A DNA stretch of 35,572 nucleotides, taken from the IMG/VR virus record IMGVR_UViG_3300025711_000241, positions 1 through 35,572 of that record. One strand, written 5' to 3'. Shown here in pieces: positions 1 through 35,572 of the stretch. The position numbers and the translations under genes were made by a program. The stretch comes from a virus. The notes under the pieces are model-generated. The model worked only from the letters and a program-made list of their open reading frames with translations, was not told where the DNA came from and did no database searches. How positions within the stretch are numbered: position 1 is the stretch's first letter; the number at the start of each line of letters is the position of its first letter.

Positions 1-1452
1 TCACGATTCTGGAGCAATCCAAGCGTTTAACGGCAAGGCTTGGCATTTTAGTTGAGACGTGAACTCCTTAACCCTGTAAGAGCTTCCTTGACAGAGTACA
101 TAATCACATGAGTCATTAAATCTAGCGTAGACGTCTGAAGAAATGGCAAAGCTGTAAACTAGAGCTATTTTTATATTTTTCCCATTTTTCTTTGCTTCTA
201 CGGTTATAAATTCTCCATCTTTCTCAGGGTCTCCAATTTCGTGACAATGCCATCCTTTATCCCTTAATTTAGGAATAATTTCATTATTCATCTTTTCACT
301 TAATACAATAGCTCGGACGGACCAACCATCATCAGAGGCTGTTGTAATAAAAGGTAGTTCATTAGTTAACTGAAAACGATTTAGCGCTATTTTTTTTATT
401 TGTTGAGCTTCCAAACAAGCTAATACTTCTGCGTGAAAGGACGTGGAGTCTTCATTGTATTCTGGGACTAAAATACTCACTTTGCTTTCGGGTAATGAGA
501 AAACTTCTACAAATGCTAATGCTTGTATTAGACCCATAGCTCTGAAGAAATTGCTTTCATTTTGCCAGATGTCAGAAAGTGCATGGGCAAAATGATGCCG
601 ATTGAACCCCGATTGTTTATTATAGTTGCATGTGTTGGCGTAAAAACTTTCAAGTAACCAAGTTCGAAGTGTTTCAAGCATGAATATTCTTTCATTGTTG
701 GCTTTTAAATATTCATAGTCGCAAAATTCGCTAGGGATCCAGTCTGCATTGTGAATGTCTAATTTTAAAACATTTAAGTAAGCTACTTTAAAACAACTGT
801 TAATTTTGCTTATAGTGTCTAGCTCACTCCCTTCTTCACCAACAATTGTTCTAAGAATATCTTCAATTATTGGAATTAGTGAAGATATGGCTGCTATTTT
901 AACACCACTGTAAAAAGCTAATATTGCTTCCTTAATAATTGGGAGATGTTTGGAAATTGCTGTGGATTTTGATAGAATTTGAATGGTAACTGGAATGATA
1001 AGTGATAAAGTGTATAGAGAAGATAACTCATTTTCAAAATTGTTTTGGGCTGTTACATTATCAATGGAGGTGAAATTTCTAGGGGTTACCCCGCACATTT
1101 TCATCGAGTTATTCAATACACCCTTTGAAATATATGGAGGGAAAAACCAATCTACATGCTTCCAGTATTCCTCATAATTTAATGTAGGTGCTATACGTCC
1201 TTGAGCTAAAGGTATCTCTGTTGACCTTAGTCTTGGATAAATAGCACTTCCGACGCTGGTTTTAATTAAAATACCTTTTGATTGTATATCATAGCCAAAA
1301 GTGACCTCTTTTATATCATAAACTGTTATGTTTCTATTTTCGGCGAGATTTCTTAATTCATCAAGAGTGATAGATGATTGTATGTTTTTGTTACTTATGT
1401 AGCTCCAAATTCCTGTAATACGGCTATCAATAGTTTGGTCATCAAATGACAT
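1..1452 (-). CDS. Putative HEPN-domain protein, possible abortive-infection gene (483 aa)
   Basis: I do not recognise a named family for the whole protein. Residues 285-290 read RHHFAH inside the segment GFNRHHFAHAL, followed by a long helix. This matches the R-x4-6-H catalytic motif of HEPN ribonucleases, many of which are phage-defence or toxin proteins. A hydrophobic helical stretch lies near residues 145-205; the C-terminal third has no recognised motif. The start is placed at 1452, not at the longer in-frame ATG at 1482, because GAGGTG lies a few bases upstream and the longer form would run back into int. Only 8 bp separate it from the int stop, so it is probably the third gene of the cI-int transcript and expressed in the lysogen. 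It is clearly AT-rich next to int, which suggests acquisition as cargo. Function is inferred from the motif and the context only. Confidence 0.72.
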   Translation of the reverse strand: MSFDDQTIDSRITGIWSYISNKNIQSSITLDELRNLAENRNITVYDIKEVTFGYDIQSKGILIKTSVGSAIYPRLRSTEIPLAQGRIAPTLNYEEYWKHVDWFFPPYISKGVLNNSMKMCGVTPRNFTSIDNVTAQNNFENELSSLYTLSLIIPVTIQILSKSTAISKHLPIIKEAILAFYSGVKIAAISSLIPIIEDILRTIVGEEGSELDTISKINSCFKVAYLNVLKLDIHNADWIPSEFCDYEYLKANNERIFMLETLRTWLLESFYANTCNYNKQSGFNRHHFAHALSDIWQNESNFFRAMGLIQALAFVEVFSLPESKVSILVPEYNEDSTSFHAEVLACLEAQQIKKIALNRFQLTNELPFITTASDDGWSVRAIVLSEKMNNEIIPKLRDKGWHCHEIGDPEKDGEFITVEAKKNGKNIKIALVYSFAISSDVYARFNDSCDYVLCQGSSYRVKEFTSQLKCQALPLNAWIAPES

Positions 1453-1460
1453 TTCACACC

Positions 1461-2471
1461 TCAATAAGCATAGGTTCGACAATCGAGTGGGTTCAACTTT
1501 ACGGCATCTTCTAGGTGGTCTGGTGCAAAGTGAGCATATCGCATTGTCATTTTAATGTCTGTATGGCCGAGAACACGCTGCAAGACCAGAATATTACCGC
1601 CATTCATCATAAAATGGCTGGCGAAGGTGTGGCGCAAAACGTGGGTAAGCTGTCCTGCCGGTAGCTCAATGCCTGTTCTTTCCAGAGCTGAACGGAACGC
1701 GCCATAACAATCACTAAACAACCGGCCTTTTTTATCATCAGGTAGAGACTCATAGAGCTCTTTGCTAATTGGGACGGTACGGTTTTTTCTGCCTTTAGTG
1801 TTGGTGTATGTGATTTTGTATTTCGCGAGCTGGCTTTTTCTCAGACTCTCGGCCTCAGACCACCGTGCGCCAGTGGAGAGACAGATTCTTACCACAGTTT
1901 CTAAATCAGGGTGGTCATGCCGTTTGCACTCTCCGAGAAGTAGCGAAATCTGGTCGTGAGTTAGCCAGGCCATTTCCATTTCTTCAGTGCGGAAAGGGCG
2001 CATATTTTTCAATGGGTTTTCACCCTTCCATTCGCCGAGGCGGTTTAACTCATTGAACACCGCCCGGAAGTAGGCCAGCTCAAGATTAAGCGTGCGAGGC
2101 GATACCTCTTTCACTCTGTTTGAACGGGCATATTCACCCTTTAACCGTTTTTCTCGGTAGCGGGAAAACATCTGCGCATCGAAATCGCGTGCGAGTGGTT
2201 CGCCCATACACTCAAAAGCATGGTGCATAGCTAACTGGCGTTTCAAACCGTCTCTCAACGTAATACCATGAGCGCTATACCATGAATCAACCAACTCTTT
2301 TAAGGTGCGCCTGTCTTCCTTTTCTTCCTGCCACGGGTTTTGAACGGTGTACTGTTCAAACGCCAGAGCCTCGCCCTTAGTAGCGAATTTTTTTCTGATA
2401 CGTTTGCCTTTTGCACCGTTTGGGTAGATCTCACAAATCCAACCGCCAGCTGGATTTTTACGCACGGTCAT
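1461..2471 (-). CDS. int: P2-type site-specific integrase (tyrosine recombinase, 336 aa)
   Basis: Tyrosine recombinase that integrates and excises the phage by recombining attP with the host attB. The N-terminus (MTVRKNPAGGWICEIYPNGA) is the small three-stranded arm-binding domain of P2/186 integrases. The catalytic residues are all visible: R203 in STGARWSEAESL, H277 and R280 in HVLRHTF, H303 in LGHTD, and nucleophile Y312 in MRYAHF. Length matches P2 Int (about 337 aa). Its ATG overlaps the cI stop as TAATG, so the two are translationally coupled on one leftward transcript. In P2 attP lies just downstream of int; here another gene follows directly, so attL must lie to its left, outside the window. 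Confidence 0.96.
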   Translation of the reverse strand: MTVRKNPAGGWICEIYPNGAKGKRIRKKFATKGEALAFEQYTVQNPWQEEKEDRRTLKELVDSWYSAHGITLRDGLKRQLAMHHAFECMGEPLARDFDAQMFSRYREKRLKGEYARSNRVKEVSPRTLNLELAYFRAVFNELNRLGEWKGENPLKNMRPFRTEEMEMAWLTHDQISLLLGECKRHDHPDLETVVRICLSTGARWSEAESLRKSQLAKYKITYTNTKGRKNRTVPISKELYESLPDDKKGRLFSDCYGAFRSALERTGIELPAGQLTHVLRHTFASHFMMNGGNILVLQRVLGHTDIKMTMRYAHFAPDHLEDAVKLNPLDCRTYAY

Positions 2472-3046
2472 TAGTTAACCTCGCTGTATACACCCATCAC
2501 GCGACCTAATGCTTTAATGTCATCAAATCCACATTCGAAGGGAACCTTGCCTCCTGCTACATGTAGTCTTCTGCCTGGCAATTTTGTCAATTCTCGAATG
2601 CTAATAGCACCTTCAATATCGACGAGCCATTCTCCGTCTGAAAGGGATGCGTCTCGCTCGATGAAATGGAGTTTTCCGTCAGTGTAGACGGCAATTGGAT
2701 TCGTAAGTGGCTTGCTAAAGAACTTACCAGCAATGCTCAAATCGCCATCACTGACCAGAGATTCTTCACTTAATGTGAATTTCTCCACATTTTGGGTATC
2801 GGTATTCATGCTGTGGGTTTTAGATGACCCTTTACCAGTGAGTAGCCAGGCGAGATTTGCGCCAGTTTCTAGAGCGCAATGCACAATAAAATCATAAGAA
2901 ATGGAATCGCGACTGTACCTGTTAGCAAGAGAACTTGATGCAATCTCGAAGTGCCTAGCTAATTGAATTTTTTGAGAAAAGCCGTAAGCCGCGCAAATCC
3001 TATCCAGTACTTCTTCGTTGTTTAAACCAAGACCTTCAATTCTCAT
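2471..3046 (-). CDS. cI: 186-type CI repressor (191 aa)
   Basis: Lysogeny repressor that shuts off the rightward early promoter. Residues 1-70 form the helix-turn-helix DNA-binding domain; the stretches VLDRICAAYGFSQKIQLARH and ALETGANLAWLLTGKG are characteristic of phage 186 CI and relatives. The remainder resembles the S24-like oligomerisation domain seen in that family. Length fits 186 CI (about 192 aa). It is the first gene of the leftward cI-int operon and diverges from apl across a 129-bp control region. 186 CI is known not to be cleaved in the SOS response and is instead removed by the antirepressor Tum; whether this holds here is inference. Its upstream ribosome site is weak. Confidence 0.93.
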   Translation of the reverse strand: MRIEGLGLNNEEVLDRICAAYGFSQKIQLARHFEIASSSLANRYSRDSISYDFIVHCALETGANLAWLLTGKGSSKTHSMNTDTQNVEKFTLSEESLVSDGDLSIAGKFFSKPLTNPIAVYTDGKLHFIERDASLSDGEWLVDIEGAISIRELTKLPGRRLHVAGGKVPFECGFDDIKALGRVMGVYSEVN

Positions 3047-3175
3047 GTAGCTTTAACCTATTTAAAAACTCCATTTTGGGAGTTATTTTAAGCCTAAACC
3101 TAGGCAATCAATGGCGAACGTTGGCAAACAGATGGCTATTAATTGCAATCTTTAGCAAAAAGGGAATCATGCAAC
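3047..3175. promoter_or_regulatory. cI-apl divergent control region
   Basis: This 129-bp gap separates the leftward cI start from the rightward apl start, and in 186 the equivalent DNA holds pR, pL, CI operators and Apl sites. Visible elements include an inverted repeat GCCTAAACCTAGGC (about 3092-3105) and spaced TGGC motifs (near 3112, 3122 and 3133) that resemble Apl-type direct repeats. I could not assign convincing -35/-10 hexamers by eye, so the exact promoters are not called. Confidence 0.55.
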
Positions 3176-3439
3176 ATGGCTTCTGAAATCGCAATCATCA
3201 AAGTGCCTGCACCTATCGTTACTCTGCAACAATTTGCAGAGCTTGAGGGTGTTTCTGAACGCACCGCTTACCGCTGGACAACCGGCGACAACCCTTGTGT
3301 ACCAATCGAACCCCGCACCATCCGTAAAGGCTGCAAGAAAGCAGGTGGCCCGATTCGCATTTATTACGCACGCTGGAAAGAAGAGCAGTTGCGTAAGGCG
3401 TTGGGACATTCCCGTTTTCAACTCGTCATCGGCGCTTAA
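3176..3439 (+). CDS. apl: Apl/Cox excisionase and early repressor (87 aa)
   Basis: Small DNA-binding protein that acts as excisionase with Int and as a transcriptional repressor at the lysogeny switch. Residues 13-33 (LQQFAELEGVSERTAYRWTT) form a winged-helix/MerR-like HTH, and the basic tail fits the 186 Apl/P2 Cox family. From ATG 3176 the length is 87 aa, the size of 186 Apl. A TTG at 3143 would add 11 residues but has no ribosome site, whereas AGGGA at 3161-3165 serves ATG 3176. It is the first gene of the rightward early operon and faces cI across the switch region. Confidence 0.9.
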   Translation: MASEIAIIKVPAPIVTLQQFAELEGVSERTAYRWTTGDNPCVPIEPRTIRKGCKKAGGPIRIYYARWKEEQLRKALGHSRFQLVIGA

Positions 3440-3469
3440 TTCACTTTATGTGAATTGTAAGGATGCAAC

Positions 3470-3979
3470 ATGTTTGATTTTCAGGTTTCCAAACATCCCC
3501 ACTATGACGAAGCGTGCCGGGCTTTTGCGCAGCGTCACAACATGGCGAAGCTGGCCGAGCGTGCGGGTATGAACGTTCAAACTCTACGTAACAAGCTCAA
3601 CCCGGAACAGCCTCACCAGTTCACGCCGCCTGAATTGTGGCTGCTGACTGACCTGACCGAAGACTCAACCATCGTTGATGGCTTTCTTGCGCAGATTCAT
3701 TGTCTGCCATGCGTGCCGGTTAATGAGTTGGCTAAAGACAAATTGCAGTCTTATGTCATGCGAGCAATGCGTGAACTAGGCGAACTGGCAAGCGGTGCGG
3801 TATCTAATGAACGTCTGACCTCTGCCCGTAAGCACAACATGATTGAAAGCGTAAATGCTGGCATTCGCATGTTGTCTTTGTCGGCGCTGGCGCTGCATGC
3901 GCGGCTTCAGGCTAACCCGGCAATGACAAGCGTTGTAGACACCATGAGCGGTCTCGGTGCCTCATTCGGTCTGATGTGA
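3470..3979 (+). CDS. cII: 186-type CII lysogeny establishment activator (169 aa)
   Basis: CII of phage 186 activates the promoter for lysogenic establishment, driving cI early in infection. The 169-aa length and the opening MFDFQVSKHPHYDEACRAFA are those of the 186 CII family (Phage_CII_2/YmfL-like regulators). A HTH is visible around residues 24-60 (MAKLAERAGMNVQTLRNKLN). It sits right after apl, as in 186, with its own ribosome site (AAGGA) before ATG 3470. P2 itself lacks this gene, so it marks the control region as 186-like although the cos sequence and structural genes are P2-like. Confidence 0.92.
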   Translation: MFDFQVSKHPHYDEACRAFAQRHNMAKLAERAGMNVQTLRNKLNPEQPHQFTPPELWLLTDLTEDSTIVDGFLAQIHCLPCVPVNELAKDKLQSYVMRAMRELGELASGAVSNERLTSARKHNMIESVNAGIRMLSLSALALHARLQANPAMTSVVDTMSGLGASFGLM

Positions 3980-3986
3980 GGTGCTT

Positions 3987-4187
3987 ATGTTGAATACTGA
4001 ACCGTCATTCGCGTCTTTGCTTAAAAAGCAAAGTCCCGGCATGCACTATGGCCACGGCTGGATCGCAGGTAAGGATGGCAAGCGCTGGCACCCGAGCAGC
4101 TCACAGGCTGATTTACTGGCTGGTCTCTCCACTCAAAAGCAGGGGGAATCATGGCTATCGAAGCTGTTTCTGCGACTGTTCCGCTAA
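3987..4187 (+). CDS. fil: Fil-like small early protein (66 aa)
   Basis: Small basic protein (MLNTEPSFASLLKKQSPGMH, ending SKLFLRLFR) that I recognise as the short P2/186 early-operon family annotated as phage filamentation protein Fil (DUF2724). In 186, fil expression blocks host cell division. The track permits a GTG start at 3981, but GAGG at 3978-3981 sits 5 nt before ATG 3987. It begins 7 nt after cII and its 3' end overlaps the next gene by 37 nt. Family assignment is from memory of the sequence pattern GMHYGHGWIAGKDGKRWHP; the biological role is inferred from 186. Confidence 0.7.
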   Translation: MLNTEPSFASLLKKQSPGMHYGHGWIAGKDGKRWHPSSSQADLLAGLSTQKQGESWLSKLFLRLFR

Positions 4188-4489
4188 AAGCGGGTGAACG
4201 TCTGGCCGGTCTCAATCATGTGGCTGAATTGCGCGCGAGATATTGGGGCGATAGCTGGAAAGAGGTTGAACGTTTTGTCGATGATATGCGCGATAAACGT
4301 GACCCACAATTTGAAGAAAATAATCGGGCGCTGGCCGCTATTTTCTTTCTGGCAAAAATCCCGGCGGCTCGTCATGAGCTCGAATTAAGTGAGCTGACTA
4401 CTGACGAGAAAAAGGCGCTTATTACAGCGATGAATCATTTTCGTGCAGTGGTGAGTTTATTTCCCAAACGGCTAACCATGCCGAATTAA
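4151..4489 (+). CDS. DUF5347-type early protein of unknown function (112 aa)
   Basis: Small helical protein with a pattern (ERLAGLNHVAELRARYWG, then NRALAAIFFLAKIPAARHEL, ending SLFPKRLTMPN) that I associate with the DUF5347 family common in P2-like early operons. No catalytic motif is visible. AGGGGG at 4141-4146 marks ATG 4151, inside the end of the fil-like gene. By position it could correspond to one of the 186 genes between cII and A, such as dhr (depression of host replication), but I cannot show that from sequence. Confidence 0.78.
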   Translation: MAIEAVSATVPLKAGERLAGLNHVAELRARYWGDSWKEVERFVDDMRDKRDPQFEENNRALAAIFFLAKIPAARHELELSELTTDEKKALITAMNHFRAVVSLFPKRLTMPN

Positions 4490-4556
4490 TCCAAACAGAA
4501 ATTTAATGGCGTAAACCCGCCGGGCTTCTTATTACCCGAAATCAGGAGAATAAATT

Positions 4557-4784
4557 ATGCGTAATACCGTAACCCGTAGTTTTAATACAGATAGCGATGC
4601 GCTGGCCGTATTGCTGACCGATGCCAAAAAAGAAGAACGTAAAGACCGCGCGCTCGCTGTTTCAATCCGTCTTGAGGCACTGGCGATACATATCACCAAA
4701 GAGGGGATGAGCGGTACCGAAGCCGCCGAACTGCTGCGCCGTGAAGCCACTCGCTTTGAAAATGAATCACAGGAGCTGCACTAA
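4557..4784 (+). CDS. DUF2732-type early protein (75 aa)
   Basis: Charged, mostly helical small protein. The segment KEERKDRALAVSIRLEALAI is the conserved core of the DUF2732 family found before gene A in P2-like phages. Function is unknown. AGGAG at 4544-4548 precedes ATG 4557, and its TAA overlaps the next ATG (TAATG), so translation is coupled to the zinc-finger gene. Confidence 0.85.
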   Translation: MRNTVTRSFNTDSDALAVLLTDAKKEERKDRALAVSIRLEALAIHITKEGMSGTEAAELLRREATRFENESQELH

Positions 4785-5005
4785 TGGCCGACGCAATGGA
4801 TTTAGCACAACTGTGCGAGCAGGAAGACCGCGAACGCCACATCAGCAACGCGCGTAGCCGTATCGCTGCACCTTCCCGTTTTCTCTGCGAAGAATGTGAC
4901 GCACCAATCCCGGAAGCTCGCCGCATTGCGATTCCGGGTGTGGCCTTTTGCGTGACCTGTCAGGAGGTCACCGAATTGAAATTTAAACATTATCGGGGGG
5001 TATGA
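4784..5005 (+). CDS. TraR/DksA-family zinc-finger protein (73 aa)
   Basis: Short homologue of TraR, which binds in the RNA polymerase secondary channel and mimics DksA plus ppGpp. The zinc ligands are visible as C35-x2-C38-x17-C56-x2-C59. The N-terminus carries D3-x2-D6-x-A8, matching the DxxDxA motif that DksA and TraR place near the polymerase active site. It is coupled to the preceding gene by TAATG and lies 1 nt before the A start codon. It may tune host and phage promoters; the presence of a ppGpp-synthetase homologue elsewhere in this prophage makes that pairing worth noting. Confidence 0.9.
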   Translation: MADAMDLAQLCEQEDRERHISNARSRIAAPSRFLCEECDAPIPEARRIAIPGVAFCVTCQEVTELKFKHYRGV

Positions 5006-5006
5006 C

Positions 5007-7226
5007 TTGGCGGTTCAATTCGCTTACCCGTGGAATGCTCCACGGTCGGCAATAGCCAGCCCATATCTTACCTATGACCAACAGCATCGCCGCGACCGTA
5101 TGTTCGCGGCTTTGCTGCATGCGAGAAAAGTGCTTTCTCTCCAGCCTGAGTGTGTGCGTTTTGATGTTTATCGAACCGCTACGGTGCTTGAGCAAAATCA
5201 GGGCAGTCAACGAGCTAATGCCTTTTTAATCAGCTTTTGTAAAAAGGCATTGCCGCGTCTTGAACTGGTCGCAAAAAAATACGAGTGCGTTGGCATCAAC
5301 AGCAACGTATCAACCGCTGTTTTCGGCGGTCATCTTGATACCCAGCTTATGCAATATCTGGCATCACGCATGGTCAATATGGTCGCCAGATTTAACCGAC
5401 TCCCGGACATGTCCCGCGCCGATATTGACTTACTGGCCTCTGATATCGCTAATTTCATCCGGTCAGAGCTGGCCGACATTGATGACACCGGATTAAGTGA
5501 ACTCAAAACGCTGTACACGTGGTATATGCAAGCTGGGATTATTTCCCTGCAATTCAATGTTACCCCGCCACATTGGGAGCGGGTGACAAAGAAATATGTC
5601 GGCGAGGACGAAATAGCCCCGGCTATCACCCGCATGTTTAACGATGTGTGGTGGCGTGGTCGTCTGCGACGCATTGCGGCTGCATGGCGCGAACATCTGC
5701 ACATTGCCGTCGGCAACGTCAGCAAGAAAAAGCACGCCTACGCGAGTAAAAACTGCGTGACAGACTGGCGCGAGCAGAAGCGCCGCACGCGTGAGTTTCT
5801 CAAAGGTCTGGATCTCGAAGACGAAGACGGCAACCGCATCAGCCTGATTGAAAAATACGACGGCTCAGTCGCTAATCCAGCTATACGCCGCTGCGAGCTG
5901 ATGACCCGCATCCGTGGGTTTGAAAATATCTGTAATGAGCTCGGTTATGTCGGGGAGTTTTACACCCTGACTGCACCGTCTAAATATCACGCCACGACTA
6001 AAGCGGGATACCGTAACAGCAAATGGAACGGAGCCAGCCCGTCGGACACGCAGAGTTATCTCACCGGACTTTGGGCGCGCATTCGCGCCAAGCTGCATCG
6101 GGAAGAAATCCGCATTTTCGGCATACGTGTTGCCGAGCCTCATCACGACGGAACGCCGCACTGGCACATGCTTATGTTCATGTTGCCGGAAGACGTCGAG
6201 CGCGTACGCATTATCATCCGTGATTATGCGTGGGAGGAAGACCACCACGAACTGAGAAGCGATAAAGCCAAAAAAGCGCGCTTTCATGCTGAGGCCATTG
6301 ACCCGGAAAAGGGCAGCGCTACCGGCTATGTTGCTAAATACATTTCAAAAAATATCGATGGCTATGCTCTCGATGGTGAAACCGATGACGAAAGCGGTGG
6401 GCTGCTGAAAGATACAGCTCCTGCCGTATCAGCATGGGCGGCACGCTGGCACATTCGTCAATTTCAGTTTATCGGTGGCGCGCCGGTGACGGTATATCGT
6501 GAGTTACGTCGTCTCGCTGATACCGAGACCGCGCACGGTTTAAGCGTTGAGTTTGCCGCCGTTCATGATGCCGCTGACGCCGGTGACTGGGCTGGTTACG
6601 TTAATGCGCAGGGAGGCCCGTTTGTCCGGCGCGATGATTTACAAGTGCGCACACTGTATGAACCGCGGGCCGAGTTTAACCAGTATGGCGAGGAAACTGT
6701 CTGCATTCGTGGCGTGTACGATTCCGCCGTCGGTTCTGACACCCCGATTTTAACCCGACTAACGCAGTGGAAAATTGTGCCGAAGCGAGCCGTTGATTTG
6801 GCCGTTGACGTTAAGGGCGCTCCTGCGCCCTCTCGGAGTTCTGTCAATAACTGTACGGGAAGCGAAAGCGATCCGCCGGAGCTGGATTTATCCAAACCGT
6901 TGAGTCGAAGTGAAAGGCGGAAGCTAACAGCCAGACTCAGGGACAAAAAACGGGTTACCAGGCGTGATTTTATCCACGGAACGGATAAACAAATTGCAGC
7001 CATTGACAGAACAATAGACGAGATTCAGCTCACTACCGGCGAAACCATTAGCCGGGGTGAGGCCCTGCACCTGATGGCCGGTGGCAAAAGTTGCATAAAC
7101 GGCAAATGGTGCCGTGGTTCATCAACTGGTGAAATTTTCCCGGTAGCACCGTCACACCGGGCGCAGGCCAGACAAATCCTAAATCGAGTCGCGGGGTTAG
7201 CGTCAGTTACTAAGTTGAGACTGTAA
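5007..7226 (+). CDS. A: Replication initiation endonuclease gpA (739 aa)
   Basis: Rolling-circle initiator that nicks the phage origin (within its own gene in P2) and joins covalently to the 5' end. It belongs to the Phage_GPA family. The HUH metal site is H385-W386-H387 in GTPHWHMLMF, preceded by EPHHDG. The two catalytic tyrosines are Y441 and Y445 in YVAKYISKN, spaced exactly as in P2 gpA. Length is similar to P2 (761) and 186. Start is a TTG at 5007, 6 nt after GGGGGG; an overlapping ATG at 5002 is in another frame. It is the last conserved gene of the early operon. A P2-like B gene (helicase loader) is not seen nearby. Confidence 0.95.
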   Translation: MAVQFAYPWNAPRSAIASPYLTYDQQHRRDRMFAALLHARKVLSLQPECVRFDVYRTATVLEQNQGSQRANAFLISFCKKALPRLELVAKKYECVGINSNVSTAVFGGHLDTQLMQYLASRMVNMVARFNRLPDMSRADIDLLASDIANFIRSELADIDDTGLSELKTLYTWYMQAGIISLQFNVTPPHWERVTKKYVGEDEIAPAITRMFNDVWWRGRLRRIAAAWREHLHIAVGNVSKKKHAYASKNCVTDWREQKRRTREFLKGLDLEDEDGNRISLIEKYDGSVANPAIRRCELMTRIRGFENICNELGYVGEFYTLTAPSKYHATTKAGYRNSKWNGASPSDTQSYLTGLWARIRAKLHREEIRIFGIRVAEPHHDGTPHWHMLMFMLPEDVERVRIIIRDYAWEEDHHELRSDKAKKARFHAEAIDPEKGSATGYVAKYISKNIDGYALDGETDDESGGLLKDTAPAVSAWAARWHIRQFQFIGGAPVTVYRELRRLADTETAHGLSVEFAAVHDAADAGDWAGYVNAQGGPFVRRDDLQVRTLYEPRAEFNQYGEETVCIRGVYDSAVGSDTPILTRLTQWKIVPKRAVDLAVDVKGAPAPSRSSVNNCTGSESDPPELDLSKPLSRSERRKLTARLRDKKRVTRRDFIHGTDKQIAAIDRTIDEIQLTTGETISRGEALHLMAGGKSCINGKWCRGSSTGEIFPVAPSHRAQARQILNRVAGLASVTKLRL

Positions 7227-7303
7227 CTAATTCATATCCATATCATACACATACGTCCTTTTGTGGCATGACTTTTTTCTTTCATCTTTTTATCGATACA
7301 TGG

Positions 7304-7323
7304 TACTGTGTATTTATACAGTA
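7304..7323. promoter_or_regulatory. Consensus LexA (SOS) box
   Basis: The 20 bases TACTGTGTATTTATACAGTA fit the E. coli LexA operator TACTG-N10-CAGTA exactly, with an AT-rich, alternating centre. It lies 18 bp before the GTG of the next small gene, where it would cover a -10 element (TATTTA or TTTATA). Repression by LexA and induction by DNA damage is the expected behaviour. Confidence 0.92.
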
Positions 7324-7341
7324 TCCCGTATTGGAGGTTGT

Positions 7342-7554
7342 GTGGATAGAGAGTTAAACGAGCAAGTCATGATTGAACGGGTCGAGATGATTGCGCGTCT
7401 GACGACAGAGGGTGTTTGTCAGGAAAGAGATCGTGAAATTGCTTTGAATTTAATTGCGGAAATTGCGAGAGGGAACTTGATGAAAAATAAATCTTTTTCA
7501 GTTGTTTTCGCTCCATCTCCTGTTGAACAAAGATTAAAAAAAGGGGCGACGTGA
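7342..7554 (+). CDS. Small SOS-controlled protein, candidate antirepressor (70 aa)
   Basis: I do not recognise the family. From GTG 7342 the protein is 70 aa, strongly charged and helical in its first 50 residues (MDRELNEQVMIERVEMIARL), with a basic tail ending VEQRLKKGAT. The start is chosen because GGAGG at 7333-7337 precedes it and because the LexA box would lie inside the longer reading frame that begins at 7261. Sitting behind a consensus LexA box in a phage with a 186-like CI, it is a reasonable candidate for the SOS-made antirepressor function that Tum provides in 186. It is not obviously similar to Tum or DinI. Role is inference. Confidence 0.72.
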   Translation: MDRELNEQVMIERVEMIARLTTEGVCQERDREIALNLIAEIARGNLMKNKSFSVVFAPSPVEQRLKKGAT

Positions 7555-7959
7555 GGGTTAACATCACATTGGATAGAGACCAGATATTTGGTGTGTAGGG
7601 GCCAACAGAGAACATCTAAGGTATCTTCATCAGGACAAATGGCCAACTCTGAGCGGTAGCTAATTTCACTATCCGCTTAGATTTCGCCCGGCAATGCAAT
7701 GCCGCGATAGTGGATTGGAAATCCTATGCAAGTTTGGTCATTTTAATTATGGTGATCAACCAACAACTAATTATCATTGTTTTTTCATTAAAAATATCTT
7801 TTAGTTCAATGACTTTAGGGGCTGTATCACTCTGCTTGTCTTAGGATGTATGCTACAGTTATCATATGTGTAAAGAGCAGCTTATGCTTTAAAATGGTGA
7901 GTTTTTTTGAAGGATTTAACATAGTTTTAACTCTATGGTCATTGTAATTAGGAGTTAGT
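7555..7959. other. 405-bp non-coding junction with a structured element
   Basis: No convincing gene. An imperfect stem pairs CACTATC (7667-7673) with GATAGTG (7706-7712) and GC with GC inside it, and encloses a smaller stem GGCA/TGCC (7690-7693 with 7700-7703). From about 7740 the DNA becomes AT-rich, marking the boundary of the cargo module. TTGTCT (7836-7841) and TATCAT (7860-7865), 18 bp apart, are a possible promoter for the gene at 7960, with a leader of about 90 nt. All of these are by eye. Confidence 0.45.
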
Positions 7960-9135
7960 ATGAAGAAAAAATCAGCAGGTGTAGAAGAAAAATTGAGACA
8001 TAAAGAGGTGGAATATATATCGATTGAGAATTTAGAGCTTGACGTTGAAAACCCTCGATTCGGTGAAGACTCATCGTCTGCAGACACACAAATAGATGTT
8101 CTAAATAATATAGTTAAGAACTATGGTGTTACCGATGTAATAAGCTCGATCGCTGTTAATGGCTATTTCTCTGCAGAGCCTATGGTTGTAAGGAAAAATA
8201 GTAATCAAAAATACACAGTTATGGAAGGTAACAGGAGGCTAGCCGCATGTCTAATATTAAAGAATGATGACAGAGCAAGAGATCAGGTTAATTTGCATCA
8301 ACAGTATATAGATAAATATATTTCTCACGGTCAGCCTAAAATAGATCCTATTCCTGCAATAGTATTTGAAGATGATGATGGGGTAGATAAAAAATCGCTA
8401 ATCTCTTATTTAGGGGTTAGACATATAGTATCAACAAAAGACTGGGATTCATATGCAAAAGCGGCATGGATAGCTAGAACCATTAAAGATGGTGATATGA
8501 ATGTAAGCGATATTTCGACAATGATTGGAGATCGCAATAGTACTATCAAAAGACTTTTGTCTGGATATAACTTTATAAAACAAATGGAGTCTGCCGGTAA
8601 ATATAATAAGGATGATAGTGTTAAGAAAGGAAGAGGGAGTAATACTAGCTATCCTTTTTCTTGGGTATATACGTTATTAGGATATAAAAGCATTCAGGAT
8701 TTTGTAGGGTTATCAGATGATCCGACGGTATCCAACCCTATTGACGAGAAGAAATTAGATAACGCCAAACTTCTGATGACAGCTATGTTTGGTAATAAAA
8801 ATAAAGGGCAAAACTCTCAGGTCAAAGATTCACGTAATTTAGGTGTATTGGCAGAAGTAGTCGCATCTCCAGAAAAAATTGTGTTGCTCAAGCAAGGAAA
8901 AGATGTCGAAGAAATTAATGATCTAACACAACCTATTGGAGATAGGTTGACCAATCTTATGCTTGAAATAAGAGGGAAGTTAGATGAATGCATTACACGT
9001 GTTGGGCGAGAAGATTTGCCAAGACAAGATGCAATTGAGTTAAATAATTATCTTGAACAAATCAGTAAGCAGTTTAGATCTTTTAGAACGTCAATTAATG
9101 AAGCTATTAGTGGGAATGATTCAGAGGGCTTTTAA
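7960..9135 (+). CDS. ParB/sulfiredoxin-fold DNA-binding protein (391 aa)
   Basis: N-terminal ParB/Srx domain: N31-P32-R33 after a short strand, then SSIAVNGYFSAEPMVV, then M88-E-G-N-R-R-L-A-A96, the nucleotide-contacting GxRR-type box of ParB-fold proteins. A HTH follows at about residues 182-200 (VSDISTMIGDRNSTIKRLL), as in KorB/ParB. The last 190 residues are helical without a known motif. It is unlikely to be a partition protein: there is no ParA and the phage integrates. ParB-fold NTPase domains also serve as sensors in modification-dependent defence proteins. TAGGAG precedes ATG 7960. The gene is AT-rich and lies 2 nt before the putative nuclease gene, clearly one operon. Function within the module is unknown. 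Confidence 0.82.
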   Translation: MKKKSAGVEEKLRHKEVEYISIENLELDVENPRFGEDSSSADTQIDVLNNIVKNYGVTDVISSIAVNGYFSAEPMVVRKNSNQKYTVMEGNRRLAACLILKNDDRARDQVNLHQQYIDKYISHGQPKIDPIPAIVFEDDDGVDKKSLISYLGVRHIVSTKDWDSYAKAAWIARTIKDGDMNVSDISTMIGDRNSTIKRLLSGYNFIKQMESAGKYNKDDSVKKGRGSNTSYPFSWVYTLLGYKSIQDFVGLSDDPTVSNPIDEKKLDNAKLLMTAMFGNKNKGQNSQVKDSRNLGVLAEVVASPEKIVLLKQGKDVEEINDLTQPIGDRLTNLMLEIRGKLDECITRVGREDLPRQDAIELNNYLEQISKQFRSFRTSINEAISGNDSEGF

Positions 9136-9137
9136 TT

Positions 9138-10094
9138 GTGAATTATGGATTACGTTCTAAGATGCAAAGTTTCGCAACCGATGCGGATCAGGCTGAATTA
9201 AATGCCTTGCTTGATATTAATGCAACAATTGATTCAGGGATTGAAGACGATAAAATTGCAGGAACAATTTATGACGAATTAGATGAGTTTGATGGACAAT
9301 TTGAAGAAGATTGGATGAAAGAGGATCAAGGTAAGGATATATTGGTTGGGCAAATTGCAGAACAAATACAATGGCGCGCAAACATTCTAAAAGATGCCTA
9401 TCCATTTGAATATAAAGCAAATCATCTAACACTAAAGAAATCCCCGTCCCCCGTGTATTTATTTTGCTTATGCGTTTCAATGATAAATAATTTAACCAAA
9501 GGGGATAATGTCCGTCTTCCCCGATATTTTGAAGTTATGGCTGGTCGTCTTTTTACTAAGTTTTTGAGCACACATGCAAAGCATATGCACACAGGATGGC
9601 CTCGTTCTGATGGAAATCCGACAAGTTATAAAGAATTGGCTTTAAAATTAAATGGTCTAATTTCATCTAATACAAAAGAATGGGCTTGGCGCGCTGAAAA
9701 TGGTTTGAAAGATGACGATGCACTTAGAATTAAAGATTGTGGAGTTGACTTTGTGACTTGGGTCGATTTCCTGGATGGTAGGGATGGTCGTCTTTTTGCC
9801 CTAGGCCAATGTGCTTGTGGAAATGATTGGCCTACAAAGTATAATGATATAAAAATTGAGAAGTTAAGTCCATGGTTTCACCCGCTTACATATATCAAGT
9901 GTGTAAAAGTATTTTCAACGCCTTATATATTAGTTGATGAAATGCTGAGAGAAGCCAGTGCTGAAGCAGGTATTGTTTTTGATAGAATTCGTTTAACAAT
10001 TGCACATGACCGCTTCAAAGACGATTTAGATGATATGCAAAAAGACTTAAACATATTGATAGACTTTTGTAAGAAGTTAAAAAAGGCCCAGTAG
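9138..10094 (+). CDS. Putative PD-(D/E)xK-like nuclease of a restriction-like module (318 aa)
   Basis: I do not recognise a named family. The N-terminal third is acidic and helical. Around residues 200-234 a strand-turn-strand pattern appears: D204 in KDCGVDFVTWVDF, then Q224 in RLFALGQCACGNDW and K234. Such GxD ... (E/Q)x-C followed by NWxxK is how some diverged PD-(D/E)xK nucleases look, with Q replacing E. Starts at GTG 9138 with GAGGG at 9124-9128, two bases after the ParB-like stop, so co-expressed. It ends in a bidirectional terminator shared with the convergent methyltransferase. The nuclease call is inference from this motif plus the adjacent methyltransferase. Confidence 0.62.
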   Translation: MNYGLRSKMQSFATDADQAELNALLDINATIDSGIEDDKIAGTIYDELDEFDGQFEEDWMKEDQGKDILVGQIAEQIQWRANILKDAYPFEYKANHLTLKKSPSPVYLFCLCVSMINNLTKGDNVRLPRYFEVMAGRLFTKFLSTHAKHMHTGWPRSDGNPTSYKELALKLNGLISSNTKEWAWRAENGLKDDDALRIKDCGVDFVTWVDFLDGRDGRLFALGQCACGNDWPTKYNDIKIEKLSPWFHPLTYIKCVKVFSTPYILVDEMLREASAEAGIVFDRIRLTIAHDRFKDDLDDMQKDLNILIDFCKKLKKAQ

Positions 10095-10105
10095 GGCCTT
10101 TTTTT
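10079..10105. terminator. Bidirectional rho-independent terminator
   Basis: AAAAAAGGCCC, a 4-nt AGTA loop, then GGGCCTTTTTTT. The perfect GC core with A-run on one side and T-run on the other serves both the rightward nuclease gene, whose stop is in the loop, and the leftward methyltransferase gene, whose stop is at the end of the T-run. Confidence 0.9.
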
Positions 10106-11087
10106 ACCAAATATCAGGAATATTATTAACCACCGATTCAAATAGTGGAGGTGGTACAGCATTACCGACAACTTTATAGCGTTCTTTTAGTATACGTGCT
10201 GTTCCAAAACCTTCCATTTCAGGGAAAATTAGATTCCCACCGTGCTTAGTGTAATTTTTACTAAATCCCTGTAAAATGGCTGCTTCTCTATAAGAGAACC
10301 GTCTTGCAGGTTGATCTGTAACAAACTCCCACTTGTCCGTCTCTATCTTCTTTAACTCGGGGCTAATAGGATGTAGAGGTATATGGCGGAGATTACTTAC
10401 TATCGTTTTACTAACCTCATCCCAGTTACGGCGTCGATTTCTCGATAGATAATACCAATGGAATGGATCATCACAATATTCACCTGTTGGCCACTCAGGT
10501 AAATCTTTTAACGCTTCGCCAATTGTAACATATGGGAATGGTTTATTTTCTCCATGAGTAGGCTCAGGGAATTTATATATATGGTTAAAGTCATTTCTGA
10601 TGCCTACGATAATTAATCTTTTTCGTTCTTGTGGTACACCGTAGTGATGTGCTTTGAGCACACTCCAAACAACCTTGTAGCCAATTGTACCGGCGTTAGA
10701 AAATCGTTCAATTTGATCTTCTAGCAAGTGTTGGAATGTACTATTTCTCATGCCCGAAACATTTTCCACGATAAATGCTTTGGGTTGAATGCTTGCGAGT
10801 GCCCTGGCAAATTCTTTGTATAAAAAATTGATACTTCTGTCAGCAAGGCGAGCTCCTCCTTGGCTGAATCCTTGGCATGGATAGCAACCGACAAGAAGTT
10901 CAGCATTCGGAAATTTTTCTACAGTCCGAATGTCTTGAATGAGATAGTCTGTTTCGGGTTGGTTTGCAAGATAGACCTCCCTCGCATATGGCAAAATATC
11001 GTTTGCCATTACGACATCGAATCCAGCTTTCACTAGCCCTGCATCGGAACCACCACAGCCCGAGAACAATGATACAGCTTTAGGCAT
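10104..11087 (-). CDS. C5-cytosine DNA methyltransferase (327 aa)
   Basis: Transfers a methyl group from S-adenosylmethionine to C5 of cytosine in DNA. Motifs in order: I, FSGCGGSDAGL (8-18), AdoMet binding; IV, PCQGFS with catalytic C71; VI, E108-N-V; VIII, QERKR (153-157); then the target-recognition stretch; IX near REAAILQGF; X, VVGNAVPPPL. All are intact, so the enzyme should be active. The start is at 11087 behind a strong GGGGGAG rather than the longer ATG at 11111. It runs against the ParB-like/nuclease pair and shares their terminator. AT-rich like them. Together they resemble a restriction-modification unit with an added ParB-fold component; an orphan protective methylase is the alternative. 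Confidence 0.93.
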   Translation of the reverse strand: MPKAVSLFSGCGGSDAGLVKAGFDVVMANDILPYAREVYLANQPETDYLIQDIRTVEKFPNAELLVGCYPCQGFSQGGARLADRSINFLYKEFARALASIQPKAFIVENVSGMRNSTFQHLLEDQIERFSNAGTIGYKVVWSVLKAHHYGVPQERKRLIIVGIRNDFNHIYKFPEPTHGENKPFPYVTIGEALKDLPEWPTGEYCDDPFHWYYLSRNRRRNWDEVSKTIVSNLRHIPLHPISPELKKIETDKWEFVTDQPARRFSYREAAILQGFSKNYTKHGGNLIFPEMEGFGTARILKERYKVVGNAVPPPLFESVVNNIPDIW

Positions 11088-11112
11088 TTTCTCCCCCTGA
11101 TAAACCGGCAAG

Positions 11113-11156
11113 AGTATAGCTTTTTAAATTGCCTCTGCATACTTCAGCTTTTTAAA
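11113..11156 (-). promoter_or_regulatory. Methyltransferase promoter with paired 11-bp direct repeats
   Basis: AGCTTTTTAAA occurs twice, at 11118-11128 and 11146-11156, 28 bp apart. On the minus strand TATACT (11118-11113) is a good -10 for the methyltransferase gene starting at 11087, and the first repeat abuts it. This layout suggests an operator pair for control of the methyltransferase promoter. No -35 close to consensus is seen, which would suit a regulated or weak promoter. Confidence 0.45.
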
Positions 11157-11190
11157 CGCTGGATTTGCAGGCATGCATCAAGACTGCATG

Positions 11191-11206
11191 ATTTTGCATG
11201 CAAAAT
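11191..11206. repeat. 16-bp perfect palindrome near cos
   Basis: ATTTTGCATGCAAAAT reads the same on both strands. Related GCATGC/TGCATG words occur just upstream (about 11170-11190). It lies about 90 bp from cos and may be a terminase or regulator site; role unknown. Confidence 0.6.
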
Positions 11207-11258
11207 TCAGCGTGAGCGTTTAAGGGGGAAGTTAGTGTCGGTCGGCATGTACTAACAA

Positions 11259-11272
11259 AATGCAATTGCATT
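11259..11272. repeat. 14-bp perfect palindrome near cos
   Basis: AATGCAATTGCATT is self-complementary and ends 24 bp before the cos sequence. Its TGCA words echo those of the palindrome at 11191-11206, so both may bind the same dimeric protein. Confidence 0.55.
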
Positions 11273-11295
11273 AAAACCGCCCAGTGAAGCGGGCA

Positions 11296-11314
11296 GGCGA
11301 GGCGGGGAAAGCAC
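11296..11314 (+). other. cos: P2-type cos site (cohesive-end sequence)
   Basis: GGCGAGGCGGGGAAAGCAC is, from memory, identical to the 19-base cohesive end of P2; the 186 end differs at a few positions. It is in the expected place, between the tin/old-position cargo and gene Q. Terminase (P and M) makes staggered cuts here during packaging, and the joined ends are found intact in the prophage. Confidence 0.93.
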
Positions 11315-11454
11315 TGCGCGCCAGCGTTCTTTTGCGAATTTATTTTCGCAGCCTGAGCGCGTCGCTGCGCCGCGCGGGTTCGCGAGGGTGTCGGTGGGTG
11401 ATGCGGGGGCGTCCGAGGGCTTGGCGGGCTTCTGAAGCGGTCAGGCGTGGGGGT

Positions 11455-11478
11455 AAGAAAAAGCCGCCCGGTGGCGGC
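11455..11478 (-). terminator. Rho-independent terminator of the P-Q operon
   Basis: On the minus strand, just after the Q stop, GCCGCC-ACCG-GGCGGC (11478-11463) is followed by TTTTTCTTA. It ends the leftward late transcript before it reaches cos. Confidence 0.88.
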
Positions 11479-11483
11479 GGAAA

Positions 11484-12527
11484 TCAGTCACTTTCAGTAT
11501 CAAGGTTGTAGCTTTTGAAGCGGATCACCTCCTGACCGGCCCATGCGTTGACCTCGCGCATCCGGTCCTGTAACGGGATGAGCTCGTTACGGACAAAAAC
11601 CTTTGCCACCTTCTCGATGTCACCGAGCGAACCGACATTTTCCGGCTTGCCGCCCATCAGCTGGAACGGGATGCGGTGAGCGTCGAGCAGGTCGGCGGCG
11701 CTGACTTTTTTGATATTGAAGAAATCGTCTTTCGTTGCCACCTCACTGAGCGGCACAATTTTTATGCCGTCCGGTTTTCCGTGCGGTGCGTAGAAAAAAA
11801 GATTTTTGAAGTTGCCGAGCCCCTTCGAACTGCGCATCGCATCGCGCAATGCCTCAACATCGGTACCGCTTTGCGCGGCGTCCGTCACATACATGATGTA
11901 ACCAGCATGAGCCCCGTTCTGGTAATACTTGCGACGGAACAGCGTCGCCGCTTCATTCAGCCAGGCGGAGTTTAGCGCGCTGAGATATTCCGGCATGCCG
12001 TACAGCTCCTGGTTGATGTCTGGCTCCAGCAGGTGGAATACGGATCCCGGCGCGAACGGGTGCGGCTGGTCAAATGACGGCACCCACCAATAGACATCAT
12101 CTTCAATACCACGTCGCGTGTATTTAGCCGGTGACGCTTCCAGACTCAGCGGGCGACCGGTGACACTCTTTCGGAGCTCTAAAAACGCGTTGCCAAACAC
12201 CAGAAAATCAAGCGCGAAGCGGCTGAAGTCCTGTTGTGACAGGAGCGGGTGCGGAATAAATGTTGAGGCCAGAATGTTGCGCTTAACGTAAATCGGCGAG
12301 CTGTGATGAACGGCGGCGCGCAGGCTTTTCGCCAGCCCGTTAAAGCTGACCGGCGGTTCGAACCAGCGGCCATTATTGACGCACTCCACGTAATCAAGAA
12401 TATCGCGGCGGTCGAGCACAGCGCTCGGTTCACCAAAGGTAAACGCCTCCATTTTTTGGGGCGCGCTGTCTTTCATGTTGCGCGGGCGCTTTTGTGGCTG
12501 TGGCTTCCGGCCTTTGTATTTACTCAT
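11484..12527 (-). CDS. Q: Portal protein gpQ (347 aa)
   Basis: Forms the dodecameric ring at the special capsid vertex through which DNA is packaged and to which the neck attaches. Belongs to the P2 Q/phage portal family; length matches P2 (344). The core GMPEYLSALNSAWLNEAATLFRRKYYQNGAHAGYIMY and DLLDAHRIPFQLMGG are typical. Start overlaps the P stop (TGATG), so the two are coupled on the leftward late operon, opposite to the other head genes exactly as in P2. Confidence 0.95.
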   Translation of the reverse strand: MSKYKGRKPQPQKRPRNMKDSAPQKMEAFTFGEPSAVLDRRDILDYVECVNNGRWFEPPVSFNGLAKSLRAAVHHSSPIYVKRNILASTFIPHPLLSQQDFSRFALDFLVFGNAFLELRKSVTGRPLSLEASPAKYTRRGIEDDVYWWVPSFDQPHPFAPGSVFHLLEPDINQELYGMPEYLSALNSAWLNEAATLFRRKYYQNGAHAGYIMYVTDAAQSGTDVEALRDAMRSSKGLGNFKNLFFYAPHGKPDGIKIVPLSEVATKDDFFNIKKVSAADLLDAHRIPFQLMGGKPENVGSLGDIEKVAKVFVRNELIPLQDRMREVNAWAGQEVIRFKSYNLDTESD

Positions 12528-14296
12528 CAGTTGAACTCCAGAATGGATGATGTTGCCTGGCCGCTGCCAGCGGTAAGCGGTTCGTTTAACAGCGCGTGCA
12601 TGGTCGCCCAGGCGACGTCCGCGTGACTGGCTTCCTCGGTGCGGCTGGCCTCATAGGTGGCGCTGCGCCCGCTGCTGGTCATGGTCTTGCGGATTGCCAT
12701 AAACGAGGTGGTGATGTCGGTGGCGCTGACGTCATATTCGAGACAGCCACGGCGGATAACGTCTTTTGCTTTCAGCACCATTGCGGTTTTCATTTCCGGC
12801 GTGTAGCGAATATCTCGGGCGGCGGGATAAAACGAGCGAACCAGCTGGAAGACGCCAATACCGAGGCCGGTCGCATCGATACCGATGTACTCGACGTTGT
12901 ATTTTTCGGTGAGCTGGCGAATGGATTCGGCCTGAGTCGCGAAGTCCATGCCTTTCCACTGATGGCGCTCCAGAATGCGGAACTTGCCCCCGGCGACAAC
13001 CGGCGGCGCGAGCACCACACACCCGGCGCAGTCGCCGCTGTGCGACGGGTCGTATCCCACCCAGACCGGGCGGGAGCCGAACGGATTGTCGGCGAACGGC
13101 GCAAAGTCTTCCCACTCTTCCAGGCTGTCGACCATGCAGCGTTGCAAATCCTCGAACGGGAACACCGACGCCTTGTCGTCAACGAACTCGCACATAAACA
13201 GATTGCGGAAGTCGTCGACGCTGTTTTCCTGACGGAGCTGCTCCAGGTTAAACAGCGTACAGCCCCCGGCGAGCGCATCCTCAATGGTGACAATCTGCCG
13301 CCACTGACCGTCAGGACACGCCACGCCAGCGGCGAGCGCGTCATGACTGATATCGATGTCGACCCGCTCGCTGGCGCGGGCGCGTCCACGGTTGAACAAT
13401 TCCCCCGACCAGAACGGGTAAGCGCCGTGCGCCAGGGTGGAAGGCGTCGAAAAGTAGGTGCTGCGCAGGTGGCTTTGTGAGGCCATGCCCGATGACACTT
13501 TGCGCAGTTTCTGGAAGTTGGGGATCCAGAATATCTCATCGACATACAGGTCGCCGTTATGGCTCTGCGCGGTGTTTGAGTTGGTGCCGAGAAAAATCAG
13601 CTTTGCGCCGTTGTTGCCGATGACAATCGGGTCGCCGGTCAGGTCGACATCGACCAGGCGGGCAAACTGAATGATGTACTCGCGGAATACATACGCCTGC
13701 GTTTTACTCGCTGACAGGAAAATCTGGTTATGGCCGGTCTTCAGCGCATGCAGCAGCGCCTCGCGGGAAAAGTAAAACGTCGCCCCAATCTGGCGCGATT
13801 TCAGAATGTCGCGAATGCGGTGCTCAAGCCCGGCACGGTGCCAGCGGAGCTGATACTCGAAAGACTCCGCGAAAAAAATCTCTTCCAGTTTCTCGATAGC
13901 CTCGTCGCTGAAAAAGTTCTTTGTCGGCTTTTTGCGGTCGCCTTTGTTGCGGTTGGCCACGTTGGGATTCAGGTCAGCCTCGTTTCCGGTCTGGCCGTAG
14001 CGGTTAATCCGCGCAAAGCGCTCCATCTGCCGGGCCAGAAAATCCGCCACCTTGAAATCGTGGGGCGTCAGGTTGGGCTTTGCGTAGAGCTGAATCAGCC
14101 GGGCCTCTAAGGTGCTTTCGACGCGGTTCAGCGGTGCCGTTTCGTCCCACTGGTCGCGCTGTTTCCAGCTCTGCACCGTCGGGCGTTTGGTCTGCAACAT
14201 GTCGGCAATCTGCGGCACGGAAAACCCCTGCCAGTACAGTAAAGCCGCCTGGCGTCGCGGGTCGTTTAACAAAGTGGTGTCGGTGGTGATGGTCAT
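12527..14296 (-). CDS. P: Terminase large subunit gpP (589 aa)
   Basis: ATPase that drives DNA into the prohead; with gpM it cuts cos. N-terminal HTH at about residues 14-50 (YWQGFSVPQIADMLQTKRPT). Walker A-like SRQIGAT at 167-173, Walker B DLYVDEIFW with D253-E254, then a nuclease-fold domain with acidic residues in GYDPSHSGD, GIDATG and ASHADVAWA. ATG 14296 is chosen over the longer start at 14326 because GAGGC precedes it and the length then matches P2 P (590). First gene of the leftward late operon. Confidence 0.96.
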   Translation of the reverse strand: MTITTDTTLLNDPRRQAALLYWQGFSVPQIADMLQTKRPTVQSWKQRDQWDETAPLNRVESTLEARLIQLYAKPNLTPHDFKVADFLARQMERFARINRYGQTGNEADLNPNVANRNKGDRKKPTKNFFSDEAIEKLEEIFFAESFEYQLRWHRAGLEHRIRDILKSRQIGATFYFSREALLHALKTGHNQIFLSASKTQAYVFREYIIQFARLVDVDLTGDPIVIGNNGAKLIFLGTNSNTAQSHNGDLYVDEIFWIPNFQKLRKVSSGMASQSHLRSTYFSTPSTLAHGAYPFWSGELFNRGRARASERVDIDISHDALAAGVACPDGQWRQIVTIEDALAGGCTLFNLEQLRQENSVDDFRNLFMCEFVDDKASVFPFEDLQRCMVDSLEEWEDFAPFADNPFGSRPVWVGYDPSHSGDCAGCVVLAPPVVAGGKFRILERHQWKGMDFATQAESIRQLTEKYNVEYIGIDATGLGIGVFQLVRSFYPAARDIRYTPEMKTAMVLKAKDVIRRGCLEYDVSATDITTSFMAIRKTMTSSGRSATYEASRTEEASHADVAWATMHALLNEPLTAGSGQATSSILEFN

Positions 14297-14362
14297 GGAT
14301 GCCTCGCCGTGATTGATACAGGGCAAGGCTAAAGAAACGGGTGATGCGAATCGCTAAGGTGC

Positions 14363-14383
14363 TGTTGTGTGAGGGATAAGCCA
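14363..14383. promoter_or_regulatory. Putative Ogr activator site between P and O
   Basis: TGTTGT (14363-14368), 12 bp, then CCA. The P2 Ogr/delta site is TGT-N12-ACA about 55 bp before the start of transcription, and this differs at one base. Its centre lies about 88 bp from the O start and 78 bp from the P start, so one near-symmetric site could serve both divergent late operons. P2 itself has two promoters here. Confidence 0.5.
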
Positions 14384-14461
14384 TCCGGGATTGATAGCGG
14401 GTGGGCGGCGACGTCGGGAAACTAACCCCGACCCGTTAACCCGATATCAGGACTCCTGACA

Positions 14462-15316
14462 ATGGCAAAAAAAGTTTCAAAATGGTTTCGCATCGGCGTC
14501 GAAGGCGATACCTGTGACGGCCGCGTTATCAGCGCGACGGATATTCAGGAAATGGCCGAGACCTTTGATCCCCGCGTCTACGGTTGCCGCATTAACCTCG
14601 AACACCTGAAAGGCATCCTGCCGGATGGCCCGTTCAGCCGTTACGGCGATGTGGTTGAGCTGAAGTCTGAAAAGATTGACGACGATTCGGTACTGAAAGG
14701 CAAGCTGGCGCTGTTCGCCAAAATCACCCCGACCGATGACCTGATCGCAATGAATAAAAAATTGCAGAAGGTCTACACCTCAATGGAAATTCAGCCGAAT
14801 TTCGCCAATAGCGGCAAGTGCTACCTGGTTGGCCTGGCGGTGACCGATGACCCGGCGAGCCTCGGCACCGAATACCTCGAATTTTGCCGGGGTGCCAAAT
14901 TTAACCCCCTCAACCGCTTCAAAGCCGAGCCGGGCAACCTGATTTCCGTCGCCACCCTCGCCGAGCTGGAGTTTGAAGACCAGGCGGAAAATGTCTTTAC
15001 CGCCCTGAGCGACAAAGTGAAAGCGATCTTCAGCCGCAAACAGGCCAGCGATGACGCTCGTTTTCAGGATGTGCATGAGGCCGTGACGACCGTCAGTGAG
15101 CATGTGCAGGAAAACCTCACTGCCACTGAACAGCGTCTTGCCACGCTGGAAAATGCCTTTGCGACCCTGAAAAAGGACGTCACCACGAAGGCCGACCAGA
15201 CCAGCCAGGCATTCAGCCAGTTAAAAACGTCGCTGGATAACACCGAAAGCACCACGCAGCCACGTCGCAAGCTCTCCACCGGCGGCGGTGGTGATGAGGT
15301 GCTGACCGACTGCTAA
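14462..15316 (+). CDS. O: Capsid scaffold and maturation protease gpO (284 aa)
   Basis: Internal scaffold and serine protease that trims the capsid and related proteins and then itself. The catalytic triad of P2 O is preserved in place: D19, H48 and S107 (YTSMEI). The C-terminal half (about 142-284) is charged and helical, fitting the scaffolding part. Length equals P2 O. First gene of the rightward head operon. Confidence 0.96.
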   Translation: MAKKVSKWFRIGVEGDTCDGRVISATDIQEMAETFDPRVYGCRINLEHLKGILPDGPFSRYGDVVELKSEKIDDDSVLKGKLALFAKITPTDDLIAMNKKLQKVYTSMEIQPNFANSGKCYLVGLAVTDDPASLGTEYLEFCRGAKFNPLNRFKAEPGNLISVATLAELEFEDQAENVFTALSDKVKAIFSRKQASDDARFQDVHEAVTTVSEHVQENLTATEQRLATLENAFATLKKDVTTKADQTSQAFSQLKTSLDNTESTTQPRRKLSTGGGGDEVLTDC

Positions 15317-15389
15317 ACGGTCGTGAATTTATCGCCGGGCGACAGGCTTGCCCGGTCAGACAACCCGATTTAACCCAACAGGAAAAACT

Positions 15390-16448
15390 ATGCGTCAGGA
15401 AACCCGTTTTAAATTCAATGCCTACCTGTCCCGCGTTGCCGAGCTGAACGGCATCGACACGGCCGACGTGAGTAAAAAATTCAACGTCGAGCCGTCCGTC
15501 ACGCAAACCATGATGAACACCGTGCAGATGTCCTCGGCATTTTTGCAGAAAATTAACATCGTGCCGGTGGATGAGCTGAAGGGTGAAAAAATTGGCGTCG
15601 GCGTCAATGGCACCATCGCCAGCACCACGGACACCAACAGCGGCCAGGAGCGTAAAACAGCCGACTTTACCGCGCTGGAGTCCAAAAAATACGAGTGCGA
15701 TCAGGTCAACTTTGACTTCCACTTCAAATATAAAAAGCTGGATTTGTGGGCGCGCTTCCAGGACTTCCAGCGCCGTATTCGCGATGCCATCATCCAGCGG
15801 CAGGCGCTCGATTTCATCATGGCCGGGTTCAACGGCGTTGAGCGTGCCGAAACCTCTGACCGTGCCACTCATCCGATGTTGCAGGATGTCGCCGTCGGCT
15901 GGCCGCAGAAATACCGCAATGAAGCGGCGACCCGCGTGATGAGTAAAATCGTCGACGAGGAAGGGAACGTCGTTTCCGCCGTGATCCGTGTGGGTAAAAA
16001 CGGCGATTACGTTAACCTCGATGCGCTGGTCATTGATGCCACCGACAACCTGATTGACGAGATTTATCAGGAAGATTCGGAGCTCGTCGCGATTGTGGGC
16101 CGTAAGCTGCTGGCCGACAAATATTTCCCGATCGTCAACAAAGACCAGCCCAACAGCGAAGCGCTCGCGGCTGACATCATCATCAGCCAGAAACGAATCG
16201 GCAACCTGCCCGCCGTCCGTGTGCCGTACTTCCCGGCGAATGCGATTATGGTGACGCGTCTCGATAACCTGTCCATCTATTTCATGGATGAAAGTCACCG
16301 CCGCTCCATCATCGAAAACCCGAAACTCGACCAGGTGGAAAACTACGAATCGATGAACATCGATTACGTGGTCGAAACCTACGCCGCCGGGTGCTTCATT
16401 GAAAATATCAAGCTGGGCGATTTCTCTGCCGCGCAACCGGAGGGCTAA
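15390..16448 (+). CDS. N: Major capsid protein gpN (352 aa)
   Basis: Main shell protein of the icosahedral head (P2 N, HK97-like fold). The N-terminus MRQETRFKFNAYLSRVAELN is nearly diagnostic. P2 N is cleaved by gpO after residue 31, and the surrounding sequence (KKFNVEPSVTQ) is conserved here. ATG 15390 with an AGGA upstream is preferred over the TTG at 15348. Slightly shorter than P2 N (357). Confidence 0.96.
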   Translation: MRQETRFKFNAYLSRVAELNGIDTADVSKKFNVEPSVTQTMMNTVQMSSAFLQKINIVPVDELKGEKIGVGVNGTIASTTDTNSGQERKTADFTALESKKYECDQVNFDFHFKYKKLDLWARFQDFQRRIRDAIIQRQALDFIMAGFNGVERAETSDRATHPMLQDVAVGWPQKYRNEAATRVMSKIVDEEGNVVSAVIRVGKNGDYVNLDALVIDATDNLIDEIYQEDSELVAIVGRKLLADKYFPIVNKDQPNSEALAADIIISQKRIGNLPAVRVPYFPANAIMVTRLDNLSIYFMDESHRRSIIENPKLDQVENYESMNIDYVVETYAAGCFIENIKLGDFSAAQPEG

Positions 16449-16451
16449 CCG

Positions 16452-17195
16452 ATGACGAGCCCCGCACAGCGTCACATGATGCGGGTCTCGGCCATTGAAA
16501 CCGCGCAGCGGGAAAACAACCCGCTGCGGCATGCCACTGCCTACGAGCAGATGCTGGTTAAGCTGGCCGCAGACCAACGCACGTTAAAAGCCATCTTTGG
16601 TAAAGAGCTGAAAGCCACGAAAAAGCGCGAGCTGCTGCCGTTCTATCTGCCGTGGGTCAGTGGCGTGCTGGAACAGGGCAAAGGTGCGCAGGATGACATC
16701 GTGATGACCGTCATGCTGTGGCGTCTCGATGTCGGCGATATCGGCGGCGCGATGGATATTGCCCGCTACGCGTTTAAGTACGGTCTGACCATGCCAGGCA
16801 AACACCGCCGCCCGCCGCAGTACATGTTTACCGAAGAGGTGGCGCTCGCCGCCATGCGCGCCCATGCCTCCGGTGAACCGGTCGTCATCAGCCAACTGCT
16901 CGACACGCTGGCGCTGACCGCCGCCGCCGATATGCCTGATGAAGTGCGCGCAAAACTGCACAAAATCACCGGCCAGGTGTTGCGGGACAACAAACAGCCC
17001 GCCGACGCGCTGGCCCACCTCAGGCGAGCGATGCAGCTCGATTGTCAGGCAGGCGTTAAAAAAGACATTGAACGGCTTGAGCGTGAGCTGAAGCCCAAAC
17101 CGGCAACGGTCGTTAAAGCCCCTGTAAGAGCGCCGCGCGCCGTGAAAACCACGGCACCGGCTAAACGTGGCCGACCGAAAAAGACCGCCGGTTAA
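16452..17195 (+). CDS. M: Terminase small/endonuclease subunit gpM (247 aa)
   Basis: Partner of gpP in cos cutting. The opening MTSPAQRHMMRVSAIETAQR and the 247-aa length match P2 M. A basic alanine/proline-rich tail (VRAPRAVKTTAPAKRGRPKK) contains an AT-hook-like GRP motif likely to touch DNA. It begins 3 nt after N. Confidence 0.94.
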   Translation: MTSPAQRHMMRVSAIETAQRENNPLRHATAYEQMLVKLAADQRTLKAIFGKELKATKKRELLPFYLPWVSGVLEQGKGAQDDIVMTVMLWRLDVGDIGGAMDIARYAFKYGLTMPGKHRRPPQYMFTEEVALAAMRAHASGEPVVISQLLDTLALTAAADMPDEVRAKLHKITGQVLRDNKQPADALAHLRRAMQLDCQAGVKKDIERLERELKPKPATVVKAPVRAPRAVKTTAPAKRGRPKKTAG

Positions 17196-17291
17196 CAGAA
17201 TGCGCCCCGCGCCAGGGCGGCACGCTGGTCGATGAGGGTGATTTACCCGACCTGAGACCGGCGTCCACCGCCCACCTATTCAGAGGTAGTC

Positions 17292-17792
17292 ATGACGACG
17301 CTGATTATTAAAAAGAACGATGAGCCGGGTGGCGTGGTGGTCATCCCGCCGCCTGCCAGCGATGAGCCGGTGATAAAAAATACGTTTTTCTTTCCTGACA
17401 TCGATCCGAAACGCGTGCGTGAAGGGATGCGCCTTGAGCAAACCGTCGCCCCGGCCCGGCTGCGTGAGGCCATCAAAACCGGCATCGCCGAAACCAATGC
17501 CGAGCTTTTTTTGTGGCGGGAACAGCAGATTGCCGGGGGTTTTAGCAAGCTGGCCGACGTGCCGGCTGACGATCTCGACGGCGAGAGCGTGCGCGTTTTC
17601 TATTACCTGCGCGCCGTCACCTCAATGGCGACTGCCACGCTCTATGAGCGTTATCGCGGTGTGGATGCCAGCGCCAAAGGTGACAAGAAAGCCGACAGCA
17701 TCGATACCACTGTCGACGAGCTGTGGCGGGACATGCGCTGGGCCGTATCACGCGTCCAGGACAAACCCCGCTGCATCGTGAGCCAAATCTGA
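17292..17792 (+). CDS. L: Head completion protein gpL (166 aa)
   Basis: Closes the filled head and forms part of the neck connection in P2. Helical protein of the expected size (P2 L about 169). The stretch FFFPDIDPKRVREGMRLEQT is typical of the family. It follows a 96-bp gap after M and overlaps X by one base (TGATG). Confidence 0.92.
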   Translation: MTTLIIKKNDEPGGVVVIPPPASDEPVIKNTFFFPDIDPKRVREGMRLEQTVAPARLREAIKTGIAETNAELFLWREQQIAGGFSKLADVPADDLDGESVRVFYYLRAVTSMATATLYERYRGVDASAKGDKKADSIDTTVDELWRDMRWAVSRVQDKPRCIVSQI

Positions 17793-17995
17793 TGCAGGCC
17801 ATCGCGCAACAGGGCGACACGCTAGACATGATTTGCGCCCGGTATTACGGGCGCACTGAGGGGGTATTCGAGTCGGTGCTCGCCGCAAATCCGGGGTTGG
17901 CCGAGCTCGGCGCAGTGCTGCCACATGGCACGGTGGTCGAACTGCCCGACGTCCAGTCATCCCCCGTAACTGAAACAATTAATCTGTGGGAGTAA
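17792..17995 (+). CDS. X: Tail protein gpX, LysM-like (67 aa)
   Basis: Small tail protein with a LysM-like fold, suggesting it contacts peptidoglycan or a tail core partner. The pattern GDTLDMICARYYGRTEGVFE ... NPGL ... LPHGTVVELP is that of P2 X, and the length is identical (67). Start 17792 overlaps the L stop; the longer frame from 17723 lies inside L and is rejected. Confidence 0.94.
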   Translation: MQAIAQQGDTLDMICARYYGRTEGVFESVLAANPGLAELGAVLPHGTVVELPDVQSSPVTETINLWE

Positions 17996-17999
17996 ACAC

Positions 18000-18290
18000 A
18001 TGACGGAAGGTGAAAAAAGCGTCCTGTCACTTTTTGTGATCGGCGTGCTGATTGTCGTCGGGAAAGTGCTGGCCGGTGGTGAGCCCATCACCGCCCGGCT
18101 TTTTATTGGTCGCATGTTGCTGGGGGGCTTTGTCTCAATGGTGGCCGGGGTGGCACTGGTGCAGTTTCCCAACATGCATCCTGCTGCTGTGTGCGGATTT
18201 GGCTCCATGCTGGGTATCGCCGGTTATCAGGCGGTGGAAATTGCGATTCAGCGCAGGATTAAAAAAGGGGAAAGCGATGTCGGTCATTAA
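18000..18290 (+). CDS. Y: Holin gpY (96 aa)
   Basis: Makes the inner-membrane hole that triggers lysis. Three hydrophobic helices are visible at about residues 8-27, 34-56 and 62-84, followed by a charged tail RRIKKGES. Size fits P2 Y (93). It overlaps the endolysin gene by 14 bp. Confidence 0.93.
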   Translation: MTEGEKSVLSLFVIGVLIVVGKVLAGGEPITARLFIGRMLLGGFVSMVAGVALVQFPNMHPAAVCGFGSMLGIAGYQAVEIAIQRRIKKGESDVGH

Positions 18291-18774
18291 GACACACCCC
18301 AACGTCGCGGCATTCCTCGACACGCTGGCGTTTTCAGAGGGTACGGCGACGCACCCGCTGACGAAAAACAACGGGTACGACGTCATTGTCACCGGCGTCA
18401 ATGGCAAGCCGGAGATTTTTACTGACTATCGCGATCACCCGTTTGCCGGTGGGCGCCCGGCGAAGGTCTTCAATCGTCGCGGGGAAAAATCCACGGCATC
18501 GGGGCGTTACCAGCAGCTTTATCTGTTCTGGCCGCATTACAAAAAGCAGCTCGCTTTGCCGGATTTCAGCCCGGCATCACAGGACAGACTCGCCATTCAG
18601 CTGATTCGTGAGCGCGGCGCGCTGGAAGACTTGCAGCAGGGGCGCATTGAGCGCGCCATTTCCCGTTGTCGCAACATATGGGCCTCATTGCCGGGCGCGG
18701 GGTATGGTCAGCGTGAGCACAGCCTCGACAAACTGGTCGCGGTGTGGCGCAAGGCCGGAGGGGTATCCGCATGA
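18277..18774 (+). CDS. K: Endolysin gpK, lambda R-type transglycosylase (165 aa)
   Basis: Cuts the glycan strands of peptidoglycan. Strongly similar in pattern to lambda R: LDTLAFSEGT with likely catalytic E21, GYDVIVTG, FTDYRDHP, and NIWASLPGAGYGQ. This is the GH104 lytic transglycosylase type. No signal peptide, so it depends on holin Y. ATG 18277 has GGGG 6 nt upstream and gives 165 aa, equal to P2 K; longer in-frame starts lie within Y. Confidence 0.95.
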   Translation: MSVIKTHPNVAAFLDTLAFSEGTATHPLTKNNGYDVIVTGVNGKPEIFTDYRDHPFAGGRPAKVFNRRGEKSTASGRYQQLYLFWPHYKKQLALPDFSPASQDRLAIQLIRERGALEDLQQGRIERAISRCRNIWASLPGAGYGQREHSLDKLVAVWRKAGGVSA

Positions 18775-19202
18775 AAATATTCATTGTCCTGCTGGCACTG
18801 GCCTGCGCGGGTCTGCTGTGGATGCGACACGATAACAGCAATTTGCGCGCCTCTTTTGAACGTGCTAACCGGGTCGCCGGTACGCAGAAAACCACGATCA
18901 CCATGCTGAAAAATCAGCTCAATGTGGCCGCAGAGCAGTCGCAGCGTAAAGAGCTGGCGCAGGTCGCCATGAGGGACAAGCTCACAGCGGCCAACCTGCT
19001 GGCTTTCAGGCGTGAACAAACCATCACGAGGTTACTCAATGAAAATGACGCGTTTCGCCGCTGGTATCGCGCTGATTTACCTGATGCTGTGCGCAGGTTG
19101 CACCAGCGCGCCGCCTGCACCAACGCCGCCGCCGGTGATTGTTTACAACGCCTGCCCGAAGGTCAGCCCCTGCCCGATGCCGGGCAGCGACCCGCTGACT
19201 AA
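18771..19202 (+). CDS. lysB: LysB, Rz-like inner-membrane spanin (143 aa)
   Basis: Rz-like spanin subunit that joins the inner to the outer membrane at lysis. An N-terminal anchor MKIFIVLLALACAGLLWM is followed by a long coiled coil (about 25-90) and a basic/proline tail. Its ATG overlaps the K stop (ATGA). The P2 lysA gene, which normally sits between K and lysB, is absent. Confidence 0.92.
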   Translation: MKIFIVLLALACAGLLWMRHDNSNLRASFERANRVAGTQKTTITMLKNQLNVAAEQSQRKELAQVAMRDKLTAANLLAFRREQTITRLLNENDAFRRWYRADLPDAVRRLHQRAACTNAAAGDCLQRLPEGQPLPDAGQRPAD

Positions 19203-19335
19203 TGGCGACCTGAGTGCGGATATACGCCAGCTCGAAAACGCCCTGAAAAGCTGCGCAATCCAGGTCGATACGGTTAAACAATGCCAGGATGAAATCGATG
19301 CAAAAGCCCAACAGTCTGCGAAAAGCCTTAACTGA
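19039..19335 (+). CDS. lysC: LysC, Rz1-like outer-membrane spanin lipoprotein (98 aa)
   Basis: Outer-membrane half of the spanin pair. A signal peptide runs to the lipid-modified cysteine C21 (LMLCAGC), followed by a proline-rich stretch (APPAPTPPPV). It starts inside lysB in another frame, as Rz1 does in Rz, at ATG 19039 with GAGG at 19028-19031, and extends past the lysB end. The upstream ATG at 19012 would put charged residues before the signal peptide and is rejected. Confidence 0.92.
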   Translation: MKMTRFAAGIALIYLMLCAGCTSAPPAPTPPPVIVYNACPKVSPCPMPGSDPLTNGDLSADIRQLENALKSCAIQVDTVKQCQDEIDAKAQQSAKSLN

Positions 19336-19765
19336 TGCGGTGCCGGTACTGCGTACCAACCCCGATATGCTTTGCCTTCGCCTGGACGATGGCAACAATA
19401 CGGCGACGCTGGCGCGCTCCCTGTCGTTTGAAAAGCGGTACACGCTTAACATCGTGGTGACGGATTTCACAGACGATATTGACCTGTTGTTTGTGCCGAT
19501 TATGGCCTGGCTGCGCGTCAATCAGCCGGACATCATGACAACCGATGAAGGAAGAAAAAAGGGCTTTATCTGGTATGCCGACATCAATAACGACAGCAGC
19601 CTAGATGTCAGCATTAGCCTGTTGCTGACAGAGCGAACGCTGGTCAACGAGGTCGACGGCGCAATGTACGTTGAGAACATCCCGGAGCCGCCACCGCCGG
19701 AGCCGGTGACGCGCCCTGTCGAGATGTGGAGTAATGGCGAACTGGTGAGTAAATGGGATGAATGA
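19298..19765 (+). CDS. R: Tail completion protein gpR (155 aa)
   Basis: Needed for finishing the tail at its head-proximal end. The start MQKPNSLRKALTDAVPVLRT and the 155-aa length match P2 R. ATG 19298 has AGGAT 8 nt upstream; the ATG at 19289 is closer to that site and would add three residues. Overlaps the end of lysC by 38 bp and gpS by 8 bp. Confidence 0.93.
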   Translation: MQKPNSLRKALTDAVPVLRTNPDMLCLRLDDGNNTATLARSLSFEKRYTLNIVVTDFTDDIDLLFVPIMAWLRVNQPDIMTTDEGRKKGFIWYADINNDSSLDVSISLLLTERTLVNEVDGAMYVENIPEPPPPEPVTRPVEMWSNGELVSKWDE

Positions 19766-20207
19766 CTTCAAACCCTTTGAGGACAAGCTCGCCGGATTGA
19801 TAGCGGCCCTTTCCCCCGCCGGGCGTCGTCGGATGACCGCCGATATTGCGAAGAAACTGCGCCAGCGGCAACAACAGCGCATTAAATCGCAAAAAGCGCC
19901 GGACGGTTCGCCATTTTCCCCGCGTAAGCGACCGCCCGTCAGGGCAAAGCAAGGCCGGATTAAGCGCGAGATGTTCGCGAAACTGCGTACCAACCGCTAT
20001 ATGAAAGCGAGCGGAGGCGATAGCGCGGCGGTGGTGGAATTTACCGGGAAAGTGCAGCGCATCGCCCGCGTGCATCAGCTCGGGCTCAAGGATAAGCCAT
20101 CCCCCAAAAGCGCCGCCGTCGAGTACCCCCAGCGCCAGCTACTGGGCTTTACCGAAGATGACCGGCAGCTTGTGGAAAGCGTCATTATCGACTACCTCGC
20201 CGATTAA
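19758..20207 (+). CDS. S: Tail completion protein gpS (149 aa)
   Basis: Phage virion morphogenesis/tail completion protein (P2 S about 150 aa). Basic N-terminal half (RQRQQQRIKSQKAPDG) and VHQLGLKDKP motif are typical of the family. Last gene of the O-S operon; a long hairpin follows 5 bp after the stop. Confidence 0.94.
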   Translation: MNDFKPFEDKLAGLIAALSPAGRRRMTADIAKKLRQRQQQRIKSQKAPDGSPFSPRKRPPVRAKQGRIKREMFAKLRTNRYMKASGGDSAAVVEFTGKVQRIARVHQLGLKDKPSPKSAAVEYPQRQLLGFTEDDRQLVESVIIDYLAD

Positions 20208-20211
20208 TGGC

Positions 20212-20254
20212 GCGCTAGCTACTGTAAAATGATTACATTTATAGTAGCTAGCGC
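20212..20254. terminator. Long hairpin after S, possible terminator
   Basis: GCGCTAGCTACT (20212-20223) pairs perfectly with AGTAGCTAGCGC (20243-20254); a wobble pair and four more A-T pairs extend the stem inward. It lies between the convergent S and RelA-like genes. No clean T-run follows directly, so it may instead stabilise mRNA ends or mark the edge of the inserted cargo. Confidence 0.55.
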
Positions 20255-20302
20255 TTGGTTATATTCACTTGTTTTTATAATCTCAGTCGTCTTTATAAAC
20301 GA

Positions 20303-21379
20303 TTATTGATCATTGTAAAGAGACTTTTTGATGTTTTCAAAATAACTACTTGCACCGCCTGATATTTTTGACCCTATAATTTCAAAGAAAGTGTTTTCTA
20401 GTTCCTCTGAGTTTTCTTTGGCTATTACTACTTGCATTAAATATAAGATTAAGGCTGTGTTAGGCATGCCATTTCTCATCATTAATGCTTTTGAGGTTTC
20501 ACTAATGTTGTTTACTCGCTTTAAAATCAATTCTTTGTTTCTATTCAGGGCCTGATCGAGATCTTTAATTGTATATATATCTATGAGATGCAAGCCATTC
20601 AGTAGTTTTTGATTGTTGATATTTTCATTTCTGTCGGTAATGATTAAGTTATGTTGCTGTAGTATATTGTCAGAAATTTCTTTTACTGTTTTGTTTTTCT
20701 TCAAAAATTCACTTAATGAGACAATGTCTAAAGGCGAAAGTCCTTCCCCATGCTCGATTTCATTGATCGCCTCTTCTTGACGAATGTTAATGGCTTGGCG
20801 AATTTTAATAAATTCATCATCGGCTAATTCGAGAAGGCCAGCTAATCGCGAAAAATATCGCCTAATTTCATTTGGTAGCCCATCGGCGGTTTTGTAACCG
20901 ATATCATGCTCAATCTCGGCCCAGGCATGCTGTAAAATTGACCTTATCTGAATTTCAGCTTTTATGTCCTTGTATGGCACATACTCCCGTAGACAGGTAC
21001 GGTTATTGCTTAGACTGACAATGTAATGCAGTGATAAGTAACCGAATCTGTCTGGCTCAAGGGTTGTCCTCTTATCTATAGAGTTTTCTGAGTCGACAAT
21101 GAACTCCTGTTCAATCAGTTTTGCTATTATGTCAACATCATCAGAGTAATGAGTGATTATCCGAATGCCTATTACATCTGTTATATCAAATATGTCATCA
21201 TACTTGTCTTTATCAATTATTTTTTTCTCGAGACTTTTTCTATTTTTCACTCGTGAGTCGAGGGAGTGAATAGTAACGCCAGCATCTCTTATTAGAGTAT
21301 TGAGTAGAGATTTTAAAGATAACGCGTAAGATTCAAAGTTGTCTTTTTGCTCATCATAAACTGAAAGTATATTGGTCAT
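20303..21379 (-). CDS. RelA/SpoT-domain nucleotide synthetase, possible toxin/defence protein (358 aa)
   Basis: N-terminal RelA/SpoT synthetase domain (about residues 20-200): D68 and R73 in TDVIGIRI, GYLSLHY at 113-119, EIQIRS at 142-147, and QHAWAEIEH at 150-158. All expected catalytic positions look intact; there is no hydrolase domain. Known single-domain homologues make (p)ppGpp, make (p)ppApp, or pyrophosphorylate tRNA as toxins; CapRel, a fused toxin-antitoxin sensing phage capsid protein, is one phage-borne type. The C-terminal 150 residues are helical and could be an inhibitory/sensor part, but I cannot show that. It lies opposite to S and V at the P2 orf30 position and is AT-rich, so it is cargo with its own promoter. 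Confidence 0.9.
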   Translation of the reverse strand: MTNILSVYDEQKDNFESYALSLKSLLNTLIRDAGVTIHSLDSRVKNRKSLEKKIIDKDKYDDIFDITDVIGIRIITHYSDDVDIIAKLIEQEFIVDSENSIDKRTTLEPDRFGYLSLHYIVSLSNNRTCLREYVPYKDIKAEIQIRSILQHAWAEIEHDIGYKTADGLPNEIRRYFSRLAGLLELADDEFIKIRQAINIRQEEAINEIEHGEGLSPLDIVSLSEFLKKNKTVKEISDNILQQHNLIITDRNENINNQKLLNGLHLIDIYTIKDLDQALNRNKELILKRVNNISETSKALMMRNGMPNTALILYLMQVVIAKENSEELENTFFEIIGSKISGGASSYFENIKKSLYNDQ

Positions 21380-21446
21380 CGTTATACCTGAAGTGAAGAG
21401 GATTTGTTATTTTTTTATATCATGCAGAAACTTAATACAAGACATG

Positions 21447-21467
21447 TGTTGTGTGATAGCTAGCAAA
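21447..21467 (+). promoter_or_regulatory. Putative Ogr activator site before V
   Basis: TGTTGT (21447-21452), 12 bp, then AAA: one mismatch from TGT-N12-ACA. Shared GTTGTGTGA with the P/O site supports it. Its centre is only about 57 bp before the V start codon, which would place transcription start almost at the ATG. Confidence 0.4.
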
Positions 21468-21480
21468 ACGCCTGCAGATT

Positions 21481-21502
21481 GCCGCCGGAACACCCCGGCG
21501 GC
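21481..21502 (+). terminator. GC hairpin just before V
   Basis: GCCGCCGG (21481-21488) pairs perfectly with CCGGCGGC (21495-21502) across a 6-nt loop, followed by ATCCTTTCCCC. It could stop read-through from the left before V is transcribed, although the T-run is weak. Confidence 0.5.
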
Positions 21503-21514
21503 ATCCTTTCCCCT

Positions 21515-22150
21515 ATGAATACTCTCGCATCTATCCAGGAACTCGCCCGCGCGATACGCAACATGATTCGTACCGGCATCGTCGTCGAAACTGACCTCGA
21601 CGCCGGGCGCTGTCGCGTACAGACCGGCGGCATTTATACCGACTGGCTCCAGTGGCTGACGCACCGGGCCGGGCGCTCGCGCACCTGGTGGGCTCCCTCT
21701 GTTGGTGAGCAGGTGATGATTCTGGCTGTGGGCGGTGAGCTCGATACCGCCTTTGTGCTGCCGGGTATTTATTCCGACGACAACCCCGCGCCGTCGGCCT
21801 CGGCGGATGCCTGGCACGTTGAGTTTCCCGACGGTGCCGTTATGAGTTATGAGCCGGAAACCGGCGCGCTGACCGTCACCGGCATTAAAACCGCCGATGT
21901 GACCGCATCCGATTTGGTTGCCGTCAGCGTGCCGGTGGTGCTGGTAAAAGCCTCGACCCGCGTCACCCTCGATACGCCGGAGGTGGTCTGCACCAACAAG
22001 CTGACGACCGGCACACTGGAGGTGAAGCAAGGCGGCAAGATGTCGGGTGATATCGAGCACAGCGGCGGCTCATTCTCTTCTAACGGCAAGGTGCTCCACA
22101 CCCATAAACACCCAGGCGACAGCGGTGGACAGACGGGAGAACCACTATGA
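21515..22150 (+). CDS. V: Baseplate spike gpV (211 aa)
   Basis: Membrane-piercing trimeric spike at the tip of the tail. The N-terminal part is an OB-fold; the C-terminal part is a triple beta-helix that ends with the metal-binding HxH, visible as HTHKHPGDSGG. Length equals P2 V. ATG 21515 is supported by homology (MNTLASIQELARAI), but no Shine-Dalgarno sequence is seen before it. Overlaps W by ATGA. Confidence 0.95.
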   Translation: MNTLASIQELARAIRNMIRTGIVVETDLDAGRCRVQTGGIYTDWLQWLTHRAGRSRTWWAPSVGEQVMILAVGGELDTAFVLPGIYSDDNPAPSASADAWHVEFPDGAVMSYEPETGALTVTGIKTADVTASDLVAVSVPVVLVKASTRVTLDTPEVVCTNKLTTGTLEVKQGGKMSGDIEHSGGSFSSNGKVLHTHKHPGDSGGQTGEPL

Positions 22151-22494
22151 CAGCACGTTATCTCGGCATGAACCGCACGACCGGTGAAAGCATTTCAGAC
22201 GTTGACCATATCAGCCAGAGCATCGGGGATATTCTGCGCACGCCCGTCGGCTCCCGCGTCATGCGTCGTGAATACGGCTCGCTGTTGTCGCAGATGATTG
22301 ACCAGCCTCAGACCCCGGCGCTTGAGCTGCAAATTATGGCCGCGTGCTACATGGCGATCCTGAAGTGGGAGCCGCGCGTCAGGCTGACCAGCATCACTAC
22401 AGCGCGGCAGTTTAACGGGCAGATGGTCGTCGACGTGACCGGCCAAATCACCGATACCGGCGAGAGCCTTTCCTTAACCATCCCTGTGAGTTGA
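22147..22494 (+). CDS. W: Baseplate wedge gpW (115 aa)
   Basis: T4 gp25-like baseplate protein. The segment SIGDILRTPVGSRVMRREYG contains the conserved core of the gp25 family. Length equals P2 W. Coupled to V by ATGA and followed 4 nt later by J. Confidence 0.95.
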   Translation: MTARYLGMNRTTGESISDVDHISQSIGDILRTPVGSRVMRREYGSLLSQMIDQPQTPALELQIMAACYMAILKWEPRVRLTSITTARQFNGQMVVDVTGQITDTGESLSLTIPVS

Positions 22495-22498
22495 ACCT

Positions 22499-23407
22499 AT
22501 GGCAGTTATCGACCTGAGCCAGCTCCCCGCGCCTGATGTGGTGGAAACACTGGATTTTGAAGCCATCCTCGCCGAGCGTAAAGCGACGCTGATTTCACTG
22601 TACCCGGAAGACGAGCAGGAGGCGGTCGCCAGGACGCTGACGCTGGAGTCCGATCCACTGGTGAAATATCTGGAAGAGAATGCTTATCGGGAGGTGATTT
22701 TACGCCAGCGCATCAACGAGGCGGCAAAAGCCGGAATGGTGGCCTATGCCATCAAAAACGACCTTGACCAGCTCGCGGCAAACAATAACGTTGAGCGCCT
22801 GGTCATCACCCCCGGAGACGATACCCAAATCCCGCCGGTGGCGGCGGTCATGGAATCCGACAGCGATTTGCGCCAGCGTGTACCGGCCGCATTTGAGGGG
22901 ATGAGTGTCGCCGGGCCAACCGGTGCCTATGAATTTCACGCCCTGAGCGCCGATGGTCGTGTCGCGGATGCCTCGGCGAACAGCCCGGCCCCGGCTGAGG
23001 TGACTATCGCCGTGCTGTCGCGGGAAGGTGACGGCACGGCATCGGATGATTTATTGCTGGCTGTCAGTACCGCGCTGAATGATGAGAGCGTGCGCCCCGT
23101 CGGTGACCGCCTGACAGTCGTCTCGGCCGAAATTGTCAGTTATGCGGTCAATGCGGTGTTGTACGTCTACCCCGGCCCAGCGACCGAGCCCATTCTAGCC
23201 GCTGCCAAAGCGCAGTTAATCGCCTATATCACCGAACAGCGCCGCCTCGGTCGGGATATTCGTATGTCTGCCCTCTATGCCGCTCTGCATGTGCAGGGTG
23301 TCCAGCGCGTCGAACTGCGCGAGCCGCTGGCCGACGTCGTGCTCGATAAAACCCAGGCCGCGTACTGCACCGAAACCAGTGTTGTGATCGGGGGTTCCGA
23401 TGAGTAA
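22499..23407 (+). CDS. J: Baseplate wedge gpJ (302 aa)
   Basis: Baseplate_J family protein forming the outer baseplate with I. Length equals P2 J. The N-terminal LSQLPAPDVVETLDFEAILA and the middle ADVASANSPAPAEVTIAVLS-like region (here ADASANSPAPAEVTIAVLS) are typical. Overlaps I by 8 bp. Confidence 0.95.
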   Translation: MAVIDLSQLPAPDVVETLDFEAILAERKATLISLYPEDEQEAVARTLTLESDPLVKYLEENAYREVILRQRINEAAKAGMVAYAIKNDLDQLAANNNVERLVITPGDDTQIPPVAAVMESDSDLRQRVPAAFEGMSVAGPTGAYEFHALSADGRVADASANSPAPAEVTIAVLSREGDGTASDDLLLAVSTALNDESVRPVGDRLTVVSAEIVSYAVNAVLYVYPGPATEPILAAAKAQLIAYITEQRRLGRDIRMSALYAALHVQGVQRVELREPLADVVLDKTQAAYCTETSVVIGGSDE

Positions 23408-24002
23408 TTCGCTGATGGCGACCGGGTCGTCGGTGCTGGAGCAGCGAGCCGCCGCAGCGTGTGCCGTCATCAGCGATTTATCTGTCCCGCTGCGTGATTT
23501 GTGGAACCCCTGGCGATGCCCCGTAAAATTTTTGCCGTATCTGGCGTGGGCGTTTTCTGTCGACCGCTGGGAAGAAACCTGGTCGGAAACAGTGAAACGG
23601 CAGGCGGTCAGTGACGCATTCTGGATCCACCAACGCAAGGGAACCATCGCTGCCGTCCGCCGGGTGATTGAAACGCTGGGCTATAGCATGACGATCCAGG
23701 AGTGGTGGGAAGTCGCCGACCCAGCCGGGACATTCCGCCTTGAAATCAACCTCAATGACATTGGCATCACTGAGTCGATGATAAAAGAGCTTGAAAGAAT
23801 TATCGGGGATGCAAAGCCGGTCAGCCGCCATATTTCACAGCTCACTTTATCAGCCAGTACCCGAGGTGTTGCCAGTATCGGCATTGCGATATGTGACGGC
23901 GAGGTGATTTCTGTATTTCCTCCCGGATATACCCCGGACGACAGTATTTATTACAACGAACAACCTTTCTATGACGGCAATTATTATCATTCCGGAGAAT
24001 AA
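23400..24002 (+). CDS. I: Tail protein gpI (200 aa)
   Basis: Baseplate protein that in P2 links the baseplate to the tail fibre. Core motifs FLPYLAWAFSVDRWEETWSE and VRRVIETLGY match the family. It is about 24 residues longer than P2 I (176); the extra C-terminus is tyrosine-rich (SIYYNEQPFYDGNYYHSGE) and may be an adaptor to the unusual spike encoded 3 bp downstream. Confidence 0.94.
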   Translation: MSNSLMATGSSVLEQRAAAACAVISDLSVPLRDLWNPWRCPVKFLPYLAWAFSVDRWEETWSETVKRQAVSDAFWIHQRKGTIAAVRRVIETLGYSMTIQEWWEVADPAGTFRLEINLNDIGITESMIKELERIIGDAKPVSRHISQLTLSASTRGVASIGIAICDGEVISVFPPGYTPDDSIYYNEQPFYDGNYYHSGE

Positions 24003-24005
24003 AAA

Positions 24006-27000
24006 ATGACATCAATTTCAGAAAAAGCGGGCTGGGATGATATTTACCAGATTAAACGCAGTGACCGGGTGGAAGGTGGGCGTACCGGCGTGGCAAACGT
24101 CCAGGCGGAACAGCTCGCCGGGCGCACGTTGTACCTGAAACAGCAGCTTGAATCCTTCTCCGGTCTGCTGGAATCTGGCGAAATGCCTTACGCTTCAGAA
24201 GACGAGGTTATCGCGCAGATTCAGGCCGGGAAGATTAAAGACGGTGACGTCTTTTCCGTCCGTTCAGCGAACCCGCTTTACTGGGTGGAAGAGTTTACAT
24301 GCGCGGGGGGCGTGCCGGTGTCGCGCGGTAAATATCTGCCGTCATCCGTTGCCTTTGAGCCAGTCGTTAAGCCGGGAGATAATGACCCTGACGGGACTAT
24401 TACCGGCATGAGTATTACCAACGCCGGGCAATTTTTCCGCGTAGCCATTCAGCATGATGATCACGTCGCCTGGAAGATTTACCGCAATACGGGAAACGGC
24501 GCTGAGTTCTGGTCAGAGGTCATGGATAAAGCGTACGCTGACCTGTCCCTGCAATATACCGATGACCTGCTGGGCTATCTCAGTATTGATATCAGCCAGC
24601 TGACCGGCTCAAATTATATTAATCCGGTCGACGGTTCACTGGTTAATAATCCAAACTGGAAAAACTCAACGTATTTTCCGGTAAAGGCCAGAGAAAAAAT
24701 TAAACTGACCGCTGTCTGTAATAATGACGGGCAGGCAAATATCGCATTTTACAATAAAGATAAAGCCTTTATTTATGCGGGGCGCACCGGAGCGGCTAAT
24801 ACGCTGGAAACTGCCCGTTTCACTGTGCCGCAGGATGGCTTTATTATTCTCTGCACCCGTACTGCGACCAGTGAAGTATTTGACTGTACAGTGACGGATT
24901 TACCGCTGACGGATAACAGCATTGATACCAGGAGCTGTGTCGCAGGTACGGCCACGGCGATGGCCCTCGCTGATAAAAAAGAAACTATTCTCCCGGTGAT
25001 TGGTGCAACGCGCGAGGGTGTGCTGGCGTCAGGGTTTATTGATAATACCGGTGCGGTGGTGGAAAGTGTCCGCAAATACCGCGCCATGAGCATGAGTGAG
25101 GGTGAGACGGCGTTTTATTCCGGATATGCCCGTTCCTCGCTGACGACTGTTGACCAGATTCAGGCGGCTGTTTTCGTGGCTGAGTCCGGCATCGTCGAGA
25201 TTGTCGAAGGTCTGCCGCGCACGCTGTCTGCGTCCTGCTGGTATTCCGGGCGCTTTACTGCAACACAGGCCGGAACCCTGTATATCAATCTGGAGGAAGA
25301 CCCGAACAGCAGCGAGGCTCCTTACGGCTATCTCCTGGGGGGCATGCTAAACGACACCATTCTGCACAGCCCGGCTAAGCTGCTGGCCTCTGATGTGGAT
25401 GCTGTAGTGGTCAGTAAAAAATTACATGAGCGGGATATGTCCGCGATCAAAGCAGGCGGCGCGGCAGTGGACGTTACCGCCGAATCAGAGACGTTGCCAG
25501 ACAAAGTATTGTATAACAACGGCGCGTATCAGGATTTATCACGGGCATCCTCCGCCGGTCAGTGGTGTACCCGTCTCGCCGCCGTCAGAAAAGGCGATGT
25601 GATCCGCTATTACGGTGTATTCAACGAAAGCCCGGTTTCTGTCATCACGTACCTGTCACAGCTGGACGAACAAAAAAACTACGTAGCGGAGCTGCTGTCG
25701 CGTGAGTCAAATCTGGGTTATCAGACTGTGGAAGTGACCGCCACCCACGACGGATTTATCGCTATCCGTGTGCGTCTCATTAACACCGACGGCTCACCGC
25801 TCACCCATACCATTTCCCGCATCGCCCCTGCTGCGGTTGACGCCAGCGCGTTACTGGCGGAGAAAATGGATACTCAGGACGGGGTAACGAGTACCGCAAC
25901 GGCGATGGCTATCGCTGCCGGTGGGGAGTCCGTGCAGGCTGTGCCGGGCGCAACGGGCGAAAGTACCCTGGTATCGGGCTATATTGATAACGCGGGCGTA
26001 CTGGTGAGCAGCGCCAGAAAGCACCGCGCGCTGACTATGAAGGCAGGCGAGACAGCATTCTATAGCGGCTTTTCGCGATCATCGCAGACGACTATCGACC
26101 AGATTTCCGCCGTGATTTTTGTGGGCAATTCCGGCGAGGCAGAGATTGTCAAAGGTCTGCCGCGCACACTGGCGGGGTCATGCTGGTATTCAGGTCAGTA
26201 TGTCGCAGCGGTAGACGGCACGCTTTACATTAACCTGGAGTCTGACCCGAAAAACACCGCCTTACCTTACGGCGCACTACGAGGCGGGACGCCTAACGAA
26301 ACCATTCTGCACAGTCCGGCAAAGCTGCTGGCTTCTGATGTCGGAACGGTGGTCATCAGTAAGGCATTGCATGAGCGCGATATGGAAGTGATCGCCGCAA
26401 ACGGTGCCGCCGTAAACGTCACGGACAGCGCCGAAGTCCTGCGGGACAAGGTGCTGTACAGCAACGGAGCCTATCAGGATTTATCTCTGTCTACGGCAGC
26501 AGGCCAGTGGTGTACAAAACTGGTTGCGGTCAGGAAGGGGGACCGGCTGCGCTATTTCGGCGTGTTCAATGAAAGCTCGGGGTCGGTGCTGTCGTATCTC
26601 TCGCAGCTCGATACTGAAAAAAATTACGTAGCCGAATTGCTGGCGAACGCGCCGACGCCGGGTTATCAGACCGTGGAAGTAACCGCCATTCGCGACGGTT
26701 TTATCGCTGTGCGCGTGCGCCTGATTAACACCAACGGCTCCACGCTGACGCACACCATTACCCTTACTGGCCCGAAATATTTTGAGGGCGGTAGCGACCC
26801 GATTGTGATCCCCGCATCCGGCGCGCTTTGCATCCCGTCAATGGAGAAACTGCCGGTTAAGCTGGATGCAACATGGCTGTATAACTCCCCGAGTTACCAG
26901 CAAAACGGGATCGTGACAGCGGGTGATTATCAGTATGTCGTGTGCATCGCTAAAGGGCGGCTACCACATATTCTCCAGCGCAGTATTTTTGGTGGGCCGT

Positions 27001-28082
27001 GGTCAGTATTCGACTTGTCCACAATTACGGGGAATCCGTTTGCCTCACCAAATGCCGCCGACGGGCATAACTCCTTTTCCATCGCGGTAACCAAAGACGG
27101 TCATATTCTGGTGACGGGTAACGAGCATGTGAATGAATGCCGCTGCGTCATTTCTGCCAGCCCGCATGACATTTCAGCGTGGAATGTTCTGTCGTACACG
27201 GACGACAAGGTCACTTACCCGCGCTTTATCCAGTACCCGGACGGTACCACGCAAATTTTCTGGCGGCAGGGTACCTCCGGTAACGGAACGTATTACATGA
27301 ATACGTTCGATGACAGTACGTTGCTGTTCGGTTCAAAGGCGCTGGTGATTTCCGCGCCGGACGGGGGGAACCCCTACGAGCAGACCATTTGTGTGGATAA
27401 CAAAGGCGTGCTGCATTTGTGCTGGGGGTATCGGGTCACCTCTGCATCAGCAGATTCGAACAGTGGGCTGTACTACGCGAAGTCAGCCGATAAAGGCCGA
27501 ACGTTCACGAATGCGACGGGTGATATCAGCTATGCCGTGCCGATTCATTCCGGGAACAGTGAGCGACCCGTTGTCGTCAACCAGGGCAGCGGATACGTCA
27601 ACCAGAACGGCGCATGCGTGGATTTATCCGGCAACTATCACACGGTGTACTGGCAGCAGGATGAGAACGGGTATACCCAGATTACTCACCTGTGGTTTAA
27701 CGGCTCGGTGTGGAAAACCGAAACGGTTTCGAATTTCACCTATACGGAAGTGACCAGCGGCTCCTTGCTGAATGGCACGTCCAGCCGTCCGCAAATTGTC
27801 TGCACCCGCTACGGAAAAATTTATGTGATTTACCGCACTACCGAGGACGGGCTGGACGGACAAATCAGGGCGATTGACGTCACCACGCCGGGTAAGCCCG
27901 TTGATTACCTGCTGACGCGGTTCAACGCAAACCGGACGGAGCTGTCCGTCAACGTCTGGGAGGTGCTGCAAACAGGCACGCTGTCCATGATGCTGTATAA
28001 CGGCGTTAACCGGGTGGCTGCGAATCTGGAAGGGAAGTATACCGCCGAAAATGCCTGGCTGTTTCAGGCTCAGTTACCATAA
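24006..28082 (+). CDS. Giant tail spike with duplicated modules and sialidase-like domain (1358 aa)
   Basis: Receptor-binding protein in the position of P2 H but not H-like at its N-terminus. Residues 1-110 (MTSISEKAGWDDIYQIKRSD) look like a virion-anchoring head. Residues about 200-310 form a beta-rich module. Residues 315-629 and 630-about 922 are a tandem duplication with long identical blocks (TATAMA, ILHSPAKLLASDV, GYQTVEVTA). The last 400 residues are beta-rich with one clear Asp box, SADKGRTF at 1160-1167, suggesting a BNR/sialidase-type propeller as found in sialidases and some polysaccharide lyases. A capsule or O-antigen binding or degrading role is inferred. GGAG precedes the ATG. 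No adjacent fibre chaperone is seen. Confidence 0.85.
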   Translation: MTSISEKAGWDDIYQIKRSDRVEGGRTGVANVQAEQLAGRTLYLKQQLESFSGLLESGEMPYASEDEVIAQIQAGKIKDGDVFSVRSANPLYWVEEFTCAGGVPVSRGKYLPSSVAFEPVVKPGDNDPDGTITGMSITNAGQFFRVAIQHDDHVAWKIYRNTGNGAEFWSEVMDKAYADLSLQYTDDLLGYLSIDISQLTGSNYINPVDGSLVNNPNWKNSTYFPVKAREKIKLTAVCNNDGQANIAFYNKDKAFIYAGRTGAANTLETARFTVPQDGFIILCTRTATSEVFDCTVTDLPLTDNSIDTRSCVAGTATAMALADKKETILPVIGATREGVLASGFIDNTGAVVESVRKYRAMSMSEGETAFYSGYARSSLTTVDQIQAAVFVAESGIVEIVEGLPRTLSASCWYSGRFTATQAGTLYINLEEDPNSSEAPYGYLLGGMLNDTILHSPAKLLASDVDAVVVSKKLHERDMSAIKAGGAAVDVTAESETLPDKVLYNNGAYQDLSRASSAGQWCTRLAAVRKGDVIRYYGVFNESPVSVITYLSQLDEQKNYVAELLSRESNLGYQTVEVTATHDGFIAIRVRLINTDGSPLTHTISRIAPAAVDASALLAEKMDTQDGVTSTATAMAIAAGGESVQAVPGATGESTLVSGYIDNAGVLVSSARKHRALTMKAGETAFYSGFSRSSQTTIDQISAVIFVGNSGEAEIVKGLPRTLAGSCWYSGQYVAAVDGTLYINLESDPKNTALPYGALRGGTPNETILHSPAKLLASDVGTVVISKALHERDMEVIAANGAAVNVTDSAEVLRDKVLYSNGAYQDLSLSTAAGQWCTKLVAVRKGDRLRYFGVFNESSGSVLSYLSQLDTEKNYVAELLANAPTPGYQTVEVTAIRDGFIAVRVRLINTNGSTLTHTITLTGPKYFEGGSDPIVIPASGALCIPSMEKLPVKLDATWLYNSPSYQQNGIVTAGDYQYVVCIAKGRLPHILQRSIFGGPWSVFDLSTITGNPFASPNAADGHNSFSIAVTKDGHILVTGNEHVNECRCVISASPHDISAWNVLSYTDDKVTYPRFIQYPDGTTQIFWRQGTSGNGTYYMNTFDDSTLLFGSKALVISAPDGGNPYEQTICVDNKGVLHLCWGYRVTSASADSNSGLYYAKSADKGRTFTNATGDISYAVPIHSGNSERPVVVNQGSGYVNQNGACVDLSGNYHTVYWQQDENGYTQITHLWFNGSVWKTETVSNFTYTEVTSGSLLNGTSSRPQIVCTRYGKIYVIYRTTEDGLDGQIRAIDVTTPGKPVDYLLTRFNANRTELSVNVWEVLQTGTLSMMLYNGVNRVAANLEGKYTAENAWLFQAQLP
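24948..26770 (+). repeat. Tandem internal duplication in the spike gene
   Basis: Copy 1 starts at 24948 and copy 2 at 25893, a period of 945 bp or 315 residues. The proteins align from TATAMALADKKE / TATAMAIAAGGE to LTHTISR / LTHTITL with few gaps. DNA identity is visibly lower than protein similarity, so the duplication is not recent. Confidence 0.92.
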
Positions 28083-28096
28083 CGGGAGGGGTGACG

Positions 28097-29170
28097 ATGA
28101 CTACGAAAAAATATCTTGCGGTGCTGACCCCTGCCGGAGAGATGAAACTGGCGGCTGCGGCGTTAAATAACGAGCCGGTGGGGTTTTCAATGATGGCCGT
28201 AGGGGATGGGGGCGGCATACTGCCTGACCCTGTGGGAAGGAGCGCACTGGTTAATGAGCGATTTCGCGCCCCGCTCAACCGGCTGGTTATTGCAGACCGG
28301 GAGGCAAATGTTATCCGGGCTGAAATGATTATGCTCCCCCAGGTTGGCGGATTCTGGCTGCGGGAGGCCGCGCTCTATGATGATGAGGGTGTTTGTCTTG
28401 CTGTTGCCAGCCTGCCGCCGTCCTATAAGCCGGAACTGGCGCAAGGTTCAGGACGGTTATGCGCGGTTAATATGTGGATCGCTGTCAGCAGGACCAGCGA
28501 TGTTGAACTGATTGCTGACCCGTCCGTCATCATGGCAACGGCGGAAGAAGTAGACAGAGCAAAAAATGAGGCAAAGGATTATACAGACCAGGTTACAGGC
28601 CAGCTCGACACGGATATTCAGCAGATTATTACCGACGCCATTACAGCGGCAAAGCGTGATTTCTGGGAAGACGATAATCCCGTCGGCACCACGCGATTTT
28701 TTAATCAGAACGTCAACCCGAATGAAAAGTGGCCCTGGTCGCAATGGCTGTACACCGGCGAAAATAAAACGATCCGCGTCGGCAAAGCGGACGGTTCAGA
28801 CGTCGGCGCGACCGGCGGCAGAGATACCGTCACGCTTCAGCAGGCCAACCTGCCCGCCGTGCAGATTGACGTGAGCGGCGAAACCAGCGAGCAGGGAGAG
28901 CAGAAGCTGACGACCACGCGCAGCGGTGTTCACAATCATGGTGGGGTGGCCGGTAAGGATGACCCGTGGGAAATTGGCGGTGATGTGCGTCAGCTCTTTA
29001 ACCCGAAAGAGCTGGGTCTGACCGATGACGCCGGAGAGCACGACCACGAAGTCACAGTACCGGAACACAAACACACGACCAGTGGCAAAACCGCCAACCT
29101 CGGCGAAGGTAAATCGTTCAGCGTGGTGGAAGCCCACACCCTGCTGATGTGCTGGAGCCGCGTCGCCTGA
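28097..29170 (+). CDS. Tail-collar fibre protein, P2 H N-terminus type (357 aa)
   Basis: Residues 1-160 are the phage tail-collar fibre domain (DUF3751) that begins many P2-like H fibres: MTTKKYLAVLTPAGEMKLAA, MAVGDGGG, FWLREAALYDDEG. After a coiled-coil stretch (about 165-195) comes a compact tip with HxH pairs: VHNHGG, EHDHEV and EHKHTT, which may bind metal as in other fibre tips. It ends LLMCWSRVA, a common fibre terminus. Far shorter than P2 H (669). ATG 28097 is preferred over GTG 28091 because GGAGG (28085-28089) lies too near the GTG. The P2 chaperone gene G, which normally follows H, is missing. Confidence 0.85.
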   Translation: MTTKKYLAVLTPAGEMKLAAAALNNEPVGFSMMAVGDGGGILPDPVGRSALVNERFRAPLNRLVIADREANVIRAEMIMLPQVGGFWLREAALYDDEGVCLAVASLPPSYKPELAQGSGRLCAVNMWIAVSRTSDVELIADPSVIMATAEEVDRAKNEAKDYTDQVTGQLDTDIQQIITDAITAAKRDFWEDDNPVGTTRFFNQNVNPNEKWPWSQWLYTGENKTIRVGKADGSDVGATGGRDTVTLQQANLPAVQIDVSGETSEQGEQKLTTTRSGVHNHGGVAGKDDPWEIGGDVRQLFNPKELGLTDDAGEHDHEVTVPEHKHTTSGKTANLGEGKSFSVVEAHTLLMCWSRVA

Positions 29171-29188
29171 CCCTGTGACGGTCATTCC

Positions 29189-29209
29189 TGTTGTGCCGTC
29201 CCTGCTACA
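29189..29209 (+). promoter_or_regulatory. Ogr activator site of the FI late promoter
   Basis: TGTTGT (29189-29194), 12 bp, then ACA: a perfect TGT-N12-ACA. Its centre is about 80 bp before the FI start. AATAAT at 29247-29252 would be a fair -10, giving a start near 29255-29260 and a leader of about 25 nt, as expected for the P2 F promoter. Confidence 0.65.
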
Positions 29210-29280
29210 GCGGGGATGACTCGTCACCCCTTCCCCCACGATTGAAAATAATGCTCACCCTTAACCACGGAGTTAAACGG

Positions 29281-30462
29281 ATGAGCGATTTTCATCACGG
29301 CGTCCAGGTTGTCGAGATTAACGACGGCACCCGCGTCATTTCCACCGTATCCACAGCGATTATCGGCATGGTCTGTACGGCCAGCGATGCCGATGCCGCC
29401 ACCTTCCCACTTAATAAGCCCGCACTGATTACCAGCGTGCAAAGCGCCATTGCGAAAGCGGGTACAAAAGGCACCCTGGCCGCATCCCTCCAGGCGATCG
29501 CCGACCAGTCGAAACCGGTCATTGTCGTCGTGCGCGTTGCGGAAGGTACCGGCGACGATGCCGAAGCGCAGACTCTCTCTAATATCATCGGCGGCACCGA
29601 CGAAAGCGGCAATTATACCGGGCTGAAAGCGCTGCTCACGGCGGAGGCCGTTACCGGCGTTAAACCGCGCATCCTTGGCGTGCCGGGTCTTGATTCCCTT
29701 GAGGTGGCGACCGCGCTCGCGCCAATTTGCCAGAAGCTGCGCGCCTTTGGTTATATCAGCGCCTGGGATTGCCAGAACATTTCCGAGGCGATGCTCTATC
29801 GCGAGAATTTCAGCCAGCGTGAGCTGATGGTTATCTGGCCGGATTTTCTGGCATGGGATACCACGGCGAACGCGACCGAAACCGCCTGGGCGACCGCCCG
29901 CGCGCTGGGCCTGCGTGCCAAAATCGACCAGGACACTGGCTGGCACAAAACTCTGTCAAACGTTGGCGTGAATGGCGTCACCGGCATCAGCGCGTCGGTC
30001 TTCTGGGATTTGCAGGAGTCCGGCACCGATGCCGACCTGCTTAACGAGGCTGGCGTCACCACGCTCATTCGCAAAGACGGTTTCCGCTTCTGGGGTAACC
30101 GCTGCTGCTCCGATGACCCGCTGTTCCTGTTTGAGAACTACACCCGCACCGCGCAGGTTATCGCCGACACAATGGCCGCTGGTCACATGTGGGCGGTCGA
30201 CAAGCCAATCACTGCCACGCTGATTAAAGACATCGTTGCGGGTATCAATGCGAAATTCCGCGAGATGAAAACGGCGGGATACATCGTCGATGCGACCTGC
30301 TGGTTTGATGAATCGGCTAACGATGCGGCGACCCTCAAAGCCGGGAAACTGTATATCGATTACGACTATACGCCGGTTCCCCCTCTCGAAAACCTGACGC
30401 TACGCCAGCGCATTACCGATAAATACCTGGCGAATCTGGTGTCATCGGTTAACAGCAATTAA
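29281..30462 (+). CDS. FI: Tail sheath protein gpFI (393 aa)
   Basis: Contractile sheath subunit. The start MSDFHHGVQVVEINDGTRVI and the 393-aa length match P2 FI (396); the C-terminal core (LEVATALAPICQKLRAF, WGNRCC) is typical of phage tail sheaths. ATG 29281 follows GGAG and homology; the longer frame from 29191 covers the promoter region and is rejected. Confidence 0.96.
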   Translation: MSDFHHGVQVVEINDGTRVISTVSTAIIGMVCTASDADAATFPLNKPALITSVQSAIAKAGTKGTLAASLQAIADQSKPVIVVVRVAEGTGDDAEAQTLSNIIGGTDESGNYTGLKALLTAEAVTGVKPRILGVPGLDSLEVATALAPICQKLRAFGYISAWDCQNISEAMLYRENFSQRELMVIWPDFLAWDTTANATETAWATARALGLRAKIDQDTGWHKTLSNVGVNGVTGISASVFWDLQESGTDADLLNEAGVTTLIRKDGFRFWGNRCCSDDPLFLFENYTRTAQVIADTMAAGHMWAVDKPITATLIKDIVAGINAKFREMKTAGYIVDATCWFDESANDAATLKAGKLYIDYDYTPVPPLENLTLRQRITDKYLANLVSSVNSN

Positions 30463-30475
30463 GGAGCCCTGACCA

Positions 30476-30991
30476 ATGGCAATGCCGCGCAAGCTCAAAT
30501 ACCTGAACACGTTTCTGGATGGCGTCAGCTATCTCGGCGTTATCGAGTCCGTCACTCTGCCAAAGCTGACCCGTAAGCTTGAAAACTACCGGGGCGGCGG
30601 GATGTCAGGCTCGGCCCCTGTCGATTTCGGCCTCGACGATGACGCGCTGGCGATGGAGATTTCCCTCGGCGGCTTCCCTGATGATGCGATCTGGGCGCTT
30701 TACGGTGCCGTCGGTACCGGGACGCTACTGCGCTATGCAGGCTCTTACCAGCGGGACGATACCGGCGAAACCGTAGCGGTGGAAGTTGAGACCCGTTTCA
30801 AGGTGAAAGAAGTCGATAACGGCGAGAGCAAACAGGGTGAGGATACCAGCAGCAAGTTATCGCTGGTCTGCACGTACTACAAGCTGACCATGAACGGTAA
30901 AGAGCTGGTAGAAATCGACGTCCTCAACATGATTGAGAAGGTGAACGGCGTCGACCGACTCGACCAGCACCGCCGCAATATCGGCCTGTAA
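30476..30991 (+). CDS. FII: Tail tube protein gpFII (171 aa)
   Basis: Forms the inner tail tube. The start MAMPRKLKYLNTFLDGVSYL and the length match P2 FII (172). AAGGAG at about 30462-30467 precedes the ATG. A strong hairpin follows its stop. Confidence 0.96.
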   Translation: MAMPRKLKYLNTFLDGVSYLGVIESVTLPKLTRKLENYRGGGMSGSAPVDFGLDDDALAMEISLGGFPDDAIWALYGAVGTGTLLRYAGSYQRDDTGETVAVEVETRFKVKEVDNGESKQGEDTSSKLSLVCTYYKLTMNGKELVEIDVLNMIEKVNGVDRLDQHRRNIGL

Positions 30992-30998
30992 TTTTTCC

Positions 30999-31019
30999 CC
31001 GGCCAGCATGCCTGGCCGG
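30999..31019 (+). other. Intercistronic hairpin between FII and E
   Basis: CCGGCCAG and CTGGCCGG form a perfect 8-bp stem with a CATGC loop. No T-run follows, so rather than a full terminator it may lower downstream expression or protect the abundant FI-FII mRNA. Confidence 0.6.
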
Positions 31020-31051
31020 TTAATCCCGAATCCGTAAACAGCGAGAAAATC

Positions 31052-31327
31052 ATGAGCAAAGAAAACATCGTCACCCTGGAAAACCCCATCAAACGCGGCG
31101 AGCAGGTCATCGAAAAAATCACCCTGATGAAGCCCAACGCCGGAACCCTGCGCGGTGTCAGCCTGGCCGACGTTGCGCGCTCTGAAGTGGATGCCCTGAT
31201 TAAAGTGCTGCCGCGTATGACCAGCCCGTCACTCACCGAGTCGGATGTCGTCATGATGGATTTACCAGATTTGATGGCGCTGGCAACAAAGGTGATCGGT
31301 TTTTTGTCGCCGAATTTGGCGGATTAA
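31052..31327 (+). CDS. E: Tail assembly chaperone gpE (91 aa)
   Basis: Short form of the tape-measure chaperone, needed to fold gpT during tail assembly. Length equals P2 E. Near its end, the slippery T TTT TTG lets some ribosomes shift to give the longer E+E' form. Confidence 0.95.
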   Translation: MSKENIVTLENPIKRGEQVIEKITLMKPNAGTLRGVSLADVARSEVDALIKVLPRMTSPSLTESDVVMMDLPDLMALATKVIGFLSPNLAD

Positions 31328-31479
31328 ATTTTCCGAAAGATATGTCGGTCGATGACCTGATGGCGGATATCGCGGTGATTTTTCACTGGCCGCCATCAGA
31401 GTTATATCCCATGAGCCTGACCGAGCTCACCACCTGGCGCGAAAAGGCGCTACAGCGAAGCGGAAACACGAATGAGTAA
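31052..31479 (+). CDS. E': Frameshift product gpE+E' (142 aa)
   Basis: Read in the normal frame through TTG 31304-31306 (85 codons), then -1, restarting at 31306 (VAEFGGLNFPKDM) for 57 more codons to the TAA at 31477-31479. The total of 142 aa equals the P2 E+E' product, which strongly supports the shift. The extension has no ribosome site of its own. Both forms are thought to bind the tape measure, as with lambda G and GT. Confidence 0.9.
31300..31306 (+). other. Programmed -1 frameshift heptamer
   Basis: T TTT TTG in the X XXY YYZ register of the E frame, the same slippery site known in P2. Confidence 0.9.
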
Positions 31480-33913
31480 CGACGTTAAATTGCAGGTATT
31501 ACTCAAGGCTGTTGACCAGGCGACCCGCCCGTTTAAAACCATCCAGACAGCGAGCAAAACGCTGTCTGGTGATATCCGGGACACTCAAAAATCACTGCGT
31601 GAACTGAATGGCCAGGCATCCCGTATTGACGGGTTTCGCAAGGCAAGCGCGCAACTCGCCGTTACCGGTCAGGAGCTGAAGAAAGCGAAGCAGGAAGCCG
31701 CCGCGCTGGCGATCCAGTTCAAAAATACGGAACAGCCGACGCGTGCGCAGGCGCAGGCAATGGATGTCGCCCGTAAAAGCGCCACCGCGCTCCAGCTCAA
31801 ACACAACAGCTTGCGGCAGGCCGTACAACGCCAGCGGCAGGAACTCAGCCAGGCGGGAATTAATACCCGTACCCTGGCGGCAGACGAGCGCCGGTTAAAA
31901 ACCAGCATCAGCGAAACGACGACGCAGCTCAATCGCCAGCGTGAAGCACTGGCGCGCGTCAGCGCACAACAGGCAAAGCTCAACGCGGTTAAGCAGCGAT
32001 ATCAGACCGGTAAAGAGCTGGCCGGAAACGCGGCGGCAATGGGGGCCGCTGGTGTTGGTATGGCAACGACCGGAACGCTGGCCGGTGTGACGCTTATGAA
32101 GCCGGGATATGATTTTGCGCAAAAAAACTCCGAGTTACAGGCCGTGCTCGGCGTGGCGAAAGAATCAGCCGAAATGATGGCATTGCGAAAGCAGGCCCGA
32201 CAGCTCGGCGACAATACTGCCGCCTCTGCCGATGATGCTGCCGGAGCTCAGATTATCATCGCGAAAGCGGGCGGCGATGCGGCAGCAATCCAGGCTGCGA
32301 CCCCCGTCACGCTGAATATGGCGCTCGCTAACCGGCGGACGATGGAAGAGAACGCGCAGCTTTTGCTCGGTACCAAAAACGCTTTCCAGCTTTCAAATGA
32401 CCGGGTAGCCCATATCGGCGATGTGCTTTCAGCAACGATGAATAAATCAGCGGCCGATTTTCAGGGATTAAGCGACGCCTTAACCTATCTGGCCCCAGTT
32501 GCCAAAGCTGCGGGAGTAAGCCTCGAAGAAGCCGCCGCCATGACGGGTGTGCTTCATGATAACAATATCACGGGATCGATGGCCGGTACCGGGAGCAGCG
32601 CTGTCGTCAGCCGGTTACAGGCCCCAACAGGTAAGGCATGGGCGGCATTAAAAGAGCTGGGGGTTAAGACGGCAGATAGCAAGGGCAACATGCGGCCCGT
32701 ATTTACCATTCTGAAAGAAATCCAGGCCAGTTTTAAAAAGAATAAGCTCGGAACAAGTCAGACAGGCGAATACCTGAAAACGATATTCGGCGAGGAAGCG
32801 CTGAAATCGTCTAATGCCCTGTTAGACGCTGCGGCCAGCGGGAAGCTCGATAAGCTGACAGCGGCATTTAAAGCCTCGGACGGCAAGACCGAGGAGCTGG
32901 TTAAAGTCATGCAGGATAACCTCGGCGGCGCCTTCAAAGAGTTTCAGTCTGCGTATGAGGCTGTTGGCACCGACCTGTTTGATCAGCAGGAATCCTCATT
33001 ACGCAAACTGGTGCAGACTGCGACCGGCTACGTGCTCAAACTTGATAAGTGGATCCAGCGAAATAAAGAGCTCGCGCAGACGCTTGGGGTGATTACCGCC
33101 GTGGCGCTTGGCGTGGTGGGTATGATTGGGGCCATTGGGCTGATTGCCTGGCCGGTTATAACGGGAGTTAATGCCATCATCGCCGCTGCGACGGCGCTCG
33201 GTACCGTATTTACAACGGTGGCCGGAGGCATCATTACCGCTATTGGTGCGATTTCCTGGCCGGTTGTCGCTGTTGTGGCTGCGATTGTCGCCGGGGCATT
33301 GCTCATCCGTAAATATTGGGAGCCCATCAGCGCATTTTTCGGCGGAGTGATTGAAGGGATGCGGGCTGCATTTGCGCCAGTAGCTGAACTGTTTGCGCCG
33401 CTTAAACCGATGTTTGACTGGCTGGACGGAAAACTGAAAGCCGCGTGGGACTGGTTTAACAACCTGATTGCGCCGGTCAAGTCATCGCAGGAAACCTTAA
33501 ACAGTTTTCGTGATGCCGGTGTGTTGTTCGGTCAACGGCTGGCGGATGCCTTAACGCTGCCGCTGACGGCATTTAATAAGCTGCGCAGCGGTATTGATTG
33601 GGTGCTTGAGAAGCTCGGCATTATTAATAAAGAGTCCAGCACGCTTGACCAGACTGCCGCAAAAGCGAACGCAGCCACGCAGGGTAACTCTTATATTCCG
33701 GCAACCGGCACTTACGGCGGCTATCAGGCATATCAACCCGTCACCGCACCGGCGGGACGTTCTTATATAGACCAAAGTAAAAACGAATATCACATCGACG
33801 TTCAGGGGGGCGGCAGCGGTACGCAGCTCGATCGCCAGCTACAGGATGCGCTCGAAAAATTTGAGCGTGAAAAACGCGCCCGCCAGCGTGCCAGCATGAA
33901 CCACGACGGATAG
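31472..33913 (+). CDS. T: Tail tape measure protein gpT (813 aa)
   Basis: Sets tail length and leaves the tail during DNA injection. Residues about 20-170 are coiled coil; a TP901-type tape-measure core follows; residues about 538-615 are strongly hydrophobic with several membrane-like helices, perhaps used in the inner membrane at injection. Length equals P2 T within 2 residues. Overlaps the E' end by 8 bp. Confidence 0.95.
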   Translation: MSNDVKLQVLLKAVDQATRPFKTIQTASKTLSGDIRDTQKSLRELNGQASRIDGFRKASAQLAVTGQELKKAKQEAAALAIQFKNTEQPTRAQAQAMDVARKSATALQLKHNSLRQAVQRQRQELSQAGINTRTLAADERRLKTSISETTTQLNRQREALARVSAQQAKLNAVKQRYQTGKELAGNAAAMGAAGVGMATTGTLAGVTLMKPGYDFAQKNSELQAVLGVAKESAEMMALRKQARQLGDNTAASADDAAGAQIIIAKAGGDAAAIQAATPVTLNMALANRRTMEENAQLLLGTKNAFQLSNDRVAHIGDVLSATMNKSAADFQGLSDALTYLAPVAKAAGVSLEEAAAMTGVLHDNNITGSMAGTGSSAVVSRLQAPTGKAWAALKELGVKTADSKGNMRPVFTILKEIQASFKKNKLGTSQTGEYLKTIFGEEALKSSNALLDAAASGKLDKLTAAFKASDGKTEELVKVMQDNLGGAFKEFQSAYEAVGTDLFDQQESSLRKLVQTATGYVLKLDKWIQRNKELAQTLGVITAVALGVVGMIGAIGLIAWPVITGVNAIIAAATALGTVFTTVAGGIITAIGAISWPVVAVVAAIVAGALLIRKYWEPISAFFGGVIEGMRAAFAPVAELFAPLKPMFDWLDGKLKAAWDWFNNLIAPVKSSQETLNSFRDAGVLFGQRLADALTLPLTAFNKLRSGIDWVLEKLGIINKESSTLDQTAAKANAATQGNSYIPATGTYGGYQAYQPVTAPAGRSYIDQSKNEYHIDVQGGGSGTQLDRQLQDALEKFEREKRARQRASMNHDG

Positions 33914-33926
33914 GAGGTGACGAAAA

Positions 33927-34406
33927 ATGATGCTCGCACTCGGTATGTTTGTTTTTATGCGTCAGACATTGCCACACCAGACGATGCAACGCGACGCTGA
34001 ATATCGGTGGCCGTCAAACTCCCGAGTTGGTAAGCGGGATTCTTTCCAGTATCTGGGGCCGGGGGATGAAAAAATTACCCTGGCCGGTGTGCTTTACCCG
34101 GAGCTCACGGGAGGAAAGTTGACGATGACGGCCATTCGTTTAATGGCTGACGAGGGGCGCGCCTGGCCGTTACTGGATGGCACCGGCACTATTTACGGTA
34201 TGTACGTCATCAATAATATCAGCGAGACGGGAAGCCTGTTTTTTGCTGACGGAACGGCGAGAAAAATTGATTTTACGCTGACGCTTACCCGCGTGGATGA
34301 ATCTCTCGCTGCGCTGTATGGTGATATTGGTGAACAGGCCAAATCACTTATTGGCAAGGCGGGTAATATGGCCTCGTCAGTGGCTGGCATGGTGGGGATT
34401 AGCTGA
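33927..34406 (+). CDS. U: Tail terminator-like protein gpU (159 aa)
   Basis: P2 U family, required for the tail. Length equals P2 U. Starts MMLALGMFVFMRQTLPHQTM behind AGGAGG (about 33912-33917), with ATGs at both 33927 and 33930; the second gives one residue less. Ends sharing one base with D. Confidence 0.94.
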   Translation: MMLALGMFVFMRQTLPHQTMQRDAEYRWPSNSRVGKRDSFQYLGPGDEKITLAGVLYPELTGGKLTMTAIRLMADEGRAWPLLDGTGTIYGMYVINNISETGSLFFADGTARKIDFTLTLTRVDESLAALYGDIGEQAKSLIGKAGNMASSVAGMVGIS

Positions 34407-35572
34407 TGCTGGATATGCTGAATCTGAATGCGGGTGGCGTACTGACGCCCGATTTTATGCTGATGCTCGACAGCAAAGATATTACCGGCAACATCAGTAA
34501 CCGGTTGATGAGTCTGACCATGACAGACAATCGCGGATTCGAGGCCGACCAGCTCGACATCGAGCTTGATGATGCTGACGGGCTGGTCGAGTTGCCGTTA
34601 CGCGGTGCGGTACTGACGTTTTACCTCGGGTGGAAAGGCTTTGCGTTGATTGGTAAGGGAAGTTTTACCGTCGATGAGGTTGAACATCATGGCGCGCCAG
34701 ATACGGTGACAATCCGCGCCCGTAGCGCCGATTTTCGGGGAACGCTTAACTCGCGTCGGGAAGAGTCCTGGCATGACAAGACGCTCGGCGAAATCGTGGC
34801 AGCGATAGCGACACGTAACAAACTGACGTCGAGCGTTATACCGGAGCTGGCCGGAATAAAAATTCCGCATATCGACCAGTCACAGGAATCGGATGCCAAA
34901 TTTTTGACACGGCTCGCCGAGCGAAACGGCGGTGAGGTTTCGGTAAAAGCGGGAAAGTTGCTTTTTCTGAAAGCCGGTCGTGGGTTAACAGCCAGTGGAA
35001 AGGCTATTCCACAAGTCACTATCACCCGCAGCGATGGCGACAGGCATCAGTTTTCGATTGCCGACCGTGGGGCATATACCGGCGTTACGGCAAAGTGGTT
35101 GCACACCAAAGACCCGAAGCCACAAAAACAAAAGGTTGCGTTAAAACGCAAACCCAAAGAGCAGCATTTACGCGCGCTACAGCACCCCAAAGCCAAACCG
35201 GTAACGAAGAAAAAAACGGTGAAGACGCCGGAAGCCAGGGAGGGTGAATACATGGTCGGCGAGGATGACAACGTGTTTGCCCTGACGACAATTTTTTCAA
35301 CCAAAGCGCAGGCCATGCGAGCCGCCCAGGCCAAATGGGACAAACTGCAACGTGGTGTTGCTGAGTTTTCTATCAGGCTTGCGACAGGACGCGCCGACCT
35401 CTACCCGGAGACACCTGTGCAGGTTTCAGGCTTTAAGCGCGTCATAGACGAGCAGTCATGGACAATCACGAAGGTTATGCACTCTCTGAGTAATAGTGGC
35501 TTTACGACGAGTTTAGAGCTTGAGGTTAGATTGTTGGATGTAGAGTACGGGACTGAAGGGGAGGAAGAATAA
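34406..35572 (+). CDS. D: Baseplate hub gpD (388 aa)
   Basis: Late control/tail protein D, the hub that links the tail tube to spike V (T4 gp27-like). Typical segments are NRLMSLTMTDNRGFEADQLD and TIRARSADFRGTLNSRREES, and the length matches P2 D (387). Its stop is the last codon of the window; ogr and attR are expected beyond. Confidence 0.95.
   Translation: MLDMLNLNAGGVLTPDFMLMLDSKDITGNISNRLMSLTMTDNRGFEADQLDIELDDADGLVELPLRGAVLTFYLGWKGFALIGKGSFTVDEVEHHGAPDTVTIRARSADFRGTLNSRREESWHDKTLGEIVAAIATRNKLTSSVIPELAGIKIPHIDQSQESDAKFLTRLAERNGGEVSVKAGKLLFLKAGRGLTASGKAIPQVTITRSDGDRHQFSIADRGAYTGVTAKWLHTKDPKPQKQKVALKRKPKEQHLRALQHPKAKPVTKKKTVKTPEAREGEYMVGEDDNVFALTTIFSTKAQAMRAAQAKWDKLQRGVAEFSIRLATGRADLYPETPVQVSGFKRVIDEQSWTITKVMHSLSNSGFTTSLELEVRLLDVEYGTEGEEE

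Follow-up and report, generated by a model that had tools for sequence, protein, structure and literature searches.

A conserved prophage cassette of a ParB-type protein, a predicted nuclease and a C5 methyltransferase as a probable restriction-modification system

Three AT-rich genes in a P2-like prophage, at a position where such phages carry defence genes, probably constitute a restriction-modification system in which a ParB-type protein would serve as the reader of DNA. We analyzed a stretch of 35,572 nucleotides (IMG/VR record IMGVR_UViG_3300025711_000241, hereafter the window) and compared its cassette, consisting of genes A (ParB-like), B (putative nuclease) and M (C5 methyltransferase), with related loci in viruses and bacteria. 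A restriction-like system had been suggested earlier by a sequence-only reading of this DNA, and the comparison supports that suggestion on three counts: the trio is kept together, A and B are tightly linked, and a methyltransferase is retained even as its chemistry changes.

Layout of the cassette and its site in the prophage

Gene A (7960-9135, plus strand, 391 aa) and gene B (9138-10094, plus strand, 318 aa, GTG start) are separated by 2 bp and form an operon, facing gene M (10104-11087, minus strand, 327 aa, with its stop codon at 10104). Upstream of the cassette lie a P2-type replication gene A (Phage_GPA, 5007-7226) and, beside it, a DinI-like gene (7261-7554); downstream are the portal gene (11484-12527, minus strand) and terminase. 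The site between replication endonuclease and portal is hotspot 1 of P2, where the defence genes tin and old are found (PMC9519451). The nearest relatives of the window's structural genes belong to Klebsiella P2-like phages, one of which has a regulator and a reverse transcriptase in the cassette's slot instead. The GC content is 0.35-0.40 within the cassette, compared with 0.53-0.63 in most flanking bins. Thus the open reading frame coordinates, the flanking genes and the base composition agree with the earlier description of a tight two-gene operon with a 2-bp gap, AT-rich inside a GC-rich phage, at the tin-old position. The description of M as an intact C5 enzyme facing the operon also stands, except for its start: this had been placed at 11111, mechanically the first TTG, but all ten aligned homologues and the RefSeq homologue start at the ATG at 11087. 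The presumed promoter of the operon lies in an AT-rich region at 7700-7959 (plus strand) with a weak sigma-70 match at 7836-7865; promoter-scan counts upstream of A-B show no excess over shuffled sequences.

The junction between B and M is occupied by a hairpin (AAAAAAGGCCCAGTAGGGCCTTTTTTT, 10078-10106) with two GGCC sites in its stem. It folds as AAAAAAGGCCC-AGTA-GGGCCTTTTTTT with an energy of -17.3 kcal/mol (z = -5.3), holds the TAG stop codon of B in its loop, and is preceded by a run of A and followed by a run of T. The hairpin reads as a bidirectional terminator, as in the earlier description; a simple terminator scan missed it because the A and T runs pair into the stem. In most convergent loci, the stop codons of B and M overlap by 4 bp or lie at most 9 bp apart. 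A GGCC-bearing hairpin (e.g. GGCCTAATATTAGGCC) resembling the window terminator was also seen at the B stop codon of loci with a D12-type methyltransferase (L169-L172, L179-L186).

Elsewhere in the window, an AT-rich gene amid the tail genes (20303-21379, minus strand) encodes a 358-aa protein with a RelA/SpoT domain (Pfam 1e-20; PADLOC candidate PDC-S33), so that this may be another cargo site, holding a protein of the CapRel-like or alarmone toxin type. At the prophage end, beside the integrase, an AT-rich 493-aa open reading frame (1-1482, minus strand) has no match in Pfam or PADLOC. GATC is strongly under-represented across the whole window (observed/expected 0.35-0.40).

Predicted functions of the three proteins

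Protein A comprises a ParB/Srx-like N-domain, a helix-turn-helix region and a helical C-terminal part, with an EGNRRL box at residues 89-94 that is invariant across 55 A proteins and an RHI...W motif at residues 154-162. Its AlphaFold2 model is confident (pLDDT 92.4) and displays a ParB fold with a helix-turn-helix; the best Foldseek matches of this model are Noc, ParB and KorB (E 3e-5, probability 1.00), in agreement with the ParB/Srx box and helix-turn-helix originally read from the sequence. KorB acts as a CTPase clamp, sliding along DNA (PMC11790492). In its predicted fold A combines an N-domain and a helix-turn-helix as the ParB, Noc and KorB clamps do, but it has an additional helical C-terminal part, and no ParA partner was seen beside the trio in the loci inspected. 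True ParB proteins have GERR as their CTP motif, in place of which A has EGNRR; because of this departure, CTP use by A remains putative. We propose by analogy that A may be an NTP-dependent DNA reader or clamp, with its nucleotide use modelled on that of KorB.

Protein B conserves residues D204, Q224 and K234, together with E20, R80, PF89-90 and DR282-283; across 60 B proteins, neither D204 nor Q224 varies, and the conservation of K234 is 90% or higher. The AlphaFold2 model is confident (pLDDT 90.5), and its order of strands and helices fits PD-(D/E)xK. In the fold search MspJI came first, with a modest match (E 3e-3, probability 1.00, query TM-score 0.34), ahead of PD-(D/E)xK CRISPR ancillary nucleases. 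MspJI was also the sole PDB match to a 60-sequence B profile, right at GDGGVDFIG...LGQAK (E 0.057), a match that is weak alone, yet independent of the fold search. The position of the catalytic lysine is informative: K234 occurs without QxK in 60 of 65 B rows, with A or G at the QxK position; canonical QxK occurs without K234 in four rows (one locus being counted twice among these); one row has both and none has neither. Such reciprocity argues strongly that the catalytic lysine has relocated to K234 and that selection acts on the site. With D204 and Q224 invariant and a lysine at either QxK or K234, B carries the residues of the PD-(D/E)xK superfamily, and both sequence and predicted fold point to a nuclease of MspJI/Mrr type. 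The diverged D204...Q224...K234 site claimed from the sequence is thus supported by conservation, lysine exchange and the MspJI matches, and the structure prediction called for as a check on the 318-aa protein returned a nuclease-like fold. MspJI and B align at the catalytic D...Q, but the QxK of MspJI is replaced in B by Q-x-A/G, and K234 sits on the helix that follows. Moreover, MspJI carries a modification-reading domain, whereas B has no reader domain (no SRA domain was found in it); the part common to both is catalytic only. Membership of B in a named family was rejected, since B has no match in Pfam, NCBIfam or PADLOC; in PHROGs it matches only families without an assigned function.

Protein M matches Pfam DNA_methylase at 2.8e-59 and contains all C5-cytosine catalytic motifs; with such an intact DNA methyltransferase adjoining putative restriction genes, the locus has the composition of a type II-like restriction-modification system. 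The best solved relative of M over its full length, target-recognition region included, is M.HaeIII, with SRNRxRxW...R...LHP in register across that region. M.HaeIII uses R225, R227 and R243 in this region, which would correspond to R216, R218 and R234 of M. Because the alignment runs through the recognition domain, GGCC is predicted as the most likely target of M. Site avoidance was dropped as evidence on the target, the mild under-representation of GGCC in the window (observed/expected 0.77) being uninformative. Classical HaeIII-type systems pair the methyltransferase with a single-chain endonuclease, whereas the trio has no adjacent gene for such an enzyme. M also matches the PADLOC DruM2 models; Druantia was rejected, as DruE helicase and other Dru genes are absent beside M, whose neighbours are A, B and phage structural genes.

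Conservation, exchange and relatives of the trio

Viral contigs and GTDB genomes, searched with A and with B as starting points, yielded tandem A-B genes with a convergent M at 20-97% identity, amounting to some 80 distinct A-B-C5 loci spread over Gammaproteobacteria, Alphaproteobacteria, Planctomycetota and phages. The carriers include Erwinia, Providencia, Acinetobacter, Ectothiorhodospiraceae, a Rhizobiaceae MAG and Planctomycetota, as well as the phages WPhi (gp98, gp96, mth), 12474III and Pseudomonas D14A. The arrangement recurs far more than chance allows, with order and strand kept in distant loci, so that the co-occurrence of the three families, on which the restriction-like reading depended, is found elsewhere. 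Escherichia phage WPhi (AY135739) has the same three families in the same order, on the same strands and in the same tin-old slot, but A, B and M are 26%, 19% and 67% identical, respectively, to those of the window; its record names only mth and gives the gp98/gp96 pair no function. Among complete E. coli genomes (5,426), the window-type cassette is present at full length in 37, at 79.5% identity, and the WPhi-type cassette in 103. A further 36 are matched only through M, at 93%; in the single genome inspected, M adjoins a divergent A-B pair, and the candidate case of a methyltransferase without A-B in E. coli O145 was therefore rejected. One E. coli WPhi-type cassette (L240, 2927-3907) has IS5 inserted in B, with A and M intact.

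To quantify the association with methyltransferases, we examined 120 A-B pairs with distinct A and counted methyltransferases within 1.5 kb. One was present for 113 pairs: C5 in 82, D12 adenine in 25 and N4/N6 in six, with examples confirmed by Pfam. Five of the seven other pairs are at contig ends, and two belong to one record with a C5-type motif ∼3 kb away, so no A-B pair without any methyltransferase was left standing; that record (L237, MT835579, 15024-19863) contains two different A-B pairs on opposite strands. These counts contradict the possibility, raised with the sequence-only reading as one that would speak against it, that the pair occurs mostly without a methyltransferase. When 398 Pseudomonadota genomes were searched with B alone, A and a methyltransferase were adjacent in all five matches, although the fresh count is 4 of 397, because the sample included genome G006, its own centre and a known carrier. 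A gene that is nuclease-like by motif and predicted fold is thus linked to a methyltransferase in nearly all loci. The A tree calls for no fewer than five switches of methyltransferase chemistry (among C5, D12 adenine and N4/N6), and retention through such switches is predicted by a restriction-modification role and not by a partition or lysogeny role.

Pairwise identities over 74 C5-type loci reveal how the three genes travel. The rank correlation between A and B identities is 0.905 and remains 0.88 as a partial correlation given M (0 of 500 permutations as high), while that between A and M given B is only 0.15. Among 59 pairs of loci with M at least 90% identical, 30 have A below 45%; WPhi and 12474III, for example, are 98% identical in M, 31-32% in A and 21-23% in B. 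This tight A-B correlation, set against the loose coupling of M, indicates that A most likely works jointly with B and that A-B blocks are exchanged around a near-constant methyltransferase. One point argues against the restriction-modification reading: A-B pairs only ∼30% identical beside a near-identical M are odd if A by itself recognizes the same 4-bp site.

The PADLOC PD-Lambda-5_A model matches the N-terminal part of A (E 8e-20). Vassallo et al. (2022, PMC9519451) showed that PD-λ-5 shields E. coli from most of the phages they tested, and interpreted the system as a compacted form of RM+Abi. It shares with the trio a ParB-like N-domain with EGNRR and RH...W (hhalign 99.9% over ∼230 columns) and a methyltransferase adjacent to the ParB-type gene. 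However, it consists of two genes without B, and its D12 adenine methyltransferase is codirectional whereas the C5 enzyme of the trio is convergent; true PD-λ-5_A proteins adjoin D12 methyltransferases. The alignment of PD-Lambda-5_A with A covers the N-terminal 160-250 residues only, its C-terminal half being absent from A. That half has no similarity to B either, and the idea that B is a cut-off C-terminal half of PD-λ-5_A was rejected. Searches for PD-Lambda-5_B (PDLC04018) came up empty in WPhi, in D14A and in four virus records that bear the trio, and M of the window is a C5 enzyme. Because these two defining features fail, the trio is not PD-λ-5. The statement that no described system has this exact composition holds in that none was found, but the isolation it implied does not, since PD-λ-5 shares the ParB part of A and has a D12 methyltransferase. 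The trio is nameless in PADLOC 2023, Pfam, NCBIfam and PHROGs, and no paper describing it was found in a literature search for which most subscription papers, REBASE and preprints were out of reach. Judged by gene content, it is a distinct member of a wider theme, in which a ParB-type protein is combined with an effector, often with a methyltransferase.

Two further arrangements were observed among related proteins. In PADLOC candidate PDC-M38A (L153, 3820-6863; L155, 4072-6836), which resembles OLD/PARIS-type sensors, a ParB N-domain like that of A is joined to an AAA_21 ATPase; its small partner, which starts LLVFCEGPHD, has a TOPRIM-like look. Vibrio phage ValB1MD-2 (L019, 3132-5568) has the two portions of a PD-λ-5-like protein separated, as a ParB part of 252 aa and a second part of 265 aa, with an adenine methyltransferase next in order.

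Proposed mechanism and competing explanations

In the restriction-modification reading that we favor, M would methylate the cytosine of a short palindromic site, for which GGCC is the likeliest candidate, and thereby mark prophage and host DNA. A would load on unmarked DNA, probably in a nucleotide-dependent manner as a CTP-type clamp, and would carry or activate B, its presumed obligate partner, which would then cut the unmarked DNA of infecting phages. We put forward more tentatively, and with somewhat more doubt than confidence, that the cassette represents a class of restriction-modification systems in which a ParB-type nucleotide-dependent clamp, not a target-recognition domain or a helicase, reads the missing self mark and delivers the nuclease, and in which a portable clamp-nuclease module is swapped as one block among three methyltransferase chemistries.

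How else might these genes be explained? A and B could form a toxic sensor-effector pair that responds to an infection cue, as in a PD-λ-5-like abortive system, with M as a guard or antidote and not a site-matched marker. PD-λ-5_A is the nearest tested relative of A by sequence and belongs to a system described as RM+Abi, and a general guard would fit the loose coupling of M to A-B; nevertheless, we consider this unlikely, given that the likeness of PD-λ-5_A to A is confined to the ParB region, with a C-terminal half unrelated to B, that B bears a DNase-type site, and that some methyltransferase has been kept through at least five replacements. The resemblance of B to MspJI suggests another scheme, in the style of Ssp/GmrSD or MspJI, in which A senses a DNA modification and licenses B to cleave modified phage DNA, or in which the self mark activates A. 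This scheme draws on the 5mC dependence of MspJI, the closest solved relative of B, and on the ParB-like DUF262 domains of the modification-linked nucleases SspE, DndI and GmrSD. It appears improbable, however: B corresponds to the catalytic part of MspJI only, with no SRA domain found; a lysogen whose nuclease attacked its own cognate mark would not survive; and the partner methyltransferase is always present. We give very little credence to the idea of lysogeny or partition cargo, in which A and B would maintain the prophage and M would be a phage anti-restriction methyltransferase. Such a role would suit the predicted ParB fold of A and the lone C5 methyltransferases of many phages, but in P2-like phages this slot is occupied by defence genes, the loci inspected showed no ParA gene next to the trio, and every record of the phage collection with an M at least 60% identical also carries A.

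If the restriction-modification reading is correct, the P2 defence hotspot would harbor an unnamed restriction-modification layout, present in roughly 3% of complete E. coli genomes, and PD-λ-5, as yet unexplained, would be tied to a wider family. The exchange of A-B around a near-constant M supplies natural sets of loci for locating the part that reads the site. The ParB fold would also have a new job, as a reader of self versus non-self DNA.
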